From the NCBI GenBank assembly GCA_030295235.1, contig AP026164.1:992001-1056000 (forward strand): a DNA stretch of 64,000 bases, given 5' to 3'. Each line of letters begins with the position of its first letter. The first letter of the stretch is position 1. Origin of the DNA: Fistulifera solaris. Taxonomy: Eukaryota; Bacillariophyta; Bacillariophyceae; Naviculales; Stauroneidaceae. The translations under genes were made by a program, and so were the position numbers. This document shows, piece by piece, positions 1-64,000 of this stretch. Below the pieces are notes generated by a model, which was not told where the DNA came from, ran no database searches, and saw only the letters and a program-made list of their open reading frames with translations.

Positions 1-1
1 G

Positions 2-3000
2 TACGAGTTTCACGACGGTGTTACAGGAGGCTTAGATCTTCCCAACTATTTTCACTACACTGGACAAGGTGGTGCACCGCACTTGCGAGAATTCACGGAT
101 GAGTCTGGGTTTAAATATACACTCAAAGCCATGCGAAGGCTGGGATGGTCGGAAGAAACGATTGATGCCGTGTTGTCGATCATCGCTGGCCTGTTACACC
201 TTGGTCAAATATCGTTTGAGTCTGTAGAGGTCGATGGAGTAGAAACAGCCAAAGTCGCATCAGAGAAGACACTCGGATATGCAGCTCGTCTCCTCGGCGT
301 GGATATTGACAAACTTCGCGCTGCTTTGACGGAACGCATCATTCTGGCACGTGACCAAGAAATCAAGACGCTTCTGACTCCTGATAAAGCCATGGATGCC
401 CGCGATGCGTTGGCGAAGACCATTTATGGAGCACTCTTCTTATGGGTAGTAGATCAGGTGAACCAGTCGATTTGCTGGGCTGACGACAACGAAGTGCGTT
501 CTTCGTGCGGTGTCCTAGATATCTTCGGTTTCGAATGTTTCGCTGTGAACTCCTTTGAACAGTTGTGTATCAATTACACAAACGAAGCTCTTCAACAGCA
601 GTTCAACCAGTTTATTTTCAAACTAGAGCAAGCAGAATACGAAGCAGAGAATATCGAATGGGCTTTCATCGAATTCCCTGACAACCAAGATTGCCTCGAC
701 ACCATTCAAGCCCCCAAAGTTGGTATCTTATCCATGCTGGACGATGAGTGCAAGTTACCCAAAGGAAGTGATCGCAACTGGGCGAAGCGAATGTATGAGC
801 AATATCTCCCGGAGAAAAATCAAGTTGTCTCGGCAAATACAAGGTTCCACGCTACGAAGGTTCAGCAAGGTAAATCACTCTTTTGCGTCCGACATTTTGC
901 AGGCCTTGTCACATACACTGTGGAGACGAATTTCATGGAAAAGAATAAAGATGAAATTCCGATTACTGCTCAGACTTTGCTGGAAACGGCACCAAGTCAG
1001 CTCATCAAAGATACCTACGAAATCCAAAAGCGAGAAAATATAGGTCGCGCCGATGCTGGCAGTAATGCCCGTGCAGCCAAACCCAAAACAGTTGGCCAGC
1101 AGTTCAAGGAGCAACTGACGGCCTTAATTGAAAGCGTGCAGAAAACGGACCCGCATTACATACGATGTATCAAACCCAACGATGCAGCCAAACCTCTTTT
1201 GATGACTCGGAAGCGTACAACTGAGCAACTTCGTTACGGAGGTGTTTTGGAAGCCGTCAGAGTTGCTCGAGCCGGCTACCCAGTCCGAATGGTCCATTCT
1301 GGTTTCTTCCAACGCTATCGGATGTTGCTTCCGACGACACCGGATGATGTTCTTCCTTGGAGCATGGATGGTCATGTGGCTCAAGATCTGTGCGTGAAAT
1401 TAGTTCAGATTGTGTTGGAAGACGGAAAGAAACACAGGGAGGCTACTAAAGATGGTCCGCTTGATCCCCATGAGCCTGGAATCACTCGATCGGAGAAGAT
1501 CAGGCGTATGCAAAATCAGCCTATACCAATGGCATTTCCAATAACTGATGTGCAACTAGGAAAGACCAAGGTTTTCATGCGCAAGCATCCTCACGATTGC
1601 ATGGAGGCACATCGCGTTTTTCATCAGCACGCTAGTGCTACTGTGATGCAAAGTTGGGCTAGAGGCTTGGCGCAACAACGGAAGTACCTTATCGTTGGAG
1701 ATGCTGCGCTCACCATTCAACGTTGTTACCGTGGATACAAGGGCCGTGAAAGGTATGTGACAAGATGCATTTATTGTGTCAACGGCTTTTCAAGTTTTTG
1801 TATTCTTACCCATGTCTATCTTCAGATGGTGGGACCTACGAAAAGCAGATGCTGGAATGCTGCTCACCAAGGTATTTCGTATGCTTATTTCATGGCGAAA
1901 GTTCAATCGGGTCAGAAAAGGAACTGTTCGCTTGCAAGCTCACATTCGTGGTCGCACCGTTCGTCGTGAGCAAGCTAGCATTAGAGTTCAACGATACTAT
2001 CGCCGTTTCATTGCTTTCAAGCACTACCATATGCTCAAGTCGGCTGTTCTTTCGCTGCAGTGCCGTCTACGCGGAAAGCTTGCCACGCGTGCTCTGAACG
2101 AACTCAAGAAGGAGCAGAAAGACGTCGGCAAGCTCAAGAATATCAACGTGAAATTGAAGGAAGAGATGGCGAGTCTTCGCGCGATGCTTGCTGCCCAGGC
2201 AAAAGAAGGAGCTGCCAACGAGGAACACAAGCAAGCTTTGGCAGAGAAAGAGAAGCAGATAGCGGAACTAGAAAAACGAATAGCTGTCCTAGAGAAAGAG
2301 CTCGCAGAGGCAAAGGCCACGGTCGAGAAGCTGGAGAAGAATCTGACACAATCACAAAAAGAGATTGCTCACGAACGAGAAAGAGTCCAGACTTTGGAGA
2401 AGCGCAAACCGACGCACGACGTATCGGGATCGCCACGTTCGCATCGGAAAACACCGTCGAAAGACACAGAAGACTTCTTCAGGCGTAGACCTTCCGCTGA
2501 TATTCCGACCAACAGCAGCTCAGCAGCCAGCTTCATTAGTCCGGATATTCTGGCGGACCATCTTGCAAGGGTTGCAATTCTTGAGCAAGAGCTGGAGGAG
2601 GAAAAGAAACTTCGACGAGAGGCTGATGGTGAAATCATTAGAATGAGAGCTGCTGCAAATGGGGTGAAGCTTGACTCAGAGATGGTGAACGATTTACTTT
2701 CTCCGCAACTAGACACCAAGTCGGAAGAAAGTTCCATGACAGGAACAGACACTCCTACAAAGCCAAGGTACGTAAAGTTATTCGTTCGCTGTTCGGTAAA
2801 CACAATTGCTGATATCAAATATGTGCGAACTTTGTTGTCTATCTTGTTAGGTACATATTCTTGCTTGCTGCGTTGCTATTGATGACATTTGTTACTGCTA
2901 TTCTGCTGCTTCGTCGGCGCGCGTCTGCTAGAATTCTTCTTCATGTTCTTAAGTCGGTTGAGCGTGTCCAGTACAATCGTGCGGCCTCAATGCTCAACAT

Positions 3001-4387
3001 GTCCATGTTTGATTTTCAATCTGCTGAAATGGACATGTTTGCGAATTCTTTCCATGCATTGCCGTCCGTCGAATGCTATTGAGCACAGAGTTTCAGCCCC
3101 TGCTTTTCTAGACTCGTCATCATTTAGCTTACTAGTTTTCGGGTTTTACTTTGTCTTTTGCTGAAATAAAACTCTTACATCTGTTTTTAAACCCGCAGTC
3201 AGGAAGAACGTTCTGAGGATCTGCAAAGAGCCTTATCGAAATTGGGTATCAAGGATGAAGAGAAGGAAAGGGAACAGAAATCAATGTTACTGTCTCCATT
3301 TAAGGTCGGAGCGGACTTCATTCCCATGATCAAACGTGGTCTTACAAGTATCGGCGAAGATAAAGAAGAAGATGTTGCCGTTGGCTGGAAAGTAAATGCA
3401 ACGACTCGACGAGAACAAGAGGAGGCACTTCGAAATGAGGTACACAGATTTGAAACCAAGTTGAAAAAGTACACGCACATGTTGGAAGAGGGTTTTGAAG
3501 TTGTGATGTGGCAACTAAATAGAGGCGAGGGAGAGGTCGCTGGAGCAGAGGCGTCGGAAGAGTTTGCATTGAAAAATTCCAACGTGACTCTGCAACTTCA
3601 CCGCCGCGGTGATATGTTTGTTCAATCTGTATTGACGTTCGTCCTCAAAGGTGGCTATCTTAGTAAAGCTATTGGTCGAAATCGAAATGTTGACAAAACC
3701 GCATTGGAGCCTCTTTCCATTCATGACATTCTTGAAGTACAGGCTGGTTGCCAGGGTTATGATCACAACGATTTGCCTACGGCGGCCTCTTCATCAAAAA
3801 CCAAGACCAAGAAGAAACCTGACAAAAAGACCGAAAACGTTCAAGGCCACTTATTTCTCACCATAAAGGCGACTCCAACTCCAGTAGCACACTCTCGGTC
3901 GTATATTTTCCGTTTTAAATCGCGCTCGGCGAGAAATGACGTCCTTTACGGACTCCGAAGTGTGCTCTCGGATATGCAAATCAAAGAAGGCGTAAGTATA
4001 TCCGGCCTTCAAACAGCAAGTGGCGATGATAGAGAGGTTGTCGACGAAGAGGAGATTATGGTTCCGCTTGAAGCGGTCCATCAGGCCATTAATCGGGAGC
4101 GCGAAAGCTACGACAAAATTCTGCTTCTCCTACAGCAAGGTACGGACGACTTGAAGCAGAAAGAAGATGAATTACAAACGTTGCACGGCAAGCTCGATCA
4201 TGCCTTGCAGCAATCTAAGGAAAAGGATCGTATCCAAGCAAACGATTCAAAGCTTATCATGCAACTCAGCAAGAAGCTTGAAACACTTCTGATGGACAAT
4301 GAAGACCTTCGAGACAAGAACGATAGGCTTAACACTCGATTGGTTTCTGTAGAAGCTGAACTCATGAATCTTCCTGGTAGACGTTAA
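2..4387 (+). CDS. Myosin heavy chain (5' end outside window), PH-tail form
   Basis: Actin-based motor protein. The frame is open from base 2, so the start lies upstream of the window. Motor landmarks, counted from base 2: DIFGFECF near residue 173 and NYTNEALQQQFN near 190 (relay region), then GVLEAVRVARAGYP near 414 (SH1/converter side). About six IQ-type light-chain sites follow (for example AALTIQRCYRGYKGRER near 568), then an E/K-rich coiled coil (about 673-775) and a second short coil. A beta-rich PH-like segment lies at about 1030-1160, and a coiled coil ends the protein. Exons are 2-1752, 1826-2767 and 3199-4387; introns are 73 and 431 bp, both GT-AG, and the joined frame closes exactly at 1293 residues. 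The 431 bp intron contains an alternative last exon. The motor and IQ calls are certain; the PH-like call is by fold pattern only. The myosin class was not assigned. Confidence 0.93.
2851..3082 (+). other. Alternative last exon of the myosin with a membrane anchor
   Basis: If the donor at 2768 is joined to the acceptor TTGTTAG ending at 2850 (83 bp intron), the myosin frame stays open for 77 more codons to TGA at 3080-3082, giving a 974-residue product in this window. The new tail starts with a long hydrophobic stretch (YIFLLAALLLMTFVTAILLL) followed by RRR, as expected of a single-pass membrane anchor. AATAAA lies at 3165-3170, about 85 bases after the stop. The alternative join to 3199 skips this exon and gives the PH-like tail. 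Which form is made, or whether both are, cannot be told from DNA alone. Confidence 0.5.
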
Positions 4388-4423
4388 ATGAACTTAATAC
4401 AGTACTTCATTAAGGAAACATTC

Positions 4424-5957
4424 TTAGCTACGAAACCTAGTAGGATCGAAAGCAAATGTGGATTTTCCGTCGACAAATGCATTTTTTCTCCTCATTGGAC
4501 CCGCTGCAAACCCGGCAATAGAATCACCAAAAGTATTCACTCCTTCCGCGTCTTCGTCTTCCTCGGGTAAGCAGCAAGCGCAGCCTTGCTTTACCGCGGC
4601 TTTAAGAGTCCAATGCTCGGCTGGAAGTACTGTATCGAACAATGTTTTATTTTCGATTAATACCAACTTGTGACGAAAAACAGCATTCTCAATGTCGGCG
4701 TTATTGAAATGAGGAACCGACATTCTGGCGTTTACGCATGATATAGCAAGCTCCATTTGTAACTCCGTCACATCCCCACGAGAGCGACTTCCGGTGATGT
4801 ATTGAAGTAGTGACCGAAGGGCCCAATAGGACGAAGTACGTGGACCAGAGGTAGAAATCGGTTGAGCGTAGAGGAAATCCAATTTGCAGCAATATGGAAG
4901 GAAAGCCTTGTCTTCTTTTTTCTGGACCAAATAAGAATCGACGGCTGTCAACCAAGTCTCGACAACATCAGCTTGTGATAAAGGTAGCCTGGCTAACGCT
5001 TCCCCGAAAGCAGGTTCCATGACATTTGTTGAGGATGAAATCGACAATAAAGGCGTGGTAGAAACAGTTGGATCGGCAAAGATCAATGCTTCTTGAGTAT
5101 TAGTCGGAACGGCGGAAGGATTCTTGGCCGACTTGCGAAGTGTACCGGCGTTCACTACAGTTTTCAAGCAACCAGTGTAGCAGAATACGTGCCGATCATC
5201 GGGGAAAACCTTTTGAAGCAATGGTAGTAGCGACGAAACAATACTCTGTCCAGGAAGAGTAAAGAGCAAGGTCGGTTTCTTACACCGAAGGGCTTCAACA
5301 CGACAGAGAGCGTATACAAGGCGTTCCAGACGTTGTCGGGTGTAGACACGTTGCTGGATTAATGCAGCGAGACACACCATCCAATATGGTTGTTGAATCA
5401 CATGTACATCATTTTTATAAACGCTTTCCACCAGGTCAACGATTAAATGCGATCCTTCATGCGCACTCGCGTCGCTTACAAAGCAGAAAGTCGTCGTGGA
5501 TATTTTGGTCTCCATTTTATCTGCAACTTGTGTCGCGACCGCTGACAGAGGTAAACGATGCACCCTGTTTCCTTGCAAGAACCAAACAAAATGTTCTTTT
5601 GAAAACTCTTTTGGGCCCATTCTGATGAACTTTCTTCGGATCCTATACGAATCACTTGAATGTCCTGATAGCTCCCCGAAACCAGCTCTGAGCAAAATTT
5701 GTCAATGTGTTCGGAATCATCCCAGGACTTCGTTATTAACCCAAGTTTGTCCGCTAAAAGAGCGCTCGAGCAAGCGCTTGTTTCCATCGATACTGATACT
5801 CAGCAGCCCGTTTCGTTTGTAACTGTTTCGGTGAAAGAAGAAAACGGCGGCCTACCTCATCGCTCTGTAAAGCTACGAGGGTAAGGGCCATAAGACTCGC
5901 TGCGCCTGCTGAACCCAAAAGAACCGGAGATATGGGACTACCACTTGACAGAACCAT
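4424..5957 (-). CDS. Unknown protein with an N-terminal membrane segment (two frame breaks)
   Basis: I do not recognise the family. Starting at ATG 5955-5957, the N terminus has one hydrophobic stretch (PVLLGSAGAASLMALTLVAL). The body is mixed alpha/beta, with a segment around LLFTLPGQSIVSSLLPLLQK that loosely recalls a P-loop strand and helix without a proper GxxxxGKT. The C terminus has a CACC cluster and an acidic stretch. Three frames are needed: the frame changes at AAAA 5756-5759 and at TTTT 5609-5612 (plus-strand bases). One extra base in each run gives a single uninterrupted frame of 511 residues with no intron. It converges with the myosin gene, only 36 bp away. Function is unknown. 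Confidence 0.6.
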
Positions 5958-6560
5958 CAATTTCTCAACAAAGAATGGATTAAGAAACGGAATAGATTAG
6001 TCGGTCTTAGCTCAAGTTATCATACTTTGTTCGTAATCAAAGTTTCATGGTAGCAAATCATTACAGTACTTTATTTAGCGCCGTTGCGCTTTTGTTGCGT
6101 CACGGAGTTCGCGAATCGCGGATCGCGGAGGATGGAGAATGAAGACCAAACATCGTCTGTCGTCTGTCCAATCTGGGGAAAAGGCAAGCGAGATTGAAGG
6201 AAAAAGTAGAAAGTAGAAATATCAGAAATGAGAAATGAGAAAAAAATTGTTTAAGTAATATTCCGCCCTACGTGAAAAGTGTACAATCCTTGCTTAAGTG
6301 TTCTTTATTCAATAATTTGATATTCGTATTAACGTATTAACAGTACAATTCACTTTGGCTTCTTGTTTTCTAACAAGGACAAGCGATTTCATAGCGATCG
6401 GAAATCGGAAAACGAGGTCACAAAATGCACCCTCAGAATGACAAGGTTGCGATGGGACCATCTCAATTCCTATACTCTAATTAATTACTCCTCCGCAACC
6501 AGAACAAAAACGACATCGAAACTCAAGAGCAAACAATCTCGAGAGTGAGACGAATGGAGG
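5958..6560. other. Intergenic region, divergent promoters
   Basis: About 600 bp between two divergently transcribed unknown genes. It is AT-rich after 6200 and contains a short purine-rich repeat (aaagtagaaagtagaa, near 6205). No open frame or RNA gene could be supported. Confidence 0.5.
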
Positions 6561-8005
6561 ATGGAAAACCTAAGTAAGATTCTGATGCATCGTGTGCTAC
6601 TACCGGACATCAGCAATTATCTTAGACGAGATCAATACAGTGAGGAAACGCCCGAAGATGTTGTCCCTGAGCAACCTGGTTCCTGTAGCAGTAAGGCTCC
6701 CACAGATTCGGAACATCAGTGCATATTCACCCCGAAGGCGCATGAAACGGCGGGGGCCTTGAGTATGCAAGTGACAGATACACCACATTCAGGAAAACAA
6801 ATCATGCTCTCCTCGAAGAAAAATCGTGATAAGCAAATTCCTTTGACCGAATGCGATAACTGGCTCTCTTTCGATGAACCAGATACACTTGGATTGGATG
6901 TGGATGCAGATTTATGGTCAAGAGATTCGAGTCATCAATGGTGGTCGACTCCACGGTCGACATCAACTTCGATGCTTTTTGATAGCGATATCTTTCATGA
7001 TCTTACTGAAAACGATCGAGACATGATGGTTTTTCCCAATACACCGTTGGGTAGTGTTCGCGGTGACGAAAACGAAAGTAGTACAGTTTTGTCGGATGAT
7101 TATTCGCGAACTCCAAAGTCTGCTCGCAAACGAATAAACAGCTTCACACCGTTAAAAATCTTATCCTCTCGATCAGGGAAAGCACCGATCGATCACGAAT
7201 CATCGCTTTCCCGAAAAGCATCTTTCTTCACCAAATCAACACCTGAAGACGGATTAGAACTCTTGGGAGACTGGAAACAATCCACGTCTGGTAATCTCGC
7301 CTTCGACATTGATCCCTTCGTGGCAGATGACTTTATTCTTGAGGAAACTGAGGCACCATCACTGTGGAATTTTCCTGGTGACGACGCATCCCCTATTTTT
7401 CGCAGCCGACTATCGCTCCCCTTTGTCGATCACAGATTTTTTGAGCTAGAGCAAAGAGACGATAATGATGCCCAGGGAAGCTTTTTATACGATGACTGCA
7501 ATCAAAGAATACCGCGTCCTCCCCTCATTAACGAAGACACGAGTTATGGGGCTAGGCTTTGTTTCAGTTTTTGGATTCATTTACGTGTCAATCGGAATTA
7601 ATGCACCCCTACCGAGACTTTGATAAAATTGAGCATCGCCAGCACCGAAGACAGAGCTTTTCTCGTCGAACGAGAAAGAGGATTTCGAAGAAGAAGAGAA
7701 AGAAAAGGCTTCGAGAACAACGTGAAGGATCACATCGAGCAAGCAACTTCCAGTGCAATCTATCTACAATAGTCGAGCATTCTGACGAAGACAATGACAG
7801 CGACCACACCTCTCTACAAGCTGTGTCTGCGGTGGATAGTGATGATACACAGTCATTCAGTCTTCAAAGTTCGAGTACGGGCGATGGATCTGTAAATAGC
7901 TACGAAGATACACCGTACTCCGATGGATTATACAATCCACGGGACCTCTTCCTTGTTTCGGGCAAGCAAGGAGATTGGGAACTACAGGAGATGCAAGAAA
8001 TATAG
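6561..8005 (+). CDS. Unknown acidic, Ser/Asp-rich protein with a basic patch (one frame break)
   Basis: Not recognised. The N-terminal 330 residues are acidic and rich in S, D, T and P, probably disordered, with repeated SP/TP sites that suggest phosphorylation. The last third contains a strongly basic block (RRTRKRISKKKRKKRLRE) that would serve as a nuclear localisation signal, then another acidic Ser-rich tail. The frame changes at the TTTTT run 7568-7572. One extra T gives one frame of 481 residues ending at 8005. The alternative, two separate genes or an intron, is less likely because no good donor in the right phase is visible. A nuclear regulatory role is only a guess from composition. 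Confidence 0.55.
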
Positions 8006-8153
8006 CAAGAAATGTAAACCCAAGCTATTATATCTCTAACTGGCGCGCGTCGTTGTCCTTCTAGAATCAGTCTGTTTGCAGCGCGGCTAACTAGCACGTA
8101 TCTCTAAATAAAGCTTATAGCTAAAGGTGCCATAACTAGTCGACATTTTCGAA

Positions 8154-8779
8154 TCACTTCGACCCTGGAATACGAAGCTGGTCAACATATCTCCAGAGAA
8201 TCTCGGGTGATACGAGAGAATCAACTTCATGAATAACACCCGCACCAAACTGAAAAGACTGAACAATTTTTGCATTGCTTCCTATCACAACACCTCCATC
8301 GTCTTTCGCGCCTATTCCAAAGAATCCTCCAGACTGACTTGGCCCAACGCGTACTTCGCCACCCATGGTCAGAACACCTCCAATGTTATCACCCAAAAGA
8401 ACGTCAAGAGGAACTGTTTCATCTCCGATGGTATGGTAATCGCTAATCTTGGAAACGGTCTCAAGATTTCGAGCATCTCTTAGCTGGTTAATTTTCTTCT
8501 CGCCGAGCTTGCCGAAAGCAGCTTCATTCGGAACAAAAGGGTGAAACCAAAACTCGCATTTTTCCGAAGCGTCTTGACTACCTTCTCGTTTGGTTTCATG
8601 ACTAGCTGGTAAAATGACGGATATCTTTCGGCCAGAAATAATTCCAATTCATTCTGATTTCCTTGCGCCTCGGTGCTCATTGCGAGCCAAGACTGGGGAA
8701 GATTGAGTAATTGTGCTCGGCTTGTGAAGCCACAAACAACGCCGAGAGCTGTCAGCAAAACGAAAGTTAGCCTTTGCAT
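8154..8779 (-). CDS. Secreted or plastid fasciclin (FAS1) domain protein, one frame break
   Basis: FAS1 domains are adhesion-type folds found in extracellular and some thylakoid proteins. The start ATG (8777-8779) is followed by a signal peptide (MQRLTFVLLTALGVVCG) with FTSRA next, which could also be a plastid ASAFAP-like site. The FAS1 signature is clear: YPSFYQLVMKPNEKVVKTL, GFTL..FVPNEAAF, LGEKKINQLRD and a C-terminal IHEVDSLVSPE. The frame is lost inside the domain at the AAAA run 8535-8538. One extra base restores a 208-residue protein. The gene lies 570 bp downstream of the aminopeptidase gene on the same strand. The domain call is firm; the destination (surface or plastid) is open. 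Confidence 0.8.
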
Positions 8780-9350
8780 GCTTAGGAATTCAGTATTTGC
8801 TGTGTTTGGGCCAAGATAAAAAGTCTGAGAGTTTCGCGTTAGTAGAAAGAGCCTTGCGTTGGCACGTATCATTGAGAAAAAATAATGATAATGTGCCACA
8901 TCACAAAGTCGGTGTCAAGCAATGGGAAAGATGATGATGTCAAACCAACATAGCAAACCAAGAAAGCACGCCGAGAACCGAACGGTACATCTACTATGGA
9001 CATTGATGTCGGCAACTCATTCCTGGATTTCAGTCGTGGATAATCGCTATAGTTTATTGGATCTGGAGTTTATCTCTCAAATCCACACTAAGAACGAAGA
9101 AGTTATAATATTTTATCGATCTTTGAACCTAATATTGCTACTACACCATCAGTAACACCCACACATGGTAAATGGATCTAGAAACACATAATACTATGGT
9201 TTCCTTGGATGGATTTCTTCAATTTCATGAGACACTGGCTAAGCTTCTTAACCTGCATTCGGATAGGATCTCTAAGTAAGAGCTAGGTGTCGCTTTGAAC
9301 TAAAAAAGGGGTAATGATATACTTTGTAGCTAGTTTCACTTAGACTTCTT
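8780..9350. other. Intergenic region
   Basis: About 570 bp between the fasciclin gene and the 3' end of the aminopeptidase gene. It is AT-rich. I see no supported gene or repeat. Confidence 0.5.
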
Positions 9351-11012
9351 TTATTCGGCTTTTTTGCCTTGACGACAAACCCACTCAGTTACAAGTTTCG
9401 TCCCGTAGCCAGTTGCCATACTTTCTTTATCCGACCAAACAGGACCAGCAATATCAATGTGCGCGAAAGGCTTCTTTTTGCTGACAAATTTCTGCAAAAA
9501 CAAAGCTGCGGTGATGGCGCCTCCATATCTTCCTCCGATGTTTTTCATGTCCGCAAATTTACTTTCCAGTTGGTCATTGTATTCCATTGCCATTGGCATT
9601 CGCCAAGACTTGTCTCCAGTGACTTTGGAGATGTTAGCGATTTCCTCGGCAAGACCATCGTTCAAAGTCCAAACACCCGCAAGGCTCTTCCCGAGGGAGA
9701 TCATACATGCTCCGGTCAGTGTGGACAATTCAATGATTTTCTCGCAGCCAATTTCTTTGTCTGCATATACGAGGGCATCCGCCAAAGTAAGTCGTCCTTC
9801 GGCGTCCGTGTTCATGACTTCAATGGTTTTACCATTAGAAGCGGTAAGAATGTCGCTCGGAACAGCAGCTCTGTCACTAATCATGTTTTCACAAGCTGCG
9901 ACACAAAAGTGAGCTTCGACTCCTTCTGGCTGTAGAGCCCCAATCGCACGCGCGGCACCCAGGACAGCAGCAGCACCTCCACAATCAAATTTCATCATTT
10001 CCATCATTGCCGTTTTGATATTGTAGCCGCCCGTATCGAACAAAAGACCTTTTCCAATGACACCAACCTTGCTGTTAATCTCTCCCTTCGGCTTGTAAGT
10101 AATATGGATAAACTGTGGTTCAGTTTCCGATCCTCTCGCTACACCCAAGAAACTGCCCATGCCTCTTGCTTCACATTCATCCTTATTCAATATCTTGCAC
10201 TGCAACGAACCACCACTTTCTTCGACAATGCGACGGGCTGTGTCAGCCAAGGAAAGGGAGTTCAAAACATTGTGCGGGGCGTTTACGATATCCTTGCATA
10301 GGAAAATTCCACGCGCAATCGAACGTCCTTGCTCAATCGCTGCAGCATCAGCAACCGCGTCACTGCCATCTGTCGTCAAAGTGATGGATTTCAGAGCTTC
10401 AGCGACCTTTTTGACGTTTGATCCCGACTTGTAGCGATTATCAGCATAGAGAGCCTGATAGAATGCCGTTGAAAAGTCTCGAACAGTTGTGGCGTTGCCA
10501 GTGACTGCTTCCGGAAGAATAACACGACACGAAGCCACTTTCGGTTCTGCCTTGCATTTGGCAGCGACTGCGTTTCCTAAAGCCATGCCCGCATTTGTCC
10601 AGTCTTTGTCATCTTTCTCGGGTCCCAAACCCATCAGAACAATTCGTTTTGCCGTTGAAGATGCAACACGTAATGTAGGAGTAGTACCTCCTACCGTCGC
10701 TCCGTTTTTGAATGATTTGGCATGATCTTTCAGCATGTCCGTGAGAGCTCCACTCAAGTCGTCATCCAAAGATTTTGCAGACCCCGTAAGAGCGATCGGC
10801 TCTGGTTCCTTATTGGTTGCCTCTTCTTCTTCTTCGTCGTCGTCGTCTTCTTCCTCCTTCTCGGCTTTGGCAGGAGGAGAAACACCAATCACTAACAAGT
10901 CGACGGTTCCACTAGCACTTGCCGAAGACATTGTCACATCCAACACATCATTCCATTCCATAGCAGCGTTCGGTTTATCAAAAGACCAGGTGGGAAAAGT
11001 AGTTGAAGCCAT
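9351..11012 (-). CDS. M17 leucyl aminopeptidase
   Basis: Di-metal aminopeptidase that removes N-terminal residues, typically Leu, from peptides; it usually forms a hexamer. The catalytic half carries the family signature NTDAEGRL (about residues 400-407), the metal/lysine segment GKGLLFDTGG, KFDCGGAAAVLG and ELSTLTGA. The N-terminal domain has an unusual acidic insert (a run of E and D, plus-strand bases about 10825-10860). The frame opens further upstream to 11081 but only with TTG, and a stop precedes it, so ATG 11010-11012 (MASTTF) is the best start, giving 553 residues. The upstream frame reads like a short mitochondrial presequence and could be reached if an unseen exon exists. No intron is needed. 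Confidence 0.95.
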   Translation of the reverse strand: MASTTFPTWSFDKPNAAMEWNDVLDVTMSSASASGTVDLLVIGVSPPAKAEKEEEDDDDEEEEEATNKEPEPIALTGSAKSLDDDLSGALTDMLKDHAKSFKNGATVGGTTPTLRVASSTAKRIVLMGLGPEKDDKDWTNAGMALGNAVAAKCKAEPKVASCRVILPEAVTGNATTVRDFSTAFYQALYADNRYKSGSNVKKVAEALKSITLTTDGSDAVADAAAIEQGRSIARGIFLCKDIVNAPHNVLNSLSLADTARRIVEESGGSLQCKILNKDECEARGMGSFLGVARGSETEPQFIHITYKPKGEINSKVGVIGKGLLFDTGGYNIKTAMMEMMKFDCGGAAAVLGAARAIGALQPEGVEAHFCVAACENMISDRAAVPSDILTASNGKTIEVMNTDAEGRLTLADALVYADKEIGCEKIIELSTLTGACMISLGKSLAGVWTLNDGLAEEIANISKVTGDKSWRMPMAMEYNDQLESKFADMKNIGGRYGGAITAALFLQKFVSKKKPFAHIDIAGPVWSDKESMATGYGTKLVTEWVCRQGKKAE

Positions 11013-11081
11013 GTTACGAGCGGTAAAACTCTGGCTAAAAGGACTTCGTCGTGGAACGGAAAAAAGCCGAGATAGGCGCAA

Positions 11082-11752
11082 TCAAGACGCTCGCAGTGAA
11101 CGCTGTTCGAAATTTCATAGGATAGATGATCTTCTGCACTCCTTTCCTGATATTTCGATGCATGAACGACGCGTTAACGAAAGAGGCTCAGAGTGATGGA
11201 GAGAAGTTAGGGAGTCAACAAACCTCTGTTGACAAGAGGATGAGTTGTTGCGATGATGCTGACAAATTGCGCCAGGCGCTTTTCTTTAACAATCGGAAAC
11301 GATCTGATGACGTTTTATTGACGTGTGACCTTGCATTCATGACTGAATGTAGTCGTGACGGAAGGGTGTCTACACATGGAGTCTATAGTCAATACTGGAT
11401 TGATCGATTTTCGAAGCTATTTGACGTCAATGAACAATGAGATCATTGTAAAGAGTGCTACAAATGATTGAAGCGAAGTACAAGCAAATAATGTCGCTCA
11501 TCAAAATAGGAGAACGACCGAAGTTTAGCATGCAGTCTGGCTCACAAGAATATTGATTCATGACTAAAATGCAGTCGTGCTGTTTAAAGTCAAAGGTACA
11601 CTTGGGGTGATAATAACTACAGTACTGTACCGAATGCAACAATCTCCATCATGAAACAAAAAGAAATTAATGCGTCCTTTTATTTTATCCGCGAGCGCGT
11701 TGTTTCGACTTCCCCTCTTATTGTGTAGCTTTTGATTGTTTATTTGATTATT
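11082..11752. promoter_or_regulatory. Divergent intergenic region with TGACGT elements and two dispersed hairpins
   Basis: The region lies between the aminopeptidase (minus) and RRM (plus) genes. It holds TGACGT at 11308-11313 and 11319-11324 and the palindrome TGACGTCA at 11422-11429. These match the core of CO2/cAMP-responsive elements described in Phaeodactylum promoters. Two copies of the short CATGACT...AGTCGTG hairpin motif lie at 11338-11357 and 11559-11579. No coding frame is supported. Confidence 0.45.
11338..11357. repeat. Dispersed short hairpin CATGACT-loop-AGTCGTG
   Basis: One of seven noticed copies of a 20-22 base imperfect inverted repeat; others at 11559-11579, 25251-25270, 25457-25477, 36632-36651, 48048-48069 and 51753-51773. 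All lie between genes. Arms of 7 bases are conserved while the loop varies. Confidence 0.55.
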
Positions 11753-12252
11753 ATGGAGGCAGCGGTGCAAGCGAGTGCCGTGGCATCTAAGAGAGTCGTC
11801 TTTGTGGGTGGATTGGCGGAAGCCGCGAATGTATCCTTACTGCGAGCCGCGATGATTCCGTTTGGGCCCATTGCGAGTGTTGATATGGTAAGTGAAAAAT
11901 AGAATTCCGATCTGTTTCACATCTTTATCAATTGAGACCAAAACTAATAATGTTCGCTTGATGACAGCCAATGGATTATGTGGAAGGCAAGCACAGAGGT
12001 TTTGGATTTGTCGAGTACGAGGATGCCGAAGATGCGGAAGAAGCCGTTTTCAACATGGACGGCGGCGAGCTTTTAGGAAAAACACTCAAAGTGAGTCTGG
12101 CCCAAGCCAATCAGCTACATAAACTCTCTGATGGTAAAACAGAAGCGATATGGAAATCAGACGAGTGGTTTCAAAAAAATGTGGCTGGCATTGATCAAGA
12201 CACTGAGTTTTCAAAGAATCAAGAAGATGCAAAGGCCCTGCTAGGTATATAG
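11753..12252 (+). CDS. RRM RNA-binding protein, cyclophilin E-like RRM without the isomerase domain
   Basis: Single RNA-recognition-motif protein of 139 residues. RNP2 is RVVFVGGLA and RNP1 is KHRGFGFVEY. The spacing and words (AAMIPFGPI, LLGKTLKVSLAQ) match the RRM of cyclophilin E (PPIE), a spliceosome-associated protein. The usual C-terminal cyclophilin domain is absent. The short tail (KLSDGKTEAIWKSDEWFQKN) recalls linker sequences of fungal and algal relatives. Exons are 11753-11887 and 11968-12252; the 80 bp intron has GTAAGT and ACAG ends and falls between codons. The RRM is certain; the PPIE relation is inference from resemblance. Confidence 0.88.
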
Positions 12253-12379
12253 CACGATAGATGCCTACACAAGATTATTTCAAGAGCCTGGCACTTGAAA
12301 ATTCTCTTAATTCGTCTGTTCATGATTAGCTTATTGTATTGCGTTCTTTGTTTGCTGTCCATCACTACATTTTGATCAT

Positions 12380-14315
12380 TTAGTCTCCATCATCCGTGTC
12401 GACCTCGTCTTCGTCTTCTTCTCCTCTGCAATTCTCAGCGATGACTTCGAATGTCGATACTGAAGAACGAATACTAGCACGTGAAGCGGTGCGTCTATCC
12501 GTTTTGACGTTCTCCATATCGCCGTCGTCTTCTAATTCCATGTCATGAACGTTGGACATGCTCGCGATATCAACGGAAGATCGTCTTCCATGAGACAATC
12601 GGTAGTTTGGGTCGTCTGTATGGACATCAGGAGTGTGACTTGCTTCATCTTCCGTATCACTAACAAAATCTTCCCACTCGTCTACGTCTTCATCATCGTC
12701 ATCTTCATTGGCGTACGTCGAATAGTCCATCTGCGGAGCAGTAACAAGACCTAAATTCATGCGCTGCTGAATCTCTTTCTCCGACAAAGTCGCCAGACTG
12801 ACAGAGTCACGGCGGTGGACATACTGATTTTTGTCTGAATGAAGTAACCGGATGATTAGCTTATGTACACCATATATCATTCCCCAATAATCAGAAAAGC
12901 TGTACTTACAAGCTGGACTTCGGTTGATAACCTGTAGCTGCTCGTTATCCACTAAAATACAACCCGCCATTGCGTCTTGACCCTGGTTGTGATCTTGACT
13001 TGTCGAGAAAACAGTAAAGACGCGGGCACCCTTCGAGACGGCAACCCCTCAGCATGAGCTTCGTGTGCTCGCATAATGTAAGAAAAATCCTGCTGCTGCA
13101 AAAAGTCAGTTACGGCTTTGTTACCAAAACAAATTGCCCCACCGCCTCGAAGGGAATCTCCGTATCCGGTCTCTGGGTTGACACTGCGAATCTCTTGTTC
13201 TTCCGAAGCAGGATCACTCCATATACCTGTAAATGTCGGTTTAAAAATATCAAACGCTTTAGAAAACAAAAGAACAGGATGAAAATGAGGATCCACTACT
13301 TACAATCGGATGCAACTTGTTGGTATTCGTCCTGCTCATGCTCATAAGGTGGATTGATTCCAGCTACCTTCGTGACAGTCAAAATGTCTTGTATGCGCGT
13401 TGTGTCACGAGATATCGGACGAGGAATACCACCATGAACACAAAAAATGTCTTGATCAATCACAGCAGCCAAGGGCAAGCGATCGAACACTTGGTTGCAG
13501 GCTTCCCAGATTCTGTATCCAATGTCATCCCCGAAGCGCTGCCGGCACTGCCAAATGAACGCACGTTCTCCGTAATGCTCTTCCCAGCCGTTGACATCAC
13601 GCGTTTCGTGATTACCTCGCAAGAGAAACACTTTGTGAGGAAGACAGACCTTCATCGCAAGCAAATATGCTACAGTCTCCAAGCAAGACAAACCACGGTC
13701 GACGTAGTCGCCTAGGAACAAAAAATTCCCAGCCGTGAGACTCATTCCAAGACGCCAAATATTGTCTGAGAAAAAGTGCAAATCTTCCAGATTTCCGTGA
13801 ATATCACCGAAGACGTAGACAGGTGACTGAATAAAGACAACTCTCGGTTCGCGCTCAAAGACATGTCGAGCCTTGCTCGCAACCTTCAGCAAGTCTTTAC
13901 AGAATACGGATGAATTAAGATACTCCATGTGTTGGGAGGGATTACTGAACATTTCAAGAATTCTCTGAACACTTGGGTGATCCTGGTAAGGTTTTGACGA
14001 TTGTTGCATTGCTGCGATGGAGTCCAAAACTTGACGAGTAGCAATACTGGCCGTCCGACCCATTCGTTGTTTTTGTGCGGTCACCATGCTTCGCTTAGCG
14101 CCCGTTCCATTCTTGACTTCACGCACATTAAACTGATGAGGACTCAAGTTTTGATATCGACGACGCTTATCGGCGCTCTGGCCACCACCGGAATTTGCTT
14201 CCAAGGATTCCTGTAGCTGCTTCGAGAGACTTTTAACCCGCTGTCGCAATGTCTCAATTTCGAGCTCTTGCTCTTGCAGACGGAGCTGCGCTTCAGCCGC
14301 TTGAGCAGAGTTCAT
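12380..14315 (-). CDS. PPP-family serine/threonine protein phosphatase, one frame break
   Basis: Metal-dependent Ser/Thr phosphatase. The catalytic motifs are complete: GDIHGN (about 170), GDYVDRG (about 200), RGNHE (about 230), HGGIPR (about 292) and a C-terminal ARVFTVFS strand. A coiled coil (about residues 5-60) precedes the catalytic domain. A long acidic, Ser-rich tail follows it, with [14 protein letters not shown] and RRSSVD-type kinase sites. Exons are 13304-14315, 12910-13226 and 12380-12834; introns are 77 and 75 bp, GT-AG. The frame is lost at CCCC 13045-13048 inside the conserved core. One extra base gives 594 residues. ATG 14313-14315 is the start; the longer upstream frame has only TTG. 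The extended N and C termini are not typical of PP1 or PP2A. Confidence 0.92.
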
Positions 14316-15224
14316 TATTGCGCCGCCCGTATTGAACACGAATTCGAATAGCAAATGAGAGAAATTGTAAAGTGAACGACAAACACTATTACCACATCAT
14401 AGTAGTAGCTTCGCAGTAATGGTCCATGGTTGGTGTTCAGGTGTGGCGTGTGGCGACACCTTCCAATTCTGAATTTTACTCAGTGTCATTGCCCACTAAA
14501 TTTTTCTCACTCACCAAAAGGACGCTATACAGAAAAATAGTTTTTTAACGAGTGTATACCGGGCAACTTTGACTATCCGTTTTAAAGTAGTAAGAAGGCT
14601 CAGTTAATACCAGCACGGAACGTTGGCCATACAAAAGTCGAATGATCTAGGGTTGGCAAGGGCTTGTGCTAGGGTGGGTTGGCAAGGCTTGTGCTAGGGC
14701 TGGCCATAGACGGCTAGGACTGGCTAGGGTTAATAAAGTCGGGTCGAATAGGTTGGCCAACGGCTGTCAGGAATCAGGTCCATGTCATCCTGTTCTTGTA
14801 ACGATGTCAATGATCCGATACGTTTGTTTGGAGTCTTGGACAAGCTATATATAGGAAGTTCGAAGTGGAAGGAATCATGAATCATAAACATCCTACAAGT
14901 TGTCGGTTGTGGTGCTATGCTGCGACAGCAAATACAAATTAAAAACTGCAAATTTTAGCAGTCGGTAACCTTGAGCGTTCAACTGAAAAACCAATCTCTT
15001 GTTCTTAATTTCATAATTGGCCAAGAAGCAAGTCAGCATTTTCCAAACTGCGACCCAAGAATCACACTGACGAGCTTCAATCTTCTTTGCCCAAGAACGG
15101 ACATGACAACAAATAAACAAGGACAGCTTTCAAATGCACGCCATCCCATTGACGAAAGCTGCGCAGAAAAACGCTTTGAATTACTATAAAGCAAGACATT
15201 GGCTTGTAAGGAAGCTGTTCTAGT
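14316..15224. other. Intergenic region with a short imperfect duplication
   Basis: About 900 bp between divergent or convergent neighbours. Two imperfect copies of GGTTGGCAAGGCTTGTGCTA occur side by side at about 14650-14700, with further GGCTAGG variants to about 14730. No gene or RNA could be supported. Confidence 0.5.
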
Positions 15225-15434
15225 TTAGATGGTGATTCTTTGCAAACCAGGTGGGAGACTTTGCGTCAACTTTTCGGCCTTCTCGCCATCGGTAACGACA
15301 AGTGTGTACAAGTTTCGCGAGCATCGAATCTTAAATTTGGTTTGAGTAGGTCTTTTGCGGATTTTCACAAGCTTGGCATCCGCTCGGCGAGCCTTTTGCA
15401 GGAAATCGCGAATGTCTGTAATTTGCTTCGGCAT
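15225..15434 (-). CDS. RPL38: 60S ribosomal protein eL38
   Basis: Small cytosolic large-subunit ribosomal protein of 69 residues, the normal family length. It begins [12 protein letters not shown], continues with [13 protein letters not shown] and the conserved core [15 protein letters not shown], and ends [14 protein letters not shown], all hallmarks of eL38. The single exon begins at ATG 15432-15434. The neighbouring plus-strand gene starts about 575 bp away. Confidence 0.97.
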
Positions 15435-15602
15435 GGTATATAAAATTCAGTCTTCAGTACAGAGAAAACGAGCAGCGGATGTTAGACCAGTGATAAAAAA
15501 TCTAATTGCAACGTGATGAAGAAAGTCTTGCGAAACGACAAGAATGTGAGAAGCTCAAATGCTTGAAATGAAGTGAACCCGATGAAAATTTTGGTTGCCA
15601 AT

Positions 15603-15818
15603 CTATTCCGTGCCAGCTGATCGTCTCAATTTCTTCTCCTTTTCAACAAACGAACGTGCGTTCTTGCGAAATATAGTCTTTAGAAAAGCTTTCTTCCACA
15701 TACCTTGATCAAGATGATAAAGATGCAAACGAGGCAGTCGATCGGGACGATTTCCGTCCGGACGGAGAGAGCATTGCGGAAACGAAGTAAAGCGGTAACG
15801 TGGTAAACCATCTCGCAT
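15603..15818 (-). CDS. Small basic hypothetical protein
   Basis: A 71-residue frame with ATG (15816-15818), rich in R, K and aromatic residues (GLPRYRFTSFPQCSLRP, then MWKKAFLKTIFRKNARSF). No family recognised. Its composition and size would suit a small mitochondrial or ribosomal protein, but that is a guess. It lies between eL38 and the ketopantoate-reductase-like gene, with a TGACGTCA palindrome 76 bp upstream of its start. It may be real because no other gene occupies the 170 bp on either side. Confidence 0.35.
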   Translation of the reverse strand: MRDGLPRYRFTSFPQCSLRPDGNRPDRLPRLHLYHLDQGMWKKAFLKTIFRKNARSFVEKEKKLRRSAGTE

Positions 15819-15893
15819 AGAGTTACGGGTTAATTTCGAGGTTTCCGTCGATTGCTTGACGGGTGGACGGCGGACGAGACTTTTCCTCTATAG

Positions 15894-15901
15894 TGACGTC
15901 A
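15894..15901. promoter_or_regulatory. TGACGTCA (CRE-type) palindrome
   Basis: A perfect 8-base bZIP-type palindrome in the 190 bp divergent space between the small gene ending its promoter side at 15818 and the gene starting at 16009. The core is the one used in diatom CO2/cAMP-responsive promoters. Its role here is not shown. Confidence 0.4.
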
Positions 15902-16008
15902 TTCGCAACAAAACTCGTCCGTTCGCGTTTTTGACGACTTTATTGATCATTGACCTCCCCTTTCCCATTGCTATTTTCGACGATCTTTATTGACAAAGGC
16001 GGTCAACC

Positions 16009-17072
16009 ATGAAGTCCTTCATTCCCTGTCTTCTTTTCGCAAATACCTTAACGCAAGCGTGGGTGTCAGACAAATCGGTAGGGTCGATTACGCGTTCCTA
16101 TAAGTTCGCGCTGAGTGCATCCCGAGCTGCCTCCAAGAACCAGAACAAGCAACATTGGTTGCAACAACGAGGACTTGGTGCCGAATCGACGATAAATTCC
16201 AGCATGGGCCGGGCCGATATTATAGGCGCTGGTCGCATCGGTTCACTGTTAGCCGAAGCGGGTGATTGCGTTTTGTTGGGCAGGGAAACAAAATCGACCC
16301 GAATGGATCCGGTCCGATCTTAATCGCTACGCGGAATGACGCTTTGGACAGCATTGTCGATAACTGTCCCGAAAATCGCAAGAAAGATCTTGTGTTCTTG
16401 CAGAATGGGTACCTGGATGATTTCTTGACTTCCAAGGGATTGATCGATAATACACAGGCTTTGCTTTACTTCTCTGTGACAGCAAAGGGGGTAGAGCCTG
16501 TCGATGGTGTAACGACCGTTAACCCTGAAGGTCTTACTGCCGTCACTGGTCTACACAGCAAAGCCTTTGCGGATCGCCCTAGCGTCGCTGAATCTGAAAT
16601 GCAATGTCGTTACACCTGAGCAATACCGACCGGCCATGTTCGGAAAAGCTGATGTAAGTATCGTTGTGCCGCACCAAGATAGATAGATTTTGCATCAGTA
16701 ACCCTCACCGTTCTCGCGTAGCTGGATCTCCACATACATGCTAGTTGGTACAGCCAAAGAGTGTTCGCCGGTGGGCCAAGCGGGCAGCGAACATGGAGAT
16801 CTCATCAAGCAACTAATCAACGAACTTGTGGTCGCCGTCAGCAACAAAGAAGGAATTGCCTTTCCGAAGGCACTTTAGAACGTTTGGCTGCTTACACAGA
16901 TGTGGTAGCCGATTTTCCGTGCGGCGTGAAGGAGTTCGAGTGGCGTAATCAACATTTTTATAGGCTTGGTGATGAAGCCTGTCCTATTCACAACGGATTG
17001 TTGAGAGAATGTGGAAAACGGCAAGCTAAGCTTTCAATTAACATGAGGTTTTCGAAATTCTTAGCATTATAA
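16009..17072 (+). pseudogene. Plastid-targeted ketopantoate-reductase-like gene with several frame breaks
   Basis: Rossmann-fold NAD(P)-dependent reductase of the ketopantoate reductase (ApbA/PanE) type. It begins with a signal peptide (MKSFIPCLLFANTLTQA) followed by W, as in diatom plastid presequences. The nucleotide-binding motif IIGAGRIGSLLAEAG, TRNDAL, FLQNGYLDDFL, a FGKAD segment and WISTYMLVGTAKEC follow in order, but in different frames. The frame is lost near GGG 16283-16285, near CCC 16578-16580, near GG 16869-16870, and probably again at the second exon start. An intron runs from 16654 (GTAAGT) to about 16722. These breaks sit in very short runs, unlike the homopolymer breaks elsewhere, so real decay is plausible; sequencing error cannot be excluded. 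Confidence 0.6.
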
Positions 17073-17972
17073 GCGATGATACTTTGTGAGCGATCGACGG
17101 AGTAGTTTTTCGTCTCGAGATCCATCTTATTGTGCTTTTCTGATACTCCCAAACTTAATGTGTCCTGCCGTTCAAGCACTTAGGTAACTACATACTTTTA
17201 TCGTGTGGGTAAATAATCAAACATCCAGCAATGCCCATCATCGTTTGAAAGAGTCGACTAGAGGTTCAACTTCAATGGGCCAAATACATATTGTATAGAC
17301 ATAAGCAACTCAACTCCTCTGAAAAGTTAGATGTGAACGTTGTCGAACGACCCTGTTGATAGGTGTCATGTCATTGGGATTTTACGTGCAAAATCAGGCA
17401 CATGTGCAGCGATACACCTGGAAAGATAGGTTTGCAAGTTCCGGCAACTAGGCACAAGTTCTCTCATGCTTTTGTGCTGTTGCTGAAAGAGTATTCCAGA
17501 ACAACTAGAAACAACCTGTCTCAAGGATGGTCCAAACGCGATCGCGACTTTTTCGTAGACTTGGCTCGCGTGAGACGATATCTAATCCATTTCTGAGTCC
17601 CAATCAGAATATGTCAAAAGAATGATGATATTACCTTCAAATGTTGACTGTAAAACATCGCAGAAAACAATGCAACTGAAAACTTTTGACTTCAGTTCTT
17701 TGCAAGCTGTAATGTAATTGATCAGATTGATGAAAGAATGCAATTGGTCATCGATGATACGCTCGGGAGAAGATGCCACGAAACACGAATTGGGTCAGTC
17801 CTATTATAATAGGAATAACTCACATAGTGAAACTAATTTTCATACAGCGACTTCGCCGAAGTTTCCTGTGTTTTCTACCAGTATTGCTATCATGACTGCA
17901 AGGAAATTGGAGAAGAAGATCGTTTATTCTTTCCAAAGAGTCGCTAGCGCAATGGCACGGAATGAAGGTGGT
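17073..17972. other. Intergenic region
   Basis: About 900 bp after the broken reductase gene. I find no supported coding frame. It leads into the box-B-like repeat block. Confidence 0.45.
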
Positions 17973-18091
17973 GTTAAAATACTAACGTACTGTGGAATCG
18001 AACCACAGAGCCATCCCAATCACGTCGTATTTCTACCCTGATCCATGATATATAAGCCACTCTGATTGACGTCCAGACCCTCAATCTGACA
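17973..18091. repeat. Box-B-like repeat, copy A (119 bp)
   Basis: A 119 bp unit that recurs identically at 18413-18531 and as a shorter form at 18250-18314. On the minus strand it contains GGTTCGATTCC, a perfect match to the RNA polymerase III box B, inside a T-arm-like hairpin (TGTGG TTCGATT CCACA). No complete tRNA cloverleaf can be folded around it: the 7-bp acceptor stem has no partner. Confidence 0.7.
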
Positions 18092-18147
18092 TCCTCCCTG
18101 GCCTTACACTATCATGATCCGTACTGTTTTTGCCCTTCAGCCTCGTC

Positions 18148-18222
18148 CACTTGAGACCGCCTTCCAGCCCTGTTCTTTTATCCTCCCGGCTTCTCAGGAG
18201 TCGGCAACAAACGCACTCAGCG
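18148..18222. repeat. 75 bp spacer repeat, copy 1
   Basis: Begins CACTTGAGACCGCC and ends ACTCAGCG; repeated at 18314-18388 with a single base difference. It separates the box-B-like units. Confidence 0.75.
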
Positions 18223-18249
18223 AGATTGAGATAACGTTACCAGTACCAT

Positions 18250-18314
18250 GTTAAAATACTAACGTACTGTGGAATCGAACCACAGAGCCATCCCAATCAC
18301 GTCGTATTTCTACC
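18250..18314. repeat. Box-B-like repeat, copy B (short form)
   Basis: The first 65 bp of the unit seen at 17973 and 18413, then directly followed by the second 75 bp spacer repeat. The box B core and hairpin are retained. Confidence 0.7.
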
Positions 18315-18388
18315 ACTTGAGACCGCCTTCCAGCCCTATTCTTTTATCCTCCCGGCTTCTCAGGAGTCGGCAACAAACGCACTCAGCG
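18314..18388. repeat. 75 bp spacer repeat, copy 2
   Basis: Same as 18148-18222 apart from one base. It is followed by GGGTTCGAACCC (18387-18398), a palindromic second box-B-like core that is missing after copy 1. Confidence 0.75.
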
Positions 18389-18412
18389 GGTTCGAACCCT
18401 GCACGTTACCAT

Positions 18413-18531
18413 GTTAAAATACTAACGTACTGTGGAATCGAACCACAGAGCCATCCCAATCACGTCGTATTTCTACCCTGATCCATGATATATAAGCCAC
18501 TCTGATTGACGTCCAGACCCTCAATCTGACA
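18413..18531. repeat. Box-B-like repeat, copy C (119 bp)
   Basis: Identical to copy A over its full 119 bp by eye, so the duplication is recent. Confidence 0.75.
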
Positions 18532-18604
18532 AGGTGGTACCCTTGTAAACAATTGGCCGACGTATCCTTTGTATTTTGGGCAGATAAACACGGTCTGACT
18601 TCAA

Positions 18605-18644
18605 GAAATTAGGAATAAACACTAAAATATTTATTCCTAATTTC
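18605..18644. repeat. Perfect 15-bp inverted repeat (hairpin)
   Basis: GAAATTAGGAATAAA at 18605-18619 and its exact reverse complement at 18630-18644 with a 10-base loop. The right arm runs into a longer sequence that recurs inverted at 25549-25602. Confidence 0.75.
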
Positions 18645-18688
18645 ATAAAGACAGAATGTAATTCTGACATTCGACTGAATTTTCCATT
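18635..18688 (+). repeat. Dispersed repeat, copy 1
   Basis: About 54 bp (around CAGAATGTAATTCTGACATT) that matches the reverse complement of 25549-25602 with a few differences and weaker similarity beyond. Probably a remnant of an interspersed element. Confidence 0.6.
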
Positions 18689-19345
18689 TATTGTTTTACT
18701 TTCAAAAAAAAACTATGAGGTACCGGTACCGTACCTGGTACCAAGGTCGCAGTGAACTTGACAAATGTCGTAGAGGACCTACGGACAGACTGGACCCTCT
18801 TTGAAACTCGTGATCTAATGATTTCAAAACATTCTCCGGGACTAAACACATAGGCACATGGCACATTTAACTGCTTTAGTCAAATAAGGTATTCCTGTTG
18901 ACGGGCTGACGTTTTCATTCAGACATTTCGACCTACAAATTGTTAGAGTGTGGAAACGCACTTGATGGGCTTGGCGTTGGCGGCGCTCGGCGTTCGCGAT
19001 CGGCGTGATAAGCTGCTCTTCAACGTCATCCAATCCAGCATCGCTCGACACCGCGAAGAAGGACGAGGACGAGGACGAGGACGACGACGACGACGAGCAT
19101 TCACCTTCAAGAAATGCTTCAAATTGCATAAAGAAAAGAGGCTACACGTGTTCGATCTAGCAACTGAAGGGACGCAGGATACATACCAGAGGTTCCTTCG
19201 TTTCATTCCGACTCGAGCACACAGTCTGGTTTAGGAAGAATTGCTATTTAACTGCATACTATTTTACAGTCCATCAACCCAAGCGGTCCTTTCAGTTTTC
19301 TGATTCTGATTACGGCGTATAAAGGAATCTTTAAAGCCCTCAATC

Positions 19346-20806
19346 ATGCAACTGAAAATATTCCCGTTTCTTTTAATAACGGTGGTTACAGCTTGGCAAT
19401 CTCAAGTTCCGTATACACGCCACTTCACTCTCCTGCAATCACTGGCTACACCCAACAACGACATTAATGAAGAAATACAATCAGGTCGCCTACTCGAAGG
19501 AGGAGCCGTGATTGATTTCAGTTCGGTGAAGGCTAGTTCAAAAGCTGAGGCTGCCCTCGCTAAAGCAAGAGAAGCCTTGACTGGAAAACCACCGTTGGCG
19601 CATTCCACTATTTTAGGCATCAACGACGATGTTGTACGGGAAGTCGGTCATCCGCTGGGGCAATTTGCCAGTCAAGAAGATATACAGTCCTGCGCCGCTT
19701 ATTTAAGGTCCATCGCTCCCAAAGACTTGTTTGTGAAACGGAATAATGCATCATCAGAACCGTCATTCACAAGTGAGCAAATCGCAGAATTCCAGACCTT
19801 ATTGTCGAAAGCTTTTGAAGAAGCCGGGGAAGTTACAAGTGCGTTTGCCAAAACATTCTATTTAGGAACTAAAGTAATGGGTAGTGAAGCCCAGCGAGCA
19901 ATTTGGGCTGTCTACGTATGGTGTCGACGAACGGATGAAATTGTTGATGCACCTAGGGAGAACAACGAAGACATGCTGCACGATTTGTCACTGTGGGAGC
20001 TGCGGCTGGAGAATCTATGGAAGTATGGTGAAGTGGTCGATGTCTACGACTTGTGTCTATTGGATAGTTTGGTGCGGTATCCCAATCTTGATATAACGCC
20101 GTTCCTTGATATGATTCGAGGAATGCTAATGGATGTCCCAGGTCTCGGTCAAGACCGTTACGAAAAGTTTGACGAGTTGCATTTGTACTGCTACCGAGTA
20201 GCTGGAACTGTCGGCTTGATGAGTCTTCCAATCTTTGGATGTGCCCCTGATTACAATGATGAAGTAGCAAGGTACGTGATTGAGCGGAGCGATGCCCAAC
20301 CGTATTGATGTACGTGGACCATCTAACACTCCACGAATCGCAGAGAACCGGCCCTTTCGCTGGGTGTCGCTTTTCAACTTACAAACATTCTTCGTGATGT
20401 CGGTGAAGACGCCGTGCAACGTAAGCGTGTTTACTTGCCTCAGGAAGATTTAAAACGATTTGGGGTGACAGAGGAACAAATTATGGCGCAGCGAGTCGAC
20501 GAAAATTACATTGAGTTAATGAAGTTTCAAATAGCCCGCGCGCGTAAGTATTATGAAAGAGCTCGACGGGGAGTTTTTATGTTGGCCGAAGAGAGCCGTT
20601 TACCGGTACAAGTCTCAATAGACGCCTACGGCAAGATCCTGGACAAGATCGAGGAAAACGGTTACGATTCACTTACTAAACGTGCTTACGTCGATAAATG
20701 GGAAAAGCTATCCATTGTGCCATTATCGTGGTATCGAACTCTTGATGTTTCAAGAACATGGCCTTTGCCAGGTGATAAACCTGTGCATTCGCTGGCGGAA
20801 GTTTGA
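19346..20806 (+). CDS. PSY: Phytoene synthase (plastid carotenoid synthesis)
   Basis: Joins two geranylgeranyl diphosphates to make phytoene, the committed carotenoid step, in the plastid. The N terminus is a signal peptide (MQLKIFPFLLITVVTA) followed by WQSQVP, a diatom plastid-entry site. The squalene/phytoene synthase core has both Asp-rich motifs: DEIVD (about residue 197) and DVGED (about 327). The conserved YCYRVAGTVGLM and FQLTNILRD are also present, together with the C-terminal RARKYYERARRG. Exons are 19346-20271 and 20344-20806; the 72 bp intron (GTACGT...GCAG) splits an Arg codon. The predicted precursor has 462 residues, with a longer N-terminal region than plant enzymes. DXS, the first step of the precursor pathway, lies 35 kb away in this window. 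Confidence 0.96.
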
Positions 20807-21313
20807 AGTGTCGCCGGGGTCAACAGTCAGGCGGCACGCAGTTGACATCTTCAACGATTTCTAGCCGATGATGGCATTTACAAATAATGATCTTAACGAA
20901 ACGTATAAAGCATTCCTTCAATAATCATACAAATCATTCTATCATTATCTAAGCACAGAAACTGAAGCGCATAGTTGTTCAAACACTAAAAGCAAGGACC
21001 CAGTGGAAGCCAACAAGTAAGTCAATATGCTGCGCAACACGGATAGGTCTTCTAGTCACAAAGAAACGAGGTCGAACTTGTCTCGGTTTCGAGATTAAAT
21101 TGCGACTCCTTTCTACACTGTTGTCATGCAAGATGAGGCCCGGCTAAAGCGACAAACCAGCGAAACGTTTTGCGAAGATCAGCACGCGAGGAAAGCTCAC
21201 GTATCGTCTAGCACGACCATTCGGCAGTACCAACATCCAGTGTGGATAATGCTGCAAGCAAGACGTTGGAAACCGGTCATTATTTTGTCTATCCGATCTA
21301 GCCACATACATCC
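20807..21313. other. Intergenic region
   Basis: About 500 bp between the 3' ends of the phytoene synthase and FKBP genes. No gene, repeat or RNA could be supported. Confidence 0.5.
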
Positions 21314-21776
21314 TCACAACGACTCGTCGCCATTAACCTTCAACAACTCAATCCGGTACATCAAAGTGGCATCTGGTGGTATCCGTGGTGGAAAGCCAAC
21401 TGCACCGTAAGCGTAAAGCGGGGGTATCGTTACCTCAGCGATGGTTCCGACGGACATTTTCGTAAGGGCAACATCCCACCCTGCGACCACTTGTCCTTCT
21501 CCGACCCGAAACTGGAAGGGCAACTTTCGATCGTAAGAACTATCAATCTTCGTTCCGTCCTCTAGAAAAGCTTCAAAGTGAACCTTGGAAATAATGAATG
21601 CCTTCAGTGAGAGTATGGGGAATGTAATTAAAAATGCAGAATTGGGGTCGATCTGACATCTGACCTACCAAACACCTGTCTCCAACTTGGGCAAAAGTCT
21701 TTTCATCCCCTTTCTTAGCAGTTCGTAGCAGTACTCCAGGACCTTGAAGTCTTGCTGGTATATGTGAGTTGTTCAT
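21314..21776 (-). CDS. FKBP-type peptidyl-prolyl isomerase
   Basis: Single-domain prolyl isomerase of the FK506-binding family, 125 residues. Conserved positions include VHFEAFLEDGTKIDSSYDR, PFQFRVGEGQVVAGWDVAL, the hydrophobic pocket IPPLYAYGA and the ending ATLMYRIELLKV. There is no signal peptide, so it is probably cytosolic. Exons are 21669-21776 and 21314-21583; the 85 bp intron (GTAGGT...CAAG) falls between codons. The start ATG is 21774-21776. Confidence 0.93.
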
Positions 21777-22515
21777 TGCGCGACATCTCCTAACGGCACG
21801 TAGAAAATAGAGCTGATTTTGATGATGATGATGTTCACAAATGCATCATTGCAAACAATGCAACAATAACGCCACGAGTGCCGGGACTGAACATCTTTCA
21901 GTCGTCCCAGATATTTTCCATCATCGATTTGTCGGGTATGTTTGGCTGCAATACCATCCAACCTTGAATCTAATTAGCATTCATAAACGATGTTAACAAA
22001 TGCACGGAAAAACTAAGGTAATGACGAGAGAACAAACATCCTTCGCACCTAACACTGGAGTAATAAGTAGACTTGAATGGGAGGAAGCATCGTATCAAGT
22101 CAGCTGGTACCGAGGTCATTGACATTAGTCGTGCGTGGCCGATGCTCTCAATCCGAAGCCCTTTATAGTTTGCAAGTTGCTGAAAAATCGCACGTTATCA
22201 CCCCAATTTGACCATCTACAGTTCGACCAAGTTGGCCGTTTGTATTTTCAGAGATTGGACACCTCTTCAGTCCATCAAACGGTAAACAAGTAAAGAGCTA
22301 CATAACTGTTTTTCTATTCTACCTTGACTCCTCTGGTACGGTAGCGGTTTCATGCTCTGTCACAATCCGGGACTGAAATTGGATTGAGTCGTCGTCGGTC
22401 GAATCAATCGATCGTCTTGCATTTTTGAAACACAACAAGACACAAGGTTGTATTCCTTGCTTTTAATGAATAACTCAATTGCATTTTCTTTAAACTTGAA
22501 TCTCCTTTATCAGTC
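21777..22515. other. Divergent intergenic region
   Basis: About 740 bp between the FKBP (minus) and PC4 (plus) starts. I see no gene or clear regulatory element. Confidence 0.45.
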
Positions 22516-22953
22516 ATGTCGTCCATGGAAGAACCCAAGCCGAAGAAAGCCAAGACTGCCGTCAAAGAGGAACATGATGGCGAGGAAGGCGATCGCGACG
22601 GTGGGCAGTTCAGGGAGCAGGAGAACGAAGAAGAAGATGAAGAACAACTTCAAATGCAACGAAACGAGAACGGAGAATTGTTTCTCGACCTATCCAGAAC
22701 TCGCCGCTTGACCGTGCGCAAATTCAAGAGCGCTGTTTTAGTGGATATTCGTGAGGTAAGCAAAGTGTAACGAAGGAAAAACGATTTCTAGAGACTGCAT
22801 TCTCATCATGGAATTTATTTGATGTAGTATTATGAGAAAGATGATAAAATCCTACCGGGAAAGAAAGGCATTAGTTTGTCGGTTCAGCAGTACGAAGTTC
22901 TCAAGAAGGCGATCATGAATGGGACAGTCGACAAAGCGATTCGGGAACTGTGA
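22516..22953 (+). CDS. SUB1: Transcriptional coactivator PC4/SUB1
   Basis: Single-stranded-DNA-binding transcription coactivator acting with RNA polymerase II. The acidic, Lys-containing N terminus (EENEEEDEE-like) precedes the PC4 fold: [49 protein letters not shown]. Exons are 22516-22755 and 22828-22953; the 72 bp intron falls between codons inside the DIRE-YYE motif. Predicted length is 121 residues, typical of the family. Confidence 0.95.
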
Positions 22954-23423
22954 GCTCTTATCCTAGGGTAGATTTAAGATACCGTACCTTCTGTCTTTGT
23001 CTTTGAAGCAGTTTTGAATGAAGAGGAACAGAGGTGTTAGTTATCGATTGAATGACAACTATTTCGTAGTATAAAACTGTTTGTTTAATCACCTAATCCT
23101 TTTCCTTGTCCATTCGATCACCTAATCACGGAATGATAGCTAAGAGGAAAAGCATCTTTAGCGGACACTTTTGTTTTCTCTTGTTTACTTTTCGACTAGG
23201 CGAGAGTGTAACTATACCTGGTAGCTGTAGCTATATAAAGTAGTGTTCTCAATAACTCGTGACCCAATGAGGCGTGACAGGAATTTCGAGAAATTTTTTA
23301 TGATCGACCGCGGTGATCGGATGACATTTTGTTTGCTTTCTGCTCATCTTGATCTTGATCTTTGAAACTTACGATGTGCAGCCATTTTGTGTAACGACTG
23401 CAAGTGATTCTTCATCGTTTCTA
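22954..23423. other. Intergenic region
   Basis: About 470 bp between PC4 and ALG8 on the same strand. AT-rich; nothing else supported. Confidence 0.5.
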
Positions 23424-25059
23424 ATGTCGGCTGCGCTGTCACTCTCCCCGATCAACAACGAGGGAAGAAACCGTCTCCGAATTGTTTTTTGGGTATTTCT
23501 GATTTGCACCTCCTGCAAAGTGCTTCTGTTTCCCAGCTATCGATCAACGGATTTTGATGTTCATCGGCATTGGAAGTCCTTAACGCGTCATTTACCTGTC
23601 GGGGAGTGGTATTGGGATGATCAGTACGTTGATACGCGGCACACTCTGGACTATCCACCCGGCTTTGCTTGGCTCGAGTACGCCTGGACAAATAACTATG
23701 TAGTGTCGACTTTACTGAAACGTGGCTGGGTCGATGAAGAATGTTTCGCTTTGATGTCTGACCCAAAGGAGGGATTGCTGCAACGTGTATCTATTTCGTG
23801 TATTGCATTCATGCGCTCGACCGTCATTGTCGGTGACTTAGTTTTCTGGGTCGGTGCTTATGCGGTGGCGAATGTTGTGGCGTCGACGTTTTCGTGGCCA
23901 ACTTTCTTGGGATTGGTACTCTATCCAGGTCTCTTGTGGTTGGATCATGTGCACTTTCAGTACAATGCCCTCATGATTGGAGTTTGGCTATTGTCGATTG
24001 CTGGTTTGTTGCGAGCGAATACAACCGATCATGAACATATCGCTTCGAATTTGCTACTTGGGGCGGCAAATCTCTATTCATTGCTTTTGACAATGAAGCA
24101 TTTGTACTTGATGTTCGCACCATGGTATGCAGTCTATTTGTTTCGAAGATATTGTCACAGTCCTGGAAAGGGTCCCTCTTTTGTATTTTCATTTCCAAGG
24201 TTTGTCATCCTGGGGTCGATAACTGTGACAACTCTTTTGATTCCTTTGATCCCAATGACCACTTCATCGGTGCACCCTGTGAAAGAAATGATGCAACAAA
24301 TACATCTTCGTCTCTTCCCTTTCGATAGAGGCCTTGTTCACGACTACTGGGCGGGCAATCTCTGGGCCTTCTACGCAGCTGCTTCCAAGATAGTTCCACT
24401 GCCGGAAGTAACACCCAAACTGACAGCCCTACTGCTTTTGCTTTGTCAGTCACCTAGCTATTGGTATTGCTGGAAAGCCGCTGCATCACGTGACAATTCT
24501 CTTCTGCTGCTCTCCATGTCCCTGTGCGGTGCCGCATCTTTCTTTTTGTCGTATCATGTCCACGAGAAAGCCATTCTGAACGTTTTGGTACCCCTGACTT
24601 TGTGGGGCGTGCAAGGATCTGGTCAATTTGTTTTCTGGTGGGAGTGTACCGCTTGGGGGACCATGGGTCTCGTTCCGCTACTGTATGAACCGCGTGAGCT
24701 TTTACTCAAGGGCACAACACTCACCTGCTATCTTTGTGCCTCCTATGGATATCATAAGACGCATCATCGGGCAGAACCATCCTATAGTGGGCACAGAAAA
24801 TGGATAATGTATGTTCCATACCAGTTCCATGGCTTCTTACTGGCAGCGGTCTGGATTCTAGTCGATCTAATACCCATTCATGCATTTGGCCGATTTGAGT
24901 TTGCACCTCTTGCACTGACGAGTCTATTCTGTGCTTTTGGTCTCGCTATCTCCTTTATCCGTTTGTTATATGCTTTGGAAACTGGTAAGTTTATTTTATG
25001 ATGTGACTTTGAGTCTTGCAAGTTTGTTTAGCTAAAGGTTTCAACAATTAGATTTGTAG
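23424..25059 (+). CDS. ALG8: Dolichyl-P-glucose alpha-1,3-glucosyltransferase, ALG8 type
   Basis: Multi-pass ER membrane enzyme that adds the second glucose to the lipid-linked N-glycan precursor. Diagnostic are STDFDVHRHW with WYWDD, the DYPPGFAWLEY motif (ALG8 pattern DYPPFFA), LDHVHFQYN and SYHVHEKAIL. About ten hydrophobic segments follow. The frame is open upstream to 23349 but without ATG until 23424 (MSAALSLSP). A consensus donor GTAAGT at 24985 and an acceptor at 25051 would remove 67 bp and end the protein at TAG 25057-25059 (522 residues); without splicing the frame ends at 25001. The two versions differ only in the last few residues. Confidence 0.9.
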
Positions 25060-25993
25060 CGGACGCTTGTTAGGACCGCTTAGACCTGAATAGCTGCTCG
25101 AACGAAACCTCTTATTAAAGCTTTCCCTAAAGCAGTTGGCCATCCTCTAATTGCCTCATCAATTCTACTCTGCCCGATTACGTAGTACTCCGTTGGTACC
25201 TGTACCAAAACTAACCTCCCGAAAAAAATTACTCCGTTCTTTGGTGATTTATGACTCAAATACAGTCGTGCCGGAAAACAGGAACACTTTGGGCATATAG
25301 TAATTAAGCAAGACAACGATTTATAAGTTTATCGACGTTATGAATTGAATCGTGTGTTGAAAATGCTATACTACCGTAAGATAAACTAATTAATCTTGAG
25401 AAGGTAGCAGAACGGCTAAAGGTTCGGTAGCAATCTGGCTCGGAAAGAAACTGATTCGTGACTCAATTCCAGTCTTGGGAAGTTGAGCCTTCACTTTGTG
25501 ACAATAGTGTAAAAGGAGGATATCGCTATGTGAAAAAGTGAAACGAAAAAATGGAAAATTCAGTCGAATGTCAAGATTACATTCTGACGTTAGGAAATTA
25601 GGAATTTAACTTCAGGACTATAGTAAATGGTGTTATTTGTGTGGGTATCGCTGTGGTACTGGACACTCATGATGATTGATCATACTACGCACTACTTGTA
25701 CGTACTCTCTAGAGATCTTCACCTGATACTTGTACGTTGTCCAGTACCAGTGTGCCGCAGCTCACTCCATTCACACAAAATCAAGATCTTTTCCACCGCA
25801 CGACGCATTAAAAAATGTACTCCGGAGTGTGATGAATGATGAACGATGATCGATGATCGATGATTCGCAGCAGCAAATGGTAAGCTTTGGTTCATCAAAA
25901 GTAACGGCGGCATTACTTCCTGAACGAACAAAAGAACGTTTACTATTTAACAATACAATTACAATTGATAAAACAGGGTGAGCTTAAACGACC
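25060..25993. other. Intergenic region with dispersed repeats
   Basis: About 930 bp without a supported gene. It contains two hairpin motifs (25251-25270, 25457-25477), the inverted partner of the 18635 repeat (25549-25602), and GATGATCGATGATCGATGATT near 25845. Confidence 0.5.
25549..25602 (-). repeat. Dispersed repeat, copy 2 (inverted)
   Basis: Reverse complement matches 18635-18688 over about 50 bp with a few changes, including the TTAGGAAATTAGG end that resembles the 18605 hairpin arm. Confidence 0.6.
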
Positions 25994-28900
25994 ATGAAGC
26001 CAGGCACCTTGAAACGCCGAGTATCACAGGCCCTGTCAGACGATGGGTCTTCTCCCAACGCGGAGGATTCCGTACACAAAAGTCCTTCCAAAAGCGCAGA
26101 CAGGAAAGATCGTAGCTTAGTATCAGCAAAGATAAAACGAGGTGCAACTCGTCGCAAAAGTAATCCGGATGGTACACCGAGGCGTCGGGGACGGCCCCCA
26201 AAAAGTCAAGATTCGAATGTCAGCACCAAGCGTCCCACAGTGAAACGTCAAAATTCAATGCCCGTGACTTCAGTGATTGTAAAATCAGACGATGCGCCGA
26301 CAAGATTAGTCAATCCGCTGATCGAATGGCCTCCAGCCGTAAATGATCCTTATATCGATCCGAACAAGAGGCAACGATTGTCGGTGGATACTCCAGCGCC
26401 GGCCGCGTCCGTTCTAGAGACAACCGCAAGTTGTTCCAGCGAGGCTGCTCCAAAAGAACCTTCTTCGAAAGCAAGTAATAGCGACGTGGATTTCGCTAAT
26501 GTCAAACGCACGGGGCGCGTAGGCGATATGGTGCAAATGCTGGATTTAGAACGACCGGATACGTTCCCTTTGGCTTGGCAAGCTCAACTCTTGGGGCTCT
26601 CTCTGCCGGAAGTGATTCGAGTAGATGACGACATCTTAAAACAGATTCGTGATGCGAATCCAATTGATGAATTTGTGGAGTTTGAGGAAGTCTGTCCAGT
26701 GCAAACAAACTTTCAGTGGTCGTGGAGGAAAGAAGAAGAGGATGAGACTAAATTACTCTCAGAACGTGATCCTGTTTACGTGAGTTTACTAAACACCTCA
26801 TCTCAGAAGGAATCGTTTTTCCATCCGATATCGACCGCGCAATTCAATAAACTTCATCAATCGGTTGTCCTTGATACTTCGCCGATCCTCGCACTGGCGC
26901 AAGAATGCGGCCTATGGACGCCCGGCAGTTGCTCCTTTTCGCTCATGCCATCAACGTCAGGTTGCTTTGGGTGGGACCTTTTGTCGAAGGATGGTCCGCT
27001 AGGTTCTCTAAAAACCCAAGTTGAATGGTATTCGGTACCGGAACTCGAGCGAAACGAACTTGTGAGCCGATGGCAGTCATTTCAAATCGGCACTCATCAC
27101 TGGATCGACGATTCCATGGAATTGGACAATCGGAAGAGAAAGAAAGTCGAACGGTCTGTCGGCTTGGCTTCTTTAGAAGCGTCAGTATCAGTTTCGGGCG
27201 ACGAGAAAGATGAATTGTTGGTCAGGGAGATAGAGGTCGCGGTAAAGCCCACACACTCAGCGATGAACGAGACACATATAGACAACACCGAACCACAAGC
27301 GGAAAGCCTGATGATACTTTTGTTTACCATGGCGTTGGAGCACGCCCGCGCCTGTGGAATAAGCTACATTTTGATTGAGAATATGTCTTTAGAGTGGAAG
27401 ACTCTGTTAACGACTTATTTCAGGATGACAGTCAAGCAAGAGATGGTGGAGTCGAAAACGGCATCCCTTGTTTGTGACCTGATGAAGATAAGTCACCGTT
27501 ACACGTTTCTATTATTCCAACAACAGATGAAAGATCCTACTGGTCAACCCATGAAGGAATCAGATGTCCCCGTACAAGACGAATCAAGATGTCTTCGGTG
27601 CATTGCGTCGATTGCTCCCGCAGTAATAATCGCCGAGGATGAAAGCGCAGAATTTTGCGGAGCTGCAGAGGCTTTACACTCTCGGCTTGCAATCTTTCGT
27701 GCCTCTCTAAACCCCACAATTGAATTCGTGAGTCTTCGAGGTGACGAAAAGAGTGGTGATAAAATTGATCATGTGGTCGGTGAACCCGAAATGTCTTTTC
27801 ATCTCATACGGTCGTTCCAGCGACAACCTGAACGCATTATCGCCACTTCTGAAGTTTGTGATGAGATCAATATCAGAGGAAAAGAGTTAGTTGTATTGGA
27901 GAGCAATCTGCAGCCGAAGTTGCACGACTTGATGGCTAGTTCAATTAAAGAGCGGGTTGACTTTGAACAACTTTGCGAGAAAAGGGAGAAAGAGCGCTAC
28001 ACCATTGACGAGAGTGTGAAACTCATCGAGCGTCGAAGAGAGCAAGATTTGGCTTTTCAAAGACAACAGGAGCAGGACATGGAAGCAGTTTGCGTAATTT
28101 GCGGGGATGGAGAAGTGACTCCTGACAACCAAATGGTTTTCTGCGAATCATGTGATGTAGCTGTCCATCAAATTTGTTATGGGATCGAAAAAGTACCCGA
28201 GGGTGATTATTACTGCTATGCCTGCACCCGTCTTCAAAGAGAGTCCGTTATTCCCGGGAGCGATGAGGGAGGATCACCTCAGCTGCATCGCGTCTGCTGT
28301 GAGCTTTGTCCGTTGAGAACCGGGGCATTTATTGAAACTGCTACAAAAGCTGATATCGATACCGCTCCTTTTGGAAAGTGGATTCATGTTGTTTGTGCGA
28401 AATGGCAAGGTTTGCGGTTTGAACGTTCTCCAGACGTAATCGAAGATGTTTCGGATCTCAAAGTGAGATTTCGGCAATACGGCATTAAGTGTTCTTTATG
28501 CAATGGAGAAAGAGGAGCCATGATTAAATGTAGGCACGAAGAATGCAAGACCTGGGTCCATGTCACCTGTGCTAGAGCCGTGGGGAATTGTGTTGTCGTA
28601 CATGGGGAAAACGCCTCTGGCGACATAGAAACAAACCCGTGGACATTGCTTTGCCCTAAGCATTCCCAAATTCCGACAAAAGATATTCCAGTTGGATCAT
28701 TGTCTGTCGAAAAGCTTGCACTTCTCGCGAAAGAATTCCCTCCTGAACCTCAGCCTCCTCCTGCGGATGTAGTTCCTCGGCCATTCAATACCATAGGTGG
28801 AGAAGAGCGTGAGATGCTTCTACGGAACGAAGAATACGAGAGAGCATTGTTAGTGGAACTCACAACGAAACGGCTGAATGGATATCGATGCGAAGTATGC

Positions 28901-30927
28901 GACACGTTGGAAGTAGACGGAAAGAATATGCTCCGGTGTCCGTCTTGTTTGACAATATGCTGTGTGTCATGTAGATTTGATTCGGATGATTCGGACAGTA
29001 GTGGATACAAATGTCAGTCGTGCAGATTTCTCGAAAAGGCTAAGAAAACTGACGAGGGAAGCGAAGTTCCGGCTTGCCTTCTTTGTTGTCAGAAGGGTGG
29101 CGTTTTACGTCCCGCTTGTGCGAAGACAATAGGGAGAAAGTCGTACTGGAAGAACAATCCGGATGAATACCAAAAGTCGTTCTTCGGAAAGAACATATGG
29201 GTTCATTCTGTCTGTGGCTTGTAAGTTGTTTGTTTCTTTTGTCGATGCTTGCGTTTTTTATTGGTTTATACTTCGTAGCGTGCGCTAACTTGCCTCCTCC
29301 TCTAGTTGGATTCCCAAGGTGGAAGTATCATGCTCTGGTGTTGTCAACTGCTCAGATGTTGTCATGGCTAATGGCAAAGGGCTTATTTTGGCACAAAGTC
29401 GCTGTTTTCTGTGTGGACAGTCAGATGGACTCAAAATTCGGTGCAGCGATGATTGTTGCTCTAGGCAAAGAAACAGCGAACAAAGTTTTTATCATGTCAC
29501 TTGTGCACGTCAAGCCGGTCTTGAAGTCAACGTTTCGGGTGATGACGATTTAATTTTTTACAGTGAGTCAATCTTTTGAATTGTATATTATATCTCCATT
29601 TTTCTCATTTTTGTCGGCAGTGAAATGCTACAAGCATTGTGGTAATGATTTTAATTTTAGGGCGAAAATCGAAGATCTTCTTGAAATTGAAAAACGACGA
29701 TCAGGAAAACTCCTATCAAAATACCACATGCCGATGACGTTCTCGCATGCCCAGAGACTTTTGAACTCTGCCATTCAAGTCATGCGGACTCTCGGATGGG
29801 CTTGGCGTTGGGCTGAATGGTGGGTTGATTATGATTCATCCTGGGAGCCTCTTCTTGAGCCTGGGCAGATCGAGTCAAAAATGACGAAAGAGGAGCTAAA
29901 AATCGTTGAAAGTACGAGAGCCTCTCGGTGCGAGGATGCTCGCAAATGTCGACTGGCGGCGTTTAGTGTTGCTCTCCGTGAAAGGCTTTATGACGAAGGA
30001 AACTCCTTCGACCGGGCTTCATTTGATCGCGCCATGCATGCGTTATTGGCTACTACGAGTCTTGTCGGACCTCTGGAAAGCTTCGAGAAAGACTTTTTAG
30101 TGCAATGGCTCGGCCGGGCATATAGGTCAAAGTCAGCACTGTTGGGTTTTGGTGACGAAAAGATAGAGCCTTTCCACGGTGTTTGGTGTCTTCACAGAAA
30201 AGATAACTCAGCAAAATTTTCTCTTGTGGGAAGGACTGTGCCAGGAAAACAAGAGTTGAGAAAAGGATGCGTTTTTGAGTGTGTTGAAGAAGTTGACGAT
30301 TTCCTGATGACGGAGCTGGAGCCTTCAGGTCCTGTTGATACCGTCGCTCCAATAATACAAACACCAAAGCGATCCCCAGGTAGACCCCGAAAAGTTGCGA
30401 CGCACGAGGATTACGATCCTCGTAGCCGTAAAGTTAAGTTGCCGCCATCCAGACGCAGTTCAAGTACATCTCGAAAAACAGCGAGTCGAGTCGAAATTGA
30501 CTCTGACAGACAAATAGATGTGCCCGTAGCGAAAAGACGCTCTCCTGGACGACCGCCAAAAGCGTCCCGGATTGAATCACTAAAAGTATGTCAGGGTCTA
30601 ACGCCAACGATGGTTCCAGATAGGCCACCAAATCGATCCCCAGGTCGACCTGCAAAGCGATCTTCAAGTAGATCGCAGAAACGCTCCTTGGATAGAGCTC
30701 GCCATGACGAGCACTTAATTGAAATTAAATCAAGAGCGGATGATACAAACATCTTACGACCGAGGCGAGGCCGACCACGTCGCGTACCCCAAGTCGTAGG
30801 GAATGATGGTGATACAGGCAAATATATTTCGCCAGGAACAAGTAGTGTCTTGACTCGACGTACCAGATTTTCGCGGAGCAACGATGAGGGCGGGGATTCA
30901 AATCAAAGCGCTACTAAGTTGACCTAA
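25994..30927 (+). CDS. Large PHD / extended-PHD / AT-hook chromatin protein
   Basis: Predicted nuclear chromatin reader of 1596 residues. The N terminus is basic with an AT-hook (RRRGRPPK, about 60). From about 698 there is a PHD finger (VCVICGDGE, CESCDVAVHQICYG, YYCYACT) joined to an extended PHD (CCELCP, FGKWIHVVCAKW, CSLCNGERGAMIKC, WVHVTCARA), the arrangement seen in JADE/BRPF proteins. A further Cys-rich finger (YRCEVCDTLE, CPSCLTICCVSC) and a second extended PHD (CLLCCQKGG, IWVHSVCG, CFLCGQSDG, YHVTCARQAG) follow. The last 200 residues carry at least four more AT-hooks (SPGRPRK, SPGRPPK, SPGRPAK, RRGRPRR). Exons are 25994-29220, 29306-29562 and 29621-30927; introns are 85 and 58 bp. 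A decayed partial copy lies at 33232-33640. Confidence 0.93.
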
Positions 30928-33044
30928 GCGATGAACAAGACGGTGACAACGAATCGGAACATAGATGAGTTTGTAAGCCGCTCTGACAGCTAAACGTCCG
31001 TATGTCGCACACGAAGATGGACTTGTTCCGGTGAAGGTGCTCAAACAATGCTTTTGAAACAATTGTTCTCTCAAGGAAATAGACATGATTCGTTGGTGCA
31101 AGCCTCTCATCCGTGTGACGATGACTTGATGGATGGAATCAAACAACAACTTTAGCGGAAAGGCTTTCTAGTATAGCAATGGCTGCAATCAGATCGAAAG
31201 AAAAAAGCATACGACGCCGACAGCAATTTAGACAATAAACGCAGACTTTCGGATTTTGGATTTAATCTGCTGTTGAACACGCGACTTCTAGAAGAAGAGA
31301 CAAATCAGGCGGATGATCCTTTTGGATACAGCTATTGCTGCAGCTGTGCCGTGGACAAGGGATGGTTTTCGTGCCAATTACGGTAAGCAGGATTTGGATT
31401 GGATGCAATAAACTGTCCAGGTTCATTAGACACACCTGTGATAAACCGAATGGGACTGCTGGAATGCTCCCATGAAGAGCAGCAAGAAGGATATTTTTGA
31501 TGACTAGGCGAGCTGTTGTTTAGCAAGAAAAGGTCGTTATCTCATGTCGTTTCTCTTTGACCTGGATCAGTTAACCGAAGAAAATCGATGGTGTGGGGCG
31601 AGTATTTTTGGCAACAAATGTATAACAAGTACTGAATGACGTGCAAAGTAGCATGCTTACGAGTTTCTCATGCCATGGCCAACAATAACACAGGGCGCAA
31701 GCGATATCCAGCCGCACGACCACAAAACTGCGAGTTCACGAAAATATTGGACGAGATGGGGAAAGTTTCTCTTGTCGCCCTTACCCACCGCGCGCATCCA
31801 TCAGTTGTATTAATTTATTATTTAAATTATTCGGTTTTGAATTGAACAAAGTGTTAGCATGTAGGAGTTGTGGTATACATTTTTCATTGTGCTGGGACAT
31901 ATTGGGGACCCTTGCTAGTGCCCGTAACCGCTACCCTATTTCTAGGATAACTCATAAGCACCGCAAGAGCTCCGAAGACGTTAAGCAGATGTCAACAAGC
32001 GATCACAAACGCCCATGTATCCGGTTGGGAGCGGAAAGGCGAATGTGGCTTTCATAAGCTGCTCAGCGGGTGAACCCCAAACCCCGCTCAACCGTTACCA
32101 TTGCTTCACCAATCACTGGCGCACACAGTTCTTCGGCACGCCTCATGGATCCCACAACTCAGGTGAAGAACTTTTCCCAGCACAATGCTCCAACTGCGAG
32201 TTTTCCGGTAAGGCAGGAAGCCTCGCAAACAGGCAAGCGAATCGTCGAGACGATACGAGGTTCCCATTTTGCGAGACGACTCCTCCTTCCTCGGGACATA
32301 CGCACCACAACCCTTCATGCGCTCCCACTATGTATCCAACCATACGGTGCCAAGCTGTGATCGCAGGCCACAGCTTGGCAACAACTGAATACGGGGAGGA
32401 CATCACACCTCTCTCAGTCGCCTTTGAGAGGAGATGTGAGAAGAAGAAGAATGCATCGAAAAAAGAGAGAAAGATGTTTGGCGATGCTTCTCTTATCGAA
32501 AAATCAAAATTAGTTTGTGTTCACAAACTCAATTTAAAATCATTTAGAGGGAGCTATCTAAGTATTCCTGTGTCGAACAACGGTTCCCGCTAAATGTTGG
32601 GATCCCACGACCCACGAATAAATGTCACGACATGCGCATCTGGATATTTTTCATGAACGCAGCTGCGAGCCCGGCCTACTCGCATCTCACAAGGAATATC
32701 CGCGATTGAATTTTAATTTTTGAACAAGAGTGGATGTAAAAAGTCCATTGGAGGCACTTTGTTTGCCTCAACGACGATGGTTTGTGGTTGTTTTACGTAG
32801 TAGGTACGTTGAAGTATGTTTTGTATGACGGTCCGTCGCATTCTCAGTCTTGTTATTTCAATCGCAATCTTCCGCTATGTATCTTGTTTGAGTGTCTGCT
32901 TTTTTGGTGATGAAATCCACACGCCCACTGCATTATTTCAAGAATGATGGCCGCATTATTCTTACGAAACAATACAACGATTTTGATTGATATTCAAAAC
33001 ATATAACATATTAGTGACTCGGTAGACTATGCCCCAACATTTCT
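30928..33044. other. Gene-poor region
   Basis: About 2.1 kb without a gene I can support. A 96-codon frame (32070-32360, no recognised family) and overlapping frames to 32593 are the only sizeable openings, and base composition is higher in G+C there. It could be an unrecognised exon or decayed sequence. Confidence 0.4.
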
Positions 33045-33225
33045 CGAATCATCAACCGATGGAAGCTGTGCCCGTTCCGCCAGCATCATCCCATAGCGTT
33101 CACGTGCTAGTCATGACAAGCGCAGCATGTCATTCCGACGAACGGTATATGACGATGATGTAAAACATCATGGACTTCCGTTTGTACCAGGTCATGAACT
33201 TGGTGGTTTCAATGTTCAAATATGA
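33045..33225 (+). pseudogene. Relic of a zinc-type alcohol dehydrogenase N terminus
   Basis: Translation gives MEAVPVPPAS, then VHVLVMTSAACHSDE and, after a frame change near 33160, HGLPFVPGHELGG. These are the GroES-like start, the CHSD catalytic segment and the PGHE motif of zinc alcohol dehydrogenases. The frame stops soon after and no catalytic or NAD domain follows, so this is a fragment. Confidence 0.6.
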
Positions 33226-33231
33226 CGTTCC

Positions 33232-33640
33232 CTCTCATGCGGTTGTTCCAGCGACAGCCTGGACACATCATCGCCACTTCTAAAGTCTGTGATGAGATCA
33301 ATATCAGAGGAAAAGAGTTAATTGTATTGGAGAGCAATCTGCATGCAGCCGAAGGTTGGACGACTTGATGGCAAGTTCAAGCAAAGAGCGGCTCGATATT
33401 TTTGAACGACTTCGCGAGAAAAGGGAGAGCGCGACATAGATGACGAGAGCGTGAAACTCATCGAACGTCGAAGAGAGCAAGATTTGGCTTTTCAAAGACA
33501 GAAAAAGCAGGACATGGAAAGTAGTTTGCGTAATTTGCGGGGATGGAGAAGTGACTCTTGACAAGCAAATGGTATTCTGCAAGTTAGGTGATGGAGACTA
33601 AATGCCTATCAAATCTGTTACCGGATCGAAACAATACAGA
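33232..33640 (+). pseudogene. Decayed partial copy of the PHD-protein gene
   Basis: About 400 bp that aligns with 27800-28200 of the PHD gene in the same orientation, from the segment before the first PHD finger into its first cysteines. Long identical stretches (for example ATCAATATCAGAGGAAAAGA) are mixed with substitutions and small insertions or deletions that destroy the frame. It lacks a start and an end. Confidence 0.85.
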
Positions 33641-33763
33641 AATCGAAAATAATTCTTCAATGCCCTTCTTGCTGTGCCCTTGGACCCCAGCAAAAACCTT
33701 GCCTCTCGACTCTTATTACAATAGAGCCACTATTGGCTCTTGCAAGCGTCTATTAACTAAATA

Positions 33764-36416
33764 TCAAAATGTTGATTTAACAAAATTATCAAAAAGCTTG
33801 TTCGAATCTGCAATCGATTCCAAATAATCCAAAAGTTGCCCAGACTTGGATCGCTTAGCTTCATCAAAAATAGAATTCCCCCATCTGTCTCTGACCGATA
33901 GATCAGCGCCATGCTCCACCAACAATTTCGTTGCCACTAGATTGCCTTCTGAACAAGCAATGTGCAACGCAGTACGATTATCATAATCCCCAGCGTTCAC
34001 TTGGATCTTTGCTTTTAATAGTCTTTTCATTGTGACAATATCGCCATTTGATACTACTTGACAAAGTGTGGAAGCTGCTATGTTGTCTTCCATACACAGC
34101 GATGCTCCATATTCGATGAGAACTTCAATGACGCCATCATGACCACCTTTCACGGCTTCATATAAAGCAGAGTTTCCGTGTATGTCAACTTTGTTAGGAT
34201 CCGTCCCCTCGTAAGAGAACAGCTTCTTCACGATACCTGTGTTTCCTTGAACTGCCGATATCATCAGAGCCGTCCGGCTGTCGTAATCAGCTTCGTTAGG
34301 ATCAAATCCTTGATCGCACATCAACGTGATGACTTTCATGTCGCCACGGGAGGCAGCAAACAAAAAAACGCGTTGTGTGATCATCATTCACTTTTTCCAT
34401 GTGCATTCGTACCAGATCACGAACCGTTGCCAGTGTACTCTCTGTTTGAACGGACACAATGGCGTGATTTACGTCGCCGCAGAGAGAGTCATCACCTTTC
34501 CCGGACATGTCAAAGACGGAGCCAGCCTGTAGCACAGGCAAAGGTTTTGGCAAATTGACGCGCTGTTCGTAGTCAAGCTGGCTCGCAATGGTCTCGACTT
34601 TCGTCAACAGATTCCTCAAGATCTTCATTGCAGTCCCAGGATGATCGTCTGAAATCATCTTGTAAGCAGCACGGCTGATTGTTAGCGTTTTGGAAATGGC
34701 GACGGTACGGATTGTGTCGATTTGAGGAGTGCCAGTGAAAAAGCTTATCTCGTTAATGAAATCGCCAGGACCGATGCGTGGTATCGAGCCTGACCTGCTC
34801 CGGTGCATTTCACTATCACCAATGCTGCTGTGATAGGTAGACCCAGTTCTCTTCGTGCCGTCTTCACCATTAGTCGCATCATGTAGATAGTTGATCAGCT
34901 CTATCTGTCCACCCACCAAGAGATACAATTCGGTCGCAACGCTCCCACGCTGAAGAAGCTCCTCTCCTGGTCCAAACATTTCTACCTTACAGGAAGACAA
35001 AAACTCATCTAAGAACTGTATCCGGACACCTTCAAGCAGACTCGTCTTCATAAGGGATGACATGTACAATTGACGGAGGATCTTTCGACGCATGGAGCTC
35101 GGAAAGTGTGACAAGACGACTTCGTCAGAAATGCCCTGATTGTTGAAGTTCAGTTTGAGCTGTGTTTTCAAACGCTTCCTAAGCTCAGGTTTGAAGCTGT
35201 TCAATCGTGAATAGTCGTCAACGGCGCTCAATAACTCTCGATAGGCACCAGTCTTCTGATCACCCTTGACAACCAACAAGGTGATGCTACCGATAATCCA
35301 CGCCATGAACAAGATATTTAAGAACATGTAAACCATGCTGAACACTTGCTCAGTTGCATTCATAGGCGTAATGTCGCCGTATCTTTATCAACCATTACCG
35401 TCGAACAAGAGAGAAAAACGTTAGTCACGACGCTGTCAACGACGGTGGCATGATGGTACCCGTTCTTTTTGATCAAGAAAGGCGTGCAACAGATGCGTTA
35501 ACTTACCCAGTCGTCGTGAATGTAACGATTGTATAATACAACACTAGGATGTATCGCTCAGCGATTGTCATGCCTGGAACATCACTTCCAATCGCTGTGC
35601 GATCTGGGTCAAAATTGTACTCCCTCGCAATGAAATACATGACGCACGCCCAGAAGTGCACCCAAACAAAGGTAAAGAAAAAGTTTCTCAAAAGCGTCAG
35701 AAACGAAAGACTGATTTTTGAATTGAATTGCAAGATTTCGAAGAGGAGCTTCAGTCGATGCAAGGTAATCATGCGGACGAGTCGCACCAAACTGAGATAC
35801 CTCGAGGTCTTACTGTCGGAACCCATTTCACCAGTGATCGCCAGGAGAACAGCATAGAATGGAAAGACTCCGAGAATATCCTTCCAGAACTTGGTGCGGA
35901 TGTAGTGCTTCGCAATCCTATTGCGATCGTAAATAAGTTCCTCGCGTTGATTGTAATAGGCCAGATTGAAATTGACAACAATATCGATGATGTATATCGC
36001 CATAATGGTGCAATCCACGGCCGCTGAACCATCGTTGTACGGAGCCAGACCAGGATCCGCAAACGCTACCATGAATGTCTCAAAAAGAGAGTGAAAACAG
36101 CGGCAAGCACCGTGAAACTCCAGAAGATCTTGTATTTTTGTGTCCAAGGAAAGATGATATAGGGGTGCGCCGCAGCCACGTGCATGTCACGAACGGTTCC
36201 CACTCCGCCACCGAACATCGCGGCTTTCGTTGAGTGGCGCGATCTGACTTTTTCTTGGGGTTGTTGGAGTTCATCCTCCTCCTCTTCGTCATCTTCGTCC
36301 ACGCCGGGCAACTTGCGACCACTCTCACGAAAATGAACCGTTTTCACCGGATTGGCTAGATTGCTGAATGAGATTTCCGAAGCCAGGTGTCTCTTCTCCA
36401 TGTTTTCTTTCCCCAT
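33764..36416 (-). CDS. Voltage-gated K+ channel with cNMP-binding and ankyrin domains (two frame breaks)
   Basis: Plasma- or endomembrane K+ channel of the plant AKT/KAT (EAG-like) layout. An acidic N terminus leads to S1-S6. S4 is Arg-rich (RYLSLVRLVRMITLHRLKLL), and the pore carries the K+ filter TTTGYGD (about residue 303), which is completed across an intron. A C-linker, a cyclic-nucleotide-binding domain (GEELLQRGSVATELYLLVGG, IGPGDFINEISFFTG) and about five C-terminal ankyrin repeats follow. Exons are 35507-36416 and 33764-35382; the intron is 124 bp. Frame breaks occur at AAAAA 36082-36086 (one base short, in S1) and at seven A's 34372-34378 (one base long, before the ankyrins). Corrected, the model is 842 residues. 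ATG 36414-36416 is the start. Confidence 0.92.
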
Positions 36417-36963
36417 CAACCATCAATTGGAAGACAATAAGTCGACTAGAAGTAATACAATGGAAAAGAGAAGGATTTGACATTTGACGAGTACCTGGTA
36501 CGCATGAAAATAAAAACTTCCGAGGAAACGACGGCATCTTGAAAGACAAAATTTCTGGATCTCCCCTTGTCCCAGGCAGTCCCGGACCGATTCCAGGTAT
36601 TACTATGAATCCAAATGTAGGCAACCTTTTTCACGACTGGATTCGAGTCACGCGTGTAACATACGAAACAATCGAATGAACACAAAAATAATGTGAGGGC
36701 CGACTTCAACTTGCATTCGACCTACCTTGTACTTGAATTTGTTGCTTCCTATCTATCTCGGATAGCTTTTACTCCATAATAAATGACAAAGTCGACGAAA
36801 GTAGCATTGTTACACAGACAGAAAGACTTCGCTTCCCTGACACTCGAGCGCTACACGCTCAGATTATTGTTTCCGAATCATCATCATTCATCGTCCTGTA
36901 CAACACTAATTAATCCGGTCTCATTGCTTTTGAAGTGAAATAAAAGTCACATCTCTCAGCATC
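36417..36963. other. Divergent intergenic region
   Basis: About 550 bp between the channel and the lumen-protein gene. One CACGACT...AGTCACG hairpin lies at 36632-36651. No gene supported. Confidence 0.45.
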
Positions 36964-37566
36964 ATGCGTCTCCTTGCGTTTTTCCATGTCCTATGGCTAC
37001 TCATCGGAGACGAGATGAGAACAACCCAGGCACTCGCCAACACGAATCGGAGACGTCAACTACTCTGGGGATTCATTACATCTGCTCCGCTTCTCGCGTC
37101 CCCAGCACACGCCGTTTGCACATGGGGAGTGCTTTCGGAAGATTGCATCGGCGTGTACAAAATGCCAGACAGTAGCGCTCCTACTTCAATGGATGTTTCT
37201 ACTGCCCGGTCGAGTCTAATCGAACAGCGGCAACGCATCGACACCGTAAGAAGCAACATACTGTCGGGCAATCTTGTACAAGGAGGATTGGAGCTGCTGA
37301 AAGTGGTACCAAAAATCAACAAGGCAGGCAAATCGCTTATTCCTATGGACATTGACGGAAGTTCGGCAGTGTCAGGATTAATCGTCCAGCGCATGGAAGC
37401 GCAATTAGAAGAAATTAACGGTTTGCTAGGCCAAGCGGATGTGTCAATCGGGCAAGGAATGCGCGGGGAAATGGGCTCCGTCACGGTGGCTCAGTTGACA
37501 ATTATTCGAGATTTACAAGATGCTCAGAATCTGCTAGACGATTTTTTGGCACTAGCTTCAAAATGA
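36964..37566 (+). CDS. Thylakoid-lumen protein of unknown function
   Basis: A 200-residue precursor with a three-step address. It has a signal peptide (MRLLAFFHVLWLLIG), then a transit segment, then a second, twin-Arg hydrophobic signal (RRRQLLWGFITSAPLLASPAHA) ending in AHA. That is the form of a Tat-type thylakoid-lumen transfer signal. The mature part (about 145 residues) is almost entirely amphipathic helix (SLIEQRQRIDTVRSNIL, MEAQLEEINGLLGQ, LTIIRDLQDAQNLLDDF), as in small four-helix photosystem II lumen subunits such as PsbQ or Psb31. I cannot assign it to either. It converges with the PAM68-like gene. Confidence 0.75.
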   Translation: MRLLAFFHVLWLLIGDEMRTTQALANTNRRRQLLWGFITSAPLLASPAHAVCTWGVLSEDCIGVYKMPDSSAPTSMDVSTARSSLIEQRQRIDTVRSNILSGNLVQGGLELLKVVPKINKAGKSLIPMDIDGSSAVSGLIVQRMEAQLEEINGLLGQADVSIGQGMRGEMGSVTVAQLTIIRDLQDAQNLLDDFLALASK

Positions 37567-37752
37567 AAATGAAGGTACTTAGTCAAGGAGCTGAATCAAC
37601 TAGAAAGATGGTCGCTACTGGATACTTTGTATTCAAACAGGCTTTCCAGCCACGCACGGTGAGATTGGTCATGTCGTCCCCTTGTGAATTCAAACACATT
37701 ATTCGGTAGCTGCAACACCATTAATTATCACTTCTTCAATCACTCTAGCTCA

Positions 37753-38607
37753 TCATTCAACTTCGACTCCAGCGAAATATTCTTTTTTCTTTTTCGATTC
37801 TTCTTGATCCATCTTGCTTAAAGCTAGCTGCATTTCTCTATCGCTTGCCAGCTTGTCGCGCAACACCGCATTATCTCTGGAACGTGTAAGACCTTCTTTG
37901 ATATTATCCACGTTTCGTGAAAATTCATCCGTCCCCAAAAGACTACCCTCCCGGTCTGGATCCCAGCTCGTTGACATGACCGAATACGTAATGCCCTTTG
38001 AAGATAATGAAGCACAAGGATTAGTTGTTAGAATAAAGTACAGCAACCAAAACAATCCATTTTCGTCAAGCTATGCTCTCGACTTACAAGCAAGCCTAGC
38101 ACTAAAATGAGGATTGTTGACGCTGCTACAAGCGATGGCTCAAATGACATATACCGGTACGTCGCCATGTACCAAAAATCCGACGAATACACCCATACTA
38201 AGAAAGAGGGGAATCCCCACAAACGGAATCATTCGCTTTCCCATCCGCTGAGCCACCTTTTCCGGAATAGCCGCCGCTGCTTGCTGTACCTGCTTATCTT
38301 GTTGTAACACTTCGCGAGCTCGCTGCAGCTCGGCATTTTTCTGCTCCGCTCGTTCTCGGCGAATTTTCTCCAACGCCCTTTGACCAGCGTTCATTGCGGG
38401 GGCTGCTGGTTCTTCCCGCATGGGCTGGATAATTGGTGATGATGTCTCTATCTGAAGATTTTTCTCCCTTGTCTGCTTAGATTTCTTCTCTCCGGTATTG
38501 CCAAAGCCTTTCGCAGCATAACAGAAAGTAGGCGGAGGGGGGAGAGGAGACTGAGCAAGAAAAGACTCGACCGTCACAATTAAGAATGTAAAGGCAAAAA
38601 TCCTCAT
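37753..38607 (-). CDS. PAM68-like photosystem II assembly factor (one frame break)
   Basis: PAM68 (DUF3464) proteins are thylakoid membrane factors needed for photosystem II assembly. The N terminus has a signal peptide and plastid site (MRIFAFTFLIVTVES, then FLAQ). A charged, Gln-rich linker leads to the family core: IPEKVAQRMGKRMIPFVGIP, two membrane helices, and GITYSVMSTSWDPDREGSLLG with DEFSRNVDNIKEG. The tail is Lys/Glu-rich. Exons are 38088-38607 and 37753-37995; the 92 bp intron falls between codons. The run of five A's at 38174-38178 is one base too long; corrected, the model is 253 residues. Confidence 0.88.
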
Positions 38608-39441
38608 TATGGTTAACTTCCCCAGTTTGGTACGATATGGCTTAAAATGCAAGCTGCTACTGCTATATTCTCGAGACTGATGGCATTGAACTATTGTGTC
38701 AGGTTGCCGAGCAAAAGCCATACCTGTTAGATACAACGAAATTGATCTGAAGCCGTCAGGACGAAGTTCAACCGCGCACCGCGCACCTTACGCCTTGTGA
38801 AGAGCAGATGACAGACGAAACCGCAACCACGAAAACATCCCCATCCCTATCCCCACATCATCATGTTTGAGGAAACGTGTCGTGGACGCTACCGGGTACG
38901 TAGAATCTTGTACTAGGGGCAGAATTTTAACGTTCCGGTACAGTAACAGGCAACCGATGACGGACTCCTTTGCTTGGTTGATGTTCGTTGTTCATTCCCC
39001 TTCAACAGTTCTTACTACACTGGCATTTTCAAATTATTTTTCCTCCCCTTCCGTGATCTAATGATAATATAATATTATGATCTCCCACGTCCTACGTAGT
39101 ACTGTACCTGGTACCTGGTACTGCAGCTGAGAGATATAGAGGTCCGATCTACTTTGCGTAGAAGTGTTAAATTTTATAGCACATTAAGTTTCGTATCAAT
39201 TCTACAGTATGAAAGTAAAAATAGATTCTTTATCCGGAGTGGCTAATTCGATCCGAGCAACGGAAAGGTATTACGAATGATTCGATCTAAATAACCTTCC
39301 CAAATTTTCCATGCGGTTTTAAATCCAAGATTCTACTAACAAATTTAGCCACGTCGTTGTACCGGATCGATTTTTTGCTCTCTTTTGTGGTCTTCTTTTA
39401 AGTCATTGTCATTGATCACTTGCAATTACAATTTGCTGAAG
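38608..39441. other. Intergenic region upstream of repeat-protein gene 1
   Basis: About 830 bp. It contains the half-copy of an inverted-repeat element (38883-38935) and a GTACC-rich palindromic stretch (39096-39125). No gene supported. Confidence 0.5.
38883..38935 (-). repeat. Half-copy of the 41571 inverted-repeat element
   Basis: Matches the reverse complement of 41568-41615 (GACGCTA...GTAGAATCTTGTACT...GGCAGAATTTTAACG) with a few differences. It has one arm and the core, and lies 2.7 kb away on the other side of repeat-protein gene 1. Confidence 0.65.
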
Positions 39442-39517
39442 GTATGTTCATGTTTTCGCTTCTTGGTGTCATCAGCTTAGCAATATTTTGCTTACACTCC
39501 GTGTCTTTTACCTGTAG
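39442..39517 (+). other. Putative 5'UTR intron directly before the start codon
   Basis: GTATGT at 39442 and CTGTAG ending at 39517, directly followed by the ATG of repeat-protein gene 1. The second repeat gene has the same arrangement. Confidence 0.55.
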
Positions 39518-40750
39518 ATGAAGTATACACCCCTCAAAACCGCTGCTCTTTCGCTGGTCGTCTGCGCCATCATTGGAGGATCCCTCCACGCAGCTGGAAA
39601 GTTTCACACCGCTCCTGCTAGCTCGGCTAACGAGGCATCTTTTGTCGAGCGTGACTTGAGCCGTGTTGCGGACCGCGTTCGTCACAATCGCCACAACCGT
39701 CACAATCGTCACGACCGCGATCACGGACACGATGATGAAGAGCCAGTTGTTAGCTCCGGAAAGGGCAAGAAGAGTGGTAAGGGCAAGCGAAGCCTCGAGG
39801 AAGAGGAGCGCGACTTGAGCCGTGTTGCGGACCGCGTTCGTCACAATCGCCACAACCGTCACAATCGTCACGACCGCGATCACGGACACGACGATGAAGA
39901 GCCAGTTGTTAGCTCCGGAAAGGGCAAGAAGAGTGGTAAGGGCAAGCGAAGCCTCGAGGAAGAGGAGCGCGACTTGAGCCGTGTTGCGGACCGCGTTCGT
40001 CACAATCGCCACAACCGTCACAATCGTCACGACCGCGATCACGGACACGACGATGAAGAGCCAGTTGTTAGCTCCGGAAAGGGCAAGAAGAGTGGTAAGG
40101 GCAAGCGAAGCCTCGAGGAAGAGGAGCGCGACTTGAGCCGTGTTGCGGACCGCGTTCGTCACAATCGCCACAACCGTCACAATCGTCACGACCGCGATCA
40201 CGGACACGACGATGAAGAGCCAGTTGTTAGCTCCGGAAAGGGCAAGAAGAGTGGTAAGGGCAAGCGAAGCCTCGAGGAAGAGGAGCGCGACTTGAGCCGT
40301 GTTGCGGACCGCGTTCGTCACAATCGCCACAACCGTCACAATCGTCACGACCGCGATCACGGACACGATGATGAAGAGCCAGTTGTTAGCTCCGGAAAGG
40401 GCAAGAAGAGTGGTAAGGGCAAGCGAAGCCTCGAGGAGGAGGAGCGCGACTTGAGCCGTGTTGCGGACCGCGTTCGTCACAATCGCCACAACCGTCACAA
40501 TCGTCACGACCGCGATCACGGACACGACGATGAAGAGCCAGTTGTTAGCTCCGGAAAGGGCAAGAAGAGTGGTAAGGGCAAGCGAAGCCTCGAGGAAGAG
40601 GAGCGCGACTTGAGCCGTGTTGCGGACCGCGTTCGTCACAATCGCCACAACCGTCACAATCGTCACGACCGCGATCACGGACACGATGATGAAGAGCCAG
40701 TTGTTAGCTCCGGAAAGGGCAAGAAGAGTGGTAAGGGTAAAAGAGACTAA
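39518..40750 (+). CDS. Secreted Lys/His-rich tandem-repeat protein 1 (silaffin-like composition)
   Basis: A 410-residue secreted protein with no family recognised. The signal peptide (MKYTPLKTAALSLVVCAIIGGSLHA) is followed by seven repeats of 53 residues (159 bp each, from about 39649). Each repeat has four blocks: an amphipathic start RDLSRVADRV, a His/Arg/Asp block (RHN three times, then RHDRDHGHDDEEP), a Ser/Gly/Lys block SSGKGKKSGKGKR, and an acidic link SLEEEE. R-x-L triplets (RDL, RSL) flank the acidic link, and each Lys block ends in KR. Repeats are nearly identical at the DNA level, differing by a few silent changes. Lys-rich SGK blocks recall silaffins; the His block could bind metal or silica. 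The paralogue at 42201 has the same plan. Silica or cell-wall function is inference. Confidence 0.88.
   Translation: MKYTPLKTAALSLVVCAIIGGSLHAAGKFHTAPASSANEASFVERDLSRVADRVRHNRHNRHNRHDRDHGHDDEEPVVSSGKGKKSGKGKRSLEEEERDLSRVADRVRHNRHNRHNRHDRDHGHDDEEPVVSSGKGKKSGKGKRSLEEEERDLSRVADRVRHNRHNRHNRHDRDHGHDDEEPVVSSGKGKKSGKGKRSLEEEERDLSRVADRVRHNRHNRHNRHDRDHGHDDEEPVVSSGKGKKSGKGKRSLEEEERDLSRVADRVRHNRHNRHNRHDRDHGHDDEEPVVSSGKGKKSGKGKRSLEEEERDLSRVADRVRHNRHNRHNRHDRDHGHDDEEPVVSSGKGKKSGKGKRSLEEEERDLSRVADRVRHNRHNRHNRHDRDHGHDDEEPVVSSGKGKKSGKGKRD
39649..40740 (+). repeat. Tandem repeat array, 159 bp x about 7
   Basis: Exact 159 bp spacing of GACTTGAGCCGTGTTGCGG from about 39652 (39811, 39970, 40129 and on). The period is a multiple of three, so the array keeps both strands open. 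Confidence 0.95.
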
Positions 40751-41508
40751 TGTTAGATTGGTGGTGTGTTTGCACGAGGCACTATGAATAGATAACTATT
40801 CATAATCACACATCCTTATTTTAGTTGAATGTGGCGCCATTGAAAAACATTGATAGATCCCTAACTTTGAACGGTGAGTCTTGTTGAAATAAGGGATGCT
40901 AAAACATGAAAATTTTCTAGACCTAGACCCTAGTTAAAATATATATTATGATGAAAAACTTTTCCTATCCACAATGATCAATGATGGCGCCTGTAACAAA
41001 AAGCATTAAAAAGTCGGAGTATCAAAACGATCCCTCATTTCGTGACAGAAACTGCCAGTCGTCTTACTGCTTGTTGTTGATGTATGACCGCATGATTAAC
41101 TATAGGTTTTAGTAGTGGGTCTCTTGGAACTGGGCTCCCTCTAGCTAGGGAGTCCGGAGTCCGTCAAACCATCACCGGTCACCGGTCTAGATCGAGGGTG
41201 GCAAACCGCAAATAGGAAATAGGGCAAAGTCAAAGTGCATGTCATTGGTCATCGGCAAATAAGTCAGTCATCCTCAGTCGTCAGTCAATCGTCATGCCGC
41301 TTTTGTTTTTGGCCGCGATGTACTTGTAACTTGTACGCAACTACCACATTTGTCAAAACAACTCGGACGCCTATGATGACAAACATATGGATTTTTTATC
41401 AGGGATCATGACTGCCCTAGCTTGTTTCTCACTCACATCTCACATGCGCATCGGTATTCAGTCTTTAAGTCAAATTAATCATTACACAGTCACATACGTT
41501 TTACCAGC

Positions 41509-41534
41509 TACCGGTACCAGGTACCGGTACCAGC
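41509..41534. repeat. GTACC-rich palindromic microrepeat
   Basis: Overlapping GGTACC, ACCGGT and CCAGGTACC units. Similar stretches at 18717-18743, 39096-39125, 54893-54920 and 62481-62510, all between genes. Confidence 0.6.
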
Positions 41535-41570
41535 AAACCTTGACTTAAACTTTCAGCTTTCAGGGAAGGA

Positions 41571-41635
41571 CGTTAAAATTCTGCCTCCCAGTACAAGATT
41601 CTACCTAGCGTCTACGACGAGGCAGAATTTTAACG
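41571..41635. repeat. Small element with perfect 17-bp terminal inverted repeats
   Basis: CGTTAAAATTCTGCCTC at 41571-41587 and its exact reverse complement at 41619-41635, around a 31-base core. It resembles a tiny MITE or a structured hairpin. A half-copy in reverse orientation lies at 38883-38935. Confidence 0.7.
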
Positions 41636-42119
41636 CCGTTCCCACCGAGAGAAGATAACGACGTTGACCATTGACCACAGTCACTTCAGCACTTTTAAGT
41701 CTGAGAGTTTAGAGTGGCTTTGTACGTCATAGTCATTGTCATGTATCATCAACATTCTTTCAAAAATTAGAAGCAGAAACCGAAGCTTGAATCTTTGTCA
41801 TACAGTAAAGCGGAGTGTGTCTGAGCAAAATTGGTGTTGACTGCGACAAATTGATTGAGGTATAAAGAATGTAACGGAAATTTATGCATGTGGCAACATA
41901 AGTGTTCATCGTGTGTGTCGTGTTTTGAAAGTCAATTGGGGATTTCTAAACAATATTGGCAGGTTGCTGCCTAACGGTTCGAATTATTGGCGTCTCGATG
42001 ATTCGTGCACATTATTTTGCTGTTCAACACAATCTTCTTTTTACAATCATTTGCACAAATCACAATTAATCGATAAGATACAAAGAAGATCTATCAATTG
42101 CACCTTTCTCGAATCGAAG

Positions 42120-42200
42120 GTAGGTAATCGAAGCGGTGCTAGATGTCCATGAGAAATCATTCCTGATACCGCAATGTCCTCTTTTCTACTGATATGAAAG
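42120..42200 (+). other. Putative 5'UTR intron directly before the start codon
   Basis: GTAGGT at 42120 and GAAAG ending at 42200, immediately followed by the ATG of repeat-protein gene 2. Confidence 0.5.
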
Positions 42201-44126
42201 ATGAAATACAATGCTACAAAAACTGCTGTTGGGTCGCTTGTGCTGCTGGCTATCATCGGTGGATCTATCCGCGCTAGTAACCGGTTAAGCTTGTCTTCAA
42301 CCCAAGAAGTAAGCGATGAGTCAGGTCGTACACTTAGCCGCCTTGGAAGTCGCTTTCACAACCGTCATCACGGACACCACGATGAGGAGCCGGAGATCAG
42401 TTCGGGCAAGGGCAAGAAGACCGGAAAGGCCGGAAAGGGAAAGCGCAATCTTGAGGAAGAGGACCGCGATCTAGGCCGCCTGAAAGACTTCATGCACCGC
42501 GACCATGGAGACCACGGCGATCACGGACACCACGATGAGGAGCCGGAGGTCAGTTCGGGCAAGGGCAAGAAGACCGGAAAGGCCGGAAAGGGAAAGCGCA
42601 ATCTTGAGGAAGAGGACCGCGATCTAGGCCGCCTGAAAGACTTCATGCACCGCGACCATGGAGACCACGGCGATCACGGACACCACGATGAGGAGCCGGA
42701 GGTCAGTTCGGGCAAGGGCAAGAAGACCGGAAAGGCCGGAAAGGGAAAGCGCAATCTTGAGGAAGAGGACCGCGATCTAGGCCGCCTGAAAGACTTCATG
42801 CACCGCGACCATGGAGACCACGGCGATCACGGACACCACGATGAGGAGCCGGAGGTCAGTTCGGGCAAGGGCAAGAAGACCGGAAAGGCCGGAAAGGGAA
42901 AGCGCAATCTTGAGGAAGAGGACCGCGATCTAGGCCGCCTGAAAGACTTCATGCACCGCGACCATGGAGACCACGGCGATCACGGACACCACGATGAGGA
43001 GCCGGAGGTCAGTTCGGGCAAGGGCAAGAAGACCGGAAAGGCCGGAAAGGGAAAGCGCAATCTTGAGGAAGAGGACCGCGATCTAGGCCGCCTGAAAGAC
43101 TTCATGCACCGCGACCATGGAGACCACGGCGATCACGGACACCACGATGAGGAGCCGGAGGTCAGTTCGGGCAAGGGCAAGAAGACCGGAAAGGCCGGAA
43201 AGGGAAAGCGCAATCTTGAGGAAGAGGACCGCGATCTAGGCCGCCTGAAAGACTTCATGCACCGCGACCATGGAGACCACGGCGATCACGGACACCACGA
43301 TGAGGAGCCGGAGGTCAGTTCGGGCAAGGGCAAGAAGACCGGAAAGGCCGGAAAGGGAAAGCGCAATCTTGAGGAAGAGGACCGCGATCTAGGCCGCCTG
43401 AAAGACTTCATGCACCGCGACCATGGAGACCACGGCGATCACGGACACCACGATGAGGAGCCGGAGATCAGTTCGGGCAAGGGCAAGAAGACCGGAAAGG
43501 CCGGAAAGGGAAAGCGCAATCTTGAGGAAGAGGACCGCGATCTAGGCCGCCTGAAAGACTTCATGCACCGCGACCATGGAGACCACGGCGATCACGGACA
43601 CCACGATGAGGAGCCGGAGGTCAGTTCGGGCAAGGGCAAGAAGACCGGAAAGGCCGGAAAGGGAAAGCGCAATCTTGAGGAAGAGGACCGCGATCTAGGC
43701 CGCCTGAAAGACTTCATGCACCGCGACCATGGAGACCACGGCGATCACGGACACCACGATGAGGAGCCGGAGGTCAGTTCGGGCAAGGGCAAGAAGACCG
43801 GAAAGGCCGGAAAGGGAAAGCGCAATCTTGAGGAAGAGGACCGCGATCTAGGCCGCCTGAAAGACTTCATGCACCGCGACCATGGAGACCACGGCGATCA
43901 CGGACACCACGATGAGGAGCCGGAGGTCAGTTCGGGCAAGGGCAAGAAGACCGGAAAGGCCGGAAAGGGAAAGCGCAATCTTGAGGAAGAGGACCGCGAT
44001 CTAGGCCGCCTGAAAGACTTCATGCACCGCGACCATGGAGACCACGGCGATCACGGACACCACGATGAGGAGCCGGAGGTCAGTTCGGGCAAGGGCAAGA
44101 AGAGCGGAAAGGGCAAAAGAGACTAA
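42201..44126 (+). CDS. Secreted Lys/His-rich tandem-repeat protein 2 (paralogue)
   Basis: A 641-residue paralogue of the gene at 39518. The signal peptide MKYNATKTAVGSLVLLAIIGGSIRA matches gene 1 in pattern (MKYxxxKTA..SLV..AIIGGS). A diverged first half-repeat is followed by eleven repeats of 51 residues (153 bp). Each has RDLGRLKDFM, a His/Asp/Gly block (HRDHGDHGDHGHHDEEP), a Lys block (SSGKGKKTGKAGKGKR) and an acidic link NLEEED. RNL and RDL triplets flank the link. The repeats are almost identical in DNA; the clearest change is a V/I switch in EVSS/EISS, with I only in the first half-repeat and in one internal repeat (near 43467). The protein ends KKSGKGKRD, like gene 1. Family unknown; silica, cell-wall or metal binding is inference. 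Confidence 0.88.
   Translation: MKYNATKTAVGSLVLLAIIGGSIRASNRLSLSSTQEVSDESGRTLSRLGSRFHNRHHGHHDEEPEISSGKGKKTGKAGKGKRNLEEEDRDLGRLKDFMHRDHGDHGDHGHHDEEPEVSSGKGKKTGKAGKGKRNLEEEDRDLGRLKDFMHRDHGDHGDHGHHDEEPEVSSGKGKKTGKAGKGKRNLEEEDRDLGRLKDFMHRDHGDHGDHGHHDEEPEVSSGKGKKTGKAGKGKRNLEEEDRDLGRLKDFMHRDHGDHGDHGHHDEEPEVSSGKGKKTGKAGKGKRNLEEEDRDLGRLKDFMHRDHGDHGDHGHHDEEPEVSSGKGKKTGKAGKGKRNLEEEDRDLGRLKDFMHRDHGDHGDHGHHDEEPEVSSGKGKKTGKAGKGKRNLEEEDRDLGRLKDFMHRDHGDHGDHGHHDEEPEISSGKGKKTGKAGKGKRNLEEEDRDLGRLKDFMHRDHGDHGDHGHHDEEPEVSSGKGKKTGKAGKGKRNLEEEDRDLGRLKDFMHRDHGDHGDHGHHDEEPEVSSGKGKKTGKAGKGKRNLEEEDRDLGRLKDFMHRDHGDHGDHGHHDEEPEVSSGKGKKTGKAGKGKRNLEEEDRDLGRLKDFMHRDHGDHGDHGHHDEEPEVSSGKGKKSGKGKRD
42468..44120 (+). repeat. 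Tandem repeat array, 153 bp x 11
   Basis: CTAGGCCGCCTGAAAGAC recurs at 42471, 42624, 42777 and so on to 44001, exactly 153 bp apart. Confidence 0.95.
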
Positions 44127-44740
44127 GATGACTAGACCAGCGACTTGCTAGAGTGACGATCACTTGCATAACAACGGCAGTGCGACTACGGTACTTTGTC
44201 CATCGGTTGAAATATATCTCATCCCATAATAGTAATGATAATAGATATTTCATGTGTTTCTTTTCATTGTGTGCTTCAGAATCCTGCTTGTTGATTAGCA
44301 ATCCCACGGTTTTCACGATTTGGTTGAGGTACCGCAACAGTTATATTGCAACCTTCAATAAACGCCGATAACGATTATTCCTATTATATGCACTCTATAT
44401 GACTTGTCCATCAAATAATAAGATTATGTTCGTCGTTTCGCCATTTACCACACGCTCTGTGAGATGGAGCTACAAGCAGCTACATGTAAGGAGAGGACTA
44501 AAATTAGGAGAGTCCTTTTAAAACCGGTACGATTACTGGACACTACAGCGGAGAGTGTGAAAATAACCGTTCTGGCGATTGCGTCATTTTGTCGTGCTGA
44601 AAACTGTCGTTGAAAATGTGAACTCGACTTAGACAACAACCATGGGCTTCGGTCATTGAAATCGGAAAGCGAGTCCTTTCAAAGAACTGATTATATCCAT
44701 TGTTTTCTCCAAGAACTGGTTTTGCTGATAATTGGAGATC
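44127..44740. other. Intergenic region
   Basis: About 610 bp between repeat-protein gene 2 and the glycosyltransferase gene. AT-rich; no gene supported. Confidence 0.5.
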
Positions 44741-46390
44741 ATGGCACTCGCTTCGAAGCGCAACAATGCCTCCAGCATGGAGAGAATCGTTGGCCTGTCG
44801 TTGCTGATATTGCTCGGTCTTTATTGCATGCTGACTGTCTTTGCGTATTACAAAGTATCACAATCGGACCCTGGTTTACCTCTAGTGCAATCTACTTTTG
44901 TGACTGCCGCTTCCTCAAACGAAGTGCCTTATCAACGGCAAATGGTTGCAGATACGAATAAAATTTCTAGCATCAGCGAACTGCAGAATGCTTTTCCGAT
45001 TTACGTCGGCAAGGACGTGGAAACAATCATTCATCCCGGAGTACAAGTCTTGTCGCCTACCGCCCTTACAAAATGGCCCGACGATCTCCCGAAAAATATG
45101 TCAGTACCGCAGTTTTTCGACGATTCTCATGGTCACTTGTACGGTGGGTCCATCCGCGAATTCTTGGGGAATAATGGCGAAAAACTCATCACACCGGAAC
45201 AGGCCGCAAAGATAGGCAGTAAAATAACTGTTAGAGGTAAAGAAGTGGAAACGATTTATTGTTCCGTGGCTTCTTATCGCGATCCGGAATGCTCCGGGAC
45301 CGTGGCGGACGTCTTTGAACGAGCGGAATACCCGGAACGAATTCGTGTTGCCATTTTGGACCAACGAGCCGAAGGTGACCCAGTATGCGGTGCTGCCGAT
45401 TGCGACGCAGACCCGAATCAGACGCTTTGCAAGTATGCCCATCTGATCGAACACACGTCTTTGGACGCTCGTCTCTCGTGCGGTCCGGTATTTGCTCGCC
45501 ATTTGGCTCACCGTCACTATCGAGGTGAATACTTCGCTATGCAGATCGACTCACATGTACGCTTCATTGAAAACTGGGACAGTAAGATTGTCGGATTTTG
45601 GCATTCTGCGAACAACGAAATGGCTGTTCTCACTACGTATCTTTCTGACATAAATGGCTCGATCGACCCGATTACTCACGAATCTCTGCACAAAACTCGC
45701 CCTATCATGTGCGCATCCGATTATGAAGGTAATGGCGAATATAGACATCTGCGACACGGCCAACAGCCTGAAGGTATTCCCATGATTAAAGGAGAACCAA
45801 CGTTAGAGCCTTTCTGGGCGGCCGGGTTTTCATTTTCTCGCGGTCATTTTGTCATCCAGGTCCCTTATGATATGTATCTGCCCATGGTATTTCAAGGCGA
45901 AGAAATCAGCATCGGGCTGCGTGGATTTACTTTCGGGTACGATTATTACACCCCTGAGGAAGGTGTGTGCTTCCATATGTATGCAATCAAAGAAAATGAA
46001 GCGAAGAGGAAGAAAGTTCCTTTGTTTTGGGAGAATAGTTCAATGTACACCGGAGTCGGAATGAAAGCGATGCGCCGATTAAACACAATAATTGGGATGG
46101 AAAACTACCCACGAGATCAATGGCAGACTGACGAAGAGGAGAAATATGGCCTGGGAAAAGTTCGGACCACGCGAAAATTCTTCGACGTGTTTGGCATTCA
46201 TCCCGAGAAGCACACGGTTGAGCAACATTTATGTCGTTTTGTGGGCCAGCCAATGATGAAAGAATTGAAACCGCATTTACGTTCAGATCGCATGGGTATC
46301 GACTACGATTCTGTCACATATCGCTACGTGGACACCGGCTCAGTCAACAACAAACACATTCCAGTAGGTGTGAAGAAGGCTGCGGCATAA
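44741..46390 (+). CDS. GT60-type N-acetylglucosaminyltransferase (type II membrane protein)
   Basis: Resembles the GlcNAc-transferase family (PF11397, GT60) that includes the Skp1-hydroxyproline GlcNAc-transferase. A single N-terminal membrane anchor (ERIVGLSLLILLGLYCMLTVF, about 14-34) precedes a lumenal catalytic domain. That domain starts ETIYCSVASYRDPECSGTV and continues with RIRVAILDQ, SCGPVFARHLAHRHYRGEYFAMQIDSH (the DSH metal motif), FWAAGFSFSRG, FQGEEISIGLRGFTFGYDYY and VCFHMY. ATG at 44741 is used; the frame extends 9 bases upstream only with TTG. Length is 549 residues, no intron. The membrane anchor suggests a Golgi enzyme rather than a cytosolic Skp1 modifier, so the acceptor is uncertain. 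Confidence 0.9.
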   Translation: MALASKRNNASSMERIVGLSLLILLGLYCMLTVFAYYKVSQSDPGLPLVQSTFVTAASSNEVPYQRQMVADTNKISSISELQNAFPIYVGKDVETIIHPGVQVLSPTALTKWPDDLPKNMSVPQFFDDSHGHLYGGSIREFLGNNGEKLITPEQAAKIGSKITVRGKEVETIYCSVASYRDPECSGTVADVFERAEYPERIRVAILDQRAEGDPVCGAADCDADPNQTLCKYAHLIEHTSLDARLSCGPVFARHLAHRHYRGEYFAMQIDSHVRFIENWDSKIVGFWHSANNEMAVLTTYLSDINGSIDPITHESLHKTRPIMCASDYEGNGEYRHLRHGQQPEGIPMIKGEPTLEPFWAAGFSFSRGHFVIQVPYDMYLPMVFQGEEISIGLRGFTFGYDYYTPEEGVCFHMYAIKENEAKRKKVPLFWENSSMYTGVGMKAMRRLNTIIGMENYPRDQWQTDEEEKYGLGKVRTTRKFFDVFGIHPEKHTVEQHLCRFVGQPMMKELKPHLRSDRMGIDYDSVTYRYVDTGSVNNKHIPVGVKKAAA

Positions 46391-46426
46391 CAATGTAGCC
46401 TTGTAATAACTATAACCGTCTTAAAG

Positions 46427-47937
46427 TCAGTCGGCAGTTCGTAATGTTTTCCAGATTCCTGTTTTGCTTTCATACCGCATCATGCCTAATGCAACCTGTA
46501 CCCCCATAAAGGCTGCCAGAGCGTACCATATTTGTCCAAGGCTCACAGTTGCTCCATTGGCGGCAAGTAAAGTAATCATTCCAACACAAACAACATTCGC
46601 CACCCACATGGCTGTCATACTGAAGACCCAGTCCAGCCCTCCCATGAGAATTCCGTTTACGGGGTACGCAAGTCCTTTTAACACTTGTGTCAGTAAGACT
46701 GCCGGGAAAACTGCCAAGGCTGCTTGCTGGACGGCAATGTTCGTTGTCAGGCCTTTTAAAACGTTGGCACGCCCAAACCAAGTGAATAGAGACAATGTGG
46801 TGGCCACGACACCTCCAAAAATTGTTGAAGAGTTAATCAAATGTCGAACGAGTTCTCGCTTAGGTTTCTTTTGCGAAATTTGACGAGCCATGAGCGTTTG
46901 AACTGCCACAGCCACTGCTTCACATATTTGGGTTGTCGCAAAACCCAATTGAAACGTAAGATTATAAGCAGCTGCCGGTACCGTACCCAATAGGGCTGCT
47001 TGACGGGAACATACGGAATAGGCCAAGACTTTTGCGACCGTGCGGAACATAACAAGGCCGCCCGCTTTCAAGTACTGTTGCAAAGACGTCTTAAGCTGTG
47101 CAAATTGTTTGACAATGTTGATTGGTACTTTTCGATTGAGCGAAAGCATGAGAGGCACCAAGGCAATGTATTGAGCTAGTGCCGTCCCTGCTGCCGCCCC
47201 AGCCGCCCCCAACCAGCAACGAATATAAAGAAGGGATCGAAAACAACATTGAGGAGCGTGAATAGGAGGCTGTAAATCAGAGGCGTCCGTGTATCCCCTA
47301 ACCCACGAAAGATTCCATTGGTGACAAGCCAAAGTGTCGCGGCTGGCGTTCCCAGGGCCCGCACCTGTAAATACGAGACTGCCGAGAACCACATGGGGGA
47401 CGCTGGACCAACACCCATACCTTGCGTGATGGCTCGAGCAAAGAGGAAGAAAACTAACATTTGAATGATCCCGACACTCCCAGCCAGCAACAACGCACTG
47501 CTTACCGCCAAGCTTTGATTCTCATCTTCGGATGACGCCGCTACCAAACTGATACTAGTGCGAAGTAAGGGATCGTTGTAGAGTTTGCTGACGGCATATT
47601 GTGCACTGACAGCGACCCCGGCTCCACCCAAAATCGCTGGACTGAGTCGGCCCAAATAAGCCGTGTCAACAATTGCCGCCAAGGGCTCTGCGGCAAGTTG
47701 CAGCAAAGCGGGTACACCAATTTTGAGAAAATCTTTCGTCAATTCTTTCTTTTCTTGAGCAAGTGCGCTGTGATCTGAATCGTCTTGAGCGGTTGCAATC
47801 GAGGTTGTCAAGAGACTCCTGGACGGCAAAGGCTGGTGCAAGCTCTTGTAACGAATCAGAGTCGTTCTTCTCAAGGAGGGAACATACGATTGCTGTAGCG
47901 ATGGCAATAACAGAAAGATCAATGAAACGAATAGCAT
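46427..47937 (-). CDS. MATE-family efflux transporter (one frame break)
   Basis: Multidrug-and-toxin-extrusion (DinF-like) antiporter with about 12 membrane helices, exporting organic cations or metabolites. It begins with a signal or plastid-type leader (MLFVSLIFLLLPSLQQSYVP). The core is typical: FLKIGVPALLQLAAEPLAAIVDTAYLG, ALGTPAATLWLVTNGIFRGLGDTRTPL and FDPFFIF at the first-half end, then AQYIALVP and GLAYPVNGILMGGLDW in the second half. The frame is lost at CCCCC 47206-47210; one extra base restores GWGAAGAAAGTA and a 503-residue protein. It converges with the GT60 gene, 36 bp apart. Confidence 0.9.
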
Positions 47938-48238
47938 TATTGCTGCAATTGATAAGGATTTGCTAGCTATTGGTATTCTATTGTTATTAACTTATGCTTT
48001 AACAAAACATTATTATTTCACATGCGATCTTTTCCTTCCAAAGCATTCATGACTGGAAATGAAGTCGTGGCAGCCGAAAAACCTACATTCTTGAGGTCAT
48101 AATAAATATCTCTATTCTCTATAGTGATCCTTGTCAAAGCAAAATCCCAAAAAACCAGCCATTCGTTTTCACAGAACATGTTTGAATTCTTATTTAATCA
48201 TAAATACACTTAGAATATGCCTAGAGATATTTGAAGCG
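47938..48238. other. Intergenic region
   Basis: About 300 bp, AT-rich, with one dispersed CATGACT...AGTCGTG hairpin (48048-48069). No gene supported. Confidence 0.5.
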
Positions 48239-49881
48239 TTACAAAGCAATGAATACGATTCCAATCCCGAGAGCAGCAATGAATGAATTTAACACCTGCT
48301 GCAAGGCAAAGGAACCCCCTCTTCGTTTACTGGAACTGAACTAGGCTCGTCCGAAGCAGGCTGAGGGGCTGTTGGTTCTCCTGTAGTACCTTCAATTGGC
48401 TCCGTAGTGGGGACAGTAGCGCTAGGAGAAGTAAGATCAGATGTTGGAGCCGGAGTAACAGCAATTGTAGGAGTGGGTCCACTCGTTTCAGGATCCGAAG
48501 AAGAGAACGAAGGAAAGTCCGAGGTCATGGTCACCGCAGGCGAGGGAAAGTCCGAGACGCCAGTGCTATCGGAACTGGGCGCCATCGTTGCGGGCTGTGT
48601 ACTTGGATCGCGTGTTGCGCCTTGCTGTTGAGGAACGACAGTAATCGGAGTGTCCACCATAAAATTCGAGGTCCAAAAGTCTGTAGCGGCATGCGATAGT
48701 CCTGGCTCAGCAGTAGATCCCTCGGGAATTCCAGGATTAATCACCCGACCCTCAAATATTGGTAATTCGTTATGCAGAATCCAGAATTGGAACGGTCTGT
48801 CTAGTTGCATTAATGCAGGCGCCGTGGGTTCAGGAAGTGATTCGACAACACCAATGGCAGTTACAGCAGCAGCTTCGACGCCTTCCTCATTCACGTCAAT
48901 GACAGTCTTTTGAATGATGAAATCAATGAAGGCGCCACATGATCCCTCACGCACACATAAACCACCCACGAACGGAGCGCGCAAGTTCAGATTTTGCAGA
49001 GCCGTTTCGAGGCTGGACTCGTATGTTGATTCGAACTTGAACTTGGGAAGGGCCAATGCAACTCGTGTAATACTGAGCTGGGGCATCGCCGTCACCAATT
49101 CAGCCGCTGAGAGTGATGGAAGTTCGCCTTCGACGAGAGAAGCAGCAAAGACCATGGACAACCCTTGAGTCGTCTCACTGCCACCGAAGAACTCCATTTT
49201 CACTATTTGATAGTTCGTAACAGCAGTATCGGAATACGGGAGGAACTCTACCTTGTGCATAAAATGAGCATCTGTTCCAGCAAAGCTATCCAGTGTTGTT
49301 TGAAAAGCCACAAAAGGAAGTCTCCATGCTGCTTTCAAGTAAATGGAGTTCACAGCAAGAATAATCCATCCCGGATTGACCTCCTGAACAACAGAATCAA
49401 TGAGTCCATTGGTACTATTCGAAACCCATGCGTTGATTGTGTCGGCCGCTGTAGGGTCGCTGAAATCAATGGGTTGTACAAAATCTTGTACCACTGCTTG
49501 GTACGTGGAATTCAACGCGACGTTGTTGTTGGCGTATATACGATTGGCGATGCTGACCACTGGATCTTGAAACTCACAGCTTTCACCATCGTAACAGGCT
49601 CCCTGATACAGCGTCGACACTTCATTCCCAGCCCAATGTAACTTGGGTTCGCTAAAGCCAAACACCGACTCCATCTCCGTCTTGGATTCTCCGATAGCGC
49701 TGGTGTACAATAAATCAAACGCCATCGAAATTCCCAACGAAGAGGTACAATCATTCGTCTCTTCCGAGTACATTTCCGCCGAAAGATTATCACTGAAGGT
49801 GATCAGTTGCTCTGCCACCGACCCACGAGCATAGTGGTTGGTGAAAATACTCAAGATAAGGATAGAGCGGTCGAACTTCAT
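48239..49881 (-). CDS. Secreted serpin with Ser/Thr/Pro tail and a likely GPI-anchor signal (one frame break)
   Basis: Serine-protease inhibitor fold. The signal peptide starts at ATG 49879-49881 (MKFDRSILILSIFTN). Serpin landmarks include SSLGISMAFDLLY, NRIYANNN, WVSNSTNGLID, LAVNSIYLKAAW and VALALPKFKFES. The hinge VNEEGVEAAAVTA (about 328) has small residues, as in inhibitory members, and FQFWILHNELPIFEGRV follows. A 140-residue tail rich in T, S and P resembles a mucin-like stalk. The frame as read ends at 48289. One extra base at CCCCC 48315-48319 instead continues to TAA 48239-48241, adding small residues (EEGGS) and a hydrophobic end (SFIAALGIGIVFIAL), the layout of a GPI-anchor signal. 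Corrected length is 547. The serpin call is firm; the anchor is inference. Confidence 0.9.
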
Positions 49882-50330
49882 GGTTGCAGATAATTGCAGA
49901 CTTTTAAACACCAATTGCGATATTTGTTCGTTGTATGGCTTCGTATATTCGTGTCGTTTCACAATGAAATAATCTTAACTTGAAATTATGAGAAGCGACT
50001 CGGAACTATTTACGATGCACGATAGAGAGAGAGGAGGGGACTTTTTGCCAGGACCCCGTTCGGATATTGTTGGTTAACGTCCAAAATACCAGCGTGTCAA
50101 CGGAACAAAGGGTGTTTCATACTATAGGTGTCGCTGGCCTTTTTTTTCGAAACGTGCGTTCGGAATGTCACGAACTTACAAAACGACTGATTTCGAAATA
50201 ATACTCCGTTCCGAATCATGTTTGAACTTTTGAACCCCAACATTATCCTTGAACAGAACTTCTTTCTCCGACCAATAGCCAAATACGGAGTAGAACAAGA
50301 TTTTAGTCTATCTCTATTTAACAACAACTA
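49882..50330. other. Intergenic region
   Basis: About 450 bp between the serpin start and the end of the LETM1-like gene. AT-rich; no gene supported. Confidence 0.5.
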
Positions 50331-51546
50331 TTACTTATTGATAGAGAAAATTCCCATTGGACTTTTCGGTGGCGTGGATGCCACTACTGCAGGAGAGGGT
50401 TGTTGGCTTTGCAACAGCAAATGCTGTAACGTCGGCTCGATGGTTTGACTGCGTACGCTTTGGCATCCATAGTACGCCATAAGTAGAACACGAGCGAGGT
50501 TCCCATTGTAGAATTCTTGTTCCGGCTGCGTGACGGTAAGCCATTCATGAAGCTGCGCCCGCAATTCGGTGTCAGAGTTGCCGTAGAGCATACGCTCGCG
50601 ACATGTCTCGTGTAATAATTTGGAGGGAATGCTTTCTAGATCGATTCCGGCCTGCATCAAAAAGTCATCTGTATCGGAAACTTTGCGCAAATGATTCACA
50701 AATGCACCGCGTACCAGGAAGTGTGGAGTCAGCTGATTGAGGATGCCACCGGCCGGTTTTCCAGATATAGCTTGATTCAAACCCTTCACGATGCAGGCCG
50801 GTACTCCCACCAGTTTCTGCTCTGCACGCGTGAAAGGCTCACTTTTATACACAAGAGATCGGAATGGCTGCAGGATATCTTTTTTGTTGCAGAGGGTTCA
50901 TCAGCAAAGACTTGGTCTGATTGTAAACCGCCACCAAAGTGGTCTGCTTGTTCTTTTCGCTGAGCCTCCAAAGATATTCAAGCTACTTAAAAAGCCACCC
51001 GCTGCTTGCGTTTTCGCCTGTCGTTCCAAATTCGCCAATGTACTTAGTAGCGAAACAGTTCGCTCGCGGGCAAAGCGCTGTGCGGTCGTTTCGTACGTCG
51101 TGTCGGCATTCGCTGCATCGTTTTTGAACGTCGATGGCAGCAGATCAGGATTGAACCACAAAGCATAAGGTAAAAAACGAGGAGCTCCCCACATTAGAAA
51201 AACCATATTTAACACTTTCCCTCTATCTTCCTTCCCTTTTTGTAAAAAAAATGTAGTCGTCGAACGAAATACCTCCTTGAATCGAACTAGCTTTCTTCTG
51301 AAGCTCCTTTCGCGTCTCTGGAGCGCCTTGACTTTCCCATCGTGCTATACAACTATCGCGAAATGATTTTTGCTGCTTACGAATGTCGTTGCATTTTTGA
51401 TGATTCGTCCACAGCTGCTTACAGCTACTCGCCGTCTTGACGACCGAGTCCTTGGCATACGTTGCTACTTGCACAAGCACATTTTCGCCCAATACTACAG
51501 CCGGCAACAGCACGACACACTGTAATAGCAAGAAGGGAGTTCTCAT
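50331..51546 (-). CDS. LETM1-domain protein with a signal peptide (three frame breaks)
   Basis: LETM1 proteins are membrane proteins linked to K+/H+ or Ca2+/H+ exchange, normally in mitochondria. The family core is visible: VFLMWGAPRFLPYALWFNPDLLPSTF (membrane segment and NLLPSTF-like motif), then LTPHFLVRGAFVNHLRKVSDTD and a helical RBD-like region (LHETCRERMLYGNSDTELRAQLHEWL). The N terminus is a signal peptide (MRTPFLLLQCVVLLPAVVLG), not a mitochondrial one. Frame changes occur at eight A's 51244-51251 (one long), TTTT 50954-50957 (one long) and six T's 50880-50885 (one short). Corrected, the model is 404 residues, single exon. Confidence 0.78.
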
Positions 51547-52485
51547 AGTATTTTTCGATGGCTAGCGTTGTAACAACCAATGACGAAGGTATCTGGTCAC
51601 TGTGGATGTTGACTGTTGACATCGATCGGATAGTTGAAAATGAAAAAAAAGCGTGTTGGATTGTTGGATGGTTGCAGTTGCAGGCTGCAACCTTCGAGTG
51701 GCTGTCATTTTGTCCCAGCGGTACGTTGTGTCGTTCGGTATGGCGCATTACTCATGACTAAAATGCAGTCTTGGGTAAATACTTGACAAAATAATGTAGG
51801 AAGAACTTACCTGGTACACGTAAAGTATAGGAGTGAACGGAGTGTGCACCATGCGTCAAATGCAGTAATTAGTCAATGATAAGCAGTCAATTCTTTCCAG
51901 GTACTTGTATTGTCTTGACCCCATGTTGCGTTGAATATGGTGAAGATCTGGGTCTTCATGTCGTCGGCCGATGTAAGATCTCTTCAGTAAATGACTTGTG
52001 TGTTTCATAATTTTCTTGTTGCTATTCAACTCATATTTCCTTTGAAATGGATATGCCTATGATCGCCAATGATTCAAAGAAAGCAATGGGAACGAATCTT
52101 CGGGGTTTGGTACCTGGTGCAAGTATCATTATTATTTTTTGTTTGGGCGCGCAGCTCGAAAGGAGACCCGAATGTATGAACGTGTCGTACAAAGTGCCCA
52201 CGTCTACCTGGTACTGTTTCCGAACGAGGCGTTCCCCACCGCACAACCATTTCGAGTAACGACGAACAGACGCTTCAGTACACAAATGGGAGAGTGAAGA
52301 AAATGACGGCATTGGCCGTCTGGGAGCAATGGCGCCCCTGTTTCTCGTGAAAAAAATCTGGAACGAGCGATCCTCCAACGTTTTCGCTCTCCTCGACCAA
52401 AAGTCGTCTCTCGCATATGAACCTCCATATTTTTCTGGTCTTGTTGATCAACACAGCAATCAGTTTAGCACACACTAGTACAAGC
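51547..52485. other. Intergenic region
   Basis: About 940 bp between the LETM1-like and S-adenosylmethionine synthetase genes. One hairpin motif copy lies at 51753-51773. GTACCTGG motifs occur near 51810, 52117 and 52207. No gene supported. Confidence 0.5.
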
Positions 52486-53822
52486 ATGTCTACCTTTCTA
52501 TTTACTTCCGAAAGTGTCAACGAAGGACACCCTGGTACGTTTGTAGTTTCTTTTTCACCGTCGTCGAAATTACGGTGGACAACGTTCTCCTTTCGGCGAT
52601 CGCGTGCTCCGCATTGGCGTTCTTTTTGTCATTGCTTTTCTTTGAAACAGCCTTTTTCTCATACAATTGTTACTGTTCTTTCCTTCCTTCCATTCCTGCT
52701 TATGGATCTTCATTAGACAAGTTCTGTGACCAGGTCTCCGATGCCGTCTTGGATGCTTGCATTGCCGGTGACGAGATGTCTCGTGTTGCCTGTGAGACCT
52801 GCTGCAAGACCGGAATGGTCATGATCTTTGGTGAAATCACTACTTCCTCGACTGTCAACTACGAACAAGTTATCCGCGATGCCATCAAGGATATCGGATA
52901 CGATGATCCGGCCAAGGGCTTTGATTACAAGACCTGCAACGTCATTGTTGCCATTGAGGAACAGTCGCCCGACATTGCCCAGTCCGTTGATGCCGTCAAG
53001 CCCGAGGATATTGGTGCCGGTGATCAGGGTATCATGTTCGGTTACGCCACGGATGAGACCCCGGAACTCATGCCCTTGACGCACGTCTTGGCCACCCAAA
53101 TCGGCGCCAAACTCACGGAGGTGCGCAAGAACGGAACCTGCGACTGGGTCCGCCCCGACGGAAAGACCCAAGTCACCTGCGAATACAAGTTGGTCGACGG
53201 TGTCCCCGTTCCCCAGCGTGTCCACACGATTGTCATCTCCACGCAGCATTCGGAAGATGTCACCAACGATCAGATCAAGGCCGACTTGATGGAACACGTC
53301 ATCAAACCCGTCGTCCCCGAAAAGTACTTGGATGACAACACTATCTACCACTTGAACCCCTCGGGCCGATTCGTCATCGGAGGACCTCACGGAGATGCCG
53401 GTTTGACGGGCCGAAAGATCATTATTGACACCTACGGTGGTTGGGGAGCACACGGTGGTGGTGCTTTCTCTGGAAAGGACACCACTAAGGTCGATCGTTC
53501 GGCCGCGTACGCCGCTCGTTGGGTCGCCAAATCCCTCGTTCACGCCAAATTGTGCAAACGTGCCTTGGTGCAATTGAGTTACGCCATTGGTGTCCCTTAC
53601 CCCTTGTCCATCTTCGTTGACTCGTACGGAACGGTCAAGGAAGGCATGACCGATGCCGACTTGACGGAAGTCATCAAGAAGAACTTTGACTTGCGACCGG
53701 GATGTATCATTCGCGATTTGAACTTGCGTCGCCCCTTTATGCGCAAAACGGCCGCCTACGGACACTTTGGACGAGATGACCCTGATTTCACATGGGAACA
53801 GCCCAAGGACTTGAACCTTTAA
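52486..53822 (+). CDS. SAMS: S-adenosylmethionine synthetase
   Basis: Makes S-adenosylmethionine from Met and ATP. The N terminus [16 protein letters not shown] is joined by a 182 bp intron (52535-52716) to [14 protein letters not shown], giving the conserved GHPDK motif. [15 protein letters not shown], the Gly-rich loop [15 protein letters not shown] and [10 protein letters not shown] are intact. Exons are 52486-52534 and 52717-53822, 384 residues, normal length. Codons are strongly C/G-ending, as in highly expressed genes. An in-frame ATG at 52417 would add 23 hydrophobic residues; the canonical start is preferred. The long antisense frame opposite is a by-product of codon bias. Confidence 0.97.
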
Positions 53823-54023
53823 GTTTGCAATCATATAGTCGAACCATTATTATAATTACTACTGCTGTTTCGGCGAACTAGTATTGCTGTTAAAAAAGTA
53901 GCGTCGTAACAAAGGCTCGTACGGAGTACGTAGTATTTCAGATAGGAAATTGCTGGGACTCATCAACAATTTGCGATGTTGTAAGTGACGCCTGTTGTGC
54001 TTAATACTATTTACAGACTTCTT
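53823..54023. other. Convergent 3' intergenic region
   Basis: About 200 bp between two convergent genes; nothing distinctive. Confidence 0.5.
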
Positions 54024-54536
54024 TCAATCACTGCTGACACTATCCAGCGGAATAAACGGATCACTCGGAGCTTGTAAAACAGCTGCCAGAGCTAACGCAA
54101 TCGCCCCAAACGCCAGTGCAAACAATATGTACGCAGTAATCAATGAGTCTGTACCCAACACTTGTTTTCCCCGGGAGCTCTTTGGTTGATTGTCTTCTCC
54201 AATCGTAAAAACGACACTGTCTGATCCAGTACCGAAGCTATCACCGACCGCAATGCGTCGCCAAAACTCCACAGTCGCGACGGCAAAGGGAAAGATACCC
54301 GCCAAAAAGACCAAGGTAGTTGTTGTCTTATCCAGTGCTTCGACTGGTGGTGGCTCTACGACAGAAGATTGCGGTACTGTAGCAAGAGCTTCGACCAAAA
54401 GATATTGACATGTGGATGCTGTCGCGCACGCTGTAGTGACGGCATGGTGAACGATGGGTTGAAACGAACACACCGAGTCGGTCCCAAGCACGAAAGCTGC
54501 TGTGATCACGAATGGTGCTTTCGCACTCCTCATCAT
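54024..54536 (-). CDS. Plastid membrane protein of unknown function
   Basis: 170 residues from ATG 54534-54536 (the longer frame has TTG). A signal peptide (MMRSAKAPFVITAAFVLG) runs to VCS with FQP at the cut site, an ASAFAP-like plastid signal. The mature part has two membrane helices (TLVFLAGIFPFAVATVEF and AYILFALAFGAIALALAAVL) separated by a hydrophilic loop (RRIAVGDSFGTGSDSV, TIGEDNQPKSSRGK). No family recognised; a thylakoid or envelope protein is likely. It converges with the S-adenosylmethionine synthetase gene. Confidence 0.75.
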   Translation of the reverse strand: MMRSAKAPFVITAAFVLGTDSVCSFQPIVHHAVTTACATASTCQYLLVEALATVPQSSVVEPPPVEALDKTTTTLVFLAGIFPFAVATVEFWRRIAVGDSFGTGSDSVVFTIGEDNQPKSSRGKQVLGTDSLITAYILFALAFGAIALALAAVLQAPSDPFIPLDSVSSD

Positions 54537-55081
54537 TATTGCGTACAAAGATAGTATAATCAGCGTACGGCCTCTTTGGACGTCTTAGGATGAATGAATT
54601 ATGATTATGGCGTGTGAAAAGATTCCAGCACGAATTAACAGGAATGACTCACTCGAAGCTCGAAGTGAGGAAAAAATAATGAGAAAAGCGAAAAAGTGGC
54701 GGACGTACGTCTCACGGACCACCGCAAACGAGTTCTTTCCTTCGTTTCGTTCTGGTCATAGTGAACTGCACCAAAAGTTAGTACCGCTATGTACAGTAAA
54801 TTAGATACAAGCAACGCTCACCAGTCACCGGACAAGAAACAAAATGCGTACACGTCAGTGCCGACCGATTGATTCTTGCAGCTATTATACCAAGTACGGT
54901 ACCGGTACCAGTACCTGGTAGCCGGACACATTCAACCGGAACGCACGGATGCAGCCGACCCGAGGAGTTTTTTTGTTTTGTTTTTGAACCATCATCTTGC
55001 TCCATCCATCGAGTTCAACATCCACTCTCCTCGTGCTTAAACATTGTTGAAGAACTTTCACTGCAAATAGAATTATAAAGG
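54537..55081. other. Divergent intergenic region
   Basis: About 545 bp with a GTACC palindrome (54893-54920). No gene supported. Confidence 0.5.
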
Positions 55082-57604
55082 ATGCGTCTGTCTAGAAACT
55101 GCTTATATTTATTGGCTTGTCTCTCGGTGAGTGAATGCTAATCTTGAGGTGCAAAAGAAGACGAAAACGGAGCTTTTTCGGAAGGAAAAAGTAAAGGTCA
55201 CAAGTCGCGGCTTTGCAACGTCTTGAACTTGATGCCGTGGTGTCTATCGTCGGCTTTGAATGTGCATGAAGTGTACGCTGGAGGAAACGAAGGCTTGCAA
55301 GGCAAATAGTGAACGTCGAAAGACCAACGGCCGAGTTTGCACCGTTGTTGAGGTTCAAATTCCGGGTGCCCAAATTCTGGTTTTCGTTTTCTGTGATAGG
55401 AATACAACGCGAATTGACTTACAATGTCCCTCTTCCTTCTCCCTTCCTCACTTTATTGTCGCTCTTGCCACTTGTAGACAACAACAAGCGCATTTGTGCC
55501 GCAACAAGGACACTTCCGACAAAATGCCGTTTTGCGCGCCGAAGTAGAAGGACCGCCCTATGTCGGCCCTGCTGTCAAACCGATCTTGGACAGCATTGAT
55601 AGTCCGGCTGACATGAAGCGCCTCGACATGCGACAACTCAAGCAGCTCGCCCATGAGCTGCGTTGGGAAACGTTAGAAGCTGTCTCCAAGACGGGTGGTC
55701 ACTTGAGTAGTAGTTTGGGAGTCAACGAGCTCACCGTCGCCTTACACTACGTCTTTGATATGCCCGAAGATGATATCATCTGGGATGTCAGTCACCAATG
55801 CTACCCTCACAAAATATTGACAGGCCGTCGCCACAGTATGCCTACTCTGCGACAAGCAGGAGGAATCTCGGGTTTCTGTAAACGCAAAGAAAGTCCTTAC
55901 GACTCGTTTGGTGCGGGTCACAGTAGTACCAGTATCAGCGCGGCACAGGGCATGAGTGTTGCGAAAAGTATGTTGGGAAAACGACGCAACAATTGCATTG
56001 CCGTCATCGGTGATGGAGCCATTACCGGAGGTATGGCTTATGAAGCCATGAACAGCGCAGGTTACTTACGCTCTCGTATGATTGTCATTCTCAATGACAA
56101 TGGACAAGTCAGTTTGCCGACTGGAACCCCCAGTGCAGGTGGTACAGTGCCAGCATCCCAGCTTTCGACCTACACTTCCAATTTGTTGGTATCAAAACCG
56201 TTCCAGAATTTCCGTGACTTTGCCAAGAGTTTCAATAAACTCCTGCCCGAGCAATTGCAAGACGTGAACAAGCGTATCGACGAGTATGCCCGTGGTATGG
56301 TGTCCGGTGGAACCTTGTTTGAAGAGTTGGGCTTTTATTACGTCGGTCCGGTCGATGGTCACGACTTGGACAACATGATCCCTATTCTGGAAAAACTAAG
56401 AGACTCCGATAGCAACAAGCCCGTTTTGTTGCACCTGAAAACAGTCAAGGGCTACGGTTATCCCCCAGCGGAACAAGCCAGTGATCGTTTACACGCGGTT
56501 GGTAAATTCAATGTGGCAACAGCTGTTCAGCAAAAAACAAAATCGATTGCGCCTACCTTCACGTCCATTTTCGCCAACGCGCTAATCGAAGCTGCCACGG
56601 AAGATCGCACGATTGTCGGTATTACAGCCGCCATGCCCGGCGGTACCGGTATGGACATTTTTGGACGTCGTTTCCCCAAGCGCACGTTCGATGTCGGTAT
56701 TGCGGAACAACACGCTGTCACGATGGCTGCTGGTATGGCCTGTGAAGGTTTAAAACCGTTTGCCTGCATTTACAGTACCTTCATGCAACGTGGTTACGAC
56801 CAGGTCGTTCACGATGTTGCAATTCAAAACCTACCGGTTCGAATGGTGCTCGATCGTGCCGGTTTTGTGGGTAACGATGGACCCACACATCATGGCTGCT
56901 ACGATCTTGCCTACCTTGGTTGCATTCCCGGTCTGGTGATCATGTCTCCTTCGGATGAAATTGAGTTAAAGAACATGGTTAAGACTCAGGCAGTAACAGA
57001 TGATGCACCAACCGTCATGCGTTACCCCCGTGGTACTGGTTACGGTGCAGAAACGTTGCGTACCCTGTTTGGGTATGAGCTCGAGAAGAACAGCGCCGGC
57101 GAGTACGAAATCCCACGCGGTCAAGTGATTCCCATCGGAAAAGGTCGCGTAGTACGCCGTTCTAGCGGCGATCGAGGTAAATCCCGCAAGGACCGTGTTG
57201 CTATCCTTTCCTTTGGTACTCGATTGCACGAAGCTCTGGTGGCTGCTCAACAAGTAGAAGAAGAAGACGAAAGCCTCGGAGTTACCGTCGCTGATGCCCG
57301 ATTTATGAAGCCTTTGGACGTCGACTTGGTTCGCGAACTCGCGGATGAACACAGTGTCTTAATTACTGTGGAAGAGGGTAGTATCGGTGGTTTTGGTGAT
57401 CACGTCTTGCACTTTTTGACTTTGGACGGACAAATGGACGAGGGCAACCTAAAATTCAGACCGATGGTGATGCCCGACGCTTACTTTGAGGCAGCCACAC
57501 AACGCGAACAATACGAAGCCGCTGGCCTGAATGCACGACACATTCGTGGCACTATTTTACGTTTGACCAAACGCATAGTTGCACCCCAGTTGCAAGATGT
57601 TTAA
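55082..57604 (+). CDS. DXS: 1-deoxy-D-xylulose-5-phosphate synthase, plastid-targeted
   Basis: First step of the plastid MEP isoprenoid pathway: pyruvate plus glyceraldehyde-3-phosphate to DXP, thiamine-diphosphate dependent. Exon 1 (55082-55126) encodes the signal peptide MRLSRNCLYLLACLS. The 351 bp intron ends CTTGTAG at 55477, and exon 2 resumes TTTSAFVPQQG, giving a classic diatom TSAFVP plastid motif across the splice. The TPP site GDGAITGG...NDN (about residue 192), HLSSSLGVNELTVALHYVF, FDVGIAEQHAVTMAAG, GNDGPTHHG and GSIGGFGDHV are intact. The precursor is about 723 residues. The intron is long for this genome, but no internal coding exon is evident. Phytoene synthase in this window acts later in the same carotenoid supply line. 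Confidence 0.96.
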
Positions 57605-57785
57605 GTCACCCCATGAGCAATTCCCGATAGAAAGCTCAGCTAGTTGAACGGATGGCCGATCTAATGCCATTATACGCCCATTTAAATTTCTAAACACATA
57701 TGTTGACGTATGCTAAGGCTCGTCGTTTGACTTCTCTTGTCTGCTAGCGACAAGTCGGATCTCGGATAACTGCGCCAAAATCGGA

Positions 57786-57824
57786 TGACGTACATATGAC
57801 GTCAGCAGTTTTCGACTTGCGTCA
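57786..57824. promoter_or_regulatory. Cluster of CO2/cAMP-response-type elements upstream of GcvT
   Basis: TGACGT at 57786-57791, the palindrome TGACGTCA at 57797-57804, and GCGTCA (reverse of TGACGC) at 57819-57824, within 39 bp and about 160 bp before the GcvT start. These are the three element types (TGACGT, ACGTCA, TGACGC) described for the CO2-responsive carbonic-anhydrase promoter of Phaeodactylum. Confidence 0.55.
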
Positions 57825-57982
57825 TCTCGCACAAAATCCATACAAAATCTTTCAACCGGATCGAAAGCACAAAACGCTAAATAATAATAACAACGAGGTA
57901 TTGGGTGTTTGATTCGGTCATTTCATTCGTTCTACTTTACTTTAATTATCTCTTTCTATCGTCAACTTTATCGTCAGTGATA

Positions 57983-59339
57983 ATGTTGCTATCTTCCAAG
58001 AGCGCTAAGGTGATCAATGGTGCTTATCAGCGAAAGGGGCGTCACTTGGCAACTTCGACCAATTTGGTCAAAACGGCTTTGAATGGATTGCACAAGGAGC
58101 TTGGGGGAGATATGGTACCTTTCGCCGGATACGAACTTCCTGTCCTTTACAAAGGAGAAGGAGTCATGAAGGAGCATTTGTGGTGCCGATCGGAAGGCAA
58201 GGCGAGTCTTTTGATGTTTCTCACATGGGACAGGTACGTTTCTGTAGAATTGTGCTTCGTGTCATTTTTCTCGGATGACATTCTCTCTCACCAGCAGCAT
58301 TTGCATAGATTCGTTGGCACGGAAAGGATCGTGTGGCATTCCTAGAGCGCATCGTTGTTGGTGATATTGCCGGACTGGCACCCGGTAGTGGATGCCTATC
58401 GCTCGTTACGAACGAAAAGGGTGGCATCATCGACGACACTGTCATCACAAATGCCGGAGATTATATTTACATGGTGGTGAACGGGGCCACGAAATTCGGT
58501 GATATGAAGCACTTCGAGAAGCAAATGAAGGAATTTGGCGGGGATGTTACTATGGAGTATTTAGAAGATTCTATGCAACTCCTAGCCGTTCAGGGTCCCG
58601 GCGCCGCAGCTGCTGTTTCAAACCTACTTCCTTCCACGGTAGACCTCTCCAAAATGTCGTTCATGACAGGACTCGATACAACCTTAGATGGAGTTCATGG
58701 CTGTCGTGTTACGAGGTAAGTTCCAAGGAATGTTAAGTGTCACGAAAGAATCTACTTTTCTCACGGATCACGACTGAAAGATGCGGCTACACGGGCGAAG
58801 ATGGTTTTGAAATCGCCATGCCGGCAGATTATGCTGTCTCTATAGCGCAGAAATTGTTGGAAGACGCAACAGTCAAACCCACTGGTCTAGGTGCACGTGA
58901 TTCTCTTCGTTTGGAAGCTGGTTTATGCTTGTACGGACACGATTTGGATGAAACGATCAACCCGGTAGAGGGAGGCTTGGCCTGGACAATGGGTGGACCC
59001 AAATCCCGTCGTCGACTGGAAAAGGGCTTTCTTGGTGCTGAACACATTTTGACTCCGGAAGGAAAGTTGAAGGACGTGGCGCAAAAGCGCGTCGGTATTA
59101 TAGGGATGAAGGCACCGGCCCGTGAACACACGGAAATATACAGCGGGGACACCAAAATCGGCCACGTTACATCAGGAACATTCTCACCTTGCCTCAAAAA
59201 GCCGATTGCCATGGGTTATGTGACAACAGAGTTTGCCAAAGTCGGCACGGAAATCCAATTAAAGATTCGCGACAAGATGCAAAACGCCGTCGTGACGAAA
59301 ATGCCATTCGTGGAGACAAAGTATTTCAAAGGAGCTTAA
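57983..59339 (+). CDS. GCVT: Glycine cleavage system T protein (aminomethyltransferase), one frame break
   Basis: Mitochondrial T subunit of glycine decarboxylase: transfers the methylene unit to tetrahydrofolate and releases ammonia; essential in photorespiration. The N terminus is basic (SSKSAKVINGAYQRKGRHLATS), like a mitochondrial leader. Family motifs: GDMVPFAGYELPVLY, DVSHMGQ, a DSMQLLAVQGP segment, RCGYTGEDGFEI, LGARDSLRLEAGLCLYGHDL and TSGTFSPCLKKPIAMGYV. Exons are 57983-58233, 58309-58715 and 58781-59339; introns are 75 and 65 bp. The frame is lost at TTTT 58209-58212; one extra T restores LFDVSHMG. Corrected, the model is 405 residues. Confidence 0.95.
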
Positions 59340-60387
59340 TCAACATTTATCGGTTTTGTCGCTTTACAATCGTCTTTATGTATCTGCGCAGAAAAAAGCT
59401 ACGTCCTGATATGGATTACTGTACTGATCTCCACTCTAGTGTTTGATGAAATTGCAAGATGAAGACGAAGCACGAGATGTTCTTATCGAGCCAAACTATT
59501 TTACCTCTAACAAGAGAACAACAAGAGTAGAAACTTGGTTTTCAGTTCCTGCATATTGGTAGAAAACAGTTCCTATGAGCAGAATACTGAGTTTCGTGCA
59601 CTCCATCGATCACCCATTTTTTAGTTCTGGGACCCAGATGCAGTTGATTTGATCTAAACCACTTCCGTTGTAAGAATCCCTCTAGAAGAATCATAAACCG
59701 ATGTATTGATTGTCGAGTTGGACCAATACATAGTAATAAATTGCACTTGACGTCTTTAGTCAAGAGATGCCTTGGCCAAGTGATCTAATCAAACCTAAAA
59801 CCCATTCTCAGACTCGGGAATGTAACCAGTCTCCAGACGCAGGCGGCATTCGGCGAGGTCTTGTGCACGTTTTGAAAAAAGTCACTCTGAGAGGAGAACC
59901 GCTGGCCAATAGAATTCATGAAATCTTCAAAAATGCCGAAGTTGATTTGAGAAGCGAGAAAGTGCATTGTGCAAAGGGTGCACTCAAGAAGCTACAGTGC
60001 AATATGAATTTGATCCAGAACTGTATAGTGAGTTGAAAAGATTGTAGTGGATAGACACTCGTTCTTATTGTACACTCCGTATTTCTCAAGGGTGTTCTTC
60101 CTATTGGGCGTTCGCCTTCTCCTCGTTGCTCGCCCCAAACTTACAAGGGAAACGAAAACACCAACAAACGAAACACTCGCGATGTTTTTGAGCTTGGTAC
60201 GAAGTCCGCCATTTCAACTTTTCTTTGTACCTAATAACAATATTGCCGCAAAGTTTATCCACATACTCGCAACAAGACGGAAACCAACCTACTGATTCTT
60301 TTGATCTTTCAAAAGATCGGCTCAACCTTGGGATTATATCACCCGTTTCCCAGCGAAACATCCCGTTTAACGTCGCCGTGAAAAACA
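59340..60387. other. Intergenic region
   Basis: About 1 kb between GcvT and the ammonium transporter, AT-rich. A 60-90 codon opening near 59770-60036 has no recognisable family and no supporting signals. Confidence 0.45.
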
Positions 60388-62252
60388 ATGAAGTCCAGTG
60401 TCTATACAGATTGCGAAGATCTGCTAGGAATCGATGCGGAGGTGAAGGATCTGCTGAAATGCGTCAGTTCATCAATTAATTCAGTACCAGCAGGTGCCGT
60501 TAATTTCTCTCGTAGCGTTCTTTTGGTGATATCGGCAGCGCTGGTCTTTTTTTATGCAAGCGGGCTTTGCTATGTAAGTTGAATTCCATCTATCGCTTAT
60601 TCTCTTTTTTTATTGTTTTCCTCATAATCTGTTATTTCATTAGGGTTTGTGCGGGTAAGTCGGGAAGCGTCAGAAAGGATCCATCGCTTTCCGATTTCGT
60701 TTTCTCATGAAGCGATTTCTTTTGTATGTCCTTTCGTTTCGTGTGTTCCTTTTCTCATTCTCCCGTATTTTCTTCTAGGTGCCGTTCGTAAAAAGAATGT
60801 CCAGAACACAATGTTAAAGAATCTATTGGACGCATGCGGGGCCGTTATTGCGTACTTTGTAGTCGGTTTTGCGTTTTCGTTTGGGGGCATGGATCCGGAA
60901 TCGACTCGTACTGACTTTATTGGGAAGGAGAACTTCTTTTTGATGGGGGTTGAAGATTACGCATTTTGGTTGTTCCAATATGCCTTCAGCGCGGCATCAG
61001 CTACAATCGTTGCGGGCGCACTAGCCGAGCGTTGTCAAATGGCGGCTTATTTGTGTTACTCTCTCATGTTGACCGGTTGGGTATATCCTATCATTGTACA
61101 CGCAATATGGAATGTAAATGGGTTTCTATCTGCCATGCACAGTGATCCACTGTTTGGAGTGGGAATGATTGATTTTGCAGGCTCTGGCGTGGTGCACGTA
61201 ACTGGTGGTTTGACGGCACTTTTCGCTACAGCGATTTTAGGTCCTCGTCGAGGTCGTTTTCACGACGACTCGGGAAGAAAACTTGACACGCCGAAGCCTA
61301 TCCAAGGATCCTCCGTTGCTCTTCAGGTAAGTTGAAAAGAGTACCAGCTCGGTTGGAGAGTATCGATTCAATTGATTATTGCTCAACTCTCTTTTGTCAA
61401 AGATGCTCGGCACTTTTATTCTTTGGTTCGGTTGGTATGGATTCAATTGTGGATCCGCCTTGCTGGTTATAAATGAGTATACTGGGTCTATCGTGGCTCT
61501 AGCGGCGGTCAACACAACCATGTCAGCTGGAGTGGCCGGTATAACTGCCCTTTTGTGAATTTGTGGTATTTGGAGCGCACTACCGGAGAACCATTTTTGA
61601 TTTGACGTACGCTATGAATGGGGCTCTTTCCGGATTGGTTGCCGTCACAGCTGGATGTGGTGTCATCGAGCCGTGGGCTGCCGTGACGACTGGATTTGTC
61701 GCTGGTCTCATATACATGGTAGGCAGTCGGGGATTAATTATGGTGCGCTTGGACGATGCAGTGGATGCCATTCCCGTGCACTTGATGAATGGAGTCTGGG
61801 GCTGTACTGCCGTTGGTTTGTGGGCTTCTCCGACTCGCATTAGCCGATATTTCGGACGAGCACCCCATCCGGGATGGTTCTACGCCATCCGAGATGGTAA
61901 TCCAGGTGACATGCGCCTGTTGGGCGCGCAATTGGTAGGTTTACTCTTTATCATCGGCTGGGTCATGTCTATCATGGTTCCTTTTTTCATTTGGTTGGAC
62001 TGGAAAGGTTGGTTTCGTTCTGATCCGCTGGAGGAGATAGTTGGTTTGGACACTAGCTATCACGGTGGACTGGCTCTTTTGAACTCCTACCAGGACACCG
62101 TTCAACCCGAATACATTACAGCCTTTAAGAAACAACGAGAGGAAGGAAATCTGAGACGCCGTAACAATCGCGGGGTAGGTCATGTGGGTACAGCTGGCGA
62201 TTCCGAAGTTTATGAAGAGTCGGGGCATGGTGTAACCGAAGATGCCTGCTAA
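60388..62252 (+). CDS. AMT1: Ammonium transporter of the AMT1 type (three frame breaks, 11-nt micro-exon)
   Basis: Plasma-membrane ammonium channel with about 11 helices. After a hydrophilic lead (MKSSVYTDCEDLLGIDAEV), the family core reads LVFFMQAGFAMVCAGAVRKKN, VGFAFSFGG, FLMGVEDYAFWLFQYAFSAASATIVAGALAERC, WVYPIIVHAIW, GSGVVHVTGG, LGTFILWFGWYGFNCGS, NTTMSAGVAG and MNGALSGLVAVTAGCGV. The tail is charged. Exons are 60388-60573, 60644-60654 (11 nt), 60779-61326 and 61403-62252; introns are 70, 124 and 76 bp. Frame breaks: seven T's 60547-60553 (one long), TTTT 61551-61554 and TTTTT 61594-61598 (each one short). The corrected model closes at 531 residues. Confidence 0.93.
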
Positions 62253-62743
62253 ATTTTCGCATCCGCGTTGATGCCACAAATATTTTTACGTTCAGTCAGT
62301 TTTTGTTGAAGAGATAAAATAAATATACTTTAGCACAGGATTTGTAAAGAGATTGATTACGGAGTTAAACTAGGGATAATTACTTAGGGTCAGACACTAA
62401 CCTTAAACGACCTTGGCTGTTTTGTTGTCTGTTACTGTAAGGCTTACGTCGAGATTACGTCCGCTGGTGTGTCATGTACAGAATACGTAGTACCAGGTAC
62501 CGGAGTACCTGACATCAAGTAGCCGACGTGGCAAAAATGAGAGACTTGAGCAGAAACGAAACAGGAACATTCGAGCGTTCTTTTTGTCGCGCAGAACTCT
62601 TTCATTCTTTTCCTTGTCATGCAATTGCCACGAAGGGAAAGAAGACCCTCGTTCAATTAATTCGCAAATCGTTCCGTGGTGCTTGAAATAAGCATATTGC
62701 GTGAACTTGAGGATATTGTCATCGTGAAAGCGAAGAAACGGTC
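62253..62743. other. Intergenic region
   Basis: About 490 bp with a GTACC-rich palindrome (62481-62510). No gene supported. Confidence 0.5.
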
Positions 62744-63034
62744 ATGGCATTGCAAAGATTGCTCTCATTTATCTTGTGGCTCGGTTTTCTGGTAGTCTCT
62801 GGTCGTGCATTTCTTGTACCAGCAAGATCCGCTACCTCTTTGACCCTGCATCTTCATCCTGATCAAGCTGCGGATCTTGAAGCATGTGCCTACGACCTCT
62901 TGAAAGAAGCTCAAGCTCGGCAAGCCAAAGAACGCAAAGCAAATGAAGACATGCAGAAAAGTATCGCTGTCAAAGACCGCAAAATTTCGTTTGTTCAGCG
63001 TATCTGGGGAGCTTGTACCAGGTTGAAGCCATAA
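62744..63034 (+). CDS. Small plastid-targeted protein of unknown function
   Basis: 96 residues. A strong signal peptide (MALQRLLSFILWLGFLVVSG) ends with RAFLVPARS, a classic ASAFAP-like plastid site with F at +1. The short mature part (about 70 residues) is helical and charged (LKEAQARQAKERKANEDMQKS) and ends in a basic segment. No family recognised. Confidence 0.65.
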   Translation: MALQRLLSFILWLGFLVVSGRAFLVPARSATSLTLHLHPDQAADLEACAYDLLKEAQARQAKERKANEDMQKSIAVKDRKISFVQRIWGACTRLKP

Positions 63035-63691
63035 TCTGTTATATACTTGTTCTCTCACTGACGTAAGAATACCTTGCAAAACAAGAAACACCACATTTTC
63101 TTCCCGGTACGCAAATCATGTCTGGCTGATCTCAAAAGACCCAACCAGAAGGCCATTGACTCACACAACAAAAACTCAGAGGTCTTCGAACTGCTTAGAA
63201 GTTAATCCATTGTATTAGATATATTACAAGAGCCATGCCCTTTCTCATCCCTAGTTGAAACCATATCGATGGGACTGGGCAACCTTCGTGCCTTTTGAGA
63301 GAATAGCATATCGTTTCGATGAGAGAGACGACATTTACTAGACTTTGCTGCCATGCTGGACGCGCTGTGTAACAACGCTGCGGCCGACACGTCCCGATCC
63401 GCCTCGACCAGAATCAAGAAGATAAACGACTTCCGCAACACAAGGTACCAGCATTTCGATTAGTGCAGAAGTGATTTCCATTCCACGAGAGCGTTGTCCT
63501 CCCTGTCTGTATTCAACTGTTTTTGAAAATTTGGGATCTTCCTGACTTGATGCAGAATAACAAAAGTCCCGATTTCAAGAGACGACTTCCACATGGCTGT
63601 TGATACGAAAAAGAATCGCTGGATTGTCAGTTGCGAGTATTGTGAGTCCTTCCGAGTCACAATACAGCTGTTCCTCCATTTGTACACCGTG
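63035..63691. other. Intergenic region
   Basis: About 650 bp without a supported gene between the small plastid gene and the end of the histidine phosphatase gene. Confidence 0.45.
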
Positions 63692-64000
63692 TCATGAAAG
63701 TGTGCTACCGGTAGCCGGAGATAATTGGAGAAGTCGCAATTGTGCTGTTTCCAAATGTTCGACTTGCCGATGAAATTTTCCTTGGCGTTTGAGAAAAGCT
63801 GTTTGCAGGATTTGAAGGACATCACCGTGTGCTACCAACACAAAGACATGGTTACCGGTGTACCTTTTGTCAAGATCAGCAACGCAACTGGTTGCTTTCT
63901 GTGTCACCGAATCGACAGATTCCACCCCATCTATGGTGTGCGACGAGTCGATCTCGTCATTCTTCCACACGCGAGGGTAATTCGAATCGCTCTGACCGTC
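63692..64000 (-). CDS. Histidine phosphatase (phosphoglycerate-mutase-like), C-terminal part only
   Basis: The frame is open to the window end, so the N terminus with the catalytic RHG is missing. The visible part has DSNYPRVWKNDE, ESVDSVTQKA and HVFVLVAHGDVLQILQTAFL, the second catalytic His region (HGD) of the branch-2-like phosphoglycerate mutase fold, then an ordinary C-terminal strand (HLETAQLRLLQL). Substrate cannot be told. Confidence 0.75.
   Translation of the reverse strand, partial: DGQSDSNYPRVWKNDEIDSSHTIDGVESVDSVTQKATSCVADLDKRYTGNHVFVLVAHGDVLQILQTAFLKRQGKFHRQVEHLETAQLRLLQLSPATGSTLS

Follow-up and report, generated by a model that had tools for sequence, protein, structure and literature searches.

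Adjacent repeat polyproteins of Fistulifera solaris as candidate precursors of biosilica-associated peptides

Two repeat genes at one locus

We analysed a window of 64,000 nucleotides of Fistulifera solaris DNA (the whole stretch under study, contig AP026164.1), in which two adjacent genes encode secreted-looking repeat polyproteins. Their features are as follows (TRF, Tandem Repeats Finder; positions are those of the window).

39518..40750, + strand: gene 1 (A_C4), repeat polyprotein of 410 aa with 7 modules, predicted to be secreted (ATG-started uninterrupted ORF; TRF; homoeologue)
39518..39592, + strand: predicted signal peptide of gene 1 (residues 1-25, with the end set by the -3/-1 rule)
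39593..39658, + strand: putative propeptide of gene 1, residues 26-47, C-terminal R-D-L (RDL at 45-47)
39659..40747, + strand: gene 1 module array, SRVADRVRHNRHNRHNRHDRDHGHDDEEPVVSSGKGKKSGKGK units with RSLEEEERDL joints (six exact 53-aa units; TRF 39647-40737)
39788..39817, + strand: first acidic link of gene 1 (1/6), RSLEEEERDL, R-x-L at both ends (RSL at residue 91, RDL at 98)
42201..44126, + strand: gene 2 (B_C4), repeat polyprotein of 641 aa with 12 SGK modules, predicted to be secreted (ATG-started uninterrupted ORF; TRF; homoeologue on C3)
42201..42275, + strand: predicted signal peptide of gene 2 (residues 1-25, with the end set by the same rule)
42276..42335, + strand: putative propeptide of gene 2, residues 26-45, C-terminal R-T-L (RTL at 43-45)
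42336..44123, + strand: gene 2 module array, a divergent first module and 11 GRLKDFMHRDHGDHGDHGHHDEEPEVSSGKGKKTGKAGKGK-type modules with RNLEEEDRDL joints (nine exact 51-aa units; TRF 42367-44112)
42444..42473, + strand: first acidic link of gene 2 (1/11), RNLEEEDRDL, R-x-L at both ends (RNL at residue 82, RDL at 89)

As the initial annotation had proposed, the genes are adjacent secreted-looking repeat paralogues, with uninterrupted ORFs and matching signal-peptide-like starts (MKYTPLKTAALSLVVCAIIGGSLHA in gene 1, MKYNATKTAVGSLVLLAIIGGSIRA in gene 2). Signal peptides were judged solely on the hydrophobic core and the -3/-1 rule: the hydropathy maximum is 3.03 over 10 residues in gene 1, with seven candidate ends including LHA at 25, and 2.94 in gene 2, with five including IRA at 25. 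The repeats measure 159 nt x 6.9 copies in gene 1 and 153 nt x 11.4 copies in gene 2 (99% matches in both, TRF). The 7 and 11 repeats of 53 and 51 residues counted earlier are upheld, although gene 2 adds a short divergent first module (12 in all); SGK blocks number 7 and 12.

All internal junctions (6/6 in gene 1, 11/11 in gene 2) hold an acidic link between two R-x-L triplets. The last module of each gene lacks the link and terminates in KGKRD-stop, so that the earlier description of a flanked link in every repeat applies to the internal junctions. Inside R-x-L lie 13/13 of the Leu after residue 30 in gene 1 and 23/36 in gene 2. Each module contains 6 His and its computed charge is pH-dependent (gene 1: +10.7 at pH 5.5, +4.6 at 8.1; gene 2: +6.7 at pH 5.5, +0.6 at 8.1). 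Trp is absent from both proteins and Tyr occurs at residue 3 only; the single Cys of gene 1 (residue 16) falls within the signal peptide, and gene 2 has none. Read by eye, both C-termini are a polar module (..SGKGKRD) without a transmembrane (TM) helix.

Conservation between homoeologues and across the family

The homoeologue of gene 1 (C3:1109857-1110918) encodes 354 aa with 6 modules; that of gene 2, also on C3, has its frame broken near the propeptide in this assembly and was counted from RTL onward only. Between modal units without the link, we counted 9 synonymous and 0 non-synonymous changes for gene 1, and 8 and 1 for gene 2 (one shortened unit of the 6 in the C3 copy of gene 1 was dropped for identities; for gene 2 the last of 11 units and the divergent first unit were dropped). 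With the link (6, 5, 10 and 7 units used), the mean synonymous/non-synonymous counts are 14.3/1.4 over 30 pairs for gene 1 and 6.3/2.2 over 70 pairs for gene 2. With a synonymous distance near 0.4, the modal units show few non-synonymous changes. Within a gene the repeats are 98.9% (gene 1) and 99.8% (gene 2) identical in nucleotides; across homoeologues the corresponding values are 90.9% and 93.6%.

Repeat arrays are prone to expansion, gene 1 also has an open reverse strand (39416-40684) and the C3 copy of gene 2 is frame-broken, all of which would suit a low-complexity expansion without selected function, or a mis-called CDS. Nonetheless, we find this hardly credible given so few non-synonymous changes at such a distance, retention on both subgenomes and a start that is conserved across five paralogues. 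Tandem amplification and concerted evolution may have increased the peptide dose, with purifying selection preserving the sequence.

The tandem pair is present as annotated, but it forms part of a wider family. This comprises at least five paralogues, located on contig pairs and containing 1 to 18 modules each, some of them monomeric and others polyproteins; a membrane-anchored protein also carries a similar module. In 5/5 paralogues an R-x-L follows the signal peptide and precedes the first His block (residue 32-51; x = D, T, R, L, T), with a joint chance of 0.003 (regions delimited by eye, letter composition taken from each region, larger value per pair). Left out of the five-paralogue counts were C3:324117/C4:305559, C5/C6, C13/C14, C21/C22, C23/C24 (40-42 kb), C25 and C35. 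The C23/C24 hit at 40-42 kb was rejected as a family member, being an ion-channel-like chance match; the SGK-rich genes C25 and C35, outside the family, lack R-x-L in the opening part of the sequence read. Links with a double cut site are not a family-wide trait: each unit of paralogue C contains one R-x-L, and the entire D and E proteins contain one apiece. Charge is low in the C module (computed, +2.9 at pH 5.5; -0.9 with all Ser phosphorylated), so that the term 'strongly cationic' does not extend to this paralogue. The start of paralogue D is less constrained (12.5 non-synonymous changes of 125.6 sites).

A differently built gene on C7 contains nine His/Asp/Lys units with R-x-L on both flanks, and 18 of its 19 Leu after residue 45 lie in R-x-L (shuffle p 0.003); its similarity to paralogue C is weak (E 1.6e-4), and a second C7 locus carries RSLFDRSL links. 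The membrane-anchored R-x-L protein of C38/C39 has a similar His/Asp-Lys module, as does its 57%-identical homologue P0001, from which the acidic run is absent; in the C38 protein R-x-L holds just 5/41 Leu. As a same-species control, frustulin1, a cell-wall anchor used for GFP display in F. solaris (PMC4712521), has RKL at residue 34; its published primer (PMC4712521) matches this genome exactly (30/30), which identifies the host as this diatom. The silicon-transporter family PF03842 has 23 matches in the genome.

Proposed R-x-L processing and competing explanations

Processing of diatom wall precursors at R-x-L has been widely proposed. Excerpts of three papers document R-x-L as a biosilica-protein feature (PMC4557024, PMC5525289, PMC5647440); there, the processing is termed unproven (PMC5647440) and the protease yet unknown (PMC5525289). 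A one-unit shuffle test of R-x-L gives p = 0.027 for gene 1 and 0.0145 for gene 2. As sole evidence of R-x-L beyond chance such values (0.01-0.03) are modest, and because the repeats are homogenised within each gene the junctions are no independent samples. Stronger evidence comes from homoeologue conservation and from recurrence in divergent paralogues: both subgenomes retain R-x-L while x and link differ (RNL/RSL; EEEER/EEKDR/EEQDR), and the family retains it though x and flanking residues vary.

From the sequence, we consider it somewhat probable that genes 1 and 2 of F. solaris are precursors of biosilica-associated peptides released at R-x-L sites. The signal peptide would take the chain into the secretory path, and the propeptide, which ends on an observed R-x-L, would be removed as proposed for silaffins and silicanin. 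A diatom R-x-L protease would cut at the observed sites on both sides of each acidic link; the EEEE/EEED spacers would be lost, and 7 and 12 polyampholyte peptides, mostly near-identical, set free. At the acidic pH of the silica deposition vesicle, protonated His would render the gene 1 and 2 peptides strongly cationic (going by computed charge), and silica would be bound or condensed by their His/Asp block together with the Lys cluster, in which Lys is probably modified and Ser phosphorylated. The acidic links may hold the precursor nearer neutral, with cutting and acidification activating it. Possible, though rather doubtful, is the further idea of a self-silenced biosilica polyprotein. Here a polyanionic spacer, excisable at the R-x-L on either side, would keep the precursor near charge balance in the secretory path, and cutting together with vesicle acidification would simultaneously free numerous equal, strongly cationic peptides. 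Silica deposition would then be gated by both protease and pH, through a module common to monomeric, polymeric and membrane-anchored proteins.

The chain might instead stay uncut between modules, as a wall or biosilica protein that uses the propeptide R-x-L alone; intact, it would act as a polyampholyte matrix or girdle-band component, with the internal R-x-L being duplicated propeptide junctions. Within-gene homogenisation would indeed copy one ancestral junction to all sites, D and E have their single R-x-L, and diatoms have insoluble protein matrices, the cingulins (excerpt of PMC4557024). An uncut chain nonetheless seems fairly unlikely, given that R-x-L persists in both subgenomes despite changed x and link and that the differently built C7 polyproteins share the double-sided arrangement.

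A different cut is suggested by KGKR, which ends each module of both genes (7 and 12 copies) as well as paralogue D, and after which a Kex2/furin-type enzyme could release diffusible signalling or antimicrobial peptides. KGKR is retained at ends without Leu (the C-termini of A, B and the non-repeat paralogue D), so the basic end may be constrained in its own right. Dibasic processing is nevertheless ranked low, and such a peptide precursor is very unlikely, because three modules of paralogue C have lost the Lys-Arg pair yet retain R-E-L (KGDR-EL twice, KGER-EL once). Furthermore, 4/5 paralogue propeptide sites lack a dibasic pair, and the product would be long, low-complexity, multicopy and silaffin-like.

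Repeat adhesives are common in benthic diatoms. The secretory start and the six His per module, with a charge that varies with pH, would also fit a secreted metal-binding protein (Zn, Cu, Ni or Fe via His/Asp) or an adhesive/mucilage polyelectrolyte (cationic blocks on extracellular anionic polysaccharide) with no direct silica part. We hold this to be unlikely: Lys/Ser/Gly clusters with an R-x-L propeptide typify silica-associated proteins, frustulin1 has R-x-L, and an Amphora KG-repeat protein, first screened as an adhesive, proved to be a wall protein (PMC4220933).

With 23 R-x-L sites, near-identical products and natural single-position variants, such a precursor is a ready substrate for protease discovery. 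F. solaris is transformable and has a cell-surface display system (PMC4712521), which makes direct testing possible.

Database screens and comparison with known systems

Database searches gave no homologue of gene 1: the whole protein had none past E 0.001 among 8000 candidates sharing most words (which we take as swamping by low complexity), and region 1-80 none at E 0.01 among 83 candidates. Gene 1 had 0 Pfam matches and one NCBIfam match below its cut-off (RiPP), set aside as low-complexity noise. Gene 2 matched Pfam DUF4599 at 42 bits (cut-off 34; 0 stretches passing alone), with 0 NCBIfam and 0 PDB matches; its DUF4599 and EIAV_Rev matches in Pfam were set aside as noise of the same kind. 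Viral-contig scans gave 5 pattern matches for the C38 protein and 71 for gene 1, of which 0 were confirmed. No paper was found on the SGKGK motif in a diatom context.

Both genes carry the silaffin marks of a predicted signal peptide, an R-x-L propeptide site and R-x-L-type unit ends. Excerpts describe LERs and pentalysine clusters (PMC9650480) and KXXK (PMC4557024). The pentalysine screen (5 non-consecutive Lys in 12-14 aa) found 11 windows in gene 2, e.g. KGKKTGKAGKGK, and 0 in gene 1, with 5 Lys over 9 residues and one KK. The spaced-KXXK screen (X = S/G, repeats 1-6 residues apart; PMC5501833) found 0 pairs in either gene; gene 2 has one KXXK(S/G), and C_C24 and D_C41 have one spaced pair each. 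The likeness to silaffin-type precursors suggested initially is borne out by the R-x-L and Lys-rich blocks, which match the literature, but not by gene 1 in the pentalysine screen nor by either gene in the spaced-KXXK screen; overall, the initial interpretation is partly supported. Genes 1 and 2 lack the cingulin mark (Trp/Tyr-rich regions alternating with KXXK), the frustulin mark (acidic cysteine-rich domains), the SAP/SiMat7-like mark (C-terminal TM helix, by eye) and the silacidin mark (acidic Ser-rich peptides), with modules net positive at pH 5.5 and at most one Ser per link.

Statements on published systems below refer to excerpts of the papers cited. Silaffin-1 (Sil1p) of Cylindrotheca fusiformis resembles genes 1 and 2 in its signal peptide, N-terminal R-x-L and tandem basic units (PMC4557024), whose ends RRIL/RRNL are missing in the mature peptides (PMC4557024); its R5 unit SSKKSGSYSGSKGSKRRIL (PMC9866965 Table 1) compares with SSGKGKKSGKGKRSL here. 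Unlike in Sil1p, each unit here is extended by a His/Asp block and by an acidic link that brings a second R-x-L, the putative cut site reads KR-x-L instead of RRIL/RRNL, Tyr is absent from the modules, and the acidic part forms inter-module links rather than a single N-terminal domain.

The silaffin-like/KXXK proteins and cingulins of Thalassiosira pseudonana share Ser/Gly-spaced Lys clusters, low complexity and, in many, R-x-L (PMC5501833, PMC9650480), whereas genes 1 and 2 have no Trp/Tyr-rich blocks and fail strict KXXK spacing; the excerpts make no mention of a His/Asp block in those proteins (PMC5501833, PMC9650480). Lys-rich blocks have been tried as silica-targeting signals in Thalassiosira, where some deletions left targeting undisturbed (PMC9650480). 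The T. pseudonana silacidin precursor is likewise repetitive and is cut into many peptides (PMC4557024), but silacidins are acidic and phosphoserine-rich, while in genes 1 and 2 acidity is confined to the short link. By description, the C38/C39 protein (signal peptide, R-x-L, C-terminal TM) resembles SiMat7-like proteins in architecture (PMC5501833); a TM helix, present in silicalemma proteins (SAPs, SiMat7-like), is lacking in genes 1 and 2.

Glassin of the glass sponge Euplectella is also built of tandem repeats, and its domain rich in His and Asp is crucial to silica formation (PMC10772126, PMC11733937). It is an animal protein with Pro- and Thr-rich domains, R-x-L links not being mentioned in the excerpts (PMC10772126, PMC11733937), and its likeness to genes 1 and 2 is functional, judged from described composition. 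The claim that no described family has this block order is narrowed by this analogue of the His/Asp block, so that, among open-licence papers, it is the combination that is unusual. On our best reading, the proposed peptides would carry both a Lys cluster resembling that of silaffins and a His/Asp block resembling that of glassin; a module working in this way would unite sponge glassin His/Asp chemistry and silaffin Lys chemistry in one peptide, useful for silica materials.

Gene structure and neighbourhood

Both open reading frames proposed in the initial annotation are present on the forward strand, each with an ATG start and uninterrupted. They are listed here with the genes that follow (window positions).

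39518-40750, +, gene 1 (paralogue A), 410 aa
42201-44126, +, gene 2 (paralogue B), 641 aa
44732-46390, +, GlcNAc glycosyltransferase-like gene (PF11397, E 2e-59), immediately downstream of gene 2; a PDB search gave zero matches
48289-49962, -, serpin gene (protease-inhibitor family; PF00079, E 1.7e-56), some 4 kb away from genes 1 and 2

The tandem arrays comprise 159 nt x 6.9 in gene 1 and 153 nt x 11.4 in gene 2, with 99% matched in both. Of the repeat numbers originally assigned (7 and 11), the seven of gene 1 stands; gene 2 does have eleven repeats, but with a short divergent first module in addition, and the Ser/Gly/Lys (SGK) blocks accordingly number 7 and 12. An acidic link flanked by R-x-L on both sides, claimed for every repeat, is found at all internal junctions (6/6 and 11/11), but not in the final module of either gene, which ends in KGKRD without a link. 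Antisense to gene 1 runs an open frame of 422 aa with hydrophobic repeats (39416-40684, -), probably incidental to a repeat that stays in frame and lacks a reverse-strand stop.

Paralogues and the module elsewhere

Searching this genome of 51.7 Mb in 61 contigs, and reading the loci, yielded at least five paralogues with a common MKY start, a lower bound on family size as the best candidates only were scored. They are placed on contig pairs C3/C4, C23/C24 and C40/C41; the window covers C4:992001-1056000. F. solaris is an allodiploid species, and we read these pairs as its two subgenomes.

Paralogues of the repeat family
A (gene 1): C4, 7 modules; C3, 6 modules
B (gene 2): C4, 12 modules; C3, 9 modules
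C: C23/C24, 509 and 649 aa, 13 and 18 modules, R-E-L links
D: C40/C41, 195 and 201 aa, single His/Asp block and long SGK tail
E: adjoins D, 96 and 108 aa, one module

D and E form a second tandem pair of neighbours, with E apparently the elementary unit from which A, B and C were multiplied. The frame of B is broken in its C3 copy (L010), where an A-run close to the propeptide (the stretch between signal peptide and first module) carries an additional base; this may be an assembly error or, alternatively, a real loss. The C23 copy of C (L006 238-400, -) has the C-terminal tail KKKWQGKQRKEILRRTL.. against KKSGKGSKGKKL in the C24 copy, as if shifted in frame. Outside the family count, small ORFs of about 138 aa from Met (L053 and L056; C3:324117 and C4:305559) combine a signal-peptide-like start, RKL and RQL, a His/Asp block, an acidic run and a KKGGKGGKGG block: the block order matches the family, the start differs.

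A similar module also occurs in a membrane-anchored protein of contigs C38/C39 (L070/L071; start of the C38 copy read separately), where the His/Asp-Lys module RHDRHDGHDGGHDGG..HHDDDDDYSSSGKGKKGKGG..GKKGKRVRNRKL accompanies PSDVPSD repeats, several R-x-L triplets, a domain containing Cys and a hydrophobic helix at the C-terminus. Its single match in the database search, P0001 (618 aa; E 2.9e-102 and 63% across the part used as query), is 57% identical overall and keeps FGHHDRHDRHDHGHDRDHGHGQTYSSKGKKSKKSKK..KKGKRARQLKSRQL at the module place, with the acidic run absent. Searched against the F. solaris genome, P0001 finds C39 and C38 as best places (68 and 67%); it is the sole evidence obtained for the module beyond this species. 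Upstream on the C38 and C39 contigs is a stretch that may be related.

R-x-L sites, constraint and charge

Beyond residue 30, the Leu residues that lie in R-x-L are 13/13 (C4) and 11/12 (C3) in A, 23/36 (C4) and 17/26 (C3, readable part) in B, 14/22 and 18/24 in the copies of C, 1/2 in each D and 1/1 in each E. For the C38 membrane protein the figure is 5/41. One-unit shuffles gave p = 0.027 (A), 0.0145 (B) and 0.033 (C). Every propeptide junction carries the triplet (A FVER-DL; B ESGR-TL; C GGLR-RL; D ETER-LL/EPER-LL; E NEDR-TL/AEDR-TL). The chance of any propeptide R-x-L from each region's own letters is 0.12-0.48, and the joint chance over the five is 0.003 (a product of the larger value per pair, with region limits set by eye). 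Link variants in the C3 copy of A (EEEER, EEKDR, EEQDR) leave R-x-L unaffected, and in paralogue C the triplet is kept despite loss of the Lys-Arg pair in three modules (KGDR-EL in two of the C23 copy, KGER-EL in one of the C24 copy). Comparing block with junction counts, zero internal R-x-L are missing among A, B and C; the 89 counted over both subgenomes are not independent events, because the repeats are homogenised.

This homogenisation is seen in repeat identity, which is higher inside a gene (98.9% and 97.0% for A, 99.8% and 96.9% for B, on C4 and C3) than between homoeologues (90.9% for A, 93.6% for B), pointing to concerted evolution per gene with the protein sequence held. Differences between C3 and C4, in short units of 42-53 codons, are mostly synonymous: 9/28.5 synonymous and 0/103.5 non-synonymous sites for the modal unit of A without link, 8/25.5 and 1/100.5 for B. 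With link, the means are 14.3/33.2 and 1.4/125.8 (A, 30 pairs), and 6.3/30.9 and 2.2/122.1 (B, 70 pairs). Gene starts, again compared between homoeologues, give 12/38.8 and 4/111.2 for A, 8/47.8 and 1/132.2 for C, and 14.5/42.4 and 12.5/125.6 for D, which is therefore less constrained.

R-x-L is described in diatom biosilica proteins in passages of PMC4557024, PMC5525289 and PMC5647440, the last of which states that processing there still awaits proof. That genes 1 and 2 encode a wall protein left uncut appears unlikely; we lean towards biosilica precursors processed at R-x-L.

Charges were computed with textbook pKa values for peptides otherwise unmodified. At pH 5.5 and 8.1, the A module carries +10.7 and +4.6 without its link and +7.9 and +1.6 with it; the B module +6.7 and +0.6, and +3.9 and -2.4, respectively; the C module merely +2.9 and -0.5. 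With all Ser phosphorylated, the values at pH 5.5 become +5.5 (A), +4.2 (B) and -0.9 (C). A passage of PMC4557024 describes the vesicle as acidic and places the activity of native silaffin at pH 5-5.5. Metal-binding or adhesive roles for genes 1 and 2 are, in our judgement, also improbable.

Parallel genes and known precursors

A published primer for F. solaris frustulin1 (fso:g20405; given in a passage of PMC4712521) matches at 30/30 bases on contig C29 and identifies the host, and the silicon-transporter family PF03842 has 23 matches in the genome. As a control, frustulin1 of F. solaris has RKL at residue 34, close behind the signal peptide. Ten SGK-rich open stretches at six further loci were read beyond their first exons: six (C13/C14, C21/C22) have NLRRL or NLRHL at the start or at most 9 residues in, two (C21, C22) are without R-x-L and look like frame-shifted continuations, the C25 stretch lacks R-x-L in the part read, and that of C35 has it at residues 228 and 461 of the stretch only. 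The very SGKGK-rich exons on C21/C22 and C13/C14 (L064-L067) are, by sequence, a candidate for another R-x-L wall-protein set.

A 299-aa polyprotein gene of different build on C7 (L072 1148-2047, -; its C8 copy known as a search match only) contains nine SGKEHGHDEPEESSKSKD units, each flanked by R-x-L at either end, with RALFSRGL links; R-x-L holds 18/19 Leu beyond residue 45 (shuffle p 0.003). Paralogue C, to which it was first found to match weakly (E 1.6e-4), may be its distant kin. A second C7 locus (L084, also with a C8 match) has HGHDNDG..HGHDGH units and RSLFDRSL links, and both polyproteins have a polar N-terminus followed by a signal-anchor-like helix. Together with the repeat family, they suggest that double R-x-L links round His/Asp units have originated repeatedly or spread within the genome.

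In the titles, abstracts and passages of the open-licence literature, we recognised no described family with this block order. Its elements have parallels in the passages at hand: Lys clusters (PMC5501833, and PMC9650480, where mutating or deleting two clusters in one cingulin did not disturb its localisation), the His/Asp domain of glassin (PMC10772126, PMC11733937) and a KG-repeat wall protein of Amphora (PMC4220933). Gene 1 fails strict silaffin sequence screens, and genes 1 and 2 count as candidate silaffins at most. As biosilica precursors they would work like a silaffin-1-type repeat precursor and carry a glassin-like block; beyond the silaffin-1 type, they have acidic links with putative double R-x-L cuts.
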